A DNA stretch of 64,000 bases from Saccharopolyspora phatthalungensis (GTDB taxonomy: Bacteria > Actinomycetota > Actinomycetes > Mycobacteriales > Pseudonocardiaceae). Positions 1 to 64,000 of the stretch are shown here, piece by piece. The stretch lies in NCBI RefSeq assembly GCF_014203395.1, contig NZ_JACHIW010000001.1:1798001-1862000 (forward strand), read 5' to 3'. The translations under genes and the position numbers were made by a program. How positions within the stretch are numbered: position 1 is the stretch's first letter; the number at the start of each line of letters is the position of its first letter. The notes beneath the pieces were generated by a model that saw only the letters and a program-made list of their open reading frames with translations, was not told the origin of the DNA and made no database searches.

Positions 1-24
1 CAGGAAGCATGACAGGGTGATCAC

Positions 25-1848
25 ATGGCGCTGGACATCGTGCGGTTACTGGAGCTGACCAGCTGGCGGGCCTTCGACGTCGCCGACACCGGCCAGGTGC
101 TGGCCGGGTCCGACGAGTCCGGTTCGACCCAACTGGTCGAGCTCGCCGATGGCCGGCGGACCCCGCTTACGGCGCTTCCGGGCGCCGTCACCGGCCGCTA
201 CCTGCCCGGCGAACGGGCCGTGATCGTGCAGCACGACACCGACGGCGACGAGCGCGGCCAGCTCTCCTTGCTGCGCCTGGACAAACCACTGCTCCGTCCG
301 GCGCAGCTGCGCGACTTGGAGCCGCTGGTCCGCGACCCGGACCAGGTGCACCGGCTGCTCGACGTGTTGCCGGGCCGGATCGTCTACTCGACCAACCGCC
401 GCAACGGCATCGACTTCGACGTGGTGATCCGCAGCGCGGTCACCGGCGAGGAGCAGGTGGTTTACGACCGGGGCGGCATGGTGATGGAGGCGGCGGCCGC
501 ACCGGACAGCCACTACCTGGCGCTGACCGTGCCCGCCGACCGGCCGATGTCCGACCGGCTGATCGTGGTCAACACGCTGCCGATGACCGAGGCCGATCAC
601 GTGCTGCCGCTGACCCGCCGCGACGAGCCCGCCCGGCACTTCCAGATCGACTGGCTGCCCGACGATTCCGGGCTCATCGTCAGCACCGACGCCGACCGGG
701 ACCGCACCGGCATCGCGCGCATCGACCCGCGCACCGGTGCGCGGCGCTGGCTGGTGACCTCCGACGAGCACGACCTCACCGGCTGGCTCTCCCCGGACGG
801 ATCGACGCTGCTGGTGCAGGCCAACGAGGACGGCGCGAGTCGGCTGACACTGCACGACGCCGCCACCGGTCACCTGATGCGCGTGGTCCGGTTGCCCGCC
901 GACGGCTGGTGCGCATTCCCGCTGCCCACCCCGGTCTGGTCACCGGACTCGCGATTCGTCGCGTTGTCGTTCAGCGCCCCGACGGTCCCCGGCGACGTGC
1001 TGCTGGTGGACGCCGCGACGGGGGAATACGAGTCGCTGACCGACTCCGCCGCGCAGCTCGACGGGCAGCGGCCGGTGGAGCCGACCGCGCACCGGGTGCC
1101 GACCCGCGATGACGAGCAGCTGCCGTGCGCCGTGTACTGCCCGGAGGCGGCCGATCCGGAGCTGGCCGGTTCGGCGGTGCTGATCATCCACGGCGGCCCG
1201 GAAAGCCAGGCGGTGCGGTCGTTCAACCCGATCGTCCAGGCGCTCGTCGCGCAAGGGCACACCGTGCTGGTGCCCAATGTGCGCGGCTCCACCGGATACG
1301 GGAAGCGCTGGTATTCCGCCGACGACGGGCGCAAGCGGCTGGAGTCGGTGGCCGATCTCGGCGACCTGCACGACTGGCTGCCGACGATCGGGCTGGACCG
1401 CAAGCGCGCGGCGCTGTGGGGCGGCTCCTACGGCGGGTACATGGTGCTCGCCGGGCTGGCGTTCCAGCCGGAGCGGTGGGCGGCCGGGGTCGACATCGTC
1501 GGGATCTCGTCGCTGGTCACGTTCCTGGAGAACACCGCCGCGTACCGGCGCGCGCACCGCGAGCGCGAGTACGGCTCGCTCGCCGCCGACGCCGGGTTCC
1601 TCCGCGAGGCGTCACCGCTGACCAGGGTCGCCGCGATCGCTGCACCGCTGTTCGTGCTGCACGGGGCGAACGACCCCCGGGTGCCGCTGTCCGAAGCCGA
1701 GCAGATCGCGGCGGCGGTCCGGGCCAAGGGCCTGGAGTGCGAGCTGCTGGTCTACGGCGACGAGGGCCACGGCCTGGCCAAGCGGACCAACCGCCTCGAC
1801 GCCTACCCGCGAGCCCTCGCGTTCCTCGCCCGCCACCTCAGGTCGTGA
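25..1848 (+). CDS. S9 family prolyl-oligopeptidase-type serine peptidase
   Basis: A 607-residue acyl-peptide hydrolase/prolyl oligopeptidase-type enzyme. The N-terminal ~370 residues look like a beta-propeller (repeated DxxxG and PDG/PDS turns). The C-terminal ~230 residues are an alpha/beta hydrolase. The nucleophile elbow GGSYGGY places the catalytic Ser near 468, with Asp about 550 (GANDPRVP) and His about 582 (DEGHG). No signal peptide is seen, so it is probably cytosolic and trims short peptides or removes N-terminal blocked residues. The ATG follows a weak GGTGA-like ribosome site. It converges with dnaX, leaving only 45 bp between the two genes. The family is clear; the substrate is not. 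Confidence 0.93.
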   Translation: MALDIVRLLELTSWRAFDVADTGQVLAGSDESGSTQLVELADGRRTPLTALPGAVTGRYLPGERAVIVQHDTDGDERGQLSLLRLDKPLLRPAQLRDLEPLVRDPDQVHRLLDVLPGRIVYSTNRRNGIDFDVVIRSAVTGEEQVVYDRGGMVMEAAAAPDSHYLALTVPADRPMSDRLIVVNTLPMTEADHVLPLTRRDEPARHFQIDWLPDDSGLIVSTDADRDRTGIARIDPRTGARRWLVTSDEHDLTGWLSPDGSTLLVQANEDGASRLTLHDAATGHLMRVVRLPADGWCAFPLPTPVWSPDSRFVALSFSAPTVPGDVLLVDAATGEYESLTDSAAQLDGQRPVEPTAHRVPTRDDEQLPCAVYCPEAADPELAGSAVLIIHGGPESQAVRSFNPIVQALVAQGHTVLVPNVRGSTGYGKRWYSADDGRKRLESVADLGDLHDWLPTIGLDRKRAALWGGSYGGYMVLAGLAFQPERWAAGVDIVGISSLVTFLENTAAYRRAHREREYGSLAADAGFLREASPLTRVAAIAAPLFVLHGANDPRVPLSEAEQIAAAVRAKGLECELLVYGDEGHGLAKRTNRLDAYPRALAFLARHLRS

Positions 1849-1893
1849 GCGCCCAACCGGGCTGGGCCCTGGTCAGGTGTTCACGACGGCTTT

Positions 1894-4122
1894 TCAGTCG
1901 TCGATGCGGCGGGCGCCGAGCTCGCGCTCGAAGAGTTCCACTGCAGCTGCCTCCGGATCCGGCCCGGAGCGCACCGAAGCGTCCATTGGGGACGATTCGG
2001 CCAGCATCGCCTCCGGGTCTTCCTCGTCGTCGGTGACCGGCGGCTGCGGTTCCCGCGTCGCCTGCGGTTCCTGCGGCGGCTGCGGATCCCGCGACGGCTG
2101 CGGGGGCCTGGGCGGCTCCGGAGGCGGAATGTCGTCCGGTGGCGGCTCGTCGTCCGGCGGCTCGGGCGGCGGCGGAATGTCGTCCGGCTCCGGCGGGCGC
2201 GGCACCGAACCCTGGCGCGGGGACGCACTCGACTGCGGCCGTGGCGAGGTCCGGCCGTTGGCCGACTGGCCGGGCGGGTGGCCGTTGGCGGCCCGGGCGT
2301 TCGCGGACTGTTGGGGATTGGCCCCAGCGGACTCGCTCTGCTGGCTGGTCGAACGGCGCTGCGGCGGCTGCTTCGGGGCGGCCGGTCGAGTCGGCGGCGG
2401 CGGTGCCGCACCGGCCTCGACGCACTCGATGTCCCACTCGCCGCCGATCACCTCGCGCAGCGCCTCCCGGACGAAGTCCAGTCGTCGCTGCTGGGCGAGC
2501 TGCTTGACCAGCCCGGAGGTCGGCATCGACAGCACGAGCGCGCCGCCGTTGAGATCCTGCACCGTCGCGTTGAGCAGCAGCGCCTGCGTCGGCCGGTTCC
2601 GCTTCGCAACCGCCTGTAGGACTCCTGACCACACCTGCCGCACCGCAGCCGCGTCGAACCCGGCCTCCGCCGGCGCCGGGCTCGGCTCAGCCGCCTGCGG
2701 CACCGCCGGAGGCTGAGGCGGCCCCTGCTCAGCCGCCTGCGGGGGCGGCGCAGCTGCGGGTGCCGGCGGAGGCGTCGCCGGTGCGGGCGCTTGCGGGGGC
2801 GTCGCCGGGCGTGCAGGTTCCGCGCGCGGCGGCTCCGCCGCTTCCTGCGCGGCGCGCTCGTGCGGGCGCTGGAAGACGCGCTTGGGCCGCGCCTCGCTAT
2901 CGGCCGCCGGGGCGGCGGGCTGCGCGGCGGCGGACGCAGCCGGCGCGCCCTCACCTGGCGCAATGGTCATTCGGCGCTCGACGCGCTCCAACCTTTGCAG
3001 CAAAGCGGTTTCCGAGTCGGATGCGGTCGGCAGCAGCATCCGCGCGCAGAGCAGTTCGAGCAGCAACCGGGGCGCAGTCGCGCCGCGCATCTCGGCAAGT
3101 CCGGTGTGGACGATCTCGGCGAACCGGGACAGCGTTGCCGCGCCCAGCTGTTCGGCCTGGCTCTGCATCTTGGTGAGCTCGTCACCGGCGGCCTCGACCA
3201 GTCCGCGCTCCGCAGCGTCCGGCACCGAGTGGAGCAGCACGAGGTCGCGCAGCCGGTCGAGCAGGTCGGATCCGAACCGGCGGGGATCGTGCCCGGCTTC
3301 CACGAGCCGGTCGACCGTGCTGTAAACGGCGGCACCGTCACCGGCCGCGAGCGCATCGACCATGTCGTCGATCAGCGCGATGTCGGTGACCCCGAGCAGC
3401 GCCATCGCGCGCTCGTAGGTGACGCCCTCGGCGTTCGCCCCGGCGAGCAGCTGGTCAAGCACGCTTAATGTGTCACGGGCGGAGCCGCCACCGGCGCGGA
3501 TCACCAGCGGATACACCGCGGGCTCGACGCGCACGTCTTCGTCTCGGCAGATGCGTTCGATGAGTTCGCGCATCACGCCCGGCGGCATCAACCGGAACGG
3601 GTAGTGGTGGGTCCGAGACCGGATGGTGGTGAGCACCTTGTCCGGTTCGGTGGTGGCGAAGACGAAGATCAGGTGTTCGGGCGGTTCTTCGACGATCTTC
3701 AGCAGGGCGTTGAAGCCCTGCGTGGTGACCATGTGGGCCTCGTCGATGATGAAGATCCGGTACCGCGATTGGGCCGGCGCGAAAAACGCCCGGTCACGCA
3801 GCTCGCGAGTGTCGTCGACGCCACCGTGGCTGGCCGCGTCGAGTTCGACGACGTCGACGCTGCCGCCGCCTTCGGGCGCAAGCGCGACGCACGAATCGCA
3901 TTCCCCGCACGGGTCGGCGGTCGGCCCCTGAGCACAGTTCAGCGAACGGGCGAGGATGCGGGCGCTGGAGGTCTTGCCGCAACCGCGCGGCCCGGAGAAC
4001 AGGTACGCGTGGTTGATCCGACCGGAGGACAGCGCGGTCCGCAGCGGCTCTGTGACGTGGTCTTGCCCGACGACCTCAGCGAAGGTCGCCGGTCGGTACT
4101 TGCGGTAGAGGGCGAGCGCCAC
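1894..4122 (-). CDS. dnaX: DNA polymerase III subunit gamma/tau
   Basis: Clamp-loader ATPase of the replicative polymerase, 742 residues. It starts MALALYRKYRP, the usual DnaX N-terminus. Walker A GPRGCGKT lies at ~44-51, zinc-binding cysteines at ~63, 72, 75 and 78, Walker B with DEAH at ~123-130, and the SRC-type SARDTL motif near 220. The C-terminal half has Pro/Ala-rich linkers and a very acidic, proline-rich tail, as in actinobacterial tau proteins. The GTG at 4120-4122 is chosen because the conserved N-terminus begins there; the frame stays open further upstream (to 4779), but that stretch would run through the SRP RNA gene. No slippery frameshift site was looked for in detail. Confidence 0.96.
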   Translation of the reverse strand: MALALYRKYRPATFAEVVGQDHVTEPLRTALSSGRINHAYLFSGPRGCGKTSSARILARSLNCAQGPTADPCGECDSCVALAPEGGGSVDVVELDAASHGGVDDTRELRDRAFFAPAQSRYRIFIIDEAHMVTTQGFNALLKIVEEPPEHLIFVFATTEPDKVLTTIRSRTHHYPFRLMPPGVMRELIERICRDEDVRVEPAVYPLVIRAGGGSARDTLSVLDQLLAGANAEGVTYERAMALLGVTDIALIDDMVDALAAGDGAAVYSTVDRLVEAGHDPRRFGSDLLDRLRDLVLLHSVPDAAERGLVEAAGDELTKMQSQAEQLGAATLSRFAEIVHTGLAEMRGATAPRLLLELLCARMLLPTASDSETALLQRLERVERRMTIAPGEGAPAASAAAQPAAPAADSEARPKRVFQRPHERAAQEAAEPPRAEPARPATPPQAPAPATPPPAPAAAPPPQAAEQGPPQPPAVPQAAEPSPAPAEAGFDAAAVRQVWSGVLQAVAKRNRPTQALLLNATVQDLNGGALVLSMPTSGLVKQLAQQRRLDFVREALREVIGGEWDIECVEAGAAPPPPTRPAAPKQPPQRRSTSQQSESAGANPQQSANARAANGHPPGQSANGRTSPRPQSSASPRQGSVPRPPEPDDIPPPPEPPDDEPPPDDIPPPEPPRPPQPSRDPQPPQEPQATREPQPPVTDDEEDPEAMLAESSPMDASVRSGPDPEAAAVELFERELGARRIDD

Positions 4123-4188
4123 GGTCAAAACCCTACGCGGTCCGGCTGACAACTCGAACGGGGCCCGAAAAGCGCCCCAGACAATAAA

Positions 4189-4278
4189 GGGGACCCCGTG
4201 CACCCGCCAGAGCCCGCTTACCCTTGCTGCCTTCCGGCCCTGGGGGAGTTCACAGGATGGACGCCGCACGAGGTCCAC
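4189..4278 (-). ncRNA. ffs: Signal recognition particle RNA (small bacterial 4.5S type)
   Basis: The minus strand carries the conserved SRP apical stem-loop: the GGCCGGAAGGCAGCAAGGG signature (+ strand about 4210-4239). The ends pair perfectly over 11 bp, GGACCTCGTGC (4266-4276) with GCACGGGGTCC, including one G-U pair. A T-rich tract follows the 3' end. SRP RNA binds Ffh and targets membrane proteins. Its place directly upstream of dnaX is typical of actinobacteria. The exact ends are uncertain by several bases. Confidence 0.93.
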
Positions 4279-4283
4279 GGTCA

Positions 4284-4917
4284 GTGTAACCCGACGCTGC
4301 GCGAGGCCGCGGAAGCGGCCCCCGATCATTGATCCGCCGGAAGGTTCTCCGCCATCCAGCGCAGCGCCGCCACGCGCCCGCCGAAGGCCCCGGCCCTGGT
4401 CAGGGGACCCCCTCCAGCGCCCGCCAGTGCTACGACAGCGTGGATTCGCTTGAGTACGACCAAGCCACGGACCACCCACAGACGGCACCCCGGTCAACCC
4501 GTGCACCAAGAAGGCCAGCGTGCACAGGATGAACACCGAACAATCAAGGTGATCATTCGGTCGGCGGCACCACGTGGCCGAAGCGGAGACCCCCACTGTC
4601 CGGGTCGCCGATTTCGCGCGGAAACGCCACGCGCCCTCGATACCCCGGCCAACGTTCCTGGACACTAGCCAGGTCGAATTGAAGCTGCGCAAAGCTCGTT
4701 CCAAGCCGAACCGCGCGAGTCCCAAATCCGACCGCCGGCATTCATTTTTACCGAGCAAACATCGGATGACCGCGAGCAAATCTCATTGCCATCGCACACC
4801 CTGCACCGTTGGACCGAGGCGAAACTCGGTCCAACGGTGCGGCCGCCAAGGAACCCGTGTCCGCTTGGACGATGCCCCCGGTCAATTTCGGGCTATTCAA
4901 CGCCGCGTGACCGCCGC
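4284..4917. other. Intergenic region between SRP RNA and the nuclease-Excalibur gene
   Basis: About 630 bp with no reading frame that looks coding: frames are short, with mixed codon use and no family resemblance. It must hold the SRP RNA promoter near 4280-4330. It also holds one strong hairpin (4803-4840), listed separately. No tRNA or repeat was seen. Confidence 0.5.
4803..4840 (-). terminator. Strong stem-loop, probable terminator of the nuclease-Excalibur gene
   Basis: A perfect 16-bp inverted repeat (4803-4818 and 4825-4840, arms beginning GCACCGTTGG) with a six-base loop. It lies 78 bp beyond the stop of the minus-strand gene at 4918. There is no U-run, as is common for actinobacterial terminators. 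Confidence 0.7.
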
Positions 4918-6021
4918 TCACGTTTCGCAAGCGATGCCGTCACCGTCCCGGTCCAATTTCGAGGAATAGCCGGGTTCTCCCCGGTGCAGCGGTGCCACGC
5001 CCGCCGCCCTGGCGGCCGAGCAGTTCGGGTAGTAAGCCGCCGCCGGGCGCTCCTCAACTTCAGGTGCAGGCTCCGGTTCCGGCTTCGGGGCCGGTTTAGG
5101 CTGCGCCCGCCGTGGTTCCGGCACTGGGCTCGGCTCCGGGCTTGGGGCCGATGCCGGGCTGGGGACCGGTGCCGGGCTTGGCGGCGGCGCCAGACGAATC
5201 GCGCCGAAGCACGGCGCTCCCCACACCCCTCGCTGTGCCACTCGCCCATCCGCCTCCGCACGCGCGAATTCGGCGATCAATTCGGCAGGCGCACCTTGCG
5301 CGGACAAACGCGCTTGCCCCTGTTCGAGAGCGAGAACCGAGTAGTTGGCGCCACCAGGAACGAATACCACCGCGGTCTGTTCTACCTGCGAGCCAGCCTC
5401 CGCCGCCGGGTCAAGCTGGATACGTACCGCCTTGCCCAGCAAGGCCTGTTCAGCGAACGCCTTGGCTTCGGCTCCCCAGCATTCGGGGTCCGCGCCCAGT
5501 ACCGGGCTGCGAACGCCAGCGAGTCGCACCACCTGGGCCGCTTTACCCACGATCTGGACCTTGACCCGGTCCGCGTCGACGATCTCCGATACGACGGCAT
5601 CCTGCACGAGCGGCGCGGGCGGCGTCTGCGATGCCGAAGGGGCCTGTGATACCGAGGACGGGACGTCGGTAACCACAGCGGGTTTCGCCTGGTTCGATTG
5701 CTCCTGCGGTGGGACGAGCGCGGCGAGGAGGAAAATCGTGATCAGCGAACTGAAAGCGCATGCCACCGTGATCAAAGGACCACGCGCTCCCCTTTGCGAT
5801 ACCTGCTGATAAGCGCCCCCGGCAGGCGGAACGGACCGACCGCGCCAATACCACCACAAGCCGATCGCCACCCACAGCGAGATCGGCCAAATGAACATCG
5901 CCAGGAGGCCGACCACGATCCAGGGCAAAATGCTGCGATCCCGCGCCTTCAGCTGCCACAGAACGATGCTCATGGCAACGGTCGCAGCCATTCCGATCAA
6001 CATGATGACGGCCAACGCCAT
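4918..6021 (-). CDS. Membrane-anchored protein with staphylococcal-nuclease-like and Excalibur domains
   Basis: 367 residues. Three hydrophobic segments (~1-24, 32-60, 80-102) anchor the N-terminus. They are followed by a thermonuclease (SNase)-like region (~135-260: VVSEIVDADRVKV, VRLAGVRSP, GVWGAPC), a Pro/Ala/Glu-rich linker (~265-325), and a C-terminal Excalibur calcium-binding motif (YYPNCSAARAAG ... DRDGDGIACE). Excalibur domains often accompany secreted nucleases. The SNase core seems diverged, so nuclease activity is an inference. The outside-facing domain is probably extracytoplasmic. The start has no strong ribosome site nearby, but the first helix fits an N-terminus. Confidence 0.83.
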   Translation of the reverse strand: MALAVIMLIGMAATVAMSIVLWQLKARDRSILPWIVVGLLAMFIWPISLWVAIGLWWYWRGRSVPPAGGAYQQVSQRGARGPLITVACAFSSLITIFLLAALVPPQEQSNQAKPAVVTDVPSSVSQAPSASQTPPAPLVQDAVVSEIVDADRVKVQIVGKAAQVVRLAGVRSPVLGADPECWGAEAKAFAEQALLGKAVRIQLDPAAEAGSQVEQTAVVFVPGGANYSVLALEQGQARLSAQGAPAELIAEFARAEADGRVAQRGVWGAPCFGAIRLAPPPSPAPVPSPASAPSPEPSPVPEPRRAQPKPAPKPEPEPAPEVEERPAAAYYPNCSAARAAGVAPLHRGEPGYSSKLDRDGDGIACET

Positions 6022-6277
6022 CCAGATCTCCCAGTTTTGTAGTTGTAGTCAAGCGCCTAATCGCGACCCATGAAAAATCCGTTACCAAAGGGACAAAAGT
6101 GGTCTGCGTCACATCAGGTGAGGCTGCGGGGTGCCGAATAGTGCCCGTCATCGACCGAAGCCAGCGCTGGACCACACCACTGCCTGTCGGAGCGAGATCG
6201 TCACGAGGCGGATGATCGACACGGGCCACCTAGCCGCCTATCCGCAGGCGCGAGCCCGAACAGCCACGCTCGGAATT

Positions 6278-6895
6278 TCAGCGCAGTCGAAGCTTGTCAA
6301 GGGCTCGTTGGTTGGTCTTGGCGCTGCTCCGCAGGACTGAGTTGAGGATGCCGTTGTAGACGAGGTCCCAAAGCGCTTGGTTAGCCTGGACCTCCCGGGT
6401 GTTGAGCGATAGCTCGGTGCCCTTCTTGTCGGTGAGCTCCAGGTCCCACGCCAGCCCGCCGCTGGTGCCCACAACCTTGACCTCAGTGAGCTCGTACAAG
6501 TCGACGTAGCCACCTTTGACCGCGAGCCAGTCCGCTCCTGCCGAAATTCCCCAGCGGTCGCAGAGAAGTTGCCAGCCAGCCCAGAGGGGCGCCACGCCAA
6601 CCACGAGGGCCCAGAGCCAGGGCGTGTTCCACATCCAGTCAAAGCCCCAGTCCTTGAAGCAGAGGATGAGGAACCCAAGTCCGGACACGACAAAGCCCGA
6701 AATGATCGCTCCATCGATCGTGCCCTGGTACCACTCCAGCACCGGCCCTCGCCCGGCTGGGGCCTGCGGGTACCGCGCGAGCTTTGGTGACCTGCGAGGA
6801 AGTTCGCCGAACGCGGTGAACCTGGGCGCTTGGGGTGGGCGAGGCTCGCCGGTGCGGGAGTTGGGTTTCGGGGGGAGTGTCGCCGTCACGAGCAA
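6278..6895 (-). CDS. Two-helix membrane protein, PH-like C-terminal part, possible immunity protein
   Basis: 205 residues. A basic, proline-rich N-terminus (~1-55) is followed by two transmembrane helices (~60-82 and 88-112) and a soluble C-terminal region (~115-190) whose strand pattern resembles bacterial PH-domain proteins. It is last in a minus-strand operon and starts 3 bp after the 397-residue WXG-like gene. That position, directly after a candidate secreted toxin, is where an immunity gene would sit. The function is inferred from context only; no enzyme motif is visible. Confidence 0.6.
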   Translation of the reverse strand: MLVTATLPPKPNSRTGEPRPPQAPRFTAFGELPRRSPKLARYPQAPAGRGPVLEWYQGTIDGAIISGFVVSGLGFLILCFKDWGFDWMWNTPWLWALVVGVAPLWAGWQLLCDRWGISAGADWLAVKGGYVDLYELTEVKVVGTSGGLAWDLELTDKKGTELSLNTREVQANQALWDLVYNGILNSVLRSSAKTNQRALDKLRLR

Positions 6896-6898
6896 TCC

Positions 6899-8092
6899 TT
6901 AGCGTGTCATCTTCGGATTGATCTCTTCGAGCTTCTTACCAAGGTTGATCATTTCATCGCCGAGTTCATCGACCGTGAAACCGACTCCGACACCGACGAT
7001 TCCGCCCGCGATCGCTCCTGGCGGTCCGCCGATCGCAGCACCGATGATCGCGCCGGAAACGAGGCTGGCCGTGCCGCTGGCGACCGCAATGGTCGGGTCC
7101 TTGCCCTGGCCAATGTCGTATCCAATACCCAAGCCGGTGGCGATGATTCCCAGGCCGGGAACAATCTTGCCGAAGCGCACGGAGCCCTTGAGGTACGGGT
7201 TGGCGGTCTTGACGCTCTTCGGGACGAGCTTGCGGTCCAAGCGCTCCAGTTGGTCCTGCACCCGCGGGGGGAAGCGGCCGATCACCCGTGAGGCGCGCGT
7301 AGCGACGGCTTGGTCCATCGCTTCCTTGGCGCGCAGCTCATTGGTGATCTGGATGGCGGCGGCCTTGCTGCGGTTGGCGATGCTCAGGTTCTGGCTGGTC
7401 GTGAGCTTGGCCGCGCGTTCGGCCTTGCTCATCGCATCTTCAGCGAGCCGACGGTACTTGCTCATGCGCACGGCCGTCGCGCCGATGACACCGCATGAGA
7501 TGTCGGTGAGGGTGAGCGAGAGTTTCACCGGGTCCAGTACCCCAGATAGGAACCGCACGAGGATGTGCTGGGACTGCGATTCCTTGTCCCGTGCTTCCTT
7601 CACGATCTGGCTGGCCTGTGCGTAGGCCATTGCCTTGCGGTCGAACGCCGCCTGCGCTTGCACGGCTGCCGCGTGTTCTTGCTGCTCCGCTGGAGTTCCT
7701 TGGCGTCCCTCCGGGAGTGGCTTGGGGTCTGGTGGTGCGGGCCCGGGTTCTTCGATTGTGAAGCCATGGACCACCAGTCCGCCCAGGGCGGCTACGTCCT
7801 GGGCCCGTTGCATCATCGCCTTGACGGTGCGTAGGTCGTCGGCGTGGGTTTGCAGCTCGCGGCAGGTGTCTTGCAACGCCCGGACTTCGGTGTCAGCCAT
7901 CTTGCCTACGGCGATCAACACGGCGCGGAACCCGTCGGCCGCAGCACCTTTCCAGCCTGCCTCGGACTCGGCGCTGGCAAGCTGGATTTGCCGTGCGGCT
8001 TCTTCGACGCCATCGGACTGCCGGTACGCCCAGTCGTAGACGGCGGTGAGACTGTCGGGATCTCCCTTGACTTCGGTGTCCAGCGACATCAT
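6899..8092 (-). CDS. WXG100-like N-terminal domain protein with glycine-zipper C-terminus
   Basis: 397 residues. Residues ~1-110 form an alpha-helical WXG100/ESAT-6-like domain with a WKG turn at ~47-49, as in type VII secretion substrates. A Pro/Gln-rich linker (~115-150), a helical middle, and a C-terminal stretch (~310-380) full of GxxxG/AxxxG repeats follow. That stretch looks like a glycine zipper and might insert in membranes. No known toxin active site is seen. It is the third gene of a four-gene operon (10 bp from the upstream gene, 3 bp from the downstream one). Two adjacent ATGs leave the start uncertain by one codon. Confidence 0.68.
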   Translation of the reverse strand: MMSLDTEVKGDPDSLTAVYDWAYRQSDGVEEAARQIQLASAESEAGWKGAAADGFRAVLIAVGKMADTEVRALQDTCRELQTHADDLRTVKAMMQRAQDVAALGGLVVHGFTIEEPGPAPPDPKPLPEGRQGTPAEQQEHAAAVQAQAAFDRKAMAYAQASQIVKEARDKESQSQHILVRFLSGVLDPVKLSLTLTDISCGVIGATAVRMSKYRRLAEDAMSKAERAAKLTTSQNLSIANRSKAAAIQITNELRAKEAMDQAVATRASRVIGRFPPRVQDQLERLDRKLVPKSVKTANPYLKGSVRFGKIVPGLGIIATGLGIGYDIGQGKDPTIAVASGTASLVSGAIIGAAIGGPPGAIAGGIVGVGVGFTVDELGDEMINLGKKLEEINPKMTR

Positions 8093-8102
8093 TCATCCCC
8101 AG

Positions 8103-8399
8103 TCAACGTGGTTGCTCGGCCGCGAGTTCGCTGGCCTGCATCGCGACGGCGTGCTCGTAATCGGTATCGGCGTACACGGCTCGGCTTTCCGCAGTTGCGT
8201 CGCCGACGGCGCTTATGCCGCTGGACAAGTTGCCGAGTGCATCGATCAGCAGTGCCAGGGCTCCTTGCACCGCTCCGGTAATGACGCCGGCCTGCGGGTC
8301 CGGCGGCGCCGCGGCGTGGGCTTCAAGGTCGGCACTGGCGTTGCGGAGGCGGCTCGCGAGCGCGTCGAGCAACTCCGGATTCGCGTTCAGGTCCGCCAT
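8103..8399 (-). CDS. Small helical protein, type VII secretion (ESX)-substrate-like
   Basis: 98 residues, all-helical and Ala/Asp-rich, with an Asn/Leu-rich start and a long central hydrophobic helix. Size and position beside a WXG-like protein suggest an ESX-type partner, but the WXG motif itself is absent. The ATG abuts the stop codon of the upstream gene and follows an AGGGGAAA ribosome site. Together with the 397-residue gene it might form a secreted heterodimer; this is inference. Confidence 0.6.
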   Translation of the reverse strand: MADLNANPELLDALASRLRNASADLEAHAAAPPDPQAGVITGAVQGALALLIDALGNLSSGISAVGDATAESRAVYADTDYEHAVAMQASELAAEQPR

Positions 8400-8747
8400 C
8401 TATTTCCCCTGTTGGAACCGTGTGCGACGGTCCTCGACCGGCAAAGCCGCGTCCCAAAGGACGACGTCCGCACCGCTGCGGCCTTTGATGTCGACGATTT
8501 GTTCGCCCTGCACGGCAACCCACGCCTGGCCGTCACCGCACCCGTCAACGAGTTCCTGCACCGACGTGAAGGCAAGTAGAGCCCGTTGCCCGTCGGCAGT
8601 GTCGCGCAGTTCCACGGTCACATCGGTGGCGCCTTTCGTGACGCGCTGGCATGGGATATACGCGGTCGCTGGAAGTTCCTCCTCGTCCATTGGTGCGACG
8701 TGCTCGGCGCGGATCACGGAGGGTGCCACGTCTACGTGTTCCCGCAT
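8400..8747 (-). CDS. SseB/SAV_915-like small protein
   Basis: About 115 residues. Strands near ELPATAYIPC, GQRALLAF and QAWVAVQGEQ resemble the SseB N-terminal/SAV_915-type family found beside type VII-like genes in actinobacteria; this is recalled, not searched. The ATG at 8747 has an AAGGA site; a TTG eight codons upstream (8771) behind GGGGGAAAG is a credible alternative. First gene of the operon ending at 6278. Molecular role unknown. Confidence 0.55.
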   Translation of the reverse strand: MREHVDVAPSVIRAEHVAPMDEEELPATAYIPCQRVTKGATDVTVELRDTADGQRALLAFTSVQELVDGCGDGQAWVAVQGEQIVDIKGRSGADVVLWDAALPVEDRRTRFQQGK

Positions 8748-8874
8748 CACGTCCTTTTCGCCGTATACCAAACTTTCCCCCTGATTCGGCGGCTTTCCAG
8801 TTCAGCACGGTACAGAGATGATCTTGCTTCGCTGCTCCCCTGACGCAAGATCACTCGAAAGGCGCAGACACGAC

Positions 8875-8913
8875 AAGGGCCGGCGCGAAGCTCACCTCGG
8901 CCGCGCCGGCCTT
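8875..8913 (-). terminator. Hairpin terminator
   Basis: Arms AAGGGCCGGCGCG (8875-8887) and CGCGCCGGCCTT (8902-8913) pair with one bulge. It lies 22 bp beyond the stop at 8936 on the minus strand, which suggests a transcript ends here. Confidence 0.6.
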
Positions 8914-8935
8914 TGCCCATTTCAGCGGGAACTGC

Positions 8936-9187
8936 TCAACCGTCGTTGTCGGTCTCCGGTTTCTCGTCGATGTCGTGTCCGACCGCGGTTGCAACGGGGT
9001 CGATGTCGACGGGTGTTGGGATCGGCGGTCCGGTCACCTTGTGTTGATCGTCGCGTGAGCTGGCCACGTGATCGGCAGGAACCGTTTGGGCATCGCCTTT
9101 TTCGCGGTCATAGCGTGATGCGAAAAAGCATCGGCGGCGCAGGAGGCTCGGGGGCGCGTGGCGCACCACGGGGTCGCAGCTGTGCAC
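8936..9187 (-). CDS. Doubtful small acidic protein
   Basis: Up to 83 residues (GTG start) ending in an acidic, low-complexity tail. It overlaps the 3' end of the HTH gene by 80 bp in another frame, so the true start may be further downstream. The only support is a hairpin right after its stop and reasonable GC-rich third positions in the last 45 codons. No family is recognised. Confidence 0.28.
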   Translation of the reverse strand: MHSCDPVVRHAPPSLLRRRCFFASRYDREKGDAQTVPADHVASSRDDQHKVTGPPIPTPVDIDPVATAVGHDIDEKPETDNDG

Positions 9188-9353
9188 CGGCCTCGCACAA
9201 CATGCGACGCACCGCCCCGAACGACCGCCCGGACTCCTCGGTGAGTTGCCGGATGCTGGCTCCCTGCTCGTACCGCGTTTTCAAGGTGCGGGCGAGGGTT
9301 TCCCGCTGTGCTCCTGCGATTCGGTTACCTCGCGAGATCTTCTGCGTTTCCAT
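9108..9353 (-). CDS. Small helix-turn-helix DNA-binding protein
   Basis: 81 residues. The centre (REtLARTLKTRYEQGASIR...GRSFGAVRRML) matches the short, single-HTH proteins common in actinobacteria, where the same positions usually read SYGFVHR. The C-terminus is Pro/Arg-rich. The ATG at 9353 follows AAGGAG at good spacing; longer upstream starts read unlike coding sequence. It lies antiparallel to the XRE/DUF397 pair. Likely a small transcription factor; the target is unknown. Confidence 0.68.
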   Translation of the reverse strand: METQKISRGNRIAGAQRETLARTLKTRYEQGASIRQLTEESGRSFGAVRRMLCEAGAQLRPRGAPRAPEPPAPPMLFRITL

Positions 9354-9487
9354 CAACTCCTTGGGGCAACACGGAAATTCGGGGTAGGCGACATGACGGC
9401 CTGTCTGACTGGACAAACAGAGGTCGAGGAGGTGCAGAGCATCGTGCTTTCCCCCGGTCGGCGACCCCAGCCCGGGCAGCGGGCTGG

Positions 9488-9697
9488 TCACGACCGATCC
9501 CGCGCGGAAGCGAGCGCGCTGAGCCGCTCACCGACAAGAACGTGCAACTCGGCCGGGCTGCGGCGCTCCAACACATACTCCAGATCGCGAGTTCCTTCCT
9601 CGGAGTTCCTGTGTCGTTGTCCAAGCTGCCCGTGCCATCCGCGCCTTCCATCCGATGCGCCCCCGTCACACAAGAACCCGCCTCTACCAGCGAACAC
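9488..9697 (-). CDS. Possible small conserved protein, perhaps decayed or frameshifted
   Basis: 69 residues as read. The last ~38 (RDLEYVLERRSPAELHVLVG...) look like coding sequence with a leucine-rich helical pattern; the first 30 do not. An ATG in another frame near 9650 could supply a better N-terminus if one base were missing near 9600. It sits between the HTH gene and the divergent XRE gene. No function can be given. Confidence 0.27.
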   Translation of the reverse strand: MFAGRGGFLCDGGASDGRRGWHGQLGQRHRNSEEGTRDLEYVLERRSPAELHVLVGERLSALASARDRS

Positions 9698-9840
9698 CTC
9701 GCCCGGCAGAAGACCCCTGACCTCTCGTCGATCAACATACCCACAACGGAATTGATAGTTAGGAATTCCTGATTCAAAATCGCCCGGATGGGGTAGATGT
9801 TGAATGACAAGGCAAGGCCGCCCGGTGGAGGATGGCGGTC

Positions 9841-10686
9841 ATGGTCAACTCCGACGCCCTGAACCCTGCCGTCAGGCGAGTACAGCTTGGGATCATCCTT
9901 CGCCTACTGCGCGAACGCGCCGAGCTCAAGCCGAAGGACGTCGCGCCCAAACTCGGCTGGTACGTCGCGAAGGTGACCAAGCTCGAAAAGGGCGACGTGA
10001 CGATCAGCCTTCCCGAGATTGACCGCCTCATCGAGCTCTACGGCGTCGAGGGCGAGGAAGCCGAGAAAGTTCGCCGACTCGGGTCCGAGGCACGCAAACG
10101 GGACCGACCGTCGCGCGTGCCCGATTGGGGACAGACATACGTCGCACTGGAGACCGCCGCAGCAGAGATCAAGGTTTACGACGGTGAGCTGATCCCTGGC
10201 ATGCTTCAAACCGAGGATTACGCCCGGGCGGTCCTCTCACTCTCGGTCGCGAATACCGCAGACGAGATCGAGGCACGAGTAGCCGAGCGACTGCAGCGCG
10301 GCGAGCGCCTCCATACCAACGAACCGCCCTCGCTCTGGGTCGTGCTCGGGGAAGCTGCCCTGCACAGGGAAGTCGGTGGCCGAAACTTGCTCTGTGCTCA
10401 GCTTCAACACCTGGTTCGCATCGGCCGACTCCGGCACGTCACGATCCAAGTGCTGCCCTTCAGAAGCGGCGAGCACATCGCGCTCGGCACGTCGTTCACG
10501 TTGATCCACCTCGCGGACCCGGTAGCGACCTTCGCCTACCTCGAAGGACTCACGGATGCGGACTACCTCGACCGTCCCGGCCACACAGCCGTGTACCGCG
10601 AAGTGTTCGATAAGCTCCGTGTGACAGCACTCGGCGACCGAGAGTCGACGACGATGCTCAAACGGCGGATCGAGGAACTCACCTAG
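9841..10686 (+). CDS. XRE-family regulator with DUF5753 domain
   Basis: About 281 residues. An N-terminal Cro/C1-type HTH (~12-66: LRLLRERAELKPKDVAPKLG) is followed by a DUF5753 ligand- or partner-binding region (~95-270: ELIPGMLQTEDYARAV, LLCAQLQHLV, VLPFRSG). These proteins pair with the small DUF397 protein encoded next, as seen in many streptomycete-type developmental regulators. The ATG at 9841 sits 8 bp behind GGAGG; the ATG at 9832 is too close to that site. Nine bases separate it from the DUF397 gene. Confidence 0.88.
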   Translation: MVNSDALNPAVRRVQLGIILRLLRERAELKPKDVAPKLGWYVAKVTKLEKGDVTISLPEIDRLIELYGVEGEEAEKVRRLGSEARKRDRPSRVPDWGQTYVALETAAAEIKVYDGELIPGMLQTEDYARAVLSLSVANTADEIEARVAERLQRGERLHTNEPPSLWVVLGEAALHREVGGRNLLCAQLQHLVRIGRLRHVTIQVLPFRSGEHIALGTSFTLIHLADPVATFAYLEGLTDADYLDRPGHTAVYREVFDKLRVTALGDRESTTMLKRRIEELT

Positions 10687-10695
10687 GAGGGCTAC

Positions 10696-10893
10696 ATGCG
10701 AGCCCCAGAGCTTGGGCCGGTCACTTGGCGCAAGTCCAGCCGCACCACCGGCAACAACAACTGCATCGAAGTTGCCAGGTTCGCCAACGCCGTACGGGAC
10801 AGCAAGGATCCCTTGGGCACCGCATTCATGTTCGCCCCAGCGACCTGGTCTGCCTTCCTAGAGACCGTCAAGAGGGGCGAGCTCGACCACTGA
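10696..10893 (+). CDS. DUF397 domain protein
   Basis: 65 residues. It shows the DUF397 signature W-R-K-S-S near the start, a central NNCIEVA, and a C-terminal W-x-x-F. It follows the XRE/DUF5753 gene with its own AGGAGG site, forming the standard two-gene cassette. DUF397 proteins act as partners or antagonists of the XRE protein in streptomycetes. The operon ends at a strong hairpin. Confidence 0.88.
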   Translation: MRAPELGPVTWRKSSRTTGNNNCIEVARFANAVRDSKDPLGTAFMFAPATWSAFLETVKRGELDH

Positions 10894-10906
10894 TGACCAC
10901 CCCAGT

Positions 10907-10936
10907 CGCCCCGCCCGGTACCTGCCGGGCGGGGCG
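10907..10936 (+). terminator. Hairpin terminator of the XRE/DUF397 operon
   Basis: Perfect 12-bp stem (CGCCCCGCCCGG / CCGGGCGGGGCG) with a six-base loop, 13 bp after the DUF397 stop. Confidence 0.85.
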
Positions 10937-11021
10937 CTGTGCTTGATCTCGACTTCCGGCCGTCAGCCCAGGTCATGACCCGTATCCGCTGTTCGAAGGT
11001 CGCCCTGCTAGGCTTCCGCAC

Positions 11022-11107
11022 GGAGGATTGGCCGAGCGGCCTAAGGCGCACGATTGGAAATCGTGTTGGGTTAATAGCCCTCACGGGTTCGAATCCCGTA
11101 TCCTCCG
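11022..11107 (+). tRNA. tRNA-Ser (anticodon GGA)
   Basis: Acceptor stem GGAGGAT/ATCCTCC with G discriminator, anticodon GGA at 11056-11058, long class II variable arm, and T-loop GGGTTCGAATCCC. CCA is not encoded. Confidence 0.96.
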
Positions 11108-11244
11108 CTGGTCAGAGACCCGGACGCGGACGCCGCGTTCGGGTCTCTTTCGTTTGCACCCGGGTCGAACGTCCCTGTCCGGCCGCGCTGGTGCGCCGCA
11201 CTGTTGTTGCGATAGCGCACGTTATCCGGGGCGGAGTGGCACCG

Positions 11245-12612
11245 ATGGGGATTACGATCGAGAAATTGCGGGAGCGGGTTCGGGGGCCGGTGATCAGCCA
11301 GCAGGACGAGGGATTCGAGCAGGCCCGCAGCGTTCACAACGCCATGATCGACCGCCGTCCGCACGCCATAGTGCAGTGCGTCAACGCCGGGGACGCCGTC
11401 GCGGCCGTCGATTACGCGCGGGAGAACGGGCTCGATCTCGCCGTGCGTGGCGGCGGGCACAGCGTGCCTGGGTTCGGTACCTGCGATGACGGAGTCGTGA
11501 TCGACCTGAAGCCGATGCGCGGTGTGCGCGTCGCGCCGGGCGATCGCACCGCGCGGGCCGACGGCGGCGCGACCTGGGGAGACCTCAACGCCGCGACGTA
11601 TGCGTTCGGCCTGGCGACCACCGGTGGCATCATCTCGACCACTGGCATCGGCGGGCTCACCCTCGGCGGCGGCATCGGTTACCTGTCGCGCGGCCACGGC
11701 CTGTCCTGCGACAACCTGATCTCGGCCGATGTCGTGACCGCCTCCGGTGAGCTGGTGGTCGCCGACGAGCGGCAGCACGAAGACCTGTTCTGGGCGCTGC
11801 GCGGTGGTGGCGGCAACTTCGGCGTGGTGACCTCGTTCGAGTACGAGCTCGCGCCGGTGCGCGATATCTACGGCGGCCTCATCTTCTTCGACCTGGACCA
11901 GGTCGCGAACGTGCTGCGGTCCTACCGCGAGATCATCGCCGACGCGCCCGAGGAGCTTTGCGCGTTTCCGGCTTTCCAGATCGCACCGCCGCTGCCGTTC
12001 ATTCCGGAAAACCGGCACGGCGATACCTTGATCGCGATCGTCACTTGCTGGGCGGGTCCGCTCGATGCGGGCCCGGCCGCCCTCCAGCCGTTACGCGACA
12101 TCGCCCCGATCGTCGCCGAGCACGTCGGCCCGATGCCGTACCCGCTGCTCAATACGATGTTCGATGTGCTCGTCCCGCCGGGTCTCCAGCACTACTGGAA
12201 GGCCAACTTCGTGGTCAAGCTGACCGACGAGATGATCGACGCGCACGTCGAATACGGCCCGAAGGTGCCGGTGGTGAACTCGACGGTGCACATCTACCCG
12301 ATCGACGGCGCATGCCATCGGGTCGCGCCGGACGCCACGGCGTTCGCGTACCGGGACGCGAACTTCGCGACCGTGATCGCCGGGATGTGGCCCGACCCGG
12401 GGGCCAACAAGGCCAACATCGCCTGGGTGCGCGACTACTACTCCGCGATCGCGCCGCTGTCGGAGGAGGGCGGTTACGTCAACTTCATGGCCGGCGACGA
12501 CCAGGACCGGATCAGGGCGAACTACAAGGGCAACTACGACCGCTTGGTCCAGGTGAAACGCGCGTACGACCCCGACAACCTCTTCCACCTGAACCAGAAC
12601 ATCCGGCCCTGA
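11245..12612 (+). CDS. FAD-linked oxidase of the berberine-bridge-enzyme family
   Basis: 455 residues. FAD-binding PCMH domain (~35-205) and C-terminal BBE segment (NYDRLVQVKRAYDPDNLF). RGGGHS puts the flavin-linking His near 72. The SRGHGLSCDNL stretch supplies a Cys (~155) at the position used for a second, 6-S-cysteinyl link, so the flavin may be bicovalently bound. Such enzymes oxidise sugars, alcohols or natural-product intermediates; the substrate is unknown here. The ATG at 11245 follows GGAG; the frame is open upstream through the tRNA, which excludes earlier starts. Confidence 0.9.
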   Translation: MGITIEKLRERVRGPVISQQDEGFEQARSVHNAMIDRRPHAIVQCVNAGDAVAAVDYARENGLDLAVRGGGHSVPGFGTCDDGVVIDLKPMRGVRVAPGDRTARADGGATWGDLNAATYAFGLATTGGIISTTGIGGLTLGGGIGYLSRGHGLSCDNLISADVVTASGELVVADERQHEDLFWALRGGGGNFGVVTSFEYELAPVRDIYGGLIFFDLDQVANVLRSYREIIADAPEELCAFPAFQIAPPLPFIPENRHGDTLIAIVTCWAGPLDAGPAALQPLRDIAPIVAEHVGPMPYPLLNTMFDVLVPPGLQHYWKANFVVKLTDEMIDAHVEYGPKVPVVNSTVHIYPIDGACHRVAPDATAFAYRDANFATVIAGMWPDPGANKANIAWVRDYYSAIAPLSEEGGYVNFMAGDDQDRIRANYKGNYDRLVQVKRAYDPDNLFHLNQNIRP

Positions 12613-12664
12613 CCGCGCCTTGGTGGCCGCAGCGACGGTCACCACCCGCGATGCCGTAGCCGCG

Positions 12665-14464
12665 TTAGCGTCGGAGGCGCGCGATTTGGGGGTCGTGGTC
12701 GCTGGCCTGGTCGGCGAACTCAGCGTTGGTGTGGACGATGTCGTAGTCGGCGGTGATCGCGGGGCTGACGAGGATGTGGTCCAGCTGCTGCGAATTGCCC
12801 TCGAAGACGTAGCTGTAGCGCTCGACCGGCGGCAGCTCCTCGGCGAGCGGCACCAGCGCGCCTCCGGCGGTAAGCGGCGCCAGGGCCGAGGAGAACCCGA
12901 AGTCGTTGAGGTCGCCGAGCACCACGACCCTGGCCCGACCGTCGATGGCCAGCACCTCGTCGACGAACCCGCGCACCGCCCGCGCCTGCTGCTCCCGCTG
13001 CTCCTCCGAGGTCCGCGCGGGCGGCTGGAACCGGCCGTGCAGCGGCTGGTCACCGCCCTTGGAGGCGAAGTGGTCGGCCACCACGACAACCGGTTTGCCG
13101 TGGAACAGGAACTCGCCCACCAACGGTTTTCGGCTTTCCCGCCACGCCGCGTTGGCCGGGTCGATGCGTCCCGGCGAGGCGCTCAACGCGACGCGCTCGC
13201 CGTCGGCCACCGGGTGCACGGGCGTGGTCGCACTCCCACCGGGTCGATCCACAAAGGACACTCGGGCCAGGTTGAAGAGGAACGCCACCCGGATGTTGCC
13301 GCCAGGCTGCCCGCCGTCGGCGTTGTTCTCCGGGTCGATCTGCCGCCAGAGGTAGCGCGGCCCGCCCGCCGCCACGATCGCGTCGGTGAACTCGCGCAAG
13401 GTTCGGTCCGCGGCTACCACGCCGTCGTCGGCCGGTCCGGTGTTGTCCTGAACCTCTTCCAGCGCAACGATGTCCGGCGCCGCGAGCCGGTCCACGACAC
13501 CCTCGGCCAACCGGGCGAACTTGGCCGGGTCGCCTCCAACGGCGAGGTTCTCGACGTTGTACGTGGCGATCGCGAGCTCGTTGGCGCACTGCGGTCGCGT
13601 CGACTCCGGTTGCAGATCCCCCGCCACGTGCTCGCCGAGCCGCGTAGCAGCCAGCACATATCCGCCGAAGCGCGTGTAGTCCAGCGGGCCTTCTGTGCTG
13701 CCGCGCAACCTGTCGCCGACGTTCGCCGCCGGGAACGGCGCGACCGATAGGGACTCGACCTTGAGCCGCCCGGCGTTGGCGTAGCCGGTGTAGGTGGTGC
13801 CGCCTCGGCCGTTGGCGTTCTCATCCGGCTTGCTGGTGATCCACAGCGCCCGGAACGCGTCGGTCGGCCCGACGACCCGCGCGTTGTCGACCCTCAGCAA
13901 CATCCCCTCGCGCGACTCGTAGTAGTCAAGCGCGAATCGCTGCGGTTCCAACTCCCGCTTGTCGATCGCGCCGTCCTGCGGGGCCAGTTCGGACGGGACC
14001 GTTTCCGGCCCGACCGCCTCGATGGGAACGCCGCCCTTGCCGGTGACCTGCCAGGTCGCCTCGACGAGTTCGGTGACGGACTGGTTCGGCGTGGTCTCCG
14101 GTGTTTCCCCTTCGGCGATCGGGTAGTACTCCGCGACCCGCCCGCCAACCGCGACCGCGTCGCCGATTGCCACCGCCGGGATCTGGTTACCGGTGGACAC
14201 GAACAACCCTTCGCTGGTGCGCGGGTCAGCGTCGGGCTCGGCATCCTGGAACCAGAATCCGCGGGCCGGGCCGGAGCCGCGCACCCCGGTCACCACACCG
14301 GGCACCCCGGCCACCGGCCGGCCGACCAGCGGGGAGACCCGGGTGGCCCCCTGGATGTCGTGGATGCGGACTTGCTGCTGCGCGACGGCGGTCACCGTGT
14401 GCACCGCGGTCGACGGAATCGTCAGCAGCAGTCCGGTGGCCGTCAGCAACGACGTGATGCGCAC
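12665..14464 (-). CDS. Secreted ExeM-type endonuclease/exonuclease/phosphatase family nuclease
   Basis: 599 residues. Signal peptide ~1-28. An OB-like N-terminal region (~30-270: VSPLVGRPVAGVPGVVTGV, GFWFQD) as in extracellular nucleases of the ExeM/NucH type is followed by an EEP catalytic domain (~295-599). The EEP signatures ATYNVENL, ALEEVQDN, LGDLNDFG, DHILVS and ASDHDP are all present, giving the metal-binding Asn/Glu and the catalytic His/Asp pairs. It probably degrades extracellular DNA to scavenge phosphate or nucleosides. Single gene; a convergent flavoenzyme gene ends 52 bp away. Confidence 0.9.
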   Translation of the reverse strand: MRITSLLTATGLLLTIPSTAVHTVTAVAQQQVRIHDIQGATRVSPLVGRPVAGVPGVVTGVRGSGPARGFWFQDAEPDADPRTSEGLFVSTGNQIPAVAIGDAVAVGGRVAEYYPIAEGETPETTPNQSVTELVEATWQVTGKGGVPIEAVGPETVPSELAPQDGAIDKRELEPQRFALDYYESREGMLLRVDNARVVGPTDAFRALWITSKPDENANGRGGTTYTGYANAGRLKVESLSVAPFPAANVGDRLRGSTEGPLDYTRFGGYVLAATRLGEHVAGDLQPESTRPQCANELAIATYNVENLAVGGDPAKFARLAEGVVDRLAAPDIVALEEVQDNTGPADDGVVAADRTLREFTDAIVAAGGPRYLWRQIDPENNADGGQPGGNIRVAFLFNLARVSFVDRPGGSATTPVHPVADGERVALSASPGRIDPANAAWRESRKPLVGEFLFHGKPVVVVADHFASKGGDQPLHGRFQPPARTSEEQREQQARAVRGFVDEVLAIDGRARVVVLGDLNDFGFSSALAPLTAGGALVPLAEELPPVERYSYVFEGNSQQLDHILVSPAITADYDIVHTNAEFADQASDHDPQIARLRR

Positions 14465-14693
14465 TTCGGCTTCCCCTCGCCCGGCGACATGCTCCAGGGA
14501 AATTACCGAAGCCCTGCGACGAAAGGCACCTGATCACGTAAACCCGCCAGAACAAGCAAGAAAGCCGGTCACCGTGACCGAGAAAACCGCGCGCGTCGGT
14601 TGCGAACGGCATTACGAGAAACTCGGCATGGCGGCCGGGGCCGAGATGTATGCCGAGCGGAACGCGACCCGGCTCCGGCGACGTTTGGACTCC

Positions 14694-14750
14694 GTTGGAT
14701 ATGACTGCGCGGGTTGGATATGAATCCGCAGGTTAAATATGACTCCGGCA
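14694..14750. repeat. Three imperfect 19-bp tandem repeats
   Basis: Units at 14694-14712, 14713-14731 and 14732-14750. The first two begin GTTGGATATGA and the third GTTAAATATGA; the second halves vary. Function unknown: a regulator-binding array or chance. Confidence 0.6.
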
Positions 14751-14762
14751 ACCGCATGACAA

Positions 14763-14797
14763 AGGGCCGGTCCCCGCCCGTGACGGGGACCGGCCCT
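14763..14797 (-). terminator. Terminator of tRNA-Ser(CGA)
   Basis: Perfect 14-bp stem (AGGGCCGGTCCCCG and its complement) with a seven-base loop, starting 7 bp past the tRNA 3' end on the minus strand. Confidence 0.85.
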
Positions 14798-14803
14798 CAC
14801 CTG

Positions 14804-14889
14804 CGGTAGCGGTGGGATTCGAACCCACGGAGGCTGTTAACCTCACACGCTTTCGAGGCGTGCTCCTTCGGCCGCTCGGACACGCTACC
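14804..14889 (-). tRNA. tRNA-Ser (anticodon CGA)
   Basis: Read on the minus strand: acceptor GGTAGCG/CGCTACC, anticodon CGA (+ strand 14853-14855), long variable arm, T-loop GGTTCGAATCC. CCA is not encoded. Confidence 0.96.
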
Positions 14890-14933
14890 GCCAGCTAGCG
14901 TACCGGCCGCCCGATATCGCTTGGCACCGGGGG

Positions 14934-15494
14934 TCAACGCCAGGCGCGCATCATGTCCGCGAGGGTGGCCCTGGCCCGCGAGAGCCGACCGCGCACGGCC
15001 TGCTCGCCGACCCCGACCCGGTGGCCGATCTCGATGTAGGACAGCCCGTCGACCTCGGCGAGCAGCCAGACGTCGCGCTGCTGGGCCGGCAGGCCCGCGA
15101 GAGCGCGCCGTAACGCCAGCACCCCCGCCGCCGCCTCCGCGATCCGCTGCGGGTCGGCCGTCGTCACCGCCGCCCCGACCACGGGCCGGTGCTCGGGCAC
15201 CACGCCGACCGGTTCGGTGCGGCGCGTCCGGCGCCGGCGCAGCACGATCAGGCAGTTCCGGCGTGCGACCTGGAACAACCAGGTCCGCAGGGCGGCCGGC
15301 TCGGCGAGCTCCCCGGAGCGCCGCCACACCGTGACTAGCACGTCCTGCACCACGTCCTCGGCTTCGGCCCGATCGCCGAGCATCCGCAGCGCCATGCCGA
15401 ACACCCCGTCGGAGAAGCGGCGCGCCAGCAGTTCGAAGGCATCGACGTCGCCCGCCGCGATGCGCGTCGCCAGAACTGCATCGGTCGGCTCCAC
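14934..15494 (-). CDS. ECF-family RNA polymerase sigma factor
   Basis: 186 residues. Sigma region 2 spans ~12-80 (DAFELLARRF, DAEDVVQD-type core, TWLFQVARRNCL) and region 4 ~125-180 (LPAQQRDVWLLAEVDGLSYIEIG, RLSRARATL). No anti-sigma gene is adjacent; tRNA-Ser(CGA) lies downstream and tadA upstream. It directs polymerase to a small, unknown regulon. The GTG start is preceded by a weak GGGTGA; the N-terminus fits the family. Confidence 0.93.
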   Translation of the reverse strand: MEPTDAVLATRIAAGDVDAFELLARRFSDGVFGMALRMLGDRAEAEDVVQDVLVTVWRRSGELAEPAALRTWLFQVARRNCLIVLRRRRTRRTEPVGVVPEHRPVVGAAVTTADPQRIAEAAAGVLALRRALAGLPAQQRDVWLLAEVDGLSYIEIGHRVGVGEQAVRGRLSRARATLADMMRAWR

Positions 15495-15628
15495 GTCACC
15501 CCCCGCAACGCGATGAGTCCGCCCCGCCGGATCGGGACGGATTCATCGTCACAGCAGGGCATGTCGTTCGCGGTGCGGACAGGCCGCCCGAATCGGTGGA
15601 ATATGACAGCTTCGCCAGTGTGACCGTC

Positions 15629-16105
15629 TCACGTGCGGTGTTCGGCGAAGAAGCCCTCCAGCACCGCCGCGCACTCGTCGGCGAGCACGCCGCCGACCAC
15701 CTCCGGCCGGTGGTTCAGCCGGCGATCTCGCACCACGTCCCAGAGCGAGCCCACCGCGCCGGTCCGGGGTTCCCACACCCCGAAGACCACTCGGGCCACT
15801 CTCGCCAGCACCAGGGCACCGGCGCACATCGTGCAGGGCTCCACCGTGACCGCGAGCGTGCAGCCCTCTAGGCGCCAGCCGTCGCCGTGCACCGCAGCCG
15901 CTGCGCGCAGCGCGAGGATCTCCGCGTGCGCCGTGGGGTCCTGCAGCTCCTCGCGCCGGTTGTGCGCTTGGGCGAGGATCCGCCCGTCCTGGTCGACCAC
16001 GATCGCACCGATCGGAACATCCCCTGTGGACGGTGCCTCGGCGGCGGCTCGCAACGCGGCCCGCACCAACTCGGCATCCTCGGCGCGGGCACCGGATGTG
16101 CTCAC
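15629..16105 (-). CDS. tadA: tRNA adenosine(34) deaminase
   Basis: 158 residues. Deaminates A34 to inosine in tRNA-Arg(ACG); that very tRNA gene lies at 32394 in this window. Zinc/catalytic motifs HAE (His ~60, Glu ~62) and PCTMC (Cys ~91 and ~94) are intact. The GTG start at 16103-16105 overlaps the stop of the upstream gene by 4 bp (GTGA), so the two are translationally coupled. Family length is normal. Confidence 0.96.
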   Translation of the reverse strand: MSTSGARAEDAELVRAALRAAAEAPSTGDVPIGAIVVDQDGRILAQAHNRREELQDPTAHAEILALRAAAAVHGDGWRLEGCTLAVTVEPCTMCAGALVLARVARVVFGVWEPRTGAVGSLWDVVRDRRLNHRPEVVGGVLADECAAVLEGFFAEHRT

Positions 16106-16590
16106 TGGTCCAGCTTCTCCAGCACCTTCGCGAAGTTGTCCCCGAAGCCGCAGCGCTGGGCGATCATCTCCAGCTGCTCGTCGGGGTAGAGGTCGACCTC
16201 TTCGATGATCACGAGCAGCTCGCCCTCCGGCAGCCCGAGGTCGGACAGGATAGCGAGGTTGCCCTCCGGCCACACCTCTTCGTCGTCCTCATCCGGCGGG
16301 TCGATGCGCAGCAGGTCGAGGACGTCCGCCGCGATGTCGTAGTCCAGCGCCGCGGCGGCATCCGACAGCAGCAGGTCCACCCCGCCGGGCACTGGCCTGA
16401 TCAGCACGAAGAACTCGTCGTCCACATTGCACATACCGAACACCGCGCCGGTGGAACGTAGCTCGCGCAACGCCGTGATCGAGGCGTCCAGGCCGGTCAG
16501 CACCGACTTGTCCATCGTGCTGCACCGCCACCGCCCGTCCTCCCGCACCACGGCGACGGCGAAGCCAGCGACCGGCTCCTGCACCGTCAT
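16102..16590 (-). CDS. tRNA adenosine deaminase-associated protein
   Basis: 162 residues, acidic, starting MTVQEPVAGFAV. It is the conserved actinobacterial partner gene always found just before tadA (Rv3753c-like, from memory). No catalytic motif is visible. Asp/Glu-rich stretch ~120-128. The stop overlaps the tadA start by 4 bp. Its biochemical role is not established. Confidence 0.9.
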   Translation of the reverse strand: MTVQEPVAGFAVAVVREDGRWRCSTMDKSVLTGLDASITALRELRSTGAVFGMCNVDDEFFVLIRPVPGGVDLLLSDAAAALDYDIAADVLDLLRIDPPDEDDEEVWPEGNLAILSDLGLPEGELLVIIEEVDLYPDEQLEMIAQRCGFGDNFAKVLEKLDQ

Positions 16591-16713
16591 GAGGACACCG
16601 TAGAGCGTACGAACGCCACCCGAAAGCACTATTGTGCGCGCGTCACCTTCCGGGCCTCGTTTGCCGCTCAACCGGGTGCGTGATCGCCGGCGAAAGTCGG
16701 GCAGGATGGACCG

Positions 16714-17682
16714 ATGCGTGCCGTGTGCGTGATCGGACTGGGACTCATCGGGGGCTCTGTGCTGCGAGCCGCCGCCACTGCCGGACGCCCCGTCTGGGGG
16801 GCCACCGCATCGGAAGCGGACGCCGCCGAAGCGCGGGCGGAGGGCTTCGACGTAGTCGACGCCGAGTCGGCCTTGCGCCGAGCCGCCGAAGCGGACGCGC
16901 TCGTGGTCGTCGCGACGCCGTTGACCGCCGTGCGCGAGGTGCTTCGGCAGATCGCCGAGCACGCCCCCGACGCCTTGCTGACCGATGTGGTGAGCGTCAA
17001 GGATCCGGTCGACGCCGAGGTCCGCAGCCTGCTGCCCAGCGCCCGGTACGCCGGCGGCCACCCGATGGCCGGGGTGTCGAGTTCCGGCTGGTCGGCCGGC
17101 TCGGGCGAGCTCTTCGCCGGGGCGGCCTGGGCGGTGATCGTCGAGGAAAACACCACGCTGGAGGCGTGGCGGGAGGCCGCTCAGCTCGCGCTCGACTGCG
17201 GCGCCCAGGTGGTGCCCACCTCGGCATCCGCGCACGACTCCGCGGTCGCGCGGGTCTCGCACTTGCCGCACCTGTTCGCCGCGGTGCTCGCTGCGGTCGG
17301 CGCGGACGGCGGCCCGCTGTCGCTGTCGCTGGCTGCGGGCTCGTTCCGCGACGGCACCCGGGTCGCGGGCACCGCGCCGGAGCTGGTGCGGGCCATGACG
17401 GAAGGCAACCGGGTCGCGCTGCTGGACGCGGTCGACGACGCGCTCGGCCGGCTCGGCGCGGCGCGCGGGTCGCTCGCTTCTACCGGCGGACTAAAGTCCA
17501 CAGTGGACTTTGGTCACGCGGCGCGGCGAGCGTTCGAAGACCTCGCGAGCAGCGAGCGCGCGAGCGCGACGGTGCAGCTCAACGCCACCGCGCTGGAACG
17601 ACTGCGGGAGCTCGGCGAGCGCGGTGGACGCGTCCTCGCGCTTTCGGCGGAGACCGCCAGCGTGGAGCTGCCGGTGACGTGA
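16714..17682 (+). CDS. tyrA: Prephenate dehydrogenase
   Basis: 322 residues. Converts prephenate to 4-hydroxyphenylpyruvate in tyrosine synthesis. NAD-binding Rossmann motif GLGLIGGS at ~8-15. The active-site GGHPMAG near 115 carries the substrate-binding His, and a helical dimerisation domain fills the C-terminal half. Diverges from the tadA pair across 123 bp. A hairpin follows at 17771. No ACT domain is present, so feedback control may differ from longer TyrA forms. Confidence 0.95.
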   Translation: MRAVCVIGLGLIGGSVLRAAATAGRPVWGATASEADAAEARAEGFDVVDAESALRRAAEADALVVVATPLTAVREVLRQIAEHAPDALLTDVVSVKDPVDAEVRSLLPSARYAGGHPMAGVSSSGWSAGSGELFAGAAWAVIVEENTTLEAWREAAQLALDCGAQVVPTSASAHDSAVARVSHLPHLFAAVLAAVGADGGPLSLSLAAGSFRDGTRVAGTAPELVRAMTEGNRVALLDAVDDALGRLGAARGSLASTGGLKSTVDFGHAARRAFEDLASSERASATVQLNATALERLRELGERGGRVLALSAETASVELPVT

Positions 17683-17770
17683 CCCGGGTCGACCTCAATG
17701 GGAAATCCACCCGTCGATTTCCATGAATCGGCATCTCACGGGGGCGGAGCGCGTGGCGGCCGCGCGCATA

Positions 17771-17803
17771 AAGAGAGGCCGCCCTGTGCGTAGAGGCGGC
17801 CTC
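17771..17803 (+). terminator. Hairpin terminator downstream of tyrA
   Basis: Perfect 11-bp stem (GAGAGGCCGCC and its complement) with an 11-base loop, 88 bp after the tyrA stop. Confidence 0.75.
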
Positions 17804-18070
17804 TCCATGATCCGCTCCGACCACTGCCGAGCAGGGACGGCCCTCACCTGGTCCCGCTCGTCAGCGTAGGTCGGGCGGCGATGTTCGGTTGCGTAGAACA
17901 CCCCGAATCCCATGGTGCGCCCTTCGGGGCCGCCGGAAAAGCCCTTCAGAAACTAGTCCCGCCGGAGCGGCGGCGCGCGCCGAGCTTCGCTCGGCAGAGG
18001 CATGGGGCGACGCCTTCGGGTGACCCATTGCTCACGGCTTTGGTGCGCGCTACCGTGGTCCATGACGGCG

Positions 18071-18093
18071 TGACCAATTTTCAAATCTGGTCA
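18071..18093. promoter_or_regulatory. Palindromic operator-like site upstream of TetR-P450
   Basis: A 23-bp dyad: outer arms TGACCA/TGGTCA and inner TTT-C-AAA about a single central base; 18 of 22 paired positions are symmetric. It lies 43 bp before the TetR start. Probably the autoregulatory site of the adjacent TetR protein; inferred from position and symmetry. Confidence 0.55.
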
Positions 18094-18135
18094 TGTGGTC
18101 ATCAGATGAGCCGGACCCGACCTTGGAGACGTCCC

Positions 18136-18828
18136 ATGCCGCAGCCCACCGAACGCCCCGACCGCATCCTCGACGCGGCGGGCGAACTGATGATTCGGCT
18201 GGGGTACCGGAAGGTGACCATCGAGGACATCGCCAGGCAGGCCGGTATCGGCAAGGGCACCGTCTACCTGCACTGGCGCACCAAGGAACAGCTGTTCGAG
18301 TCGCTGTTCCTGCGCGAATCGGTGGCCATGATCACCGAGCTCGTCGACGGCGTGCGTCGCGATCCCGAGGAGGTCCGGCCACACCGGTTCATGCGGGCCT
18401 CGTTCCTGGCCACCCAGCGCAGGCCGCTGACGCGGGCGCTGGTCACCGGCGATGCGGAACTGCTCGGCAACCTCAAGCGGAGCACGGCGCGCAACCGCGG
18501 GCAGGAATTCACCGAACGGTACTTCGAACTGATCACCAAGTACGGCCTGGTGCGCGACGACGTGCCGGACCTGACCTTCTCGCTGAACGCCGTGGCCTCC
18601 GGGTTCTTCCTGGTGGACAAACTCAACCCAAACATGGCGGCCTTGGACGACCAGTCCAAGGCGGACGCGCTGGGGCGGACCCTGCGGCGCGCCTTCGAAC
18701 CCGACCACGGTCCGGACCGCGCCTCCCTGACCGCCGCGGCGGCCGAGATCAGCTCGCTGTTCGACGAGATCAACACGAACTACCGGGAGTGGATCTACAC
18801 CTCCGGGGCAAAGTCAGAGCGCACCTGA
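18136..18828 (+). CDS. TetR/AcrR family transcriptional regulator
   Basis: 230 residues. N-terminal TetR HTH (~8-55: RILDAAGELMIRLGYRKVTIEDIARQ, GTVYLHWRTKEQLF) and a helical ligand-binding C-terminal domain. The ATG at 18136 follows GGAG by 8 bases; an ATG ten codons upstream is an alternative. The P450 gene starts 36 bp after its stop in the same direction, so the two are likely one transcript. It probably senses the substrate of the P450 or of the convergent exporter. Confidence 0.9.
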   Translation: MPQPTERPDRILDAAGELMIRLGYRKVTIEDIARQAGIGKGTVYLHWRTKEQLFESLFLRESVAMITELVDGVRRDPEEVRPHRFMRASFLATQRRPLTRALVTGDAELLGNLKRSTARNRGQEFTERYFELITKYGLVRDDVPDLTFSLNAVASGFFLVDKLNPNMAALDDQSKADALGRTLRRAFEPDHGPDRASLTAAAAEISSLFDEINTNYREWIYTSGAKSERT

Positions 18829-18864
18829 TCGGTGGCGCTCGTCGTCATTCAGAAGGGGGAACAC

Positions 18865-20043
18865 ATGACAACCCTCGCCGACACCTGGGGAATCAACAAG
18901 GCGCAGTTCTGGCTGCGGGGCTTACGACCGGAACGAACGGTCGAGCACGATTCGGCGGCCGGATTCTGGAACGTCTACGGGTATCCCGAAGTCCTGGAGG
19001 TCCTCAGCGACCCCGCCACCTTCTCCTCGAACACCCAGCGGCTGGTGCCTGAGGCGGCCGGGTTCCAGGAGGGCAACCTGGTGAGGATGGACCCGCCGCA
19101 GCACCACAAGCTCCGCAAGCTGGTGAGCCACGCCTTCACGCCGAAGGTCGTCGCGAACCTGGAACCCCGGATCGCCGCGCTGACCGGCGAACTGCTCGAC
19201 GCGGTCAACGACCGGACCGAACTGGTCGCGGACCTGGCCTATCCGCTGCCGGTCATCGTGATCGCGGAGCTGCTGGGCGTGCCCAGCAGCGACCGGGGCC
19301 TGTTCAAGCAGTGGGTGGACGCGATGTTCGCGAACTCCAACCGGTTCTCCCTCAAGGAGCGCTCGAAAGAGCAGGAAGAGTACCTGGCGAAAGCCATGGA
19401 GCAGGTGCGGCAGCTGACCGATTACCTGGGCGAGCACGTCCGGGAGCGGCGACGCGCTCCGCGCGAGGACCTGCTGGGCAAGCTCGTCGCGGCCGAAGTG
19501 GACGGCGCGCGGCTCACCGACGCCGAAGTGGTCAACTTCGGGATGGTGCTGCTGGTCGCCGGGCACATCACCACGACGATGCTGCTGGGCAACACGGTGC
19601 TGTGCCTGGACGCGCACCCGGAGCAGTTCGCGAAGGTGCGGGCGGACCGGTCGCTGGTGCCGGCGACGATCGAGGAGTCGCTGCGCTACTTCAGCCCGTT
19701 CGCGGCGCTGTCCCGGGTGACCAATCGGGAGGTCGAGCTCGCCGGAGCGCAGATCCCGGCCGACGAACTGCTGCTGCTGTGGATCGCGGCGGCCAACCGC
19801 GACCCCCGGCAGTTCACCGACCCGGACGTCTTCGACATCGAGCGGGACCCGAATCCGCAGATCGGGTTCGGGCGGGGCATCCACTTCTGTCTCGGCGCAC
19901 CGCTGGCCCGGCTGGAGGGGCGGGTCGCGCTGAACATCCTGCTGGACCGGTTCCCGAACCTGCGGACCGACCCGGCTAACGGGCCGGAGTTCATGCCCAG
20001 CCCCAACATGACCGGCGTCCGCAAACTCCCGCTGCTGCTCTGA
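18865..20043 (+). CDS. Cytochrome P450 (CYP107-like)
   Basis: 392 residues, the usual length of a soluble bacterial P450. Haem-binding FGRGIHFCLG with the thiolate Cys near 342, and the ExxR pair (ESLR) at ~271-274. The I-helix reads AGHITT: the acidic residue that normally precedes the Thr pair is Ile (~235), which may alter proton delivery. Start ATG with AGAAGGGGG at good distance. No ferredoxin gene is adjacent. It likely hydroxylates a small lipophilic or macrolide-type substrate; which one is unknown. Confidence 0.93.
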   Translation: MTTLADTWGINKAQFWLRGLRPERTVEHDSAAGFWNVYGYPEVLEVLSDPATFSSNTQRLVPEAAGFQEGNLVRMDPPQHHKLRKLVSHAFTPKVVANLEPRIAALTGELLDAVNDRTELVADLAYPLPVIVIAELLGVPSSDRGLFKQWVDAMFANSNRFSLKERSKEQEEYLAKAMEQVRQLTDYLGEHVRERRRAPREDLLGKLVAAEVDGARLTDAEVVNFGMVLLVAGHITTTMLLGNTVLCLDAHPEQFAKVRADRSLVPATIEESLRYFSPFAALSRVTNREVELAGAQIPADELLLLWIAAANRDPRQFTDPDVFDIERDPNPQIGFGRGIHFCLGAPLARLEGRVALNILLDRFPNLRTDPANGPEFMPSPNMTGVRKLPLLL

Positions 20044-20068
20044 ACCCGTGCACGCGGGGCCGCGAAAT

Positions 20069-20102
20069 GGGGACCGCGGCTTCAGTCGAAACTGCGGTCC
20101 CC
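20069..20102 (+). terminator. Hairpin terminator of the TetR-P450 unit
   Basis: Stem GGGGACCGC/GCGGTCCCC (9 bp) with a 16-base loop, 25 bp past the P450 stop. It could also serve the convergent MFS gene, but as read that gene runs straight through it. Confidence 0.7.
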
Positions 20103-21276
20103 AGAGCAGGCCGCGGTGGGAACTTGGGTGGGGGCCCGGTGCCGGGGCGGGCGTCGGGGTTCGCCAGAACAGGACCAGGGCGAGCACGGCGACGGCGGCC
20201 GACACCGGGCCCAGCGCCGCCCAGCCCCACTCGGCCGCGACGGCTCCGCCGGTCAGCCCGCCGAAGCCCATGCCCAGGTACAGCGCCGACGAGTTGAAGG
20301 CGATCAGCACGCCCGCCCGGTCCGGGGTCAACGAGATCAGCCGGTGCTGGATGGCCGGCATGATGCCCCAGCCGCCGAGTCCCCAGAGGACCAGCATCGC
20401 CGCCGTGGTCGGCACCGAACCTCCGGCGACGGGCAGGAAAACCAGCCCTGCGGCGAGCACGAGCAGCGAACCGACGATGCCGATCGCGGAGCCGAAACGG
20501 TCCGTGATCCGCCCGACCACGGTGTTGCCCATCGCGCCCGCGACGCCGTAGACGAACAGCAGGACGCCGAGGGTGCCCGCGCCCGCGCCGGTCAACGACG
20601 ACAGCATCGGCGAGGCGTACGTGTAGGCCGCGAAGTCCGCCAGCGAGCCGAGCATCGACACCGCCAGGACCCACAGCACAACCCGATTGCTCAGCACCGA
20701 CACGCGTTCCCGGATCCGCATCGCGGGCGGCGCCGGGACCGGCGGCAGGGCCAGCAGAGCGATGGAGGCGAGCACACCGAGCGCCGCGACCGTCCAGAAC
20801 AACCCCTGGTAGCCAACGGAATCCTCCAGCACAACACCCAGCGGCACGCCGATCACCGTCGCCAGAGTCAGCCCGCTAAGCACCATCGACACCGCGCGCC
20901 CGCGGCGATCCAGCGGCACCAGATCGGCGGCGATCACCACGGCGGTCGGGGTGAACAGGCTGGCGCCCAGCGCACCGAGCACCCGTGCCGCGGTCAGGAT
21001 GGCGAAGTCCGGGGCCACCGCGGTGGCGATGTTGCCGACGACGAACAGGGCCAGCGACAGCCACAGCAATCGCCGGCGTTCCCAACTTCCGACCACAGTG
21101 GACAGGACTGGGGTGCTGATCGCGTAGGTCAGGGCGTGCACCGTGATCAGCTGGCCCGCGGTCGTAACGGGCACGTCGACGTGCCTGGCGATGGCCGGCA
21201 GCACGCCGGCGACCAGGTAGGAGCCGGTGTTGATGACGAAGGTGCCGACAGCGAGCACCAGGAGCCGCAAGGGCAT
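20082..21276 (-). CDS. MFS transporter (drug-efflux, 12-helix type); 3' end probably frameshifted
   Basis: About 390 residues of clear MFS sequence with twelve hydrophobic helices, motif-A-like turns (RVLGALGASLF, GRITDRFGS), and an N-terminus MPLRLLVLAVGTFVINTG typical of arabinose/chloramphenicol-type exporters. Start ATG behind AAGGAAG. As read, the frame finds no stop until 18922, running antisense through the whole P450 gene and a terminator hairpin (784 codons in all). Removing one C from the C5 run near 20132 restores a stop at 20082-20084 and a normal length, so that end is given here. It probably exports a compound linked to the P450. Confidence 0.75.
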
Positions 21277-21625
21277 TGGCTTCCTTCGAGGTCGCGGGTT
21301 GGGCAGGGCAGCACGAACCGCGCAAGGGCGGAGTTGAAGCGCCGGGAGGCGCTCGACGAACCGTTTTCCGCGACCACGTCAGGGCGTGACGAGGCCCATG
21401 CCGGACAACGGCGGTGCCGGATGTTCGATTGACAGCCGACCCGGCGACTGCGGACGGCCAAGAAGGCAGACCCGTTCTCGGTGTCGGCTGGAACAACGAC
21501 CTCAGGCGGGCCGCACCCGGGATTTCGACCGCGCCCCCGCCGGTGTTACGCCGCGTGTCGCGACTCACGACCAACCGTGGTAAACGACTTGTACCGGCCG
21601 TAGGACTTGCGGGATTCTGCGCCGC
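21277..21625. other. Intergenic region between divergent MFS and YbaK genes
   Basis: About 350 bp carrying both promoters. No tRNA, strong hairpin or convincing small gene was seen. Confidence 0.45.
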
Positions 21626-22096
21626 ATGAGCAATGCCACGGATACCTTCGCCGCCTGCTTGCGCGGGCTCGATGTCGCCGGCCGCGTCGTCGAGTTCGAC
21701 ACCGACCTGCCGACCGCCGCAGCGGCCGCCGAACAACTCGGCTGTGAGCTCGGCGCGATCGCTAACAGCCTGGTCTTCACCGCCGACGATGCGCCGCTGC
21801 TGATCGTCGCCAGCGGCGCGCACCGGGTGGACACCAGGCACGTCGCGAGACTGCTCGGGGCGCGCAAGATTCGGCGGGCCACCCCGGAGTTCGTGCTGGA
21901 GGTGACCGGGCAGCCGGTGGGCGGCGTCGGCCCGGTCGGGCATCCGCGGCCGATCCGGACCGTGGTGGATCGAATGCTGGCCGACTACCCGGAGGTCTGG
22001 GCCGGTGCGGGCAGCAAGCACGCGATGTTCCCGACCTCGTTCGAGGAACTGGTGCGCATCACGGGAGGACTGGCCGCAGCAGTCGAGAAGCCCTGA
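21626..22096 (+). CDS. YbaK/EbsC family aminoacyl-tRNA deacylase-like protein
   Basis: 156 residues covering the whole YbaK/ProX editing domain: strands ending VVEFDTDLPTAA, IANSLVF, PLLIVASGAHRVD, the basic KIRRATPEFV, and the GxGPVGHP loop. These proteins hydrolyse misacylated tRNAs such as Cys- or Ala-tRNA-Pro. The lysine equivalent to the YbaK active-site Lys is not obvious at the usual place, where SLVF is preceded by Asn. Substrate specificity is unknown. Single gene with no clear ribosome site; possibly leaderless. Confidence 0.88.
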   Translation: MSNATDTFAACLRGLDVAGRVVEFDTDLPTAAAAAEQLGCELGAIANSLVFTADDAPLLIVASGAHRVDTRHVARLLGARKIRRATPEFVLEVTGQPVGGVGPVGHPRPIRTVVDRMLADYPEVWAGAGSKHAMFPTSFEELVRITGGLAAAVEKP

Positions 22097-22404
22097 CGTC
22101 CGCTTTCCCGCGATTCATACACCGCACCAACCGTTTCCCGCGCAATTGACTCGACCGCGGTCGCGGCGACTACGGCTTTCGACATCGCCCGGCCACCACG
22201 GCGGATCGAGCACTGCCAGGTCAGATCTACGGAGATTTCGCTCGCTGTCGAACGGCTTTCGCGATGAGCCGGTCGGCACACCTTGAGGTGAATGATCTCG
22301 ATCTCGATCAGCGCGGAAAAGTGGCTGCCGGTAGACAGATGACGCAACACATTCCGGATCCCCCAGATCCGGGAGCCAACGTACTCTGATTGAAAGGAAG
22401 CACG
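22097..22404. other. Upstream region of the small secreted protein gene
   Basis: About 300 bp, no gene seen. A short hairpin (CCGGATC/GATCCGG, 22354-22372) lies 33 bp before the downstream start and could be regulatory. Confidence 0.4.
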
Positions 22405-22629
22405 ATGCGTTCGCTTTCCCGCAGTGCCGTCGTGGGCGCGCTTGCGCTGCCGTTGGTTTTCGCCGGAGCTGGTATGGCCGCCGCCGCTGACGCCCCGTGG
22501 GGCTGGGACTGGATCACAGCCAGCAGCAGCCAAACCACCGAGACCACGACTGTGTCCTGGAGCCCCACCGTGGTCACCCAGGTCCACGACAACACGACCC
22601 ACTTCATGAACTTCGGGATTGCTGGCTGA
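22405..22629 (+). CDS. Small secreted protein
   Basis: 74 residues. Signal peptide ~1-28 with AAAADA cleavage region, then ~46 residues rich in Trp, Thr and Ser with no cysteines. No family recognised. AGGAAG lies 7 bp before the ATG and a strong terminator follows the stop by 13 bp, so this is a stand-alone gene. Possibly a surface or spore-coat peptide; this is a guess. Confidence 0.75.
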   Translation: MRSLSRSAVVGALALPLVFAGAGMAAAADAPWGWDWITASSSQTTETTTVSWSPTVVTQVHDNTTHFMNFGIAG

Positions 22630-22642
22630 CCTGTTTCGCCAC

Positions 22643-22670
22643 GAGGCCCCGCCACCCCCGGCGGGGCCTC
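22643..22670 (+). terminator. Intrinsic terminator
   Basis: 11-bp stem GAGGCCCCGCC/GGCGGGGCCTC, six-base loop, followed by GTTTTT. Between convergent genes, it may serve both strands. Confidence 0.9.
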
Positions 22671-22694
22671 GTTTTTGCTTACGGCGCAAGCGAA

Positions 22695-23480
22695 TCAGAC
22701 GCTGGGGTCGAAGCGGCCGTCGATCGCGGTCCAGCCGCCCTCGACCAGTTGCAGGCTGCCGGTCACATACGACGCGGCGTCGGAGGCCAGGTACACCACG
22801 GCACCGGCGATCTCGTCGGCGTTGGCCCACCGCTTCAGCGCGGTCTTGTCCGCGTAAGCGGAATACCAGATATCGTCGGACTTGATCTGCTTGGTCAGCG
22901 GCGTCTCGAACGGGCCGGGCGCGATCGCGTTGACCCGTACGTTTTTCGGGCCCAGTTCCGCTGCCAACGCGCGGGAGAGCTGCACGACGCCGGCCTTGGT
23001 CGCGGCGTAAATACCCTGCCCGGGTTCGACCACCTCGGCGCGGAAGCTGGCGAAGGTGATGATGCTGCCCCGGCCGCGCTCGGCCATCCGTGCGCCGAAG
23101 TCCCGCACCAGCCGGTAGGTGCCCTTCAGATTGATGTCGACGACCCGGTCGAATTCCTCGTCGACGGTGTCGACCAGCCGCTTGCGAACGTTGATGCCGG
23201 GCGTGACGACCAGTACGTCGGCGTCCGCTTCGGTCTCCGCGAGCTGCCGGACCTGCGCGCCGTCCCGCACATCCAGCTCGCGCCAGCTCGCCTCGTGACC
23301 GAGCTGTCCGACCGCCTCCGCAGTCTCCTGGGCACCGAGCGGGTCCAGGTCCGCGACGACCACCTTCGCGCCGAATTCGGCCAGTCCCAGCGCGCTGGAG
23401 CGGCCCAGACCGCTCCCACCACCGACGACGACCGCCTTGCGTCCGTCGAGCTGGAAGAGATTCGCGAGCCGACTCGTCAT
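22695..23480 (-). CDS. Short-chain dehydrogenase/reductase (SDR)
   Basis: 261 residues. The cofactor loop is VGGGSGLG (~19-26) rather than TGxxxGIG. Catalytic Ser ~145, Tyr ~158 and Lys ~162 (YAATK) are present. The C-terminal VEGGW motif is typical of classical SDRs. VADLDP after strand 2 suggests NAD(H). ATG at 23480. A palindrome at 23551-23563 lies about 70 bp upstream. Substrate unknown. Head-to-tail with the O-methyltransferase gene, which may be in the same transcript. Confidence 0.9.
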   Translation of the reverse strand: MTSRLANLFQLDGRKAVVVGGGSGLGRSSALGLAEFGAKVVVADLDPLGAQETAEAVGQLGHEASWRELDVRDGAQVRQLAETEADADVLVVTPGINVRKRLVDTVDEEFDRVVDINLKGTYRLVRDFGARMAERGRGSIITFASFRAEVVEPGQGIYAATKAGVVQLSRALAAELGPKNVRVNAIAPGPFETPLTKQIKSDDIWYSAYADKTALKRWANADEIAGAVVYLASDAASYVTGSLQLVEGGWTAIDGRFDPSV

Positions 23481-23550
23481 GAACTTGCCTCCCGGGTGGT
23501 GATCGGTCCGCGCGCGGGTTGCCCGGCATGCCACACCGCGCACCCGCGGA

Positions 23551-23563
23551 TTGGTCTGACCAA
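23551..23563. promoter_or_regulatory. Short palindrome upstream of the SDR gene
   Basis: TTGGTC-T-GACCAA, perfect six-base arms about one base, within the 87-bp gap between the O-methyltransferase stop and the SDR start. Its TGACCA/TGGTC core resembles the outer arms of the site before the TetR gene. Operator role is inferred. Confidence 0.4.
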
Positions 23564-23567
23564 CTGA

Positions 23568-24239
23568 TCATTTACCAGGCGGGAGCACGACGGCAAGGGT
23601 GAAGCCGTCGTAGCCCTTCACTCCGACCGTTTGGATCGTGGTAGCCGCCGCACGCGGTTCAGATGCGAGCAATTCGTGGAGTCGGCGCACGCCCCGCACG
23701 GCCGGCTCGCTGCTGTGCTCATCGGCCACCTCGCCGCCGCGCACCACGTTGTCCACGATCACCAGCCCGCCCGGCCTGGTCAGCACCAGGGCCCAGCGGA
23801 AGTACTCCGGGATGTTCGCCTTGTCCGCGTCGATGAAGACCAGGTCGAAGGACTCTCCGACCAGTTCCGGCAGGGTGTCCAGGGCGAGGCCGAGACGCAC
23901 CTCGGCGATGCCGTCCAGCCCCGCTCGGGCCAGGTTGCCGCGCGCGACCTCGGCGTGCTTCGGCTCGGCCTCCAGCGTGATCAGCCGACCGTCCGCCGGT
24001 AGGGCGCGGCCGAGCCAGATCGTGCTGTAGCCAGCGAGCGTGCCGACCTCCAGGACGCTGCGTGCCTGCACGGCACGGGCCAACAAGTTCAGCAACTTTC
24101 CTTGCAGGGCGGACACGTTGATGTGTGGCAGCCCGGCCTCGTCGCCGGCCCGCAGCGCGGCGGCCAGTACCGGATCTTCCGGCGCGAGCAGCCCGCCGAG
24201 GTAGTCGTCCACTGCGCTCCACTGCTGTTGTTCTGCCAT
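23568..24239 (-). CDS. O-methyltransferase family 3 (COMT/CCoAMT-like)
   Basis: 223 residues. SAM-binding motif I is VLEVGTLAGYST, with acidic residues in TLEAEPKHAE. Metal/catechol-binding FIDADK and DNVVRGG are intact, matching the divalent-cation-dependent catechol O-methyltransferase family. ATG at 24239 follows GGAGG. It precedes the SDR by 87 bp on the same strand. Likely methylates a catechol or similar phenol; the true substrate is unknown. Confidence 0.92.
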   Translation of the reverse strand: MAEQQQWSAVDDYLGGLLAPEDPVLAAALRAGDEAGLPHINVSALQGKLLNLLARAVQARSVLEVGTLAGYSTIWLGRALPADGRLITLEAEPKHAEVARGNLARAGLDGIAEVRLGLALDTLPELVGESFDLVFIDADKANIPEYFRWALVLTRPGGLVIVDNVVRGGEVADEHSSEPAVRGVRRLHELLASEPRAAATTIQTVGVKGYDGFTLAVVLPPGK

Positions 24240-24484
24240 GCCGACCTCCTCGTCTCCCTTCATTCCACCCGGCCGCGCCCAGCCGCGCAGCAGATCGGCG
24301 CTGAACCGTCGCCGGCGAGCCGGGCCGGTCCGATGTGGACGTCTGTCGCCAGTGGTACCCCAGACCACCGCGACGCCGGCCGACTCGGACATTTCACCGT
24401 CGGCGCAGATCACCTACGATCGGAACTGGGCGGTCGGGTGGCTCGCGGCCGAGACTGAGAAGACCCTTGCCGGATATGTCGTAT

Positions 24485-25465
24485 TCAATTAGCGACGGCT
24501 GCTTCGCTGCCCCGGAAGGTGCCGCGATAGGCGCTCGGTGACACGCCGAGCGCTACCTGCAGATGCTGGCGCAGCGAGGCCGCGGTGCCGAAGCCCGCGT
24601 CCGCCGCGATGCGGTCGACCGGCAGATCGGTCTCCTCCAGCAACTGCCGGGCGCGCTCGATGCGCTGCTGGGTAAGCCACTGCACCGGCGAGATGCCCGT
24701 CTCGTCGCGGAACCGGCGGGTGAATGTCCGCACGCTCATCGACTCCCGCGCGGCCAACTCGCGCAGGGTCAGCGGCCGGTTCAGGTTCTCCAGCGCCCAC
24801 GCCCGCGCCTGCGCGGTCGACGAGGACTGCGGTTCGGGGATCGGGCGCCGGACGAACTGGGCCTGGCCGCCGTCGCGGTGCGGCGGCACGACGGTCAGCC
24901 GCGCCACCTCGTTGGCGACCGCCGCGCCGTGGTCACAGCGGATCATGTGCAGGCACAGGTCGATCCCGGACGCCTCGCCGGCCGAGGTCAGCACGTCGCC
25001 GTCGTCGGTGTAGAGGACGTCGGGATCCAGCTGGACCGACGGGTACAGCCGCCGGAACTGGTCGCAGGAGTTCCAATGCGTCGTCGCCCGGCGTCCGTCG
25101 AGCAACCCGGCCGCGGCCAGCACGAAGGCACCGGTGCAGATCGAGGCGACGCGAGCGCCGGGAGGAATGCGGGCGAACGCGTCGGCCAAGGCATCGCCGA
25201 GACGGCCTGCGGTCTCGGTCTCGTCGCACTCATGCGAGGCGGGGACGATCACGGTGTCGGCCTCGGCGAGCGCTTCTGGGCCATGCGTGACGTGGATCGG
25301 GAAGTCCGCGTCGGTGCGCACCTCGCCAGGGACAAGCGTGCAGGTCACGACCTCGTACAGCGGCTTTCCGGCAGGCGAGCACGCCCGCCTGAACAGCTGG
25401 TGCACCAGCCCCAGCTCCATCGGCATCACACCGTGGCGGACCAACACCGCGACTCGACGAGGCAT
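24485..25465 (-). CDS. GlxA-family AraC-type transcriptional regulator
   Basis: 326 residues. N-terminal DJ-1/PfpI-like domain (~5-180) with the CTGAFVLAAAGLLDGR elbow, and a C-terminal AraC HTH (~225-310: SMSVRTFTRRFRDETGISPVQWL, AGFGTAASLRQH). The Cys in CTGAF is kept, but these regulators rarely act as enzymes. Divergent from the neighbouring MFS gene across 70 bp, so it probably controls that transporter. The start is placed at the ATG at 25465; an ATG twelve codons upstream is possible. Confidence 0.9.
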   Translation of the reverse strand: MPRRVAVLVRHGVMPMELGLVHQLFRRACSPAGKPLYEVVTCTLVPGEVRTDADFPIHVTHGPEALAEADTVIVPASHECDETETAGRLGDALADAFARIPPGARVASICTGAFVLAAAGLLDGRRATTHWNSCDQFRRLYPSVQLDPDVLYTDDGDVLTSAGEASGIDLCLHMIRCDHGAAVANEVARLTVVPPHRDGGQAQFVRRPIPEPQSSSTAQARAWALENLNRPLTLRELAARESMSVRTFTRRFRDETGISPVQWLTQQRIERARQLLEETDLPVDRIAADAGFGTAASLRQHLQVALGVSPSAYRGTFRGSEAAVAN

Positions 25466-25535
25466 GGCCCGATTTTTGCACATGTTGGCCATCAGGCCAC
25501 TCGTTCGGCTGGTTGCCGCGGCGCAGGGTCGAGGC

Positions 25536-26809
25536 ATGACACTTGGCTCGGCAGCGAAAACGACGGCCGGAACCGCCGCGCGGACACGCATCCATCGCGC
25601 CTGGTGGGTCGCCGCGGTGTCCGCGCTGGCGATCATTGGCGCGGGTGCCTGCGCCACCACCGCCGGCCTGCTGGTCACTCCGCTGTACCACGAATTCGGC
25701 TGGTCCCGCGGGACCATCGGAGTCGCGGTCTCGGTAAACATGGCGCTCTACGGCTGACCGCGCCGTTCTCGGCGGCGCTGATGGACCGCTTCGGCGTCCG
25801 GCGGGTGGTCGTCGGCGCTCTGCTGCTGATCGCGTCGGGCGCCGGGTTGACCACGGTTCTGTCCGAATCCTGGCAGTTCGTGATCGGCTGGGGCATCCTC
25901 GTCGGGATCGGTTGCGGTGCACTGGCGATGGCCTTCGCGGCAATCGTGACGCACCGCTGGTTCGTCACCCGGCGCGGGCTCGTGACCGGGTTGCTGACCG
26001 CGGCGAGCGTTTTCGGCCAGTTCGCCTTCCTTCCCGTGCTGTCCTGGATCGTCGATCATTTCGAATGGCGCTCGGCGACCGTCACGTTGGCCGTGATCGC
26101 AGTGGGCACGGCACCACTGGTCTGGACGGTGTCGCGCGACCACCCCGCCGACGTCGCCTTGCGCCCGTACGGCGCGACCGAGTTCAAACCCAAGCCGGTA
26201 CCGGCTCCGGACGCGGCGCGGCGCGCGCTGCGAGTGCTGTTCGCCGCCCTGCGGACCGGCCCGTTCTGGCTGCTGGCGGGCACTTTCGCGATCTGCGGGG
26301 CGTCCACCAACGGGATCATGTGGACCCACTTCACCCCGGCCGCGCAAGACCACGGCATGCCGACGACGGTGGCGGCTTCGCTGCTCGCGGTGATCGGGGT
26401 GGTCAACGTCGCCGGCACGATCGGCTCGGGCTGGCTGACCGACCGGTTCAGCCCACGCCTGCTGCTGGTCGGCTACTACCTGCTGCGCGGGACTTCACTC
26501 ATGTTTTTGCCGGTACTGCTGGCGCCGACCGTGCGTCCCGCGATGCTCGTCTTCGTTGTCCTGTTCGGACTGATCGATGTGGCCACCGTGCCGCCGACGA
26601 TCGCCCTGTGCCGCGAACTCCACGGCGAGGACGGCGCGATCGTCTTCGGTTGGGTGAGCGCCGCGCACCAGGTGGGTGCCGGGCTGGTCGCCTTCGCCGG
26701 TGGCGTGACGCGGGACCTGCTGGGCTCCTACGACGCGGTGTGGCTCGGCGCTGCCGCATTGTGCGCCGCAGCCGCCCTGATGGCGGCCGCGATCAGGGGC
26801 CGTCGTTGA
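25536..26809 (+). pseudogene. MFS transporter interrupted by a single-base frameshift
   Basis: The first ~73 codons encode helix 1 and the following loop and end at a TGA (25755-25757). From 25754 the next frame continues without gap through helices 2-12 to 26809. Adding one C to GGCTGACC (GGC CTG ACC) rejoins the protein as MALYG-LTAPFSAALMDRFG, including the motif-A region. The restored product is ~424 residues, MFS (oxalate/formate or monocarboxylate type). Either a recent mutation or a sequencing error. Likely regulated by the divergent GlxA-type gene. Confidence 0.85.
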
Positions 26810-26828
26810 CTCGACGGCGGGCGCCGGG

Positions 26829-27458
26829 TCAGGCGGTGGTTTGGTCGACGTCCGGCGTGAACTGCGCGATCGCCGCGGCGACACCCTGGGCGATCTGGTC
26901 GCCGTCGGCCGTGCCCGAATCCTCGGTCGCGGCGGCCCACGCCTTGATGGCCAGCCGGGAGAACTGCTGCACCTCCGCGGTGTTCTTCCCGACAACCTGG
27001 TCGGCGACGGCTTCGCCCCGGAGATAGCTGTCCAGTCCGAGCAGGCCGATGTCCCAGCCGGGGCCGATAAGGAGCGCGCCCGCGCCGCTGCTGGTCGGCG
27101 CCAGCGGAACCGAGTGCATCATCTCGAACCCGGTCCGGCCACCCACCTCGGACAATCGCAGCTCCACCACACTGTCGTCCGCGCCGAACGTGGTCTTCAG
27201 CAAGCGCGGCGCCGTGCAACGCAGGATCTGGCCGCCGGCGTTGCCGGCGAACTGAAACCGGCCGCCTTCCCGCAGGTCACCGGCGATCGGCAGGAACCAG
27301 CGCCGCAACCGGTTGGGTTCGGTCAGGGCGCTCCAGACGTCCCTGATCGGGGCGGCGTAGTTCCGGCGCAGCAGCACGCTCACCCGTGCACAGCCGTCGA
27401 TCGAATGCTGGCTGACCACGCGCTGCACGGAGGCGACCTGCTTGGCGATGTCGATCAT
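26829..27458 (-). CDS. SRPBCC (START/AHSA1-like) domain protein
   Basis: 209 residues. The AHSA1/Bet v 1-like fold is seen in the segment ~28-120: VLLRRNYAAPIRDVWSALTEPNRLRRW, followed by strands rich in Gly and Leu. Such proteins bind lipophilic ligands and often sit beside ArsR-type repressors, but none is present here. The ATG follows AGGAAA. It converges with the MFS pseudogene, 19 bp apart. Ligand unknown. Confidence 0.85.
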   Translation of the reverse strand: MIDIAKQVASVQRVVSQHSIDGCARVSVLLRRNYAAPIRDVWSALTEPNRLRRWFLPIAGDLREGGRFQFAGNAGGQILRCTAPRLLKTTFGADDSVVELRLSEVGGRTGFEMMHSVPLAPTSSGAGALLIGPGWDIGLLGLDSYLRGEAVADQVVGKNTAEVQQFSRLAIKAWAAATEDSGTADGDQIAQGVAAAIAQFTPDVDQTTA

Positions 27459-28186
27459 TTGGTTTCCTCCCGTCCGGACCACCGCTGGTCATCATCCGGC
27501 CTCGGCCCGCCGCTCGCTCGCTCGCCGACAGCGGCAGAAGGTTGATTCGGCTCGACCGGAAGTCCGCGCAAGAGAAGTCGTTGAAGCTTGATGTCGCTTG
27601 TTTTCCATTTCCTGACGACGCTTTTGCGTCCTCTGCTGGAACTCGTTGCCGATGTCGCCTGGTCCGGCGTCGTTTGGGCGGTGTTCGGCCGACCTCAGCT
27701 GATCGCCGCGCATCAGCCGTGGTCATGCCCGCCCCACCAATAAGCCAAATCGTCCCGGTCGGTCGGAATTTTTTTGGAGGTCGGCGCCTGGGGGCTGATG
27801 GCGTTGGTCCGCATTGCCGCGCAATAGCGGGGGCGATCGGCTAGAGCTTTTGGCGTGTTCGGAGAGTGATCAGTGGCCCACTGCCTTGGGTTTCGTGGCT
27901 TCTGCGCACATCCGGCTGTGTGTATGATGCGCGCGTGTTTGCTGCGCAACTCAAAGGTGCGTTCGTTGGCAAGCATGCACGCTTCGAGCTGCACACCGAG
28001 CAGGCGCCTGGGGCCATTGCCGCCGGTGAGCAGGAGACTTGGAGAATGCTGCGGGACTGCGCACGGACCTCACCAGCGTGCGCAGTAACGAAATACCTAC
28101 TTCTGCCAACCAACCTGTGTTGGACCAGCGCGTGATCGATACGCTCGGTTCGCCGCTCACGTGCCACCAACTGGTGAGGGATGCTC
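27459..28186. other. Long intergenic region with no convincing gene
   Basis: About 730 bp with lower GC than the surroundings. It contains one doubtful 50-codon frame (27591-27743) and a TATGAT-like -10 element near 27926. Other open frames have no coding character. A decayed gene is possible. Confidence 0.4.
27591..27743 (+). CDS. Doubtful 50-residue membrane peptide
   Basis: ATG to TAA with no interruption. It begins MSLVFHFLTTLLRPL and is hydrophobic through ~residue 33, which would fit one or two short membrane helices. The ribosome site is poor (GAAG) and no family is known. It may be chance. Confidence 0.2.
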   Translation: MSLVFHFLTTLLRPLLELVADVAWSGVVWAVFGRPQLIAAHQPWSCPPHQ

Positions 28187-29005
28187 ATGCCCAGTCCTGA
28201 TCTGCCGCCGTCGGCTGGCATTGACACCTCCACCCCGAGTATCGCTCGCGCTTACGATGCCGCTCTGGGCGGTAAGGACAACTTCGCGGTCGACCGCGAG
28301 GCGATGCAGGAGTTGGAGCGGATCGCGCCGGGGATGAAGCCGCTTGCGCGGGAGAACAGGGCTTTCCTCGGTCGGGTGTGCCGGTTCCTGGCGGCCGACA
28401 TGGGCATCACGCAGTTTCTCGACTGCGGTTCCGGCCTGCCCACCGCCGACAACGTCCACCAGGTCGTGCAGCGGATCAATCCCGAGGCCCGGGTGGTCTA
28501 CGTCGACAACGACCCCGTCGTCCTCGCCCACGGCCGGGCCCTGCTGGAGGAGAACGAACGGACCCGCTTCGCCGCAGCCGACATCTTCGAACCGCACGAC
28601 CTGCTGAACAACGAGATCGTCCGGGCGCATATCGACTTCACGCAACCGCTCGCGCTCCTGCAGGTCGCCACGATGCACAGCTACGACGGGCCGCATCCGG
28701 ACCAAGTCATGGCCGAGTACATCGATGCGCTGCCGTCGGGTTCCTTCCTCGGGTTCAGCCAGTTCTTCGACCCCGAGGACGAGTACCACGAACTGGCCAA
28801 GCACCTCCAGAAAGGGGCCAGGAGCAACGGGGTCAACATCGGCAACTTCCGCACTCGGGCACAGATCGAGCCGATGCTCGCAGGGCTGGAACTACTCGAA
28901 CCCGGCCTGGTCTACACCACCGACTGGCGGCCCGACGGACCCCGGACGCGACCACGCCTCCCGGCCTACCACCTCCACGTCGGCGCACTGGGCCGCAAGC
29001 CCTAA
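28187..29005 (+). CDS. SAM-dependent methyltransferase, DUF574 type
   Basis: 272 residues. This family is very common in actinobacteria and usually begins with an IDTSTPSIARAYDAALGGKDNF-like N-terminus, which is seen here. The SAM site is QFLDCGSGLP (~75-85), with VVYVDNDPVV after it. Substrate unknown; paralogues are numerous and often have regulatory or developmental roles. The ATG at 28187 is preferred over 28181 because GGTGAGGG is then at proper spacing. Confidence 0.9.
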   Translation: MPSPDLPPSAGIDTSTPSIARAYDAALGGKDNFAVDREAMQELERIAPGMKPLARENRAFLGRVCRFLAADMGITQFLDCGSGLPTADNVHQVVQRINPEARVVYVDNDPVVLAHGRALLEENERTRFAAADIFEPHDLLNNEIVRAHIDFTQPLALLQVATMHSYDGPHPDQVMAEYIDALPSGSFLGFSQFFDPEDEYHELAKHLQKGARSNGVNIGNFRTRAQIEPMLAGLELLEPGLVYTTDWRPDGPRTRPRLPAYHLHVGALGRKP

Positions 29006-29087
29006 CCCCTCAGCCCTGACGAGGTGCCGAGCATGCCTAGCGCACCGACCGGTGTCGCACCACTGAGGCATGCATGGGCGAGTGGGC

Positions 29088-29756
29088 TCAGGGCTCAGTC
29101 CTCGCCGCGGTGCCGTCACGGACGGCTGTGGGGTCTTCCGTGCGGATCTGTTCGCGGAAGCGAGTGTCGTCGCGTTCGATGCGTTCGGCTTCGTCGACGA
29201 CCCGATGCACGCTTGCGGCAGGGATGATCACCCCTCCGCTCCGGTCGGCATAGGCGTAGTCGCCGGGGGTCACGCACACGCCGCCGACCTCGACGGTGAC
29301 GTTGGCGGCGAAGGGCATTACGGTGTCGCCGCCCCAATGGGTGGCTTCACCGCCGCACCACGTGGCGAAGTCATAGCTGGCGAGCTCGGCAAAATCCCGC
29401 AGCCGTCCGTCGGTGAGCACGCCGGCCAGGCCGTGGTCGTGCAGCCGGGACAGCTTCGTTCCGCCGCCGTGCGAGGCGTCGGGGTAGCCGCCGGCAGACA
29501 GCACGAGCACGGCGCCTGGTGGGGCGCCCTGTATGGCGCGGTAGAACAAGGCAGCGAGCCCGAGCTGACCATCGGGAAGGTCGTCGCGGTAGGGGATGAA
29601 GGCGATCGTGACGACCGGCCCGAACAGCATGCGGCTAGGGTCCGGGCTGGTGAGCGGGTACAGATGCGCCCGATGGTGGTAGATCCGGCCCATGGCGTCC
29701 ACCAGAGACGCACAGCCGAGCTGCTCGACTCGGGTGCGCAGTTGTTCATTACCCAT
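29088..29756 (-). CDS. RraA-like / 4-hydroxy-4-methyl-2-oxoglutarate aldolase family protein
   Basis: 222 residues. The family core is visible: CASLVDAMG near the start, a central GVLTDGRLRD (substrate- and metal-binding Arg and Asp) and GDYAYADRSGGVIIP. Members are either class II pyruvate aldolases or RNase E inhibitors. In actinobacteria without a classical RraA partner, aldolase-type activity is the more likely guess. Monocistronic or after the small frame at 29852. Confidence 0.87.
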   Translation of the reverse strand: MGNEQLRTRVEQLGCASLVDAMGRIYHHRAHLYPLTSPDPSRMLFGPVVTIAFIPYRDDLPDGQLGLAALFYRAIQGAPPGAVLVLSAGGYPDASHGGGTKLSRLHDHGLAGVLTDGRLRDFAELASYDFATWCGGEATHWGGDTVMPFAANVTVEVGGVCVTPGDYAYADRSGGVIIPAASVHRVVDEAERIERDDTRFREQIRTEDPTAVRDGTAARTEP

Positions 29757-29851
29757 GTTGCTCGCCTCGATTCTTCCCGTCGTACGGGGTCAAATGCGGC
29801 ACGCGAGGTCCTGCTTCGTCGGGGTACCCCCAGACCGGGCGAAGCAGGCGT

Positions 29852-30004
29852 CTATCCCTCCTTCTTTCCTCTGTCGGCCGTTCGTTGCCGTTGACCGATG
29901 GCCGTGTGGTGTCCAGACAGGTGTGCGCGCACCAAGTCGCGGATTTCCCCAGGGGTGCGGGCGTATCTCCATTCGCGGTCGAGGATGCCGGTTGCCACGA
30001 TCAT
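29852..30004 (-). CDS. Doubtful small protein upstream of the RraA-like gene
   Basis: 50 residues from the ATG at 30004 (GGGAGA site), beginning MIVATGILDREW and ending in a basic tail. A start 24 codons upstream is also open. It has a plausible helical segment (TPGEIRDLVRAHL) but no recognised family. Confidence 0.33.
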   Translation of the reverse strand: MIVATGILDREWRYARTPGEIRDLVRAHLSGHHTAIGQRQRTADRGKKEG

Positions 30005-30203
30005 GGTCTCGCTTCTCCCTGGATCACTGTCGGTTTGGTAGCGCCAGGCTCCCAGATAATCCTCATCCGTCATTCGTCCACTGAGGAGTCTGCGATCGTG
30101 CCGCGCCGGGCACCCCGGGAAACGTCCGGGCACCCATTTCGCGCCCAAGGGACTGCAATGGGAGGTTGAGCCGACGCCAAGGCCAAGGCTGACGGCGCCG
30201 AAA

Positions 30204-30287
30204 AGCAGGAAACCCCCTGATAAAGGGGGTTTCCGACTGTCTCGACCAGACGCGCCCGAAGGGATTCGAACCCCTAACCTTCTGATC
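30204..30287. repeat. Left attachment-like repeat with truncated tRNA-Arg 3' part
   Basis: Positions 30251-30287 repeat the tRNA-Arg 3' end from the acceptor to the 3' side of the anticodon stem, ending at TTCTGATC. After that the sequence departs from a tRNA (TCGTTTCC). Positions 30208-30234 repeat the downstream hairpin (11-bp stem, loop changed). Two bases are missing from the copy near 30252 and the hairpin arm carries changes. Confidence 0.85.
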
Positions 30288-30625
30288 TCGTTTCCGTGAT
30301 CATCGACACTTGCCGTCGTTTGCTACCTGCTGTGGCCTCGCCGATGGACGCCTCGCGGATCGCGTGGTTGCCGTTGGTTGACATGATCGATGGTCGATTA
30401 TTGGCAATTTCTTTGCAATCCGGCTGCATCGTCGAGTGGCCCGGCACGCAGTGGCGTGTACATCGAGCCCCCAGCCTCTGTCGGTGATCTTGTCTACGCT
30501 GCCTGATCGTGGTGACCGCACGCATCTACGGCGAAATCGATGGACATCCCGAGGGACGAGAAGTAAACCACCTACGTCACCGCCGCGCGATATGTACGCA
30601 GGAACTCGTAAGCCGTACCGTTGGG
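30288..30625. other. Non-coding left arm of the mini-island
   Basis: About 340 bp between the left repeat and the ImmA/IrrE-like gene. No clear gene; several short frames lack coding character. A decayed integrase or a phage-type attachment arm could be hidden here. Confidence 0.4.
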
Positions 30626-31564
30626 TTATTTTCGACGGCCCTTAGCCGGGGTTGCAGCTTTGTTCTGCAAGTACTGCTCGAACTCAGGGATCGCCAGAAG
30701 TACGGCGAAATCTGGGTGCGTCGCAACTCGATGCCGAAGGGTTCCAAGGCGATTCTCGGCGCTCGCGTCGCGGGCCACACTGAGAGCGTGACCGACTACT
30801 CCGTTGATTCGCTGGGCAGCTTTCTGGTGATCTCCGGTAAAGTTGGCTACAGCCAAAGCTTGCCACAGTAGCCCCGTCGTCACCTGCTGAGGAACATTCG
30901 GTTCGGCTATTACCTCGACACCCTCAGCGAGCTGGAACCACTCAACTTCTTTTCCTTGATGCAGTGTGCGACCCCACGCCAGGGCGTTTCGCCGTAGATC
31001 CTTCTTTGACGCGACCGCGTCCAACCGTGTCCCGTGACTGGTCACGGGCCGGTCCAATCCTGGAACGAAGAACACATACCCGGGCAGCAGGACACGGTTT
31101 AATGCGAGCACGCCTGCCGCTGCGGATACCTCCGCTTGCTCGATCTCTGCGAGCGCCAAGCTTGGATCCACATATCGGTCTGCGAATCTATCTAGAAACC
31201 TGTCAGGCACCAGAAGATGCGATGCGAATCGATTTGCTTCGGCCTCCTGGTTTACGCCGAACGGACCGTGTGGTTGGCGATTGGACTCAGGTCCGGTATC
31301 ACAACGGACAGTGTCGACATGCCAACCGATAACCACATGCCCGAGTTCGTGCGCGATCGTGAACCGCTGTCGTCGCCAAGCTTGTGTGGCGCCAACAAAG
31401 ATCATCGGTCGCTCGCTGGACAGCACCGCGATGCCGTCGCAGTCATACGGCCAGTCGCAAACTTCGAAGTCGGCGAATTGCTCGGCCAGCTCTTGGACGT
31501 CGACCGGAGGGTGCAGATCGTAGCGATCGACCAACTCGGCTGCCAAAAGCTGCTCAGCAGTCAT
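30626..31564 (-). CDS. ImmA/IrrE-family metallo-endopeptidase
   Basis: 312 residues. Zinc-peptidase motif HELGH at ~72-76 (RFTIAHELGHVVIGWH), with a further Glu-rich helix QEAEANRFASHLLVP (~106-120) supplying the third ligand, exactly the ImmA/IrrE layout. The second half is a long helical domain with no known family. In phage and mobile elements such proteases cleave a repressor or antitoxin to switch on genes. Its ATG lies inside the preceding small gene (11-bp overlap), so the three genes are tightly coupled. Confidence 0.88.
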   Translation of the reverse strand: MTAEQLLAAELVDRYDLHPPVDVQELAEQFADFEVCDWPYDCDGIAVLSSERPMIFVGATQAWRRQRFTIAHELGHVVIGWHVDTVRCDTGPESNRQPHGPFGVNQEAEANRFASHLLVPDRFLDRFADRYVDPSLALAEIEQAEVSAAAGVLALNRVLLPGYVFFVPGLDRPVTSHGTRLDAVASKKDLRRNALAWGRTLHQGKEVEWFQLAEGVEVIAEPNVPQQVTTGLLWQALAVANFTGDHQKAAQRINGVVGHALSVARDASAENRLGTLRHRVATHPDFAVLLAIPEFEQYLQNKAATPAKGRRK

Positions 31565-31907
31565 TCTGTTGCGGCAACCGTCCGGTCTGCTTTAGCCAGT
31601 GGAGGACCCCAGCTGCCTCAGCGTCATTGCCAGCACGTGCTGCGGCAGCCACTACCCCACCAAGTTCTGCGACCTCAGCCGACGGGCGGTTCATACGCTT
31701 TCCCGCGATTGCAAACCTCAGCGACTCGGGGCGTTCCACCCACAAGGCGTACTCGTCGTCCGTCAACCCTAAGTAGCTGGCTAGGGACTGAACGCGGCTG
31801 CACGGGGCGCCATCAGCGTCGTGCCAGGCGTCGACCCAGTCGTCAATGTCATCGAGCAACGCCTTACCGGCAAGGTGCGCTTCGACGAAGCTCGCTTGCT
31901 CAGACAT
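31554..31907 (-). CDS. Probable antitoxin or immunity protein of the E3-type ribonuclease
   Basis: 117 residues, acidic and helical. The segment VQSLASYLGLTDDEYALWVERPESL resembles the short YLG(L/M)TxxEYxxWVxxP motif seen in many small antitoxin-like proteins; this is recalled, not searched. The ATG overlaps the toxin stop by 8 bp and has a strong GGAGGAAG site; its own end overlaps the peptidase start by 11 bp. Position between toxin and protease argues for antitoxin/immunity, possibly the protease's substrate. No HTH is obvious. Confidence 0.7.
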   Translation of the reverse strand: MSEQASFVEAHLAGKALLDDIDDWVDAWHDADGAPCSRVQSLASYLGLTDDEYALWVERPESLRFAIAGKRMNRPSAEVAELGGVVAAAARAGNDAEAAGVLHWLKQTGRLPQQNDC

Positions 31908-32133
31908 CGATCTTCCTCCCTCGCACCGGGCCACTGATCATTTCACCTGACACAGCGTCCAAGACGCCTAGGTGCTTCCCTCGCTTGTTGTACACCTCGA
32001 TGTGCCCATGCAGCGCGTCCCACTCGTAGTATCGGTCACCACGGCCGTTACGCCAGCGTTTTCGACCGTTAGTTGCACCGCATGAGTGCTGCGTGTCCAG
32101 GAAACAGGGCTGTGGTCGTGGTACCCCGGCCAT
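31900..32133 (-). CDS. Colicin E3-type ribonuclease domain protein (toxin)
   Basis: 77 residues, nearly all of it the E3 cytotoxic ribonuclease fold: RWRNGRGDRYYEWDALHG then HIEVYNKRGKHLGVLDAVSGE. The catalytic Asp-x-x-His-x-x-x-Glu spacing of colicin E3 is kept (Asp ~39, His ~42, Glu ~46). E3 enzymes cut 16S rRNA in the decoding site. There is no translocation or receptor domain, so it would act inside its own cell or be part of a larger assembly. The ATG at 32133 lies 11 bp after AAGGAG; a longer GTG/ATG start at 32217 is possible. First gene of the operon. Confidence 0.83.
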   Translation of the reverse strand: MAGVPRPQPCFLDTQHSCGATNGRKRWRNGRGDRYYEWDALHGHIEVYNKRGKHLGVLDAVSGEMISGPVRGRKIDV

Positions 32134-32342
32134 CAACGAAGCTGCTCCTTGACCCGTAGGGGCGCAACCGGCGCCGCCTAACCAGAAGGAATCTATTGGA
32201 GCCCTCAACACGTACATGGGACGGGGTCAGAAGTCGCGCCGCAGTGCCGAAGTGCTCGATCAGGTCGTTCGCGCCGGCGATGGCCAAAAGTGGCAATAAA
32301 GTGGCAGCGGGGTCGCGGCGATAATCACACCGTGACCCCCCG

Positions 32343-32382
32343 GACAGCAGGAAACCCCCTGTTCAGGGGGTTTCCTGCTGTC
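32343..32382 (-). terminator. Terminator of tRNA-Arg, part of the right repeat
   Basis: Perfect 19-bp stem (GACAGCAGGAAACCCCCTG and its complement) with a two-base loop, 12 bp past the tRNA 3' end on the minus strand. Confidence 0.85.
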
Positions 32383-32430
32383 TCGACCAGACGCGCGCCC
32401 GAAGGGATTCGAACCCCTAACCTTCTGATC
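32346..32430. repeat. Right attachment-like repeat within tRNA-Arg(ACG)
   Basis: Shares its 3' tRNA half and downstream hairpin with 30204-30287. Identity stops at TTCTGATC, just before the anticodon, typical of crossover within a tRNA gene. Confidence 0.85.
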
Positions 32431-32466
32431 CGTAGTCAGATGCTCTATCCGTTGAGCTACGGGCGC
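32394..32466 (-). tRNA. tRNA-Arg (anticodon ACG)
   Basis: Acceptor GCGCCCG/CGGGCGC, anticodon ACG (+ strand 32431-32433), T-loop GGTTCGAATCC, CCA not encoded. A34 of this tRNA is the substrate of TadA, encoded at 15629. Confidence 0.96.
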
Positions 32467-32508
32467 TTGTTCAGTTGTGCAGTCTCCACCTTGCGGTGGA
32501 GGCCACAG

Positions 32509-32598
32509 CGGAGGCTCCGGGATTTGAACCCGGGAGGGGGCGTAACCCCCAACCGCATTAGCAGTGCGGCGCCATAGACCAGACTAGGCGAAGCCTCC
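32509..32598 (-). tRNA. tRNA-Ser (anticodon GCT)
   Basis: Acceptor GGAGGCT/AGCCTCC, anticodon GCT (+ strand 32560-32562), long variable arm, T-loop GGTTCAAATCC. CCA not encoded. A small hairpin (32484-32501) lies between it and tRNA-Arg. Confidence 0.95.
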
Positions 32599-32711
32599 CG
32601 GTAACCCTCGCGGCCACCGGAGAAAAGATTACACAACCCGTCGACCGGCCGACACAGGGGGGTCGGTTTCGCGTCCGGGGAGGCCACCGCGGCGGTCTCC
32701 CCGGACCTCGA

Positions 32712-34706
32712 TCATCTCGCTAGGTCGGCGCTGAGCTGCACGAACGGCTCCAGGGCCGCCGGGTTCTGCAGGGCGTCGCGGCTGACCGCGCGCTCTGGTG
32801 GGGTGCCGGCGAGGATCTTCTTCACCGGGACCTCCAGCTTCTTGCCATTGAGGGTGCGCGGCACCTCGTCGACGACGATGAACCGGTTCGGCACGTGTCG
32901 CGGGGAGAGCTCGGTGCGCAGTGCCGCCTTGAGCTTCGGCTGGACCTCCTCCAGGTCGATGCCCTCGGCCAGCACCAGGAAGCACAGCAGCTCTCCGTCG
33001 GTCTCGCCCGCGCCCGAGGTATCGATCACCAGCGAGTCGACGATCTCCTCAAACCCCTCCACGACCCGGTAGAACTCCGCGGTACCCATCCGGATGCCGC
33101 CGCGGTTGAGCGTCGAGTCGCTGCGGCCGTAGATCACCAGGGTGCCGCGGTCGGTGACGCGCACCCAGTCTCCGTGCCGCCAGACGCCGGGGAACGTGTC
33201 GAAGTACGCCTCGCGCAGCCGGGAGCCGTCCGGGTCGCTCCAGAAGAACACCGGCATCGTCGGCATCGGCTTGGTCAGCACCAGCTCGCCGACCTCCTCG
33301 TGCAGTTCCTTGCCGTACTCGTCGTAGGAGGCCGCCGCCGCGCCCAGCATCGGGCAGGAGATCTCCCCCAGCCACACCGGCACATCCGGCGCGGCGCCCA
33401 CGAACGCGGTGCACAGGTCGGTGCCGCCGGAGACGCTGGCGATCTGCACGTCTTCGCCGACCGCGTCCGCCACCCAGCGGAAGCCGTCGGTGGTCAGCGG
33501 CGCTCCGGTCGAGCCGACAGTGCGCAGCGCGGACAGGTCGAGGTCGTCCTTGGGGCGCAACTCGTGCTTGAGGCAGCTCTGTATGAACGGCGCCGACGTG
33601 CCGAAGTAGTTGACCCGGTGGCGGGCCGCCAGCTCCCACAACGCCGACAGCGACGGGTAGCCCGGGTTACCGTCGAACAGCACCAGGGTCGTGCCGGTCA
33701 GCAGGCCGCCGACCAGGAAGTTCCACATCATCCAGCCGGTCGTGGTGAACCAGAAGAACCGGTTGCCCGGGCCAAGGTCACAGTGCAGGCCGATGATCTT
33801 GAGGTGTTCCAGGACCATGCCGCCGTGGCCGTGCACGATGCCCTTCGGCAGGCCAGTAGTGCCCGAGGAGTACAGCACCCACAGCGGGTGGTCGAACGGC
33901 ACCGGGTCGAACTCCAGCGGTGCGCCGTGGTGCTGCGCCAGCAGGTCATCCCAGCCGATGGTCCCGGCCAGTTCCGCGCCCTCACCGAGGTAGTCGACCA
34001 GCACCGTGCCCGCCAGGCCCGGCATCTCCGCACGCAATTTGTCCACAGTGGACCTGATGTCGAAGTTGCGGCCGCCGTAGCAGTAGCCGTCGACCGCGAT
34101 CAGCACCTTCGGCTCGATCTGCACGAAGCGGTCCGCGACCGCCCGCGCGCCGAAGTCCGGCGAACAAGACGACCAGGTCGCCCCGAGACTCGCCGCCGCC
34201 AGGAACGCCACGATTGTTTCGGGGCTGTTTGGCGCCAGTGCCGCGACCCGGTCACCGGCCCGCACTCCCAGCGCCGCGAGCCCCGCGCGAGCGGCAGCCA
34301 CCCGCGCCCGCAGTTCGCCGTAGGTGATCTCTTCGCTGCGGCCGTCCTCCCGCTCGAAGATCACCGCCAGGTCGTCGTCCGCCTTGCCGTCGCCGTCGCG
34401 CAGCGCATGCTCGGCGTAGTTCAAGGTCGCCCCGGGGAACCACTGCGCTCCCGGCATCACCTCAGCGGCCAGCACCTGCTCGGCGCGGTCGTGGAAGCGG
34501 ACGCCGAAGAACTCCGCCACCGCCGACCAGAACGCGCTCAGGTCCGACACCGACCACTGCCACAGCGCCCGGTAATCGGGCAGGTCGACGTCACGCTCGC
34601 GGCGCAACCAGTCACGAAACGCCGCCATCCGGCTGGCCGCCACGCGCTGCGGGTCGGGCTGCCACAACAGCTCGGGGATCTGCTCGGGGTGGGTGCTCGG
34701 TGTCAT
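32712..34706 (-). CDS. Acetoacetate-CoA ligase
   Basis: 664 residues, the length and architecture of acetoacetyl-CoA synthetases. AMP-binding P-loop YSSGTTGLPKGIVHG (~280-295), the family N-terminal WSVSDLSAFWSAVAEFFGV-like region, TTTGWMMWN, and a C-terminal Lys-containing RTLNGKKLEVPVKKIL. It activates acetoacetate to acetoacetyl-CoA, feeding lipid or polyhydroxyalkanoate pools. ATG behind AGGAAGGG. Single gene; downstream is tRNA-Ser. Confidence 0.94.
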   Translation of the reverse strand: MTPSTHPEQIPELLWQPDPQRVAASRMAAFRDWLRRERDVDLPDYRALWQWSVSDLSAFWSAVAEFFGVRFHDRAEQVLAAEVMPGAQWFPGATLNYAEHALRDGDGKADDDLAVIFEREDGRSEEITYGELRARVAAARAGLAALGVRAGDRVAALAPNSPETIVAFLAAASLGATWSSCSPDFGARAVADRFVQIEPKVLIAVDGYCYGGRNFDIRSTVDKLRAEMPGLAGTVLVDYLGEGAELAGTIGWDDLLAQHHGAPLEFDPVPFDHPLWVLYSSGTTGLPKGIVHGHGGMVLEHLKIIGLHCDLGPGNRFFWFTTTGWMMWNFLVGGLLTGTTLVLFDGNPGYPSLSALWELAARHRVNYFGTSAPFIQSCLKHELRPKDDLDLSALRTVGSTGAPLTTDGFRWVADAVGEDVQIASVSGGTDLCTAFVGAAPDVPVWLGEISCPMLGAAAASYDEYGKELHEEVGELVLTKPMPTMPVFFWSDPDGSRLREAYFDTFPGVWRHGDWVRVTDRGTLVIYGRSDSTLNRGGIRMGTAEFYRVVEGFEEIVDSLVIDTSGAGETDGELLCFLVLAEGIDLEEVQPKLKAALRTELSPRHVPNRFIVVDEVPRTLNGKKLEVPVKKILAGTPPERAVSRDALQNPAALEPFVQLSADLAR

Positions 34707-34818
34707 GCGCCCTTCCTAACCCAATAGCCCCTGGTTCAGCTAGCCTTCGGCGCCGGTGAGCTGCCGGTTCTGTGTCCCGGACCGATCATGAGGCGTGACC
34801 GGCCCGCGCCGAGTCGGC

Positions 34819-35523
34819 TCAACGCAGGTGGAGGTCGAGCCAGTTGCGGGCTCGCTGCCACGCTTCGGCCGCCGCATCCGCGTCGCGGTCGAAGCGGTGC
34901 CCTGCGCCGGGGTAGTGGACCACGTCGGTCGCCGTCGGCGCGGTGTCGGTGACCTCGCGGAGCTTCTCGACTTCGCCGGGCTCGATCTCCTCGTCGTCAT
35001 CGCCGTAGAGCCCGAGCCACGGGCAGGCCAACTCGCCGGCGATCTCCACCAGCGGCGGCAACGCCGAGGACAGCGGGTCAAGAATGCCGCGACCGCCCAC
35101 GCTGACCGCCGCCCCCACGGTGCGGCTGGCCGCCACCACCAACGCCGCCGTGCCACCCACGTCGAAGCCGATGATGCCCTGCCGGTCGGCGGGAACCCCA
35201 TGGTCGGACAGCCAGAGGAAGGACGCGTCGGTGTCGGCCAGGATCGAGTCGCCGGACAGCCGCTGCACCTGGTCGTGCACGTGCTCCTCAGGGTGGTGGT
35301 CGTGGAACTCGTCGGTGCCGTCGCGGTGGTACAGGTGGGGCGCGACGGTGAGCCAGCCCTCCTCGGCGAGAAGGCCGCTCAACCGGCGGACCCGTTCCGT
35401 GACACCACGGGCCTCATGCAGGACGACGAGCCCGCCGCGCAAAACGGTGTCCGGTTCGGCGGCGGTGAGCCGGAGCTGGGTGCCATCGGTGAGCGCAAGC
35501 GTCTCGGTCCGGGTTTGGATCAT
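34819..35523 (-). CDS. Dienelactone-hydrolase-like alpha/beta hydrolase with altered nucleophile
   Basis: 234 residues of DLH-family fold: LVVLHEARG, GWLTVAPHLYHR, a GF-D-VGG elbow (~119-124), LGLYGDDDEE (Asp ~175-177) and YPGAGHRF (His ~209). The elbow normally reads GFCxGG with the catalytic Cys; here it is Asp (~121). So it may be inactive, or work with another mechanism like haloalkane-type hydrolases. The start at the ATG 35521-35523 has a poor ribosome site. Divergent from the aminotransferase gene. Confidence 0.88.
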   Translation of the reverse strand: MIQTRTETLALTDGTQLRLTAAEPDTVLRGGLVVLHEARGVTERVRRLSGLLAEEGWLTVAPHLYHRDGTDEFHDHHPEEHVHDQVQRLSGDSILADTDASFLWLSDHGVPADRQGIIGFDVGGTAALVVAASRTVGAAVSVGGRGILDPLSSALPPLVEIAGELACPWLGLYGDDDEEIEPGEVEKLREVTDTAPTATDVVHYPGAGHRFDRDADAAAEAWQRARNWLDLHLR

Positions 35524-35713
35524 GCCCAGCAGGTAATCACGTCGAGATGAACGCAAGGCAACGAGTTCAACCGGTCGGACGAGTGATTTCCACCGGTGAT
35601 CACCATAATGAGGCATCGGATCATCGGCACACCCGTTTTCCGGGTGCGGTGGTGCTGATCCCGGCTTTGGGGGGTTAACGTCCAGATGACCCATCCGGAG
35701 CAAGGAGTCGTCC

Positions 35714-36775
35714 ATGACCGTGCGCACCCGTGCCGACCTCGAACAGTTGCCCGCTTACGTCGCGGGTCGCACCATCCCCGGCTCGATCAAGCTGGCGAGC
35801 AACGAGGTTTCCGAAGGCCCGCTGCCGAGCGCGGTGGCGGCCATCAACCAGGCGGCCGGCGAGGTGCACCGCTACCCGGACATGGGCATCGGGCGGCTGA
35901 CCGCCGCGCTGGCCGCGCGGCTGGAGGTGGCCCCGGAACGGATCGCCGTCGGCTGCGGTTCGGTCGCGCTGTGCGAGCAGTTGGTGCAGGCGACTTGCAC
36001 CGCCGATGACGAGGTCATCTTCCCGTGGCGGTCGTTCGAGGCGTACCCGATCATCACGCAGGTCGTGGGCGCCAAGCAGGTGCGGGTCCCGCTGACCGCC
36101 GAACACGCTCTCGACCTGGAGGCGATGCTCGCCGCGATCACCCCGGCCACCCGGTTGATCTTCGTGTGCACGCCGAACAATCCGACCGGCACCCTACTGC
36201 GGCGGGCCGAGCTTGAGGCCTTCCTGGACCGGGTGCCCCAGGACGTGCTGGTGGTGCTCGACGAGGCGTACTTCGAGTTCGTCGTCGACCCGGATGGCCC
36301 CGACGGCGTCGAGATCGCGCGGAAACGCGACAACGTTGCCTCGATGCGGACTTTCTCTAAGGCGTACGGCCTCGCTGGGCTACGCGTGGGCTACGCCGTG
36401 GCACCGCCTAAGGTCGCCGAGGCGCTGCGGAAGGTGGCCATCCCGTTCAGCGTCAACGCGCTCGCCCAGGCCGCCGCGATCGCTTCGCTGGACGCACAGG
36501 ACGAGTTGCAGAAGCGGTGCGCCAACGTGGTCGCCGAGCGGGAGCGGGTGCACCGGGAACTCGTGGCCGCCGGCTACCAGGTTCCCGAGACGCAGGCGAA
36601 CTTCGTCTGGCTGCCGCTGGGCGAGCGCACCGGCGAGTTCAACGAGCACTGCTTGCAGAACCGGGTTGTGGTCCGCGCATTCGATGGGGACGGTGCGCGG
36701 GTCACGATCGGACAGCCCGAGGAGAACGACGCATTCCTTGCCGCCGCCCGTTCGTTCGGCCGAACGGCGCAGTGA
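35714..36775 (+). CDS. Histidinol-phosphate / aromatic aminotransferase
   Basis: 353 residues, fold-type I PLP enzyme of the HisC family. PLP Lys at ~216 (TFSKAYGLAGLRVGY), Asp ~183 (VVLDEAYFEF), Asn ~155 (TPNNPTGT). Its lack of linkage to his genes and its place in a conserved actinobacterial order like Rv3772 suggest the aromatic (phenylpyruvate) aminotransferase role, which would complement TyrA upstream. ATG with AAGGAG. Ends at a perfect terminator hairpin. Confidence 0.92.
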   Translation: MTVRTRADLEQLPAYVAGRTIPGSIKLASNEVSEGPLPSAVAAINQAAGEVHRYPDMGIGRLTAALAARLEVAPERIAVGCGSVALCEQLVQATCTADDEVIFPWRSFEAYPIITQVVGAKQVRVPLTAEHALDLEAMLAAITPATRLIFVCTPNNPTGTLLRRAELEAFLDRVPQDVLVVLDEAYFEFVVDPDGPDGVEIARKRDNVASMRTFSKAYGLAGLRVGYAVAPPKVAEALRKVAIPFSVNALAQAAAIASLDAQDELQKRCANVVAERERVHRELVAAGYQVPETQANFVWLPLGERTGEFNEHCLQNRVVVRAFDGDGARVTIGQPEENDAFLAAARSFGRTAQ

Positions 36776-36833
36776 TCACCGATCGTGCATCGATCCGGGT
36801 CGTCCGCGATTTCAATGGAAATCAAGCAGTAAT

Positions 36834-36873
36834 GGTGTCCGGCGAAGAGAGGGGGAGTACTTCGCCGGACACC
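36834..36873 (+). terminator. Hairpin terminator of the aminotransferase gene
   Basis: Perfect 14-bp stem (GGTGTCCGGCGAAG and its complement) with a 12-base purine-rich loop, 58 bp past the stop. Confidence 0.85.
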
Positions 36874-37028
36874 ACTACAGGGGGTGTGGCCGTTTGAGCC
36901 GAAACGACCACTTGGAGTGCGTAGTGATCTACGCAGCACCGAAATTTAGTGCCGATCAAGCACCGCTAGCCAGCCGTAACCCGAGCAGTACAACGTTCGG
37001 GTTACGCAAACCAGTCGGCCGGATGATC

Positions 37029-37574
37029 TCAGCCGGTGACCGCGTGGTGGCCGCGGACCGGGTCCGGGGTGGGCGCGGTCGGCAGCGGGTTGGCGGCCGA
37101 CACGGCCTTGTCGGAGGTGGTCGGCGCGCCCGGCCCGCCGGGCACGTTGGGGCCACCAGGGCCACCGGGGCCACCGGGGCCGCACGGGTCGGACCCGCCG
37201 GCGGAGAACCAGCCAGGCATTTCCTCGCCGGGCTTGAACCAGCCGGGCTTGGACTGGGCAGCCCAACCGGGCTTGGACTCGCCGGCCTTGCACGGCTCGG
37301 TGGGCACGGTGGGGGTGGGCTTGTAACCGCCCCCCGGGTGGTCCACGATCGGCGCGTTGACGCAGGTGTTGGCCTGCGGGGACAGCACCGGCACCACGGC
37401 CCCGAGCACCGCGATGTTGTTTCCGCACAGCTGGATCGGCAGCACGCTCAGGTTGTTGTCGTTGCCGATGTTGATGCCATCGTTGTCAGCGCTGTCCGCG
37501 AAGGCCGGTGCGCCGCCAGCCAGAATTCCGGCGCCGGCGGCGAAAATCCCGGCGAGGCAAGCAGTTTTGCGCAT
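37029..37574 (-). CDS. Chaplin-like secreted protein with Pro/Gly-rich tail
   Basis: 181 residues. Signal peptide ~1-27. Residues ~34-73 match a chaplin domain: VLPIQLCGNNIAVLGAV then NTCVN, with the two cysteines at ~50 and ~71. It then has a long Lys/Trp/Pro-rich linker and a collagen-like GPGGPGGPGG run (~140-150). Chaplins form amyloid surface films on aerial hyphae; here the extra tail is unusual. No sortase LPxTG is seen. The ATG follows AAAGGAAG by 8 bp. The next gene upstream is an L,D-transpeptidase, 50 bp away. Confidence 0.82.
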   Translation of the reverse strand: MRKTACLAGIFAAGAGILAGGAPAFADSADNDGINIGNDNNLSVLPIQLCGNNIAVLGAVVPVLSPQANTCVNAPIVDHPGGGYKPTPTVPTEPCKAGESKPGWAAQSKPGWFKPGEEMPGWFSAGGSDPCGPGGPGGPGGPNVPGGPGAPTTSDKAVSAANPLPTAPTPDPVRGHHAVTG

Positions 37575-37624
37575 TCGTCGAACTTCCTTTTCTGTCGTTC
37601 TTCGGGAATCTCCATCCGCGGCGA

Positions 37625-38434
37625 TCACCGCAGGTGGACCAGGGTGCCCAACGGCAGGGTGGTCAGCAGCCGAAGTGCGTCGTTGGGCACCCGAACGCAT
37701 CCGTCGCTGCTCGCCTGACCGAACACTGAGGGGTCGGGCCAGCCGTGCAGCGCGACCGTGCCGGGACCGCCGCCGTAGGTGCTGAACGTTTCCGAGTGCA
37801 CGCCGAGCGGCAGGATGATCGGGCTGAACCGGGTCACGGTCTCCTCGATCGCCGCCATGATGAAGGTCCGGCCGCGCGGTGTCGGTGAATCCGGCGCTCC
37901 GACCCCGACGACCCACTCCCCGATCGCCGCGCCGTCCTTACGCACGCGGAGCCGGCGCGCGTCGATGTCGACGTCAACATCGTAGGGCGACCGGGCCCGC
38001 TCGACCTGGCCGTCGGTGCGCACCCAGCCGGACGCACCGTTGGGTCGCGACGGTAGCAGCACCTGCGCCCACCGTCCGCGTTCCGCGATCACCGGCACCC
38101 AGGTGGGGTTATCCAGCTGGGTGGCGGGGAGTCGTGCGAACACGGCGCCGTTGGGCGTCTCGTACACGGCGATGTCCTGCTTGACGTGCAGCACGACGCC
38201 GTCGGTTTCCGCGTTGGGCGCCGGATCCTGTGGCGCCTTGGGGAAATCGGCGAAGGTGGTCGCGGGGGCCTGCATGCCGAGGTCGGCGCGCGCCATCGCG
38301 TGCGCCGGATCGATCGACGGTGCGCTCGCGCAGCCGGTGAGGGCCAGGCAGAGCACGCCGAGCACGACGGCCGGCGCCGCACGGACTCGACGATCGGCCC
38401 GATCGGGGGGTCTGGTACCTGTTTTGCGTATCAT
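37625..38434 (-). CDS. L,D-transpeptidase lipoprotein
   Basis: 269 residues. Lipobox L-T-G-C with acylation Cys ~35, so outer-face membrane-anchored. SH3-like middle (~75-150). C-terminal YkuD/ErfK catalytic domain with HGW (~230-232) and SSDGCVR placing the catalytic Cys at ~246. It would form 3-3 peptidoglycan cross-links or attach proteins to them. The ATG has AGGAG 6 bp upstream. Genetically next to the chaplin-like gene, suggesting cell-surface remodelling. Confidence 0.92.
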   Translation of the reverse strand: MIRKTGTRPPDRADRRVRAAPAVVLGVLCLALTGCASAPSIDPAHAMARADLGMQAPATTFADFPKAPQDPAPNAETDGVVLHVKQDIAVYETPNGAVFARLPATQLDNPTWVPVIAERGRWAQVLLPSRPNGASGWVRTDGQVERARSPYDVDVDIDARRLRVRKDGAAIGEWVVGVGAPDSPTPRGRTFIMAAIEETVTRFSPIILPLGVHSETFSTYGGGPGTVALHGWPDPSVFGQASSDGCVRVPNDALRLLTTLPLGTLVHLR

Positions 38435-38553
38435 GATCAGCTCCTGGCCCGTTGGCGTACCTGTTCTCGGCAGCGTCCGGCGAAGGCCGGGAAGCACCTG
38501 CGGCGGGCAGCCTGATCTGCGAGATCAGGTGCCGCAGGGACGCTAACCTGGGC

Positions 38554-38694
38554 ATGGCGGCCACCGACGCGGACCAACCGGATCTCGATCACGGGCATCT
38601 ACGGCCTGATCAGTACAAACAGCTCATCGCGACCACCGACTTCGGAGCGTTACACAAGGTCCTTCGCTCGATCGTGTGCGATCTTTACCTCTAA
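38554..38694 (+). CDS. Doubtful small protein, possibly leaderless
   Basis: 46 residues starting MAATDADQPDLDHGH. TAACCT lies 7 bp upstream of the ATG, a fair -10 for a leaderless start. Helical, unknown family. Divergent from the L,D-transpeptidase gene. Confidence 0.28.
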   Translation: MAATDADQPDLDHGHLRPDQYKQLIATTDFGALHKVLRSIVCDLYL

Positions 38695-38835
38695 CGAGCG
38701 ACAGCGGGCTAACAGAACCGCGCCTACCCCACAGGCGAAAACCTTTTCACACCAATCGGAAGAACAATCAGGAGGGGTGAACGCACTCCAGGCAAACGGC
38801 TAGGTGCGCGCGAAAAGTCGTACTTTGACCGGATT

Positions 38836-39348
38836 TTAAGTCGACGAAGCCAATTCCCGTTGCAGCAGCAAGGTATCTATCCAACGGCCGAACTTGTGGC
38901 CCACGCTGTGCAGCCGACCGGCCTCCCGGAAGCCGCAAGCGCGGTGCAGCGCCGCCGAGGCATCATGACCGTCGTCGGCGATGACCGCGATCATCTGCCT
39001 CGCCCCGGCTCGCGCGCTATCGGCCATCAGGGTGGTGAGCAGCAGCCTGCCGAGACCTCGGCCGGTCCACCCCGGCGCGAGGTAGACGGTGTCCTCGACG
39101 GTGTACCGATAGGCGGGCTTGGGCCGCCACGGTGCGGCGTAGCCGAATCCGACGATCCGCGCCTCGACCTCGACGACCAGGAACGGCAGCCCCTGTTCCG
39201 CTAGTGTGTCGAGCTTTTGCCGCCAATGCGCCGCATCCGGCGGAACGGTCTCGAACGTGGCGGTGCTGCCGTTGACGTAGTGGGCGAAGATCTCGGCCAC
39301 CGCGGCGAGGTCCCCGTCGGCGCCTCGCCGCACTTGTTCCGGCGCCAT
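38836..39348 (-). CDS. GNAT acetyltransferase, phosphinothricin/methionine-sulfoximine type
   Basis: 170 residues. Acetyl-CoA site WTGRGLGRLLL (~108-118) and the family strands FLVVEVEARIVGFGYAAPWRPKPAYRYTVEDTVYL are typical of Pat/Bar-like N-acetyltransferases. The start at 39348 follows AGGGAG. It would acetylate a small amine such as methionine sulfoximine. Alone in its transcript. Confidence 0.9.
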   Translation of the reverse strand: MAPEQVRRGADGDLAAVAEIFAHYVNGSTATFETVPPDAAHWRQKLDTLAEQGLPFLVVEVEARIVGFGYAAPWRPKPAYRYTVEDTVYLAPGWTGRGLGRLLLTTLMADSARAGARQMIAVIADDGHDASAALHRACGFREAGRLHSVGHKFGRWIDTLLLQRELASST

Positions 39349-39558
39349 CGACCACTCCCTATTACGACGAGTACTGTCCGATATGGACTTTCCGAGCTCG
39401 CGGAGGCTGAAGCCCCATCTCGGAGTCCGCAACGTGCCTCCGCGACAGAAAGCCCACGACGGCGGCACGTTATGCGTGAGCCACCGAACCTGGGCCGGAA
39501 TCCTCGGTGATTTCAAGGCGGGTCGTCCTGACCACTGATCGCCGAGTTCGGGTTGAGA

Positions 39559-39605
39559 GCGAGGGGCGCCCGTCATCAAGTTGCTTGGTTGAGGACGCCC
39601 CTCGC
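39559..39605 (-). terminator. Possible long-loop terminator of the ABC exporter operon
   Basis: Ten-base arms GCGAGGGGCG and CGCCCCTCGC separated by 27 bases, 10 bp past the permease stop at 39616 on the minus strand. Confidence 0.55.
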
Positions 39606-39615
39606 CTGGCGTGAA

Positions 39616-40386
39616 TCAGTCCAGGGCTCGGCGGAGGAAGAACTTGATGCCGAGGGCTCCGAATACGATTGTGGCGATCAGCAGGGCTAGGACGCAGACC
39701 CAGGGCGGCATGTGCGGGACGTTCGGGAGCAGAGCTCCGCGCATGCCTTCGCTGACGTAGGTCAGCGGGTTGATCGCGCACAGGATCTGGAACCAGCGCA
39801 GGTGTTCCAGCTGCGCCCACGGGAACTGGGTCGCTCCGGTGAACATCAGCGGCGCCAGGATCACCGCGAACATGATGTTGATCCGGCGGGGCGGCACCGC
39901 CGCACCCACCGTCAGGCCCACCGCCGCACCAGACAGCGAGCCCAGGACCATGCACAGCAGGGCGAACGCCAAGCCGCCGAGATCCCAGTCGATCTCGCCG
40001 AGCATCCACATCCCCAGCGGCACCATCAGCACCGCCGCGAGCAGGCCCCGGAGCGCGCCGAACAACATTTTCTCCACCGCCACCCAGCTGATCGGCAGCG
40101 GCGCCAGCAGGCGATCCTCGATCTCCCGGGAGAACGAGAAGTCCAGCACCAGCGGGAACGACGTGTTCTGCAACGAAACCAGGAATGCGTTGAGCGCGAT
40201 CATGCCGGGCAGCAGGATCTGCGCGTAGCCGGGCTGGGCGTAGCCGAGTTCGCTGAGCACCTTGCCGAAGATGAATAGCAGCGCCACCGGCTGCACCAGC
40301 ACCTGCGCCAGGAAGCTCGGCAGCTCCCGACCGGTCACGAAGACGTCGCGGCCCAGCACCGCGGTGAACGCGCGGACAGGACTCAT
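39616..40386 (-). CDS. ABC-2 type transporter permease
   Basis: 256 residues with six hydrophobic helices and the ABC-2 signature region (PLTYVSEGMRGALL near the end, FSFSREIEDRLLAPLP in the cytoplasmic loop). Forms the membrane part of a DrrAB/NodIJ-like exporter with the ATPase encoded just before it; the two genes overlap by 4 bp (ATGA). Substrate likely a drug or secondary metabolite; regulated by the MarR protein at the head of the operon. Confidence 0.92.
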   Translation of the reverse strand: MSPVRAFTAVLGRDVFVTGRELPSFLAQVLVQPVALLFIFGKVLSELGYAQPGYAQILLPGMIALNAFLVSLQNTSFPLVLDFSFSREIEDRLLAPLPISWVAVEKMLFGALRGLLAAVLMVPLGMWMLGEIDWDLGGLAFALLCMVLGSLSGAAVGLTVGAAVPPRRINIMFAVILAPLMFTGATQFPWAQLEHLRWFQILCAINPLTYVSEGMRGALLPNVPHMPPWVCVLALLIATIVFGALGIKFFLRRALD

Positions 40387-41366
40387 CGCAGTTCCCTCCC
40401 GGTCAGGTCGATGAAGACGTCTTCCAGCGTCGCCGACCCCAGTGACAAGTCGCTGACCGAAACTCGCTGCTCGTGCAGGGTTTGCGCGACCGGCCCGAGC
40501 AGTGCGGCGGGCTCGTCGCCCACGTACAGCCGCAACCGCAGCTCGGCCTCTGCATCCGGGTCCGTGCCGGTCGCGATCTGCTCGACCCGCTGCACGCCGC
40601 GCACATCGGATAACAGGTCGGCGACCTTGGCGGGGTCGTAGCCGTTGGGGCGCAGCGTGGCGTCCACCGTGCCGCTGCCCGGCAACGACTTGATCAGCGC
40701 CTCGGGGGTGTCCAGCGTCAGCAGCTTGCCGTGGTCGACGACGCCGACCCGGTCGGACAGCTTCTCTGCCTCGTCCATGTCGTGCGTGGTGAGCACGATC
40801 GTCACGCCCTCGGCGCGCAGCTCGTTGATCCGGTCGTGGACGAACAGCCTGGCCTGCGGGTCGAGCCCGGTCGACGGCTCGTCCAGGAAAAGCACGTCGG
40901 GCTTGTGGATCAGGGCACGTGCGATCATCAGCCGCTGCGACTGCCCGCCGGAAAGGGCGTCGACACGGGCCTTCGCCTTCTCCGCCAGGCCCATGCGGTC
41001 GAGCAGCTCGTCGGCCAACCGCTGCCGTTCGCCGCGCGAAATCCCGTGGTACGCGGCGTGCCAGATGAGGTTCTGCCGCGCGTTCAGGGAGCGGTCCAGG
41101 TTCACCCGCTGCGGCACGACCGCCACCTTGCTGCGCGCCGCGACCGGATCGGCCGCCACGTCGACCCCCGCGACGCGCGCCGACCCGCTGGTCAGCAGCA
41201 CCCTGGTGGTCAGGATGCCGACGGTGGTGGTTTTGCCGGCGCCGTTCGGGCCGAGCAGCCCGAAGATCTCGCCGGTGGCCACCTGGAAGCTGAGCCCGTC
41301 CACCGCGTTCTTCTGGGCCTTGGGATATCGCTTGACCAGATCGGTCACTTCAACCGCAGTGGTCAC
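40383..41366 (-). CDS. ABC transporter ATP-binding protein (DrrA-like)
   Basis: 327 residues. Walker A GPNGAGKT (~39-46), signature LSGGQ (~138-142), Walker B LFLDEP (~159-164), H-loop THDMDEAE. A C-terminal extension of ~100 residues is typical of DrrA-type daunorubicin exporters. GTG start; its first 17 bp overlap the end of the MarR gene. With the permease it forms a drug-type exporter. Confidence 0.95.
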   Translation of the reverse strand: MTTAVEVTDLVKRYPKAQKNAVDGLSFQVATGEIFGLLGPNGAGKTTTVGILTTRVLLTSGSARVAGVDVAADPVAARSKVAVVPQRVNLDRSLNARQNLIWHAAYHGISRGERQRLADELLDRMGLAEKAKARVDALSGGQSQRLMIARALIHKPDVLFLDEPSTGLDPQARLFVHDRINELRAEGVTIVLTTHDMDEAEKLSDRVGVVDHGKLLTLDTPEALIKSLPGSGTVDATLRPNGYDPAKVADLLSDVRGVQRVEQIATGTDPDAEAELRLRLYVGDEPAALLGPVAQTLHEQRVSVSDLSLGSATLEDVFIDLTGRELR

Positions 41367-41823
41367 ATCCGCCTTCTTTCTCGTTCAATCCGCTCAGGAC
41401 CGCGAGCAGGTACTTCCGGATCAGGGCCTCTTCCGCCGGACTGGCGTCCGGTTCGATCCGTCGGAACTCCTCGCGAACCCCCTGCCACGCGGCCTTCAGC
41501 GCCGCCCGGCCAGCCGGGGTGATGCGCAGTCGGACCACGCGCCGGTCGGTCGTGTCGCGCTGCCGGGTGAGCAGCTTGTCCGACTCCAGTGCGTCGATGA
41601 CCGGAGTCAGCGTTGCCGGGCGCACCCAGCAGCGCTGGGCGACCTCGCGGTGCGTTTGGCCGTCCTGCTCGTCGATCGCGGTGAGCGCGATCATCGCGGT
41701 TCGGCTCAGGTCCGTGCTCCGTGCCACGGCCTGCTCCCAGTAGTGCGACAGCCGCCGACCGGTCAAACCGACCAGTCGACTCAACGGCATCCGCTGCGGA
41801 TCTTGTTCCAGGAAGCCGGGCAC
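41350..41823 (-). CDS. MarR-family transcriptional regulator
   Basis: 157 residues with a winged helix (~50-115: HREVAQRCWVRPATLTPVIDALESDKLLTRQRDTTDRRVVRLRIT). It heads the ABC exporter operon, overlapping the ATPase gene by 17 bp, so it probably represses it and responds to the exported compound. GTG start with no ribosome site; the next in-frame ATG twelve codons in is an alternative. A second, divergent MarR gene lies 98 bp away. Confidence 0.9.
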   Translation of the reverse strand: MPGFLEQDPQRMPLSRLVGLTGRRLSHYWEQAVARSTDLSRTAMIALTAIDEQDGQTHREVAQRCWVRPATLTPVIDALESDKLLTRQRDTTDRRVVRLRITPAGRAALKAAWQGVREEFRRIEPDASPAEEALIRKYLLAVLSGLNEKEGGCDHCG

Positions 41824-41921
41824 GAGTCGATCGTACTCGCCATGAATGGTTAGGTGGCAAATTATTTTTGGGCCGGTTCAAAGTGGCGCCAGGACCGCTA
41901 ACCGCCCGGTAACCTGGCGTA

Positions 41922-42398
41922 GTGACCGAGGTGACCGAGCAGCGAACCCAATGGCTGGACGACTGCGAGAGTGCATCCTGGCGCGCTTACATCGTCGGCA
42001 GCGCGCTGCTGGAGTACCGGCTCAACCGCGAACTGCAGCTCGCACATGGGCTCTCGATCGCGGACTACGAGATCCTCGTCCGCCTGTCCGAGCAGCCCGA
42101 CCAGCAGATGAGGATGAGCGAACTCGCCAACGAGATCGCGCACTCCAAGAGCCGCATCTCACACCAGATCCGCCGCCTGGAATCGGCCAAGCTGGTGCGT
42201 CGGGACGAATGCCCCAGCGACGGCCGGGGCGTGCTCGCGGTGCTCACCGAGAAGGGACTGGCGAAGCTCCGCGAAGCCGCGCCCACGCACGTCGAGGGTG
42301 TCCGAGAGCACATGATCGACCTGCTGACCCCCGAGGAGCTGAAGGTGCTGGCAGGGGTTTTCGGCCGACTCACGACCCACCTGCGAAGCCTCGACTGA
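41922..42398 (+). CDS. MarR-family transcriptional regulator
   Basis: 158 residues. Winged helix ~58-120 (QMRMSELANEIAHSKSRISHQIRRLESAKLVRR, GVLAVLTEKG). GTG start, with TAACCT just upstream, looks leaderless. It differs from the divergent MarR gene, so this is not a recent duplicate. Both may share control sites in the 98-bp gap. Target unknown. Confidence 0.9.
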   Translation: MTEVTEQRTQWLDDCESASWRAYIVGSALLEYRLNRELQLAHGLSIADYEILVRLSEQPDQQMRMSELANEIAHSKSRISHQIRRLESAKLVRRDECPSDGRGVLAVLTEKGLAKLREAAPTHVEGVREHMIDLLTPEELKVLAGVFGRLTTHLRSLD

Positions 42399-42446
42399 CC
42401 CGACCGGCTGTAGGCCAATCTTCACCGGTTGGCTACGCTGCGGCGT

Positions 42447-42531
42447 GGAAGCGTGGCAGAGCGGCCGAATGCACTCGCCTTGAAAGCGAGCGTCGCGAGA
42501 GCGACCGGGGGTTCGAATCCCCCCGCTTCCG
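42447..42531 (+). tRNA. tRNA-Ser (anticodon TGA)
   Basis: Acceptor GGAAGCG/CGCTTCC, anticodon TGA (42481-42483), long variable arm, T-loop GGTTCGAATCC. CCA not encoded. Confidence 0.96.
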
Positions 42532-42550
42532 CTGCTATGACCAGGCAAAA

Positions 42551-42585
42551 CAGGGCCCGCCGGGGATCTTTTTCGCCGGGCCCTG
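42551..42585 (+). terminator. Terminator of tRNA-Ser(TGA)
   Basis: Nine-base arms CAGGGCCCG and CGGGCCCTG with a T-rich loop, 19 bp past the tRNA. Confidence 0.7.
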
Positions 42586-42920
42586 TCGCGGCTGGTCTCA
42601 ATTCCCGTCTCAGTTGGCCTTCTTCCAGCGTTTCGGGGGCGACTCATTCGGCGTCTCCGCCAGAGTCTCCCAACCTTGTCAGCGACCATGCCGAGCGCGT
42701 TCTCCGGTCACATGCTTGTACCGCTTGCCATCGCGGCGTCGGGCCCCGACCCATCACACGCTCGGCAACGCGTTGAGTCACTCCGCGCTCGAACAGCCCG
42801 GACCAAAAGAACATGCACGGTGAGCTGCGGGATTTGCAGGCGAACCAGGCTCGTCGTGAAAGAGCACCCGGATTGCCGACCTACTGGCGAGCCAGCGGCC
42901 TCGCCGAGGTACGAAAAACG
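42586..42920. other. Intergenic region between tRNA-Ser and the orphan nuclease-like gene
   Basis: 335 bp, no gene seen. Lower GC than average. No repeat of the tRNA 3' end was found here or after the next gene, so integration is not proven. Confidence 0.4.
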
Positions 42921-44342
42921 TCACTCGCTGATACCGATTGTCAACACTGTTCCATCCCGGCCAGCCGACACCGCCCGGCCATCTGCCGTTCCGTTTCGGG
43001 CGACCTCGCGCCACTTTCGCCAGAACCGCTGCGCAGTGCGGAAATATGAGCCTAGCCTTTGCTCCCCGAGATCGGCATAGACGCTTTCCTCCAGCCCGCG
43101 AAACACTTCCAGGCGCCTGTTGCCCGGTAACGCCATCGAGTAACGGGTTCCTCGGGCGCTCAGACCACCCGGCATACTCAACCGCTCGGACGTGTCGACC
43201 TCAACGGTGTTGTCCAGCGGGAACCCCTCTTGGCCGTGATCATCCCGGTACCGCCTTGGCACGTGGTACTTGGCTGCTACCTCGCCGTCTCCGGCGAACG
43301 TCAACACCGAAGCGGCGAAGGTGCGAGCGAGCACCTGAGAGAACCAGCTACGGCTCGCTTGTGGAATAGTGACTACCTGGGGAATCTTTAGATCATCCGC
43401 CGAAAATTCAGGCGGTCTCCTGTCCACGTCTTCTGGCTCTCCCAATTCTGGCGACTTCGTGCCGATCAGTTCTAGGTCATCCTGCGCTGGAGTTCGAACA
43501 CCGAAAAATTCAGGCGGCCCTTCGACGTCCTCGCCAAGCAATTCGTCTAACTCGTCCTCCGAACCCGACCACAGATCAGTTTCGCCGGGCGGGTCGACTA
43601 CACAAACCTTTACCCCGGAGGTCAACAGGCGCGAAGCAACCATCAGCGAAGCGAGGTTGCGGCCACCGATCTCTACCGCCCGGACCTGTGTACAAGCTTT
43701 CGCCAGTTGCCGGATCGCCTGAGACTCGGCAGGAGAGTGTGTTCCTTTGCACTCCAGTACGACGATCTTGAGTCCCCAGCCGCCGCTTGGGCGGCCGATT
43801 AGGAAATAGTCTGGGCGACTCTGTGTACCGTCCAGTTGGTTTACGGCCCCGACTTCAGGAATTCCTCGCGCCAGGGCAAAATCCGCATCGACCGGGTGAA
43901 ATTCCCAACCAGGGTATTGTTTTCGCAAGATTTCCTGTGCGACAACAAGGGCAAATCCGATGCCGAGATATTCAGACTGCGCAACCTTGTGATGGTAGAC
44001 GACATCGTTCCCCAAGGGCGAAAGCGATAGACGACCCGCCTTTGTCTCCAATGCGGCGCAGTAGCGAAGTTGTGCCCAGTGGCGTGAAACGTGCGCAAAT
44101 GGCGAGTTGCCGTCAAACGTCGTGGCCACGCCAACTTGCCGAAGCACCTCGACGGGAGCAACGCGCATTACCAGAGGAAGCGCAACCGGCACGACACACG
44201 GATCTTTCCGGAAGAAGTAGGCAGGGTTTTCTGTGGATTTCCGCCGAGCCTCGTTAAGTACCCTGTCGACCAGTAGCTGAGATGAGTCGAGTTCGATGGC
44301 TCCCTCTTGCCTCAAAAGGCGCAACACTTGCTCGATAGCCAC
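42921..44342 (-). CDS. Orphan protein with PD-(D/E)XK nuclease signature
   Basis: 473 residues, no known family recognised. The central segment carries a textbook PD-(D/E)XK core: RPDYFL with Asp ~178, then strand KIVVLECKG with Glu ~197 and Lys ~199. The N-terminal ~120 residues are helical; the C-terminal ~200 hold an acidic stretch (~255-315). Codon use and GC are lower than in neighbours, suggesting transfer. Just downstream of tRNA-Ser(TGA) and with no restriction or methylase partner, it could be a stand-alone defence nuclease. Function is inferred from the motif alone. Confidence 0.75.
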   Translation of the reverse strand: MAIEQVLRLLRQEGAIELDSSQLLVDRVLNEARRKSTENPAYFFRKDPCVVPVALPLVMRVAPVEVLRQVGVATTFDGNSPFAHVSRHWAQLRYCAALETKAGRLSLSPLGNDVVYHHKVAQSEYLGIGFALVVAQEILRKQYPGWEFHPVDADFALARGIPEVGAVNQLDGTQSRPDYFLIGRPSGGWGLKIVVLECKGTHSPAESQAIRQLAKACTQVRAVEIGGRNLASLMVASRLLTSGVKVCVVDPPGETDLWSGSEDELDELLGEDVEGPPEFFGVRTPAQDDLELIGTKSPELGEPEDVDRRPPEFSADDLKIPQVVTIPQASRSWFSQVLARTFAASVLTFAGDGEVAAKYHVPRRYRDDHGQEGFPLDNTVEVDTSERLSMPGGLSARGTRYSMALPGNRRLEVFRGLEESVYADLGEQRLGSYFRTAQRFWRKWREVARNGTADGRAVSAGRDGTVLTIGISE

Positions 44343-44645
44343 GTGTTCCAGCCTCCGGACCGTTGATCATTTTCGCGGTGCAGACGTTACGTAAGCGTGC
44401 GACCCTGCAACAAGCCTTGATCAACAGTGCCACCCGTTCGGCTTCGAACCATCCGGCGTACAGCTAGCAGGGCAGCGGGAAAGTGTCCGAGCTACCCCCA
44501 AACCGGCTCTGGCCATGAACAGGACTCGGCAGGGGTGGTCTCCCGCCGGGCTCCGCTGTTGGTTGCCGGTGCCGCCGTTCGAGGTGGTTTCCGACCGGGT
44601 CTTTCGGTACTTCGTCGGATGTCGGCGCTGGGCAATTGTTGCGGT
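44343..44645. other. Intergenic region between divergent nuclease-like and MFS genes
   Basis: About 300 bp. Contains promoters of both genes; no repeat or small gene is seen. A short TTGATCA pair near 44365 and 44417 is the only symmetry noted. Confidence 0.4.
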
Positions 44646-46166
44646 ATGAGCAAGCCGAACTCCACCGGGCCGGATGGGCCGACCGACGCCGCGGTGGTGG
44701 GTGGCGCGGAACCCGGCATTCGGCCCGGACGGGGTCCCCTGGCGACCGCGTGCTTGTCCACGTTCGTCGTCAACGCGAACACCTCCGCGGTGAGCATCCT
44801 GATCCCGTCCATCAGCGCCGACCTCGGGACGCCCGTCGAGGTGCTGCAGTGGGCGGTCACCGGGTACCTCCTGGTCGGGGCCGCCGTGATCGTCACCTCC
44901 GGGGCGCTGGGCGACGTCTTCGGGCGGCGGCGGTTGTTCCTCGCGGGGCTTGCCCTGTTCGTGCTGTCTTGCGTGCTCATCGCGCTCGCCGGGACCGGGT
45001 TGCAGGTCGTGCTCGGTCGCCTGATTCAGGGCGCGGCCGGCGCAACGATCTTGGCCTGCGGGTTGAGCTTGCTGTCGGTGGCGTCCTCCGGTGCCGCACG
45101 GATGCGGGCGGTCGCCCTCTGGGGCGCCGCCGCAGCGGCCGGGGCCGCGGCCGGCCCGGTGCTCGGTGGTGTGCTCAACGAATTCACCGGCTGGCAAGGA
45201 CTGTTCTGGATCGACGCGGCGATCGCCGTCGCGTGCATCGCGGTCACGATGGGCACGGTCCCGGAATCCCGCGACCCGGACCGCCCACGGAAGATCGATC
45301 TGGCGGGTACCGGCCTGGTCGCCGCCGCGCTCGTGCCGTTCGTGTTCGCCATGACCGAGGGATCGTCCTGGGGTTGGCTGTCGCCGCCCACCCTGCTGTG
45401 CCTGGTCCTGTCGGTACTGGCCGTGATCGGGTTCGTGCTGGTCGAACGGCGCGTGGCCGCCCCGCTGGTCGACCTCGCCCTGCTGCGCAACATGCTCCTC
45501 GTGGGTGCGACCGGCGCGATCCTGATCGGGGCCGGAGCGATCGCCGCGCTCAGCTTCCTGGTGAGCTTGTACTTCCAGGCACCGGAGACCCTCGGGATGA
45601 CCAGCTTGCAAGCGGGTTTGGCGACGCTGCCGCTCGCTGCGGTGGTGGTTTTCATCGCGCCGCTGGTCGCCCCCTTGGCCCACTACTTCGGGACGCGTCC
45701 GGTCATCGTCGCGGGCTTCGTGATCCTGACCGCCGCATTCGTGGTCCTCGCCGGAGTCCGGCCTTCCTGGGGGTATGGCGCGTTCGTCCTTCCGCTGATC
45801 GGTGTCGCCGTGCGGCTGGCGCTTTCCAACAGTCCTTCATCGGCGGTCGCCACTGCCGCCGTGAAGCGCGAACAGGTGGGCGCCGCTTCCGGGATCTCGA
45901 ATATGGCGCGCTACGTCGGCGGGGCGGTCATGACGGCCGTCGTCGCCGGGATCTACGCGAAGGTCGCCAGTAGGATGGAAACCGGCGGCGCGGCACTCGC
46001 GGACGCGCTCGCCGGCGGCCTGTCGCTAGCGTCGATCGCGCTTGCGGTCTTCTCCGCGTGTGGTGTCGTGCTCGCACTGCTGGTCGCCCGCCGGCCGGCC
46101 AAGCCGGGACTCGGCGATTACGCCACCGCCACGAGCGCGACGACTCACACCCTGCCCCTGAGTTGA
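44646..46166 (+). CDS. DHA2-type (14-helix) MFS drug exporter
   Basis: 506 residues with about fourteen hydrophobic helices. Motif A is GDVFGRRRLFLAG (~95-105), motif C-like segments are AAGPVLGGVL and SNSPSSAVA. N-terminal ~30 residues are polar. The closest families are EmrB/QacA-like exporters. The ATG lies just after GCGGT, with no ribosome site, so it may be leaderless. Single gene; substrate unknown. Confidence 0.9.
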   Translation: MSKPNSTGPDGPTDAAVVGGAEPGIRPGRGPLATACLSTFVVNANTSAVSILIPSISADLGTPVEVLQWAVTGYLLVGAAVIVTSGALGDVFGRRRLFLAGLALFVLSCVLIALAGTGLQVVLGRLIQGAAGATILACGLSLLSVASSGAARMRAVALWGAAAAAGAAAGPVLGGVLNEFTGWQGLFWIDAAIAVACIAVTMGTVPESRDPDRPRKIDLAGTGLVAAALVPFVFAMTEGSSWGWLSPPTLLCLVLSVLAVIGFVLVERRVAAPLVDLALLRNMLLVGATGAILIGAGAIAALSFLVSLYFQAPETLGMTSLQAGLATLPLAAVVVFIAPLVAPLAHYFGTRPVIVAGFVILTAAFVVLAGVRPSWGYGAFVLPLIGVAVRLALSNSPSSAVATAAVKREQVGAASGISNMARYVGGAVMTAVVAGIYAKVASRMETGGAALADALAGGLSLASIALAVFSACGVVLALLVARRPAKPGLGDYATATSATTHTLPLS

Positions 46167-46261
46167 CCAACGACGTCAAGAGGTTGCGAAGGAGCCAGTT
46201 CTTTGCGCTGCGGCGAGTTTTACCTGAACTTGGAATCCGGCGGTCCCGGCCGTCCCCTGAT

Positions 46262-47422
46262 CTAAGGAATGAGGTCGGTCCAGACGAGGTGGTGGTCCGA
46301 AGCGTCGTTGAGCCGGGCCAGTTCGTCGCCCGAGGCCGGCCAGAAGACCCCGGAGCGCAGCGGAATCAAGGGCGCCGACGGCAGGACGTAGTCGACGCGG
46401 ATGTTGCCGGGCGCTTCGTCGGTGAAGTCTGCCGTGTCGAAGAACGGGTCGCCGAGCTGGTGTTCGTTGGCACCGCCCTGGGCCGCGCTCGCCTCGACCG
46501 CTCCAGCGCTGCCCGGCAGCGGATCGATAACGCGAGGCGCGTAAAGGATCTGGCGGGCGCCGTTGCTGTCGCCGTCGAGCGGATCCGAGTTCTGGTCGCC
46601 GGCGATCACGAACCGGGCCCCCGGCGCCAGACCGCCGGTTGTGCCCGCGTCGTCGTAGATGTAGTCGGCCCGGCTGGGGGTGACGTAGTCCGCCCAGAAG
46701 CGGATTTCGTCCTGGTTGCGCAGGCCGTTGCGGTCTTCGGAGCCATCGAAGCTCGGCGGCGTCGGGTGCGAGGTCAGGAAATGCACGGTCTTGTCGCCGA
46801 CATGGATCGGCAGGTCCCAGTGCGACTTCGACGAGAGTCGCAGCGACCGCTGCTCTTCCGGCGAGTACCAGTCCGCGGGCCGCGGCGTCGCCGGGTCGTC
46901 TGGGAGTCGAGCGCCCGGCATGTCGATCCACCGGAACCGCTGGAATGTGCGGGCTTGGCCGATCGGGTACTTCGAGAGCACCGCCATGCCGTACTGGCCG
47001 GGGAACGCGCCGAAGCCGAAGGCGTCGCCACCGCCGCCGATCGTGCCGTCGTTGTCAAAGTCCATCCCGGACGGCACTCCGGTGTTCACCGGGCCGATGT
47101 AGACGTACGGGTAGTCGATCGGATCGGCGCCGCGCTGGCCCCGCGCCAGGTAGTTAGCGCGGAACGCATCGACCGCCGCGCCGCCTTCGACGTAGTCGAA
47201 CTCGTTTAGCAGCAGGACATCCGGGCGGACCCGCTGCACGACCTCGGCCACCTTGCGGGCCTGCGGATCGTCCGGTTCGGACAGATCCGCGAGAAGTTTG
47301 CCCTGGGTGGCGCGGTTGAGCGACGCGTTGAACGTCGCGAAGCGAACCGGCTCGGCCGCGGTCGCGACGGGTACTACCAGCACGGCAGCGAGGACGGCGA
47401 CGGCGAGGACGACACGTTTCAC
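46262..47422 (-). CDS. Secreted endonuclease/exonuclease/phosphatase family protein
   Basis: 386 residues from the GTG at 47422 (AAAGGA site; an ATG nine codons upstream is worse placed). Signal peptide ~1-24. EEP motifs: RFATFNASL, LLNEFDY, GDQNSDPL, VDYVLPS and SDHHLVW at the end. Could be a nuclease or a phosphoesterase. It is the second secreted EEP enzyme in the window; the first, at 12665, has a different domain layout. A hairpin at 47473 separates it from the M28 gene. Confidence 0.9.
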   Translation of the reverse strand: MKRVVLAVAVLAAVLVVPVATAAEPVRFATFNASLNRATQGKLLADLSEPDDPQARKVAEVVQRVRPDVLLLNEFDYVEGGAAVDAFRANYLARGQRGADPIDYPYVYIGPVNTGVPSGMDFDNDGTIGGGGDAFGFGAFPGQYGMAVLSKYPIGQARTFQRFRWIDMPGARLPDDPATPRPADWYSPEEQRSLRLSSKSHWDLPIHVGDKTVHFLTSHPTPPSFDGSEDRNGLRNQDEIRFWADYVTPSRADYIYDDAGTTGGLAPGARFVIAGDQNSDPLDGDSNGARQILYAPRVIDPLPGSAGAVEASAAQGGANEHQLGDPFFDTADFTDEAPGNIRVDYVLPSAPLIPLRSGVFWPASGDELARLNDASDHHLVWTDLIP

Positions 47423-47472
47423 GACGCAGTCCTTTCGGCGGAAGCGCATCGGGGATGGCGGCCCGGGTTCGG

Positions 47473-47514
47473 GGCCGTGAGTCCTTGGGCTAGCTGCCCG
47501 AAGGACTCACGGCC
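47473..47514 (-). terminator. Hairpin terminator of the M28 aminopeptidase gene
   Basis: 14-bp perfect stem (GGCCGTGAGTCCTT and its complement) whose loop itself pairs (GGGC...GCCC), 31 bp past the M28 stop. Confidence 0.85.
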
Positions 47515-47544
47515 ATAGTGCACCGAAACTCGAAAAACGGCCGG

Positions 47545-49068
47545 TCAGGCGAGGTTGTGGCCGTGCGGGACCTTGGGCTCCGTCGGGGCGTGGTGCTGCG
47601 CCATCAGGGTGCCCTGCGCGGCCCGCAGCTGCGCGCGCTGAGCGCGGCTCTGCATCCCGTTCACCGCCTCGGTGCTCTGCGAATAGCCGCCGACGACCGT
47701 CGCGAGAGCCTTCGCGTTCCGCTCCAGCGCGACCCGGTCCACATTGGCTAGGTTGTCCTTCGCCGAGTGGTAGTTCGGATCGTAGGCGACGCCCGCGGTG
47801 CCGCCCCACTTCGCCGCCTGCGCCTCGGTCTTGAGCTTCTCGGCGCCGGTGTCCAGCCCGCCGGAGGGAATCCCGACCGCGATGAACTCACCGTAGTCCG
47901 AGCGGCCGTCGAAGTCGTTGCCTTCCACCTCGATGCCCTGCGCGGCCATCGCGGCGATGAAATCCCGCTCGATTTGCCCGGATCCCTGCGGTCCCGGCCC
48001 GGCGCCGACGCCGTCGGAGTCGTCGCCGTCGTAGGCGAAGTAGCCGGCGTTCGGCGAGGCGATCATGTCGAAGTTCAGGTACAGGGCGATGTCGAGCCGC
48101 TGCTCGAAGCTCAGGCTCTGCACGTACTTCGTCGACCCGACCAGGCCGGACTCTTCCGCGCCCCAGAACGCGAACCGCACCGCGTTGTTGACCTTGGGGC
48201 TGCCGCCCAGCTTCAGCGCGGTCTCCAACAGGCCCGCGCTGCCGGTGCCGTTGTCGTTGATGCCCGGACCTTCGGGGACACTGTCCAAGTGCGCACCAGC
48301 CATCACGACGTTGTCGGGGCGGCCAGTGCGGGTCTGCGCCACGATGTTGCGGGTGGTGACGGTCTCCAGCCGGGACTGGATGTCCAGCTTCACCTCGGCG
48401 CCGGCCTGCCCGGCGAGCGCCTCGCCGACCTGCTTGCTGACCCCGACGCTCGGGATCCGCGCGGCTCCCGGGTCGCCGAGCGTGCCGTTGAGCGGACCGT
48501 CCACGTTGTTGTAGATGATCGCGCCCACGGCGCCGCGCTCGCCCGCCACCTGCTGCTTCTGCGCGAAGGTGCACGAGCCGCGCCGGATCAGCACGACCTT
48601 CCCGGTGATGTCCGCGCCGTCGTAGTCGGCGGCTTCGCAACCCGGCGTGTCATCGACCGGGGCGACGGCCAATGGCGCGGTGATGCCGCCCTGCGGGGTG
48701 GCCCGGGAGTACTCCAGGACGCCGCCTTCGGTCGGCTGACCGGCCACCGTCAGGCTGAACGAATCGAGGTAGTAAGCCTGGTAGGTGAACTCTGGCGTGG
48801 TGACGTCGAAACCCGCACCGCGGAGCTTGCCGACCACGTAGTCGACGCTCGCCTCGTAGCCCGGTAGGCCGGATGCGCGGTTCCCGCCGTTCTGGTCGGC
48901 AATCCGCTGCAACGCGATCAGGTGCCGGTTCACGGCGTCGCCGTTGATACGCGAGCCGAGATCGGCCGGCGCCGCGGTGGCGGGCGTGACGGTGCACAAC
49001 GCGGCCGCGCAGATTGCGGCGAGAGCCGCCGCCGAGCGCCTGGGTGTGATGGTTCGCAAACTCATCAT
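47545..49068 (-). CDS. Secreted M28-family zinc aminopeptidase with PA domain
   Basis: 507 residues, similar in plan to the Streptomyces griseus aminopeptidase. Signal peptide ~1-32; protease-associated domain ~130-225 (GKVVLIRRGSCTF); M28 catalytic domain with GAHLDS (His/Asp), GINDNGTG (Asp), WGAEESG (Glu-Glu), NFDMI (Asp) and YHSAKDN (His) in order. It releases N-terminal amino acids from extracellular peptides. Two adjacent ATGs; the second (49065) is better placed behind GGGGAG. Strong terminator downstream. Confidence 0.95.
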   Translation of the reverse strand: MMSLRTITPRRSAAALAAICAAALCTVTPATAAPADLGSRINGDAVNRHLIALQRIADQNGGNRASGLPGYEASVDYVVGKLRGAGFDVTTPEFTYQAYYLDSFSLTVAGQPTEGGVLEYSRATPQGGITAPLAVAPVDDTPGCEAADYDGADITGKVVLIRRGSCTFAQKQQVAGERGAVGAIIYNNVDGPLNGTLGDPGAARIPSVGVSKQVGEALAGQAGAEVKLDIQSRLETVTTRNIVAQTRTGRPDNVVMAGAHLDSVPEGPGINDNGTGSAGLLETALKLGGSPKVNNAVRFAFWGAEESGLVGSTKYVQSLSFEQRLDIALYLNFDMIASPNAGYFAYDGDDSDGVGAGPGPQGSGQIERDFIAAMAAQGIEVEGNDFDGRSDYGEFIAVGIPSGGLDTGAEKLKTEAQAAKWGGTAGVAYDPNYHSAKDNLANVDRVALERNAKALATVVGGYSQSTEAVNGMQSRAQRAQLRAAQGTLMAQHHAPTEPKVPHGHNLA

Positions 49069-49276
49069 GCTCCCCGCTTCGGGTGGAATTTGTGTTGCCT
49101 AGCCTTGAGAGGATCACGCAGCGAAGTCAAGTCCGCACGGAGAAGAGTTAAGAACCGGGAATTTTTCCCATTTTTCCCGCATTGTCTGAGTGTTCACGGG
49201 TTTTCGCACCACATGCCGGGAAGCGCGTCACGTGGGCGGGCGCGAACCGCGATGCACCGGACTACCGTCGGCAGGT

Positions 49277-50254
49277 ATGTACGCGATCTCGATCCGCGAG
49301 CCGGGCGAACCGGACGTGCTGGAATGGACCGAACACCCCGATCCGCGACCGGGTCCGGGCGAGGTGCTCATCGACATCGTCGCCAGCGCGGTCAACCGCG
49401 CGGACCTGAGCCAACGGCAGGGCAACTACCCGCCGCCGAAGGGTGCCAGTGAGATTCCCGGATTGGAGTGCTCGGGAACCATCGCCGAACTCGGGGAGGG
49501 CGTGACGGGCTGGCAGGTCGGCGATGAGGTGTGCGCGCTGCTCGCGGGCGGCGGTTACGCCGAACGGGTTGCAGTGCCCGCCGCGCAGGTGCTGCCCAAG
49601 CCCGCCGGGGTGGACCTCGTCGATGCCGCCGGGGTGCCCGAGGTCGCCTGCACCGTGTGGTCCAACGTCGTGATGGAGGCCGGGCTCCGGAGTGGACAGT
49701 TGCTGCTGGTGCACGGTGGCGCTGGCGGCATCGGGACCTGCGCGATCCAGATCGGCAAGGCGCTCGGAGCGCGAGTAGCGACCACCGCCGGATCGGCCGA
49801 GAGCCGGCAGCTGTGCGCCGATTTGGGCGCGGACCCGGTCATCAGCTACCGGGACGAGGACTTCGTCGCGGTCGTCAAGGAGGCCGGCGGGGCGGACGTC
49901 ATCCTCGACAACATGGGGGCGTCCTATTTGGACCGCAATCTGTCCGCCCTGGCCCCCGACGGGCATCTGGCGGTCATCGGCTTGCAGGGCGGCCGGAAGG
50001 CCGAGCTGGACATGGGGAAGATGCTGGTCAAGCGGCTGCACATGTCGGTGCTCGGACTTCGCGGGCGACCGGTCGAAGGGCCGAACGGCAAGGCGGCGAT
50101 CGTCGCCGACGTGCGGGAGCGGCTGTGGCCGCTGATCGAGGCGGGCAAGGTGCGGCCGCTGGTGCACGCGCGGGTGCCGATGCGGGAGGCCGCACGTGCG
50201 CACGCGATGCTGGAGGCTGGCGACGTGCGCGGCAAGATCCTCCTCGTGCGCTGA
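49277..50254 (+). CDS. NAD(P)H-quinone oxidoreductase, zinc-independent MDR family (PIG3-like)
   Basis: 325 residues. GroES-like N-terminus with SAVNRADLSQRQGNYPPP, then the cofactor loop VHGGAGGIGTCAIQIGKALGA (~145-165). No zinc ligands, as in quinone oxidoreductases. ATG at 49277, just 3 bp after GGCAGGT. In M. tuberculosis (from memory, Rv3777) it lies beside the same convergent aminotransferase gene as here. Physiological acceptor unknown. Confidence 0.92.
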   Translation: MYAISIREPGEPDVLEWTEHPDPRPGPGEVLIDIVASAVNRADLSQRQGNYPPPKGASEIPGLECSGTIAELGEGVTGWQVGDEVCALLAGGGYAERVAVPAAQVLPKPAGVDLVDAAGVPEVACTVWSNVVMEAGLRSGQLLLVHGGAGGIGTCAIQIGKALGARVATTAGSAESRQLCADLGADPVISYRDEDFVAVVKEAGGADVILDNMGASYLDRNLSALAPDGHLAVIGLQGGRKAELDMGKMLVKRLHMSVLGLRGRPVEGPNGKAAIVADVRERLWPLIEAGKVRPLVHARVPMREAARAHAMLEAGDVRGKILLVR

Positions 50255-50330
50255 CCCGCGGCGGCGCTGTCCGCTGGCCCCCAGCGGCGATTTCCATGGG
50301 AATCGCAATCCCAACGCGCCCAGGCCGACG

Positions 50331-51530
50331 TCAAGCGAGTTCGGCGACGGCTCGGACGAGCTGGTCCACTTCGGAGGCATTGGTGTAGTGGGCCATGCCG
50401 ACGCGGACCGCGCCGCCGACCTCGCCGACCCCGAGCACCGCGAACACACCGTGCGTGCCCGGGTCCGCAAAGGCGCACACCCCTCGCTCCGCGAGGTGCT
50501 CCACCGCCTCCACCGCCTTGACGCCGTTGACCGTGAACGCCATGGACGGCACGCGCCGCATCGCGTCGCCGATCACCATCACGTGCCGCATCTTCCGCAG
50601 CCCGTTGGTCAGGTTGGCCAGCAGCCCGGCCTGGTACGACTTCACCGAGCCCAGCGAGGTCAACAGGCGCTCCCGACGCGGCCCGACCGCCGCATCGTCC
50701 AGACCCGCCAGGTAGTCCACCGACGCAACCAGCCCGGCCAGCAACGGATAGGCGGGCGGGCCGAGCTCCAACCGCTCCGGTCCACGCGCGCCGGGCTCCA
50801 ACGCCAACGACGGCAACTGGTCGAGCACCGCCGCGTTCTTGAACACCAGCGCACCCACCGGCGGCCCGCCCCAAGCCGAAGCATTTACCGCCACCACGTC
50901 CGCGCCCATCGCGGTGATGTCCAACGGCACGAAAGGCGCCGCGGACGAGGCGTCCACCACGACCAGCGCGCCGTGCTCAGCCGCAGCTTCCGCGGCCTGC
51001 CGCACATCCGGCCGGGTACCGACCGCACCGGACGCGGCGGTGATCGCGACGACCTTAGTTCGCGGGTTGACCAACTCCTGGTACTGCCAGGTCGGCAGCT
51101 CGCAGGTCTCGATGTCCACCTCGGCCCACCGCACCGTGCCGCCCGAGCGTTGCGCCGCGCGCTGCCACGGCGCGACGTTGGCCGGATGGTCCAGCCGGGA
51201 GACGACCACGTCGTCCCCGATCATCCAGCCGTCGCCCAGCGCATCGGCGAGCCGCTGCAAAAGCACGGCAGAGTTCGGACCGAGCACCACCCCGGCCGGG
51301 TTGGCACCCACCAGGTCAGCAATAGCGCGACGGGCGGCCTCCACGATCGCCTCGGCGCGCTGCGATGCGGGAAAGATCCCGCCCGGGCCGGATACCGGGG
51401 CCCGCAGCGCGGTAGACGCCGCAGTCGCCACTTGTTCGGGAACCTGCATGCCCGCCGGAGCGTCCAGGTGGACCCACCCGTCGCCCAGCGCGGGGAAGAG
51501 CCCGCGAACCGCCGCGACGTCGAACGCCAT
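50331..51530 (-). CDS. Class V aminotransferase-like (cysteine desulfurase-like) protein
   Basis: 399 residues. The fold-type I, SufS/CsdA-like layout is clear: VHLDAPAG, SRLDHPANVAPW, VVVDASSAAPFVPLD (PLP-nitrogen Asp ~193). The cofactor-binding Lys is normally in S-x-x-K just before GPxxG; here the stretch reads NASAWGGPPVG and lacks Lys (nearest is ~231). So either activity is lost or another Lys serves. Equivalent to Rv3778c by position. The ATG at 51530 is three codons after a GTG. Confidence 0.85.
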   Translation of the reverse strand: MAFDVAAVRGLFPALGDGWVHLDAPAGMQVPEQVATAASTALRAPVSGPGGIFPASQRAEAIVEAARRAIADLVGANPAGVVLGPNSAVLLQRLADALGDGWMIGDDVVVSRLDHPANVAPWQRAAQRSGGTVRWAEVDIETCELPTWQYQELVNPRTKVVAITAASGAVGTRPDVRQAAEAAAEHGALVVVDASSAAPFVPLDITAMGADVVAVNASAWGGPPVGALVFKNAAVLDQLPSLALEPGARGPERLELGPPAYPLLAGLVASVDYLAGLDDAAVGPRRERLLTSLGSVKSYQAGLLANLTNGLRKMRHVMVIGDAMRRVPSMAFTVNGVKAVEAVEHLAERGVCAFADPGTHGVFAVLGVGEVGGAVRVGMAHYTNASEVDQLVRAVAELA

Positions 51531-51675
51531 GGGGGACACGTTACGGACGAGGCAACTTGATCTCGCTGCCGGGTGGCAAATATCGCATCACTCGCGCCGC
51601 CCACCCGCTGCCCGCCCCATGGGCGAGGTGCACCCTGAATTCTTAGCACCGGCACCGACAGGCGAGGATGGAGAC

Positions 51676-52206
51676 ATGACCCACGATCCGAGTGAGGGCA
51701 GGCCGCAGGTGTTCGTCGTCGGCGAAGACGGCAAGCCGATCGGGGCCGCCATAAACGCCGACGAACAGCAGGAACGCGGCGAGGACATCAACGACCTGGT
51801 CGAGCAGCCGGCCAAGGTGATGCGCATCGGCACCATGATCAAACAGCTGTTGGAGGAGGTCCGGGCGGCGCCGCTGGACGAGGCCAGCCGCACCCGCCTC
51901 AAGGAGATCCACCAGTCCTCGATACGCGAGCTGGAGCAGGGCCTCGCCCCGGAGCTCATCGAGGAACTGGAGCGACTGTCGCTGCCGTTCGCCCAGGAGT
52001 CGACGCCGTCCGAGTCGGAGCTGCGGATCGCCCAGGCACAACTGGTCGGCTGGCTGGAGGGCCTGTTCCACGGCCTGCAGACGGCCCTGTTCGCCCAGCA
52101 GATGGCGGCCCGCGCGCAACTGGAGCAGATGCGCCGCGGCCTGCCGATGGGCAGCACGGGCGAGGGCGAAACCGGCCACGCCCGCGGCACCGGCCAATAC
52201 CTGTAA
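51676..52206 (+). CDS. bpa: Bacterial proteasome activator
   Basis: 176 residues, helical core and an acidic N-terminus, ending in GQYL, the C-terminal motif that docks into the 20S proteasome alpha ring. Known in M. tuberculosis as Bpa/PafE (Rv3780); it forms a dodecameric ring and helps ATP-independent degradation, for instance of unfolded proteins. The ATG follows GGAG. Gene position right before the galactan-export genes is conserved. Terminator hairpin 54 bp downstream. Confidence 0.95.
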   Translation: MTHDPSEGRPQVFVVGEDGKPIGAAINADEQQERGEDINDLVEQPAKVMRIGTMIKQLLEEVRAAPLDEASRTRLKEIHQSSIRELEQGLAPELIEELERLSLPFAQESTPSESELRIAQAQLVGWLEGLFHGLQTALFAQQMAARAQLEQMRRGLPMGSTGEGETGHARGTGQYL

Positions 52207-52259
52207 CAGACAGAAGGCAACACGGCCACGACGGACATTGTTTGACCCGATGACGCCAT

Positions 52260-52299
52260 GTGCTGCCCTGGACTGAGCGACCTTGATCCAGGGCAGCAC
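52260..52299 (+). terminator. Hairpin terminator of bpa
   Basis: Perfect 13-bp stem (GTGCTGCCCTGGA and its complement) with a 14-base loop. Confidence 0.85.
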
Positions 52300-52570
52300 T
52301 AATCTTCGTCCGACCAGCTGACCGGATCAACTAAGTTAAAGACACCATGGCGAGGCAAGCGGCTCAGAACCAGCTAGCTGACCGCCGCATGGTAAAGGAC
52401 ATCCGTAGACGGAACCGTGTCACGCGAACTGATTAGATTACTCCGATTAGGTGATCTCAAATCAATCCCGTTACCGCCCCCCGACAGCGTGAAATAGTGA
52501 GCCGTGAAGTGACCGCTTCACCGGGGTTTCCGATTGCGACCCCGGCCTGGGGAAGATAACTGGGAGCGTT
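52300..52570. other. Upstream region of the frameshifted secreted-protein gene
   Basis: About 270 bp, AT-richer than average (two GATTAG repeats near 52430-52450). No gene is seen; it probably contains the promoter of the next gene. Confidence 0.4.
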
Positions 52571-52946
52571 ATGTCCAGGAAAATCGGCCTATTCGCCGCT
52601 ATCGCCGCGACCACGGCGTGTCTGATCGCTCCGGCGTCCGCCGCCGCGGAAGGAGCCGCGTCGGCAGGGGAAACTGCGGCAATGCGGGAGTGTCTACCCC
52701 TCGCGGAATGGTAACGAGATAGCCGCAGATGGCTGGGTCAGCGGTGATGGTAGCTCGGTGATCAGGGTCAGCATCTGGAAGCAAGTTTCATGGGGATTCG
52801 ACGACGAGGTCGTTGTAGGCGGGGGTGTCAATAACGGGGTTCCCGTCTGGGCCAAGGGAGCTTATCGAGGCCCCGGGCCCTACTACACCCGAGTTATTAT
52901 CCCGGGAGTGCCAATCCTGCGTGAAAGCGGTTACGCCAATCTGTAA
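52571..52946 (+). pseudogene. Small secreted protein interrupted by a one-base frameshift
   Basis: The first frame starts at the ATG 52571 (GGGAG site) with a good signal peptide (~1-26, APASAAA) and stops at 52712-52714 after 47 codons. Removing one G from the CGGGAG near 52690 joins it to a second frame running to 52944-52946 (SVYPSRNGNEIAADGWV ... RESGYANL). The restored ~124-residue secreted protein has Gly, Trp and Val-rich strands typical of small actinobacterial exoproteins. Family name not known. Possibly a sequencing error. Confidence 0.7.
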
Positions 52947-53376
52947 AAATACCGCGCGGATTGGCATGGATCCTAAGAGATATTAGACTCGGTAAATGCC
53001 TCACTAAGGGACTAGCAGGATGTGACTTTTCTCCGAATCCTGCCCGAGTCCAGGTGCGCGATCTGCTTGGACAGTGATCCGAGATCGTCAAACAAGGCGG
53101 GCCAGCTCGGTCAGGCCTGCCAGCAGGTAGGCACGGGCATGGCGATCACATGATCTAGACAACCTCTTGAGCACCATGCCCGTGCCCGTATCTACATGCA
53201 GTTGGGTCGGCCACGGGTTTTCAAACACGCGTTTGGGACACTGCTACGGGCCGATACCCCGAATGGGACAGGCTGCACCCCACATGCAGCATTCCTTGGC
53301 AGTAACGAACCTCACGGAGGCCGCGGATGACGCCCTCGGCCAGAGGGCAACGCGACGATCGGTACTCTGACGCACT
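52947..53376. other. Intergenic region before the galactan exporter
   Basis: 430 bp with no convincing gene. Contains an inverted repeat (53130-53186) and the promoter of wzm (TACTCT lies just upstream of the GTG, fitting a leaderless start). Confidence 0.45.
53130..53186. repeat. Inverted repeat, possible mobile-element remnant
   Basis: Arms GGCACGGGCATGG (53130-53142) and CCATGCCCGTGCC (53174-53186), perfect over 13 bp, separated by 31 AT-rich bases. No transposase is seen. Could be a hairpin or the terminal repeat of a vanished element. Confidence 0.5.
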
Positions 53377-54240
53377 GTGCAGTCCACGAGCACGGTAGAC
53401 CGCCCCGAAGCCCCGGCCGAGACTTCGTCGCAGACCTGGCGAAAAGCCTTCAAGGACATCCGCGACGCCCTCGGGCAGCGCCAGCTGTGGGCGCACCTCG
53501 GCTGGCAGGACATCAAGCAGCGTTATCGACGTTCGGTAATCGGCCCCCTGTGGATCACCATCAGCATGGCCGTCACAGTCACCGCGCTCGGTTTGCTGTA
53601 CTCGCAGCTGTTCAACCAACCGCTCGCTGTCCACCTCCCGTACCTGGCCGTCGGCTTCATCATCTGGGGCTTCATCGGGAACTGCATCAACGAGGGTTCC
53701 GAAGTCTTCATCTCGAACGAGGGCCTCATCAAGCAACTCCCTGCGCCGGTCACGATCCATGTGCTCCGGCTGCTGTGGCGTCAGGTGCTCTTCTTCGCGC
53801 ACAACCTCGTCGTTTACTTCGTGCTGATGTTGGTCTTCCCGAAGCCCCTCACGCTGGTCTCGCTGCTCGCCATCCCGGCGTTCGCCGTCCTGGCGCTGAA
53901 CGGCGCATGGGTGATCCTCGTCGTGGGCACGATCTCGACCCGCTTCCGTGACATCCCGCCGGTGACCCAGAGCGTCGTCCAGCTGATGTTCTTCATGACT
54001 CCGATCGTATGGAACTACGACGAGTTCAAGACGAGCCCGAACCCCGCGATCGCGGAACGCGCCCAACTGGCCGAGATCAACCCGTTCATGCACTACCTGG
54101 AGATCATCCGCCAGCCGATGCTCGGCACTCCTATCGTGTGGCACCACTGGTTGGTGGTCGGCGTGATCACCGTCGTGGGTTGGGTGTTGGCCCTGCTTGT
54201 CCTGCGCAACTACCGTTCCCGTGTTTCCTACTGGGTCTGA
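53377..54240 (+). CDS. wzm: Galactan exporter permease (ABC-2 type, Wzm)
   Basis: 287 residues. Cytoplasmic N-terminus, then six hydrophobic helices. The WQDIKQRYRRSVIGPLWIT segment is the hallmark of Wzm/TagG-type O-antigen or teichoic-acid permeases. With Wzt it exports lipid-linked galactan across the membrane (Rv3783-type). GTG start, leaderless-looking. wzt follows after 16 bp. Head of the operon wzm-wzt-glfT1. Confidence 0.92.
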   Translation: MQSTSTVDRPEAPAETSSQTWRKAFKDIRDALGQRQLWAHLGWQDIKQRYRRSVIGPLWITISMAVTVTALGLLYSQLFNQPLAVHLPYLAVGFIIWGFIGNCINEGSEVFISNEGLIKQLPAPVTIHVLRLLWRQVLFFAHNLVVYFVLMLVFPKPLTLVSLLAIPAFAVLALNGAWVILVVGTISTRFRDIPPVTQSVVQLMFFMTPIVWNYDEFKTSPNPAIAERAQLAEINPFMHYLEIIRQPMLGTPIVWHHWLVVGVITVVGWVLALLVLRNYRSRVSYWV

Positions 54241-54256
54241 GTGAGGCCGAACAACT

Positions 54257-55075
54257 GTGGTCAGCATCGATGTCTGGAACGCAGCGGTCGACTTCCCGAT
54301 CTTCGACGCGAAGTCCCGATCGCTGAAGAAAGCCGTACTGGGCAAGGCGGGCGGCAAGATCGGCACCGACAGCCGGGTGCCGATCATCGAGGCGCTGCAC
54401 GACATCAACCTGTCCTTGCGGCACGGCGACCGAGTAGCCCTGGTCGGCCACAACGGCGCGGGCAAGTCCACGCTGTTGCGCCTGCTCAGCGGCATCTACG
54501 AGCCGACTCGGGGTAGTGCTCGGGTGGTTGGCAAGGTCGCGCCGGTTTTCGACCTCGGGGTCGGCATGGACCCGGAGATCTCCGGGTACGAGAACATCAT
54601 CATCCGCGGCCTGTTCCTCGGCATGAACCGCAAGGAGATGGAGAAGCGGGTTGACGAGATCGCCGAGTTCACCGAGCTCGGCGACTACCTGGCGATGCCG
54701 CTGCGGACCTACTCGACCGGCATGCGGGTGCGGCTGGCGCTGGGCGTGGTGACCTCGATCGACCCGGAGATCCTGATCCTGGACGAGGGCATCGGCGCGG
54801 TGGACGCCGAGTTCCTGGAGAAGGCGCGGGACCGGCTCAACGACCTGGTCAAGCGATCCGGCATCCTGGTCTTCGCCTCGCATTCCGACGAATTCCTGAT
54901 CGAGCTGTGCAGCACCGCCATCTGGATGGACAAGGGCGGGATGCGCGAGCAGGGTTCGCTGCGCGAGGTGCTGACCCACTACAAGGGGTATGACCCCTTC
55001 GAGCACCTGAGTGAGGAAACCCTGGCCCGGATCGGCGAATCCGCGGCCACGATCGGGAGCAAAGAAGGCTCATGA
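54257..55075 (+). CDS. wzt: Galactan exporter ATP-binding protein (Wzt)
   Basis: 272 residues. Walker A GHNGAGKST (~64-72), the Wzt-specific LGVGMDPEISGYENI, the signature TYSTGMRVRLALG in place of LSGGQ, Walker B ILILDEGIGAVD, H-loop ASHSDEF. No C-terminal carbohydrate-binding module, as in Rv3781. GTG start. It overlaps glfT1 by 4 bp (ATGA), so they are coupled. Confidence 0.94.
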   Translation: MVSIDVWNAAVDFPIFDAKSRSLKKAVLGKAGGKIGTDSRVPIIEALHDINLSLRHGDRVALVGHNGAGKSTLLRLLSGIYEPTRGSARVVGKVAPVFDLGVGMDPEISGYENIIIRGLFLGMNRKEMEKRVDEIAEFTELGDYLAMPLRTYSTGMRVRLALGVVTSIDPEILILDEGIGAVDAEFLEKARDRLNDLVKRSGILVFASHSDEFLIELCSTAIWMDKGGMREQGSLREVLTHYKGYDPFEHLSEETLARIGESAATIGSKEGS

Positions 55076-55986
55076 GCACCGACTCCGCACAGCAGCTGCC
55101 TGCCGGGTCCGTAGTCGCGGTGATCGTCACCAGGCACCGTCGCGAGCTGCTGGCCGAGTCCCTGAAGGTAATCGCGAGCCAAACCCGGCTGCCGGACCAT
55201 CTGGTGGTGGTCGACAACGGCCCGGAGCAGCCCGCACAAGACGTGGTGGCCGACTGCCCGATCCCGTCGACCTACCTGGTTTCGCAGCGCAACCTGGGCG
55301 GTGCCGGCGGCTTCGCGCTCGGCATGCTGCACGCGCTGTCGCTGGGCGCGGAGTGGGTGTGGCTGGGCGATGACGACGGTCGTCCCGCCGACGAGCACGC
55401 CCTGGCGACGCTGCTGGAGGTCGCGAAGCAACGTCGGCTTGCGGCGGTGTCGCCTGTGGTGGTCAACATCGACACCCCGGACAAGCTGGCGTTCCCACTG
55501 CGCCGGGGCCTGACCTGGAAGCGCCGGGTCAGCGAGCTCGGCGAGGGCGACTTCCTGCCGGGCATCGCCTCGTTCTTCAACGGCGCGCTATTCCGCGCCT
55601 CGACGCTCGACGTGGTGGGCGTGCCGGACTACCGGCTGTTCTTCCGCGGCGATGAGGTCGAGGTGCACCGCCGGGTGGTCCGCTCCGGGCTGCCGTTCGG
55701 CACCACGCTGAGGACCCGGTTCCTGCACCCTGATGGTTCCGCGGAGTTCAAGCCGATGCTGGGCGGCCGGTTCCACGCCCAGGACCCCTCGGATTCGGTG
55801 AAGCGCTACTACACCTACCGCAACCGCGGGTATCTGCTGTCGCAGCCGGGAATGCGCAAAATCGGGGCGCTGGAGGTGCTCCGGTTCGGGCTGTACTTCG
55901 TGGGCCAGCGCCGCGACCCGAAAGCGTTCAAGGAATGGCTGCGATTGCTCCGCCAAGGTCAGCAGGAGAAGTTCTTCCGCCGCTGA
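55072..55986 (+). CDS. glfT1: Galactofuranosyltransferase GlfT1
   Basis: 304 residues, GT2 fold. VVAVIVTRHRRELLAESL at the start, NLGGAGGFALG (nucleotide-sugar binding) and the metal site GDDDG (Asp ~100-102). It adds the first galactofuranose residues to the decaprenyl-linked rhamnosyl linker on the cytoplasmic face (Rv3782-type). Length is near that of the mycobacterial protein. The polymerase glfT2 is not in the window. Confidence 0.93.
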   Translation: MSTDSAQQLPAGSVVAVIVTRHRRELLAESLKVIASQTRLPDHLVVVDNGPEQPAQDVVADCPIPSTYLVSQRNLGGAGGFALGMLHALSLGAEWVWLGDDDGRPADEHALATLLEVAKQRRLAAVSPVVVNIDTPDKLAFPLRRGLTWKRRVSELGEGDFLPGIASFFNGALFRASTLDVVGVPDYRLFFRGDEVEVHRRVVRSGLPFGTTLRTRFLHPDGSAEFKPMLGGRFHAQDPSDSVKRYYTYRNRGYLLSQPGMRKIGALEVLRFGLYFVGQRRDPKAFKEWLRLLRQGQQEKFFRR

Positions 55987-56134
55987 CGAATCGGTCACCG
56001 TACCGTCACGGAACACTGAGACGGTCCTTAGAGCAACCTGAGACCGCAGCTCACGGCGTTAGCCAGGGTGTTTCTTTGCACACCCGCCGAACGCCGCGAA
56101 AGCGCCCGGACCAGCAACTACTATTCTCCCACCC

Positions 56135-59100
56135 GTGCTCAGTGGCCAGGAAGAAAGCCGCCGAACGGATGATGCTTCGGCGCACCCCGAAATAGACCGC
56201 CGGCAACCGTCAGCCCTCCGGCTGAAGCTGTTCGCGTCGGTCCTCGGGCTACTCGGCACGGCGCTCGCGTTGGCCGTGCCGTTCCTTCCGGTCAACTACA
56301 ACGTCACGACCCTGAAGTGGCCGACGGCCGAGGGCACCAAGTCGGTGTCGGCCCCCCTGGTCAGCTACTCGCCGGTCTGGTTAAACGCCGAAGTGCCGTG
56401 CGCGGCCGTGCGCAGCCTCGACGCGCGCACCACCGGCCCGGCCACGTTGCTGAGCACGAACCCGCCGTCGTCGGACTACGGCAATCTCACGGGCCTCGTG
56501 TTGCAGGTCGACAACAGCCACCTGACGATGCTGACCAAGGGGCAGCAGGTGGGCACGGTGCCGCTGCCGGCGGGCGACTGCTCGGTCTCGCTGCACGCCG
56601 ACGCCTACGGCACCACGGCCAGCGTCGGCAACGAGTCGCTGGCGAACCTGCGCGGCGACCAGCGTCCCCAGCTGACCGGCATCTACTCCAGCCTGAAGGA
56701 CGGCGTGGACGACGTGCGCGGCCTGTCGTTCGAGGCCCGCGTCGACAACCGCTACGAAAGCCATGCGACCACGCTCAAGGTCGCGGCGATGGTGCTCGCG
56801 GTGCTGGCCTTCATCGGCTCGGTGATCTGCCTGCGGCGGCTGGACGTGCGGGCCGGCCGGCGCCCGCCGAAGCTGGCTCCGGCCGGTTGGTGGAAGCCGA
56901 CATTCCGGGACGTCTCGGTGATCGGCGCGCTGATCGTCTGGTGGGTCATCGGCGCGATGACCTCGGACGACGGCTACATCCTGACCATCGCGCGGGCCCG
57001 CGAGAGCTTCGGCTACATCAGCAACTACTTCCGCTGGTTCGGCGTTCCCGAGGCCCCGTTCGGCTGGTTCTACGAGCTGTATTCGCTGTGGGTGCAGGTG
57101 TCGACGTCGACGCCGTGGGTGCGGTTGCCCGCGCTGCTGATGGGCATCGTCAGCTGGTTACTGATCAGCCGCGAGGTGCTCCCCCGGCTCGGCCAGCAGG
57201 TGCGACGCAGCAACGCCGCGGGTTGGGCTGCGGCAGCGGTGTTCTTGGCGTTCTGGCTGCCCTACAACAACGGCCTGCGACCCGAGCCGGTCGTAGTGCT
57301 GTTCTCGCTGCTCGCGTTGTGCGCCGTGGAGCGGGCCGTGGCGACCGGGCGGCTGATGCCGGCCGCGCTGGGCTTGGTCGTCGCGGCGCTCTCGGTCGGA
57401 GCGAACCCGCACGGCATGGTGTCCGTGCTGCCGTTCGTGGCCGCGATGAAGCCGCTGTTCCGGCTGGTGCGCAAGCGGGCCCAGGAGTTCGGCTGGATAC
57501 CGGTGCTGGCGCCGATCGCGGCTTCCGGATTCGTGATCCTGACCTTGGTGTTCGCCGACCAGACCTGGCAGTCGGTCATGGACGCGACCAAACTGCGCAC
57601 CGAGATCGGCCCGAGCCAGAGCTGGTACGAGGAGCTCAGCCGCTACAACCTGCTGTTCAGCCAGACGCCGGATGGCTCGATGACCCGCCGCTTCCCGGTG
57701 CTGCTGGTGATGCTGTGCCTGGCGACCTGTGCGGTGGTGCTGCTTCGCCGCAGCCGGATCCGGGGGGCGGCACTCGGCCCGAGCCGGCGGCTGCTGGCGG
57801 TCACCGCGCTGTCGTTCGTGGTGCTGATCCTGACCCCCACCAAGTGGACCCACCACTTCGGTATTTTCGCCGCATTCGGCGGCGCGCTGGCGGCGCTGAC
57901 CGCGCTGGCCACGAGCAGCACCGTGCTGCGGTCCAAGCGCAACCGCGCCGCGTTCTTCGCGATGCTCATGGTGATCCTGGCGTTCGCGGCGACCGGGCCG
58001 AACGCCTGGTGGTACGTCTCGGGTTGGGGCGTGCCTTGGTTCAACATGCCGCCGCAGATCAGCGGCCACAACCTGAGCACGATCTTCCTGGGAATCGCGG
58101 GCATCGCGCTCATCGTGGCGTTCATCGAGCACCTGCGCATCGACGAGAACAACCCGAAGGTCGTCGACGAGCGCTTCGGTCGTGATGAAAAGCGCAGCCG
58201 GGCGCTGCGGCTGGGCACCGCGCCGCTGTCGATCATCTGCGCCTTGCTGGTGCTGTTCGAACTGGCGAACTTCGGCAAGGTCATTCAGAAGCAGTGGGGC
58301 AGCTACAGCCTCGGCGCGGACAACATCAAGCAGATCGTCGGTTCCAGCTGCGGGCTGTCGGACTACGTCTACGTGGAGACCAACCCACAGGTCGGCATGC
58401 TGCGGGTATCCAGCGATCAGCCGAGCATGGCCGCGCCGTCCGAGGACAAGGACATCGGCGTCCCGCCGAAGCGGCTGGAAGGCAAGGAAGACTCCAACCA
58501 GTACCTGCGGGCCAAGATGGTCGGCTTCAACCGGCCCGGTTTGCCGCCCGGCGACGGTTCCGACCCGCAGGAACCGGACTGGAAGCCGCCGCACCAGTTC
58601 GGCAACGACAACGCGCCGGTCTGGGGCAGCTACGACCCGACCGGCACCGGCACCGGCGAGTTGCGGACCCAGTGGTACGACCTGCCGGAGCGGGCGAAGA
58701 ACACCGAGGTGCCGGTGGTGCTCTCGCTGGCCGGTGCGGAACTGGGCGCGAACTCGGTGGCGTTGGAGTTCGGCCACGACACCGACAAGGGATTCCTGAT
58801 CACCGAGCGCAGGTACGTGGTGCAGGGCGGCGGCCCGGCATGGCGGGACTTCCGGTTCACCCTCGGCGGAAAGTCCGAAGGCGCCACCAAGATGCGGGTG
58901 GTGGCCACCGACAACTCCCTGGGCCCGAACGGCTGGGTGGCAGTGAGCGCGCCGCGGGCGCCGCAGCTGGTGAACATGACCGACTTCGTCAAGGACCAGC
59001 CGACGTTCGTGGAATGGACCGCCGCGTTGGTGAACCCGTGCCTGCAGCTGCCGGGCGTGCACAACGGCATCGCCGAGATCCCGAAGTTCCGGGTGGCGGC

Positions 59101-59437
59101 CGGGGCCGAGGTGCGCGACATCGGGCAGGGCTGGTCGTCGCCGGACGCGGGCGGACCGTTCGGCTGGCTCAACGTGGCGACCAGCATGCGGGAGTTGCCG
59201 ACGTACCTGAAGAACAACATCCACCGCGACTGGGGTTCGCTGTACGCGGTCGACCCGTACGAGCCGGACGCGCTGCCCGCGCAGGCGGCGATGGACGTGC
59301 ACCAGGAGACGCACTGGGGCATGTGGACGCCGGGCCCGCTGTCGAAGACTGTCCAGCTGCCGGGCGATGTCCCGAGCAGCGACGACCGCAACGACGTCAA
59401 GGGCTTCGAACCCCCCGAGGAAGAAAACGATCAGTAA
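56135..59437 (+). CDS. emb: Arabinosyltransferase of the Emb family
   Basis: 1100 residues, GT-C membrane enzyme. First helix ~30-52; N-terminal periplasmic carbohydrate-binding domain (~55-210); then about fourteen helices; catalytic-loop TSDDGY (Asp ~278 and ~279); and a large C-terminal carbohydrate-binding domain (~700-1060). It adds arabinofuranose from decaprenylphosphoryl-arabinose to the galactan. Only one Emb is present here, against three in mycobacteria. The residue aligned by eye with EmbB Met306 is Ile (~285). GTG start just after TATTCT, a leaderless pattern. Confidence 0.95.
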   Translation: MLSGQEESRRTDDASAHPEIDRRQPSALRLKLFASVLGLLGTALALAVPFLPVNYNVTTLKWPTAEGTKSVSAPLVSYSPVWLNAEVPCAAVRSLDARTTGPATLLSTNPPSSDYGNLTGLVLQVDNSHLTMLTKGQQVGTVPLPAGDCSVSLHADAYGTTASVGNESLANLRGDQRPQLTGIYSSLKDGVDDVRGLSFEARVDNRYESHATTLKVAAMVLAVLAFIGSVICLRRLDVRAGRRPPKLAPAGWWKPTFRDVSVIGALIVWWVIGAMTSDDGYILTIARARESFGYISNYFRWFGVPEAPFGWFYELYSLWVQVSTSTPWVRLPALLMGIVSWLLISREVLPRLGQQVRRSNAAGWAAAAVFLAFWLPYNNGLRPEPVVVLFSLLALCAVERAVATGRLMPAALGLVVAALSVGANPHGMVSVLPFVAAMKPLFRLVRKRAQEFGWIPVLAPIAASGFVILTLVFADQTWQSVMDATKLRTEIGPSQSWYEELSRYNLLFSQTPDGSMTRRFPVLLVMLCLATCAVVLLRRSRIRGAALGPSRRLLAVTALSFVVLILTPTKWTHHFGIFAAFGGALAALTALATSSTVLRSKRNRAAFFAMLMVILAFAATGPNAWWYVSGWGVPWFNMPPQISGHNLSTIFLGIAGIALIVAFIEHLRIDENNPKVVDERFGRDEKRSRALRLGTAPLSIICALLVLFELANFGKVIQKQWGSYSLGADNIKQIVGSSCGLSDYVYVETNPQVGMLRVSSDQPSMAAPSEDKDIGVPPKRLEGKEDSNQYLRAKMVGFNRPGLPPGDGSDPQEPDWKPPHQFGNDNAPVWGSYDPTGTGTGELRTQWYDLPERAKNTEVPVVLSLAGAELGANSVALEFGHDTDKGFLITERRYVVQGGGPAWRDFRFTLGGKSEGATKMRVVATDNSLGPNGWVAVSAPRAPQLVNMTDFVKDQPTFVEWTAALVNPCLQLPGVHNGIAEIPKFRVAAGAEVRDIGQGWSSPDAGGPFGWLNVATSMRELPTYLKNNIHRDWGSLYAVDPYEPDALPAQAAMDVHQETHWGMWTPGPLSKTVQLPGDVPSSDDRNDVKGFEPPEEENDQ

Positions 59438-59718
59438 GGGCGCGACCCCGGGCCCAAGTTCAGGCAAAACCGGGAGCCCGCGTCCCTGGCCCGGGACCGG
59501 CACCCCGGGTTCGGGGTTTCCGGTTTTGGGGCGAATTCGGGGGTGGCGGGGTACGCCGAGAGCGAAAACCGCTGGTGGCGGGTGGTTGTGGGGTCCGCTT
59601 AGGGTGAAATCCGGTGTCCGGGGCGGCCGGATCGTGGTGCGCTGGACCGAGAAGTCCTTGCGGTACAAGGAACGCCTTGCCCCGGTGGACGTCGGGGCGC
59701 CTGCGATAGGGAGATCTG
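59438..59718. other. Intergenic region after emb
   Basis: About 280 bp, GC-rich with G and C runs and no clear gene or hairpin of note. The promoter of the following small gene must be here. Confidence 0.4.
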
Positions 59719-59985
59719 ATGCCCGACACGCGACCCGGACTCGTGCTGCACCTCGCCGGAGTCAGCCAGCCGCTGCACATCGCGCTCGACCCGGCCGAGG
59801 CCGACGCGCTGCGCGACGTACTCGCCGACCTGATGGCCAACGGCCACACGAAGTCACTCACCACGGCCGACGGCAGCCGCTTCGCGGTGAACTTCGCGCA
59901 CGTGGCCACGGCACACATCGAAATGACCCGCTCCGACGCCAACGCCTACGGAGCACCGGCCCGAGGCACCGGCTTCCGACGTTGA
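59719..59985 (+). CDS. Conserved small protein of unknown function in the arabinogalactan locus
   Basis: 88 residues, no membrane helix or signal. The pattern is strand (LVLHLAGVSQPLHIAL), helix (EADALRDVLADLM), strand pair (SLTTADGSRFAVNFAHVATAHIEM) and a short polar tail. AGGGAG precedes the ATG. It lies between emb and gtrA. No domain name is recognised; the fold could be a small ligand-binding or DNA-independent regulatory protein. Its role in wall assembly is only inferred from location. Confidence 0.72.
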   Translation: MPDTRPGLVLHLAGVSQPLHIALDPAEADALRDVLADLMANGHTKSLTTADGSRFAVNFAHVATAHIEMTRSDANAYGAPARGTGFRR

Positions 59986-60072
59986 CGCAGCCCCTGGGAC
60001 CAGGGCGTTTTCGCGCGAAATCGCCCCAACGTCAACGCCCCGCTCGCGGCCTCGCGGTCGCGGCCCTCGGGA

Positions 60073-60510
60073 TCAGTCGCGGAAGACGACCCACTTGAGC
60101 ATCACGAAGTTGATCAGTGTGCCGAGACCCTGCGCGACGACCCAGCACACGGCGTAGCGGAACTGCTCGTTGAAGTCCGGCAGCGTCACGTACAGCAGCT
60201 GATTGGTGCCCACGTTGACGAAGAAGGTCACGCCGTAGACGGCGGCGAACGCGACCGCCTTCGCCTTGGCATTGCCGGTACTCGCGCCGCTGAAGGTGAA
60301 CTTCCGGTTGATCAGGTAGGAAGCCGTGGTGCCGAGGATGAACGACACCGCTTTGGAGGTCCAGTTCGGCAATCCCAGCGAGAGCAGGATCGCGTACACC
60401 CCGGCGTCGATGATGGCGCAGCCGCCGCCGATGATGATGAAGCGGAACAGCTGGTTGAAGACGCCTAGGCGCTTCGTCTCGGTCTCGGCTGCGGGATCGG
60501 CCACGGCCAC
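60073..60510 (-). CDS. GtrA-family membrane protein
   Basis: 145 residues with four helices. GtrA signatures: FRFIIIGGGCAIIDAGVYAIL, the basic SYLINRKFTFSG between helices 2 and 3, and a final NFVMLKWVVF. Related to Rv3789, which was proposed to help decaprenylphosphoryl-arabinose transfer or recruit AftA. Placement opposite to dprE1 is as expected for that locus. The GTG at 60510 follows GAGGTG; a start 18 codons upstream is less likely. Confidence 0.9.
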   Translation of the reverse strand: MAVADPAAETETKRLGVFNQLFRFIIIGGGCAIIDAGVYAILLSLGLPNWTSKAVSFILGTTASYLINRKFTFSGASTGNAKAKAVAFAAVYGVTFFVNVGTNQLLYVTLPDFNEQFRYAVCWVVAQGLGTLINFVMLKWVVFRD

Positions 60511-60709
60511 TTGTTCACCTCGGGATCCGACGACAGGGCATTCCGACAACCGGGCAATCGGCACCTGGGCACCCGGCTAGACGCCGAAGACGCGGGAGAT
60601 CGAACTCCGCAGACGTCCCACGCGAGTGTAGCGATGAGGCATCGCACACCGCCCGGGACCGGATGTACCCGGCCGTATCGGCCTCCACTGCGCGGATAGA
60701 CTCGGCTGG

Positions 60710-62074
60710 GTGGGATCGGTAAAGGACGAGCTTCAGACGCTGACCGGCTGGGGGCGCACCGCGCCGACCAGGGCGCACGTCGTCAGCACCCCGGACGTCG
60801 AGGCGATCGCCAAGGCGGTCCGCGAGGCAGGTGATCGGGGCGTCATCGCCCGCGGCCTCGGCCGCAGCTACGGCGACCCGTCGCAGAACGCCGGCGGCAC
60901 GGTCATCGACATGACCGCCCTCGACCGGGTGCACCAGATCGACGTGGACAACGCGACGGTTGTCGTGGACGCAGGCGTGTCGCTGGACACCCTGATGCGC
61001 CGACTGCTGCCGTACGGGTTGTGGATCCCGGTGCTGCCCGGCACCCGGCAGGTCACCATCGGTGGGGCGATCGGCTCGGACATCCACGGCAAAAACCACC
61101 ACTCGCAGGGCTCGTTCGGTAGCCACGTGCTGTCGCTGGACCTGCTCACCGCCGACGGCGAGGTCCGCACGCTGACCCCGGACGGCGAGGGCGCCGAGCT
61201 GTTCTGGGCCACGGTCGGCGGCATGGGCCTGACCGGCATCATCGTCAACGCGACGATCAAGCTCAAGCGCGTCGAGACCGCGTACTTCCTGGTGGACAAC
61301 GTCCAGACCAAGAACCTCGACGAGCTGATCGAGCATTTCACCGACGGCTCGGACGACAACTACGTCTACTCGGTCGCCTGGTTCGACTCGCTGGCCCGCG
61401 GCGAGAAGATGGGCCGCGCGCTGCTGACCCGCGGCAACTCGGCCCGGATCGAGGACCTGCCGAAGAAGCTGCGCAAGGACCCGCTGAAGTTCACCGCGCC
61501 GCAGCTGATGACGGCCCCGCCGATCTTCCCCAACGGCCTGGTCAACAAGTTCACCATCACCGCGTTCAACGAGGTCTGGTACCGCAAGGCGCCGACGAAG
61601 TTCGGCATGGTGCAGAACATCACCCAGTTCTTCCACCCGCTGGACCTGGTCGGCGAGTGGAACCGGGTCTATGGCTCGCACGGCTTCCTGCAGTACCAGT
61701 TCATGGTGCCGTTCGGGCAGGAGGCGATGTTCCGCCGCTCGATCGACAAGATCAGCTCGTCCGGCCACGTGTCGTTCCTGAACGTGCTCAAGACCTTCGG
61801 CGAGGGCAACAAGGCGCCGATGTCGTTCCCGCGCAAGGGCTGGACGCTGACGGTCGACATCCCGATCACCCCGGGCCTGGACCGGCTGTGCCAGGAGCTC
61901 GACGAGATGGTGCTGCACGCGGGTGGCCGGCTGTACCTGGCCAAGGAGTCCCGCACGACGGCCGAGATGATCGAACAGATGTACCCGCGGATCGGCGAGT
62001 GGCGCAAGATCCGCGCCGCGGTCGACCCGGCGGGCGTCTTCCGCTCCGACCTGGCCCGGAGGCTGAGCCTCTGA
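60710..62074 (+). CDS. dprE1: Decaprenylphosphoryl-beta-D-ribose oxidase DprE1, copy 1
   Basis: 454 residues. FAD-binding oxidoreductase: [16 protein letters not shown] (~48-63) and [22 protein letters not shown] contact the flavin; the catalytic Lys is at ~412 ([11 protein letters not shown]). It oxidises decaprenylphosphoryl-ribose to the 2-keto form, completed by DprE2. The benzothiazinone-reactive Cys387 of M. tuberculosis (GWNICVDFPI) is replaced by Thr (~381, [10 protein letters not shown]). GTG start with TAGACT upstream, leaderless type. The next copy begins within its stop codon (TGATG). Confidence 0.94.
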
Positions 62075-63429
62075 TGACCACTGCCGTACGGACGCTGACC
62101 GGCTGGGGCCGGACCGCGCCGACGAAGGCGCGGGTGCTCAGCACCACGAACCTCGACGCGATCGCGGAGGCGGTCCGCACCGCCGACGGGCGCGGCGTCA
62201 TCGCGCGTGGCCTGGGGCGCAGCTACGGTGACCCGTCGCAGAACGCGGGCGGCACGGTCATCGACATGACCCCGCTGAACCGCATCCACGCCATCGACCC
62301 GGAGGACGCGGTCGTCGACGTGGACGCCGGGGTGAGCCTGGACCAGCTGATGAAGGCCGCGCTGCCGCACGGCCTGTGGGTGCCGGTGTTGCCGGGCACC
62401 AGGCAGGTCACCGTGGGTGGCGCGATCGGCTGCGACATCCACGGCAAGAATCACCATTCGCATGGCAGCTTCGGCAACCACGTGCTGTCGCTGGACCTGC
62501 TCACCGCCGACGGCGAGGTCCGTGCGCTGACGCCGGAGGAGAACGCCGAGCTGTTCTGGGCGACCGTCGGCGGCGTGGGCCTGACCGGCATCGTGTTGCG
62601 CGCGAAGATCCGGATGAAGAAGACCGAGACCGCGTACTTCATCGTCGACAACGACCGCACGAACAGCCTCGACGAGACGATGGAGCTGTTCACCAACGGT
62701 TCGGACGACACCTACGACTACTCGATGGCGTGGCTGGACACGATCTCGACCGGCGCGAAGCTGGGCCGGGCCGGGTTCTCAAGAGGCTCGCTGGCGAGGC
62801 TGGACGAGCTGCCGCCGAACCTGCGGGCCGAGCCGCTGAAGTTCGATGCGCCGCAGTTGTTGAAGTTCCCCGACGTGTTCCCGAACGGACTGGCGAACAA
62901 GCTCACCTTCGGGGCGCTCAACGAGGTCGCGTACCGCAACTACCCGAGGCAGGCGCGCGGCAAGGTGCAGAACCTGACGCAGTTCTACCACCCGCTGGAC
63001 CTGTTCGGGGAGTGGAACCGCGCCTACGGTTCGAAGGGGTTCCTGCAGTACCAGTTCTCGGTGCCCTTCGGTGGCGAGGAGACGCTGGCGCGGATCGTGC
63101 GCAAGACCGTCCACTCCGGACACCTGTCGTTCATCAACGTGCTCAAGCGGATGGGCGAGAGCAACCCGGCGCCGCTATCGTGGCCGCACCCGGGCTGGAT
63201 GCTGAGCATGGATTTCCCGATCAAGGCCGGGTTGCACCGGTTCTGCGAGGAACTCGACGAGCTGGTGCTCGGCGCGGGCGGGCGGCTGTACTTCGCCAAG
63301 GACTCGCGCACCACGCCGGAGATGATCCGGCAGATGTATCCCAGGCTCGACGAATGGCGCAAGGTTCGTGCCACCGTCGACCCCGATGGCATTTTCCGTT
63401 CCGATCTGTCCCGAAGGTTGGCCCTGTGA
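62074..63429 (+). CDS. DprE1-like oxidase, tandem copy 2
   Basis: 451 residues and clearly related to the previous protein through its whole length, with the same flavin motifs and Lys ~409 ([11 protein letters not shown]). Position 378 is Ser where M. tuberculosis has Cys387 ([10 protein letters not shown]). The two copies differ at many positions, so duplication is old. ATG overlaps the stop of copy 1 by one base; dprE2 follows with a GTGA overlap. Which copy is the true DprE1 is unclear; copy 2 keeps DFPIK nearer to the mycobacterial sequence. Confidence 0.92.
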
Positions 63430-64000
63430 TTGACGCGGTTGGTAACCCCCAGTCCCTGCTCGTCCTCGGCGGGACCTCCGATATCGCACTGGCGACGGCC
63501 GAGAAGTACGCCGCCCAGCGTCCGCTGAGGATCGTGTTGGCGGCGCGCCCGTCGGAGCGGCTGGAAGCCGCGGCCGAGCGGCTGCGCAAGACCGGCAGCA
63601 CCGTGGCGACGGTGCCGTTCGACGCGCGCAAGCCGGAGACGCACGCGGAGGCGGTCGACAAGGCGTTCGCCGACGGCGACATCGACGTCACGCTGGTGGC
63701 GTTCGGCATCCAGGGCGATAACGAGCAGGGCTGGACGGACGTCGAGGCCGCCCGCGAGGTCGCCGAGGTCAACTACGTCGCGCCGATGACGCTGGGCGTG
63801 CGGCTGGCCGAGAAGTTGCGCAAGCAGGGGCACGGGCACCTGGTCGCGATGTCGTCGCCGGCCGCCGAGCGGGCCCGGCGTTCGAACTTTGTGTACGGCT
63901 CGTCGAAGGCCGGGTTGGACGCCTTCTACACCGGCCTGACCTACGCACTCGGCGGTTCCGGCGTGAAGGTCACCGTGGTGCGCCCGAACTTCGTGCACAC
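63426..64000 (+). CDS. dprE2: Decaprenylphosphoryl-2-keto-erythropentose reductase DprE2 (partial, runs off the edge)
   Basis: The first 191 codons are in the window. SDR fold: [19 protein letters not shown] gives the cofactor loop, then NYVAP (Asn) and YGSSKAG (Tyr and Lys of the active site). It reduces the DprE1 product to decaprenylphosphoryl-arabinose, the arabinose donor for Emb. The GTG start overlaps the stop of the preceding gene by 4 bp. Truncated only by the end of the window. Confidence 0.94.

Follow-up and report, generated by a model that had tools for sequence, protein, structure and literature searches.

The window, i.e. the whole stretch of 64,000 nucleotides of Saccharopolyspora phatthalungensis DNA that was analysed, carries three consecutive minus-strand genes, for an E3 nuclease, its partner and a peptidase, flanked by direct repeats next to a tRNA-Arg gene. 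In positions of the window, the features are:

31900..32133, minus strand: predicted stand-alone colicin E3-type 16S rRNA nuclease (toxin), 77 aa; PF09000 at 6.5e-16, colicin E3 structures at 1.3e-9
31554..31907, minus strand: acidic antitoxin candidate, 117 aa, with an N-domain (~4-72) and a C-terminal tail (~84-113); phrog_12828 family, AlphaFold2 model, placement behind E3
30626..31564, minus strand: ImmA/IrrE (M78) zinc peptidase, 312 aa; PF06114 at 5.8e-14, zinc site, IrrE structure match
32393..32466, minus strand: tRNA-Arg(acg), the integration target; ARAGORN, Rfam RF00005
32352..32430, no strand: att-like direct repeat on the tRNA side, extending into the 3' end of tRNA-Arg and also found at the borders of elements in other members of the genus
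30211..30287, no strand: distal att-like direct repeat, consisting of a terminator-like hairpin and 37 bp of the tRNA-Arg 3' end
32204..32299, plus strand: remnant of a pSAM2-type tyrosine integrase (last 31 codons and stop), from its translation

The E3 and partner genes overlap by 8 nt (ATGTCTGA) and the partner and peptidase genes by 11 nt; AAGGAG lies 11 nt upstream of the E3 start at 32133, and GGGAGGA just upstream of the partner gene. The first-pass annotation had given the module as 31554..32133, which covers E3 and the partner but leaves the peptidase outside and the minus strand unstated, whereas its small acidic second protein with an 8-bp overlap and its ImmA/IrrE-like zinc peptidase with an 11-bp overlap both stand (a net charge of -9, against +5 for E3, and an intact zinc site, respectively). 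The 8-nt overlap is present in 9 of 15 tabulated loci (with start codons chosen by hand), and the arrangement as a whole, i.e. an adjacent and probably co-translated toxin and protein partner in conserved order, is that of a type II toxin-antitoxin system. The sole promoter-like match is not located 5' of E3 and is no commoner than in shuffled sequences. In their own genome, E3 and the peptidase have one match each (E <= 0.001).

Judged by its sequence, the 77-residue protein is a colicin E3 nuclease domain on its own, in which the catalytic residues are conserved. The PF09000 domain spans residues 22-75 (58.9 bits against a cut-off of 22), and D39, H42, E46 and R73 align with D510, H513, E517 and R545 of full-length colicin E3, which we take to be its catalytic residues; all four are invariant in the 24 aligned stand-alone members. 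The value of 1.3e-9 is the best one obtained against the colicin E3 structures in the PDB. The receptor and translocation domains of a colicin-type bacteriocin are absent from the 77 residues. This agrees with the earlier reading of the protein, from its Asp-x-x-His-x-x-x-Glu motif, as a colicin E3-type ribonuclease without import domain, and the profile search that had been proposed as a check does return the E3 domain. From the conserved E3 residues we infer that the protein cuts 16S rRNA at the decoding site. A longer frame, beginning at 32217, is the alternative, but the start at 32133 is favoured because of the AAGGAG upstream of it and because 98 of the 124 stand-alone homologues measured are 76-78 aa long, in a survey that admits only lengths of ~42-135 aa. 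Of 2155 candidates in the profile search, 517 proteins reach E <= 1e-8, and the 120 matches listed of these 517 include Actinomycetota, Pseudomonadota, Bacillota, one Acidobacteriota and one Ferruginibacter record.

The 117-residue partner has no Pfam match, and the 44 aligned members of its family give best single matches of 0.0045 (Pfam) and 0.015 (NCBIfam), to scattered families, while 42 of the 44 match phrog_12828 (function unknown). By these searches it belongs to an unnamed family. The Pfam search did not recognise the partner as an Im3-type immunity protein; no HTH was identified in it either. AlphaFold2 predicts a confident helical N-part (~4-72, pLDDT ~90), a pLDDT below 50 for residues 77-85 and low-confidence helices around those residues, and fold searches gave no reliable match. 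The partner is acidic in 11 of 12 compared loci (net charge of -8 to -15, the exception being L012 at +1), whereas the E3 protein ranges from 0 to +6 across the 12.

In the peptidase, H72, E73, H76 and E107 (HExxH plus the downstream Glu) are invariant in all nine aligned sequences, each of which matches PF06114/M78, and the window protein (P0003) matches the IrrE structure at 3.5e-5. Beyond the catalytic part lies a C-terminal region of ~150 residues in which N254-G255 is invariant and for which no convincing family match was found; the profile search gave no HTH match in P0003. Of the related profiles, capP is matched at 1.6e-23, the RmrA models over the peptidase part only (~42-156), and PD-Lambda-2_B at only 0.033.

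The same gene order, which the first-pass annotation had proposed to look for in other actinobacteria, does occur there and also beyond. Besides the window, E3, partner and IrrE stand in this order in 12 further distinct loci, namely in genomes of the same class (L011, L012, L024), a Limisphaerales MAG (L004), viral contigs (L020, L021, L022, L031, L058, L059 and L062, with the IrrE frame of L058 lacking its N-terminal part) and a gut phage record (L009). The E-values together with this recurrence exclude chance. Within the class, the E3 domain (1e-8) is found in 10 of 394 genomes and as a short frame in five (G000, G116, G368, G150, G376), and a separate search for the IrrE subfamily (E <= 1e-30) returned three of the 394 (G000, G116, G368), all of them among those five. 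The partner family (E <= 1e-5) occurs in 3 of 396 genomes of the phylum (G000, G116, G150), again all with a short-frame E3, and it appears that some relatives of the partner occur together with relatives of E3 in one genome or contig (e.g. P0008 and P0034 of Thermomonospora cellulosilytica). A viral M78 scan, in which 80 of the 296 loci found were kept, contains three sound loci with E3 and partner, and these hold the three best IrrE scores among the 80; a fourth such locus, L114, was set aside as a chimera. Over 12 loci the protein distances of E3, partner and IrrE are correlated (r of 0.70, 0.78 and 0.83, permutation p 0.0001 each), a correlation that includes the signal of common descent.

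Comparison of these loci with others indicates that the partner is modular, consisting of the N-domain and a C-terminal tail. A scan for partner homologues covered 12 loci where E3 stands in another setting, and in three of them (L015, L016, L017) the N-domain, without the tail, is the gene directly behind E3 (3e-18, 1e-19 and 5e-17). In L015 and L016 the E3 domain is the C-terminal part of long frames (2099 and 2316 aa), while in L017 the E3 frame is 92 aa and the start codon of the partner is uncertain; no IrrE was found in the fetched DNA of the three (~1.2 kb downstream). The other nine have no partner homologue, and in eight of these the downstream frames listed are unrelated or absent. 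Behind E3 in very long toxins, the N-domain thus occupies the place of an immunity gene, which makes neutralisation of E3 its most likely function and lends independent support to the earlier description of the second protein as a probable antitoxin.

The tail, on the other hand, goes with the peptidase. The tail model matches the partner in all 12 fetched loci with this IrrE, seven of which were used to build it (L009, L031, L058, L059 and L062 were not), and the window carries the tail by construction. No tail is present in any of the six E3 loci in which the search gave no IrrE, i.e. L015, L016 and L017 as well as the Corynebacterium loci L006 and L007 and the viral L023, the latter three having E3 and a tail-less partner with no IrrE within ~5 kb. 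Fisher's test of 13:0 against 0:3, a count without the three toxin-type loci, gives 0.0018 for loci that are not independent of each other; among those with tail and IrrE, L031, L058, L059 and L062 look close. In Gordonia phages and genome G150 a different C-terminal part of the partner is accompanied by a different, shorter M78 peptidase. Since tail and IrrE are jointly present and jointly absent, the tail is probably the target of IrrE.

The N-domain also occurs without E3. A viral scan with the partner profile gave at least 24 loci, two of which repeat known modules, and 21 of the 22 newly scanned hold, among the matches listed, the N-domain only, the DNA fetched for them matching neither E3 nor IrrE; L040 and L041, both among the 21, seem to be identical. 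These 21 loci indicate that the domain is not tied to E3 alone, and the E3-less viral proteins may be counter-toxins or may reflect a more general role of the domain. Some very large viral contigs are among those that encode stand-alone N-domain proteins (L033, L035, L037, L039, L042, L043, L045, L046, L049, L050 and others), which are possible virus-encoded E3 neutralisers.

Three further arrangements were noted. One E3-partner pair is preceded, at a distance of a few hundred bases, by a stand-alone N-domain gene for 74 aa (L063:4344-4568). Corynebacterium stercoris (L005:4911-5419) has a C-terminal E3 fragment with two N-domain genes, apparently a decayed module. In the Gordonia phages LitninMcQueen (L008, genes 45-48) and Kamaru (L191, genes 46-49), the genes annotated as HicA-like and HicB-like are E3 and an N-domain partner, and this pair sits between an HTH/immunity repressor and a short IrrE with a tyrosine integrase.

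As regards the surroundings of the cassette, the insertion in a tRNA with flanking direct repeats is that of a pSAM2-type AICE. Between the distal copy and 32352-32430, 37 bp are identical and the neighbouring 45 bp agree at 82%, and the GC content is ~58-61% inside the island versus mostly 65-72% outside. From the integrase remnant to the att site, the sequence is ~80% identical to the end of an element in G003 and 73% to that in G001, both in the same tRNA (85% and 80%, respectively, if the tRNA is counted in). RepSA (7.4e-154), FtsK, GntR and an integrase mark the G003 element as pSAM2 type, whereas in the window island no RepSA, FtsK/Tra or whole integrase was recognised and 31 integrase codons are left. 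By these likenesses, the cassette is the surviving cargo of a decayed pSAM2-type element in tRNA-Arg, and to be the last cargo is what would be expected if its loss is costly. Of 17 loci, only two (G368 and one Gordonia phage) gave a crude integrase motif in the vicinity of the cassette, so that a mobile setting is established for the window and the Gordonia phages only. In G368, an integrase-like frame (L107:7369-8007, by the crude motif only) converges on the end of the IrrE gene of the cassette.

The tRNA-Arg(acg) gene is an integration hotspot in the genus (window 32393-32466, L093-L098), with elements of ~1.3-19 kb. The tRNA/right-flank query is matched in all 22 genus genomes, including that of the window (in G013 over 30 bp only), and in 5 of the 11 regions examined the repeat recurs over 35 bp or more, bounding elements of ~1.3, 10.9, 11.7, 12.5 and 19 kb; of the remaining regions, one contains a partial copy of 17 bp, while five lack a second copy in the fetched stretch. 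The other four of the five tRNA genes of the window (at 11022, 14803, 32508 and 42447) are all tRNA-Ser, with four different anticodons.

Altogether, the E3-partner-IrrE unit looks like a growth-arrest switch, and the reading given somewhat better than even chances is that of a type II-like toxin-antitoxin module with its own protease, in which IrrE releases the toxin by cleaving the partner. The 77-residue E3 nuclease would be the agent that cuts 16S rRNA at the decoding site, the N-domain of the partner would block it, and the tail, after a flexible hinge, would be the handle for the IrrE protease. Other ImmA/IrrE proteins have single-stranded DNA, DNA damage or infection as triggers; here too a signal, possibly single-stranded DNA, DNA damage or infection, would activate cleavage of the partner by IrrE, upon which the freed toxin would stop translation. 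The module, once cargo of a pSAM2-type element, would have outlived the decay of that element, as addiction would predict, and the remnant does keep three intact ORFs. A wider version, which is tentative and on the unlikely side, has the N-domain as a portable E3-immunity domain that serves as antitoxin of intracellular modules, as immunity protein of giant toxins and as stand-alone viral neutraliser of 65-120 aa, with tail and IrrE making the immunity conditional, i.e. a ribosome-killing switch for infected cells.

Instead of releasing the toxin, IrrE could be part of its neutralisation, either by trimming or binding the tail-bearing partner to activate it or by being itself a second antitoxin (as in RosmerTA). 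Such a role, for which the joint occurrence of tail and IrrE also speaks, has parallels in a protease-domain protein that PMC10440598 reports as the antitoxin of RosmerTA, and in PD-lambda-2, whose peptidase-bearing component is itself toxic according to PMC9519451. It seems unlikely here, since E3 with a tail-less partner and no IrrE nearby in the two-gene loci L006, L007 and L023 means that neutralisation need not require IrrE, and P0003 has no HTH match. A distinctly unlikely option is a plain addiction module of an integrative element, in which E3 and partner stabilise the element and IrrE has a regulatory task (e.g. cleaving a repressor) without any release of toxin. The hotspot with pSAM2-type elements in relatives and the place of the variant between HTH/immunity repressor and integrase in Gordonia phages speak for it, but no HTH repressor gene was recognised inside the window island, and the common variation of IrrE and tail points to the partner as substrate. 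That the genes are a non-functional leftover, i.e. hitchhikers in a decaying element with a toxin that is unexpressed or inactive, is very improbable: despite an element reduced to 31 integrase codons, with no other element genes recognised, and a promoter-like match that is neither upstream of E3 nor in excess of shuffles, the three ORFs, the catalytic residues, the overlaps and the ribosome-binding-like sites of the first two genes are all intact.

The first-pass annotation did not include the modularity of the partner or the origin of the cassette as a remnant of a pSAM2-type element in tRNA-Arg. Peptidases of the ImmA/IrrE type are very often encoded next to toxins and repressors, but few of their substrates are known. 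Here, matched natural versions exist in two forms: in one the protease is present and the probable antitoxin has a single short tail, in the other both are missing. This makes protease recognition and toxin release directly testable by swapping the domains of a small protein. The answer would in addition show how an rRNA-killing domain passes, together with its antidote, between the long toxins of warfare and modules for stress or defence inside the cell.

With respect to known systems, the likeness to the colicin E3 and pyocin S6 cytotoxic domain (PF09000) lies in the nuclease domain, including the residues equivalent to D510, H513, E517 and R545; without translocation or receptor domain in its 77 aa, the window protein was rejected as a colicin-type bacteriocin, and the bacteriocin form examined has an annotated colicin E3-like immunity gene, whereas the window partner has no Pfam match. 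The pSAM2-type actinomycete integrative and conjugative elements share with the island the tRNA target, the direct repeats and the tail of the integrase, but not RepSA, FtsK/Tra or a whole integrase. Like CapP (a CBASS regulator) and ImmA of ICEBs1, the peptidase is an M78 protease beside the gene of its (here putative) substrate. The substrate of CapP is an HTH repressor. So is ImmR, the substrate of ImmA (PMC2701414), whereas no HTH was identified in the window partner.

ImmA/IrrE-type peptidases are also found in two systems of toxin-antitoxin kind that are reported to act against phages, namely RosmerTA and PD-lambda-2 (PMC10440598 and PMC9519451, respectively). RosmerTA has another toxin and an antitoxin, RmrA, that carries the ImmA-type peptidase, often with an HTH, whereas the window has a separate partner gene and no HTH match; with a match to RmrA over the peptidase part only, membership was rejected. 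PD-lambda-2 combines a HigB-like toxin, an Xre/HigA-like-peptidase fusion and a P4-antitoxin-like third gene, and with an E3 toxin and the poor PD-Lambda-2_B score the window module was not assigned to it either.

A similar design is that of the three-component toxin-antitoxin systems with a COG2856 protease, predicted in 2009 by Makarova and colleagues with a proposed cleavage of antitoxin or repressor, which likewise have a toxin, a putative antitoxin and an ImmA/IrrE zinc peptidase in one operon (PMC2701414). Those systems have Xre HTH antitoxins, often fused to the peptidase, and RelE or PIN toxins (PMC2701414), while the window has an E3 toxin, an unnamed helical partner and a separate peptidase. 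The first-pass annotation knew of no description of its three-gene arrangement; this holds for the E3 version, as a limited literature search found no paper that joins E3 with IrrE in one module, but not for the general architecture, given the 2009 prediction. The comparison thus suggests that the E3 version is an addition to an already predicted protease-linked toxin-antitoxin design.
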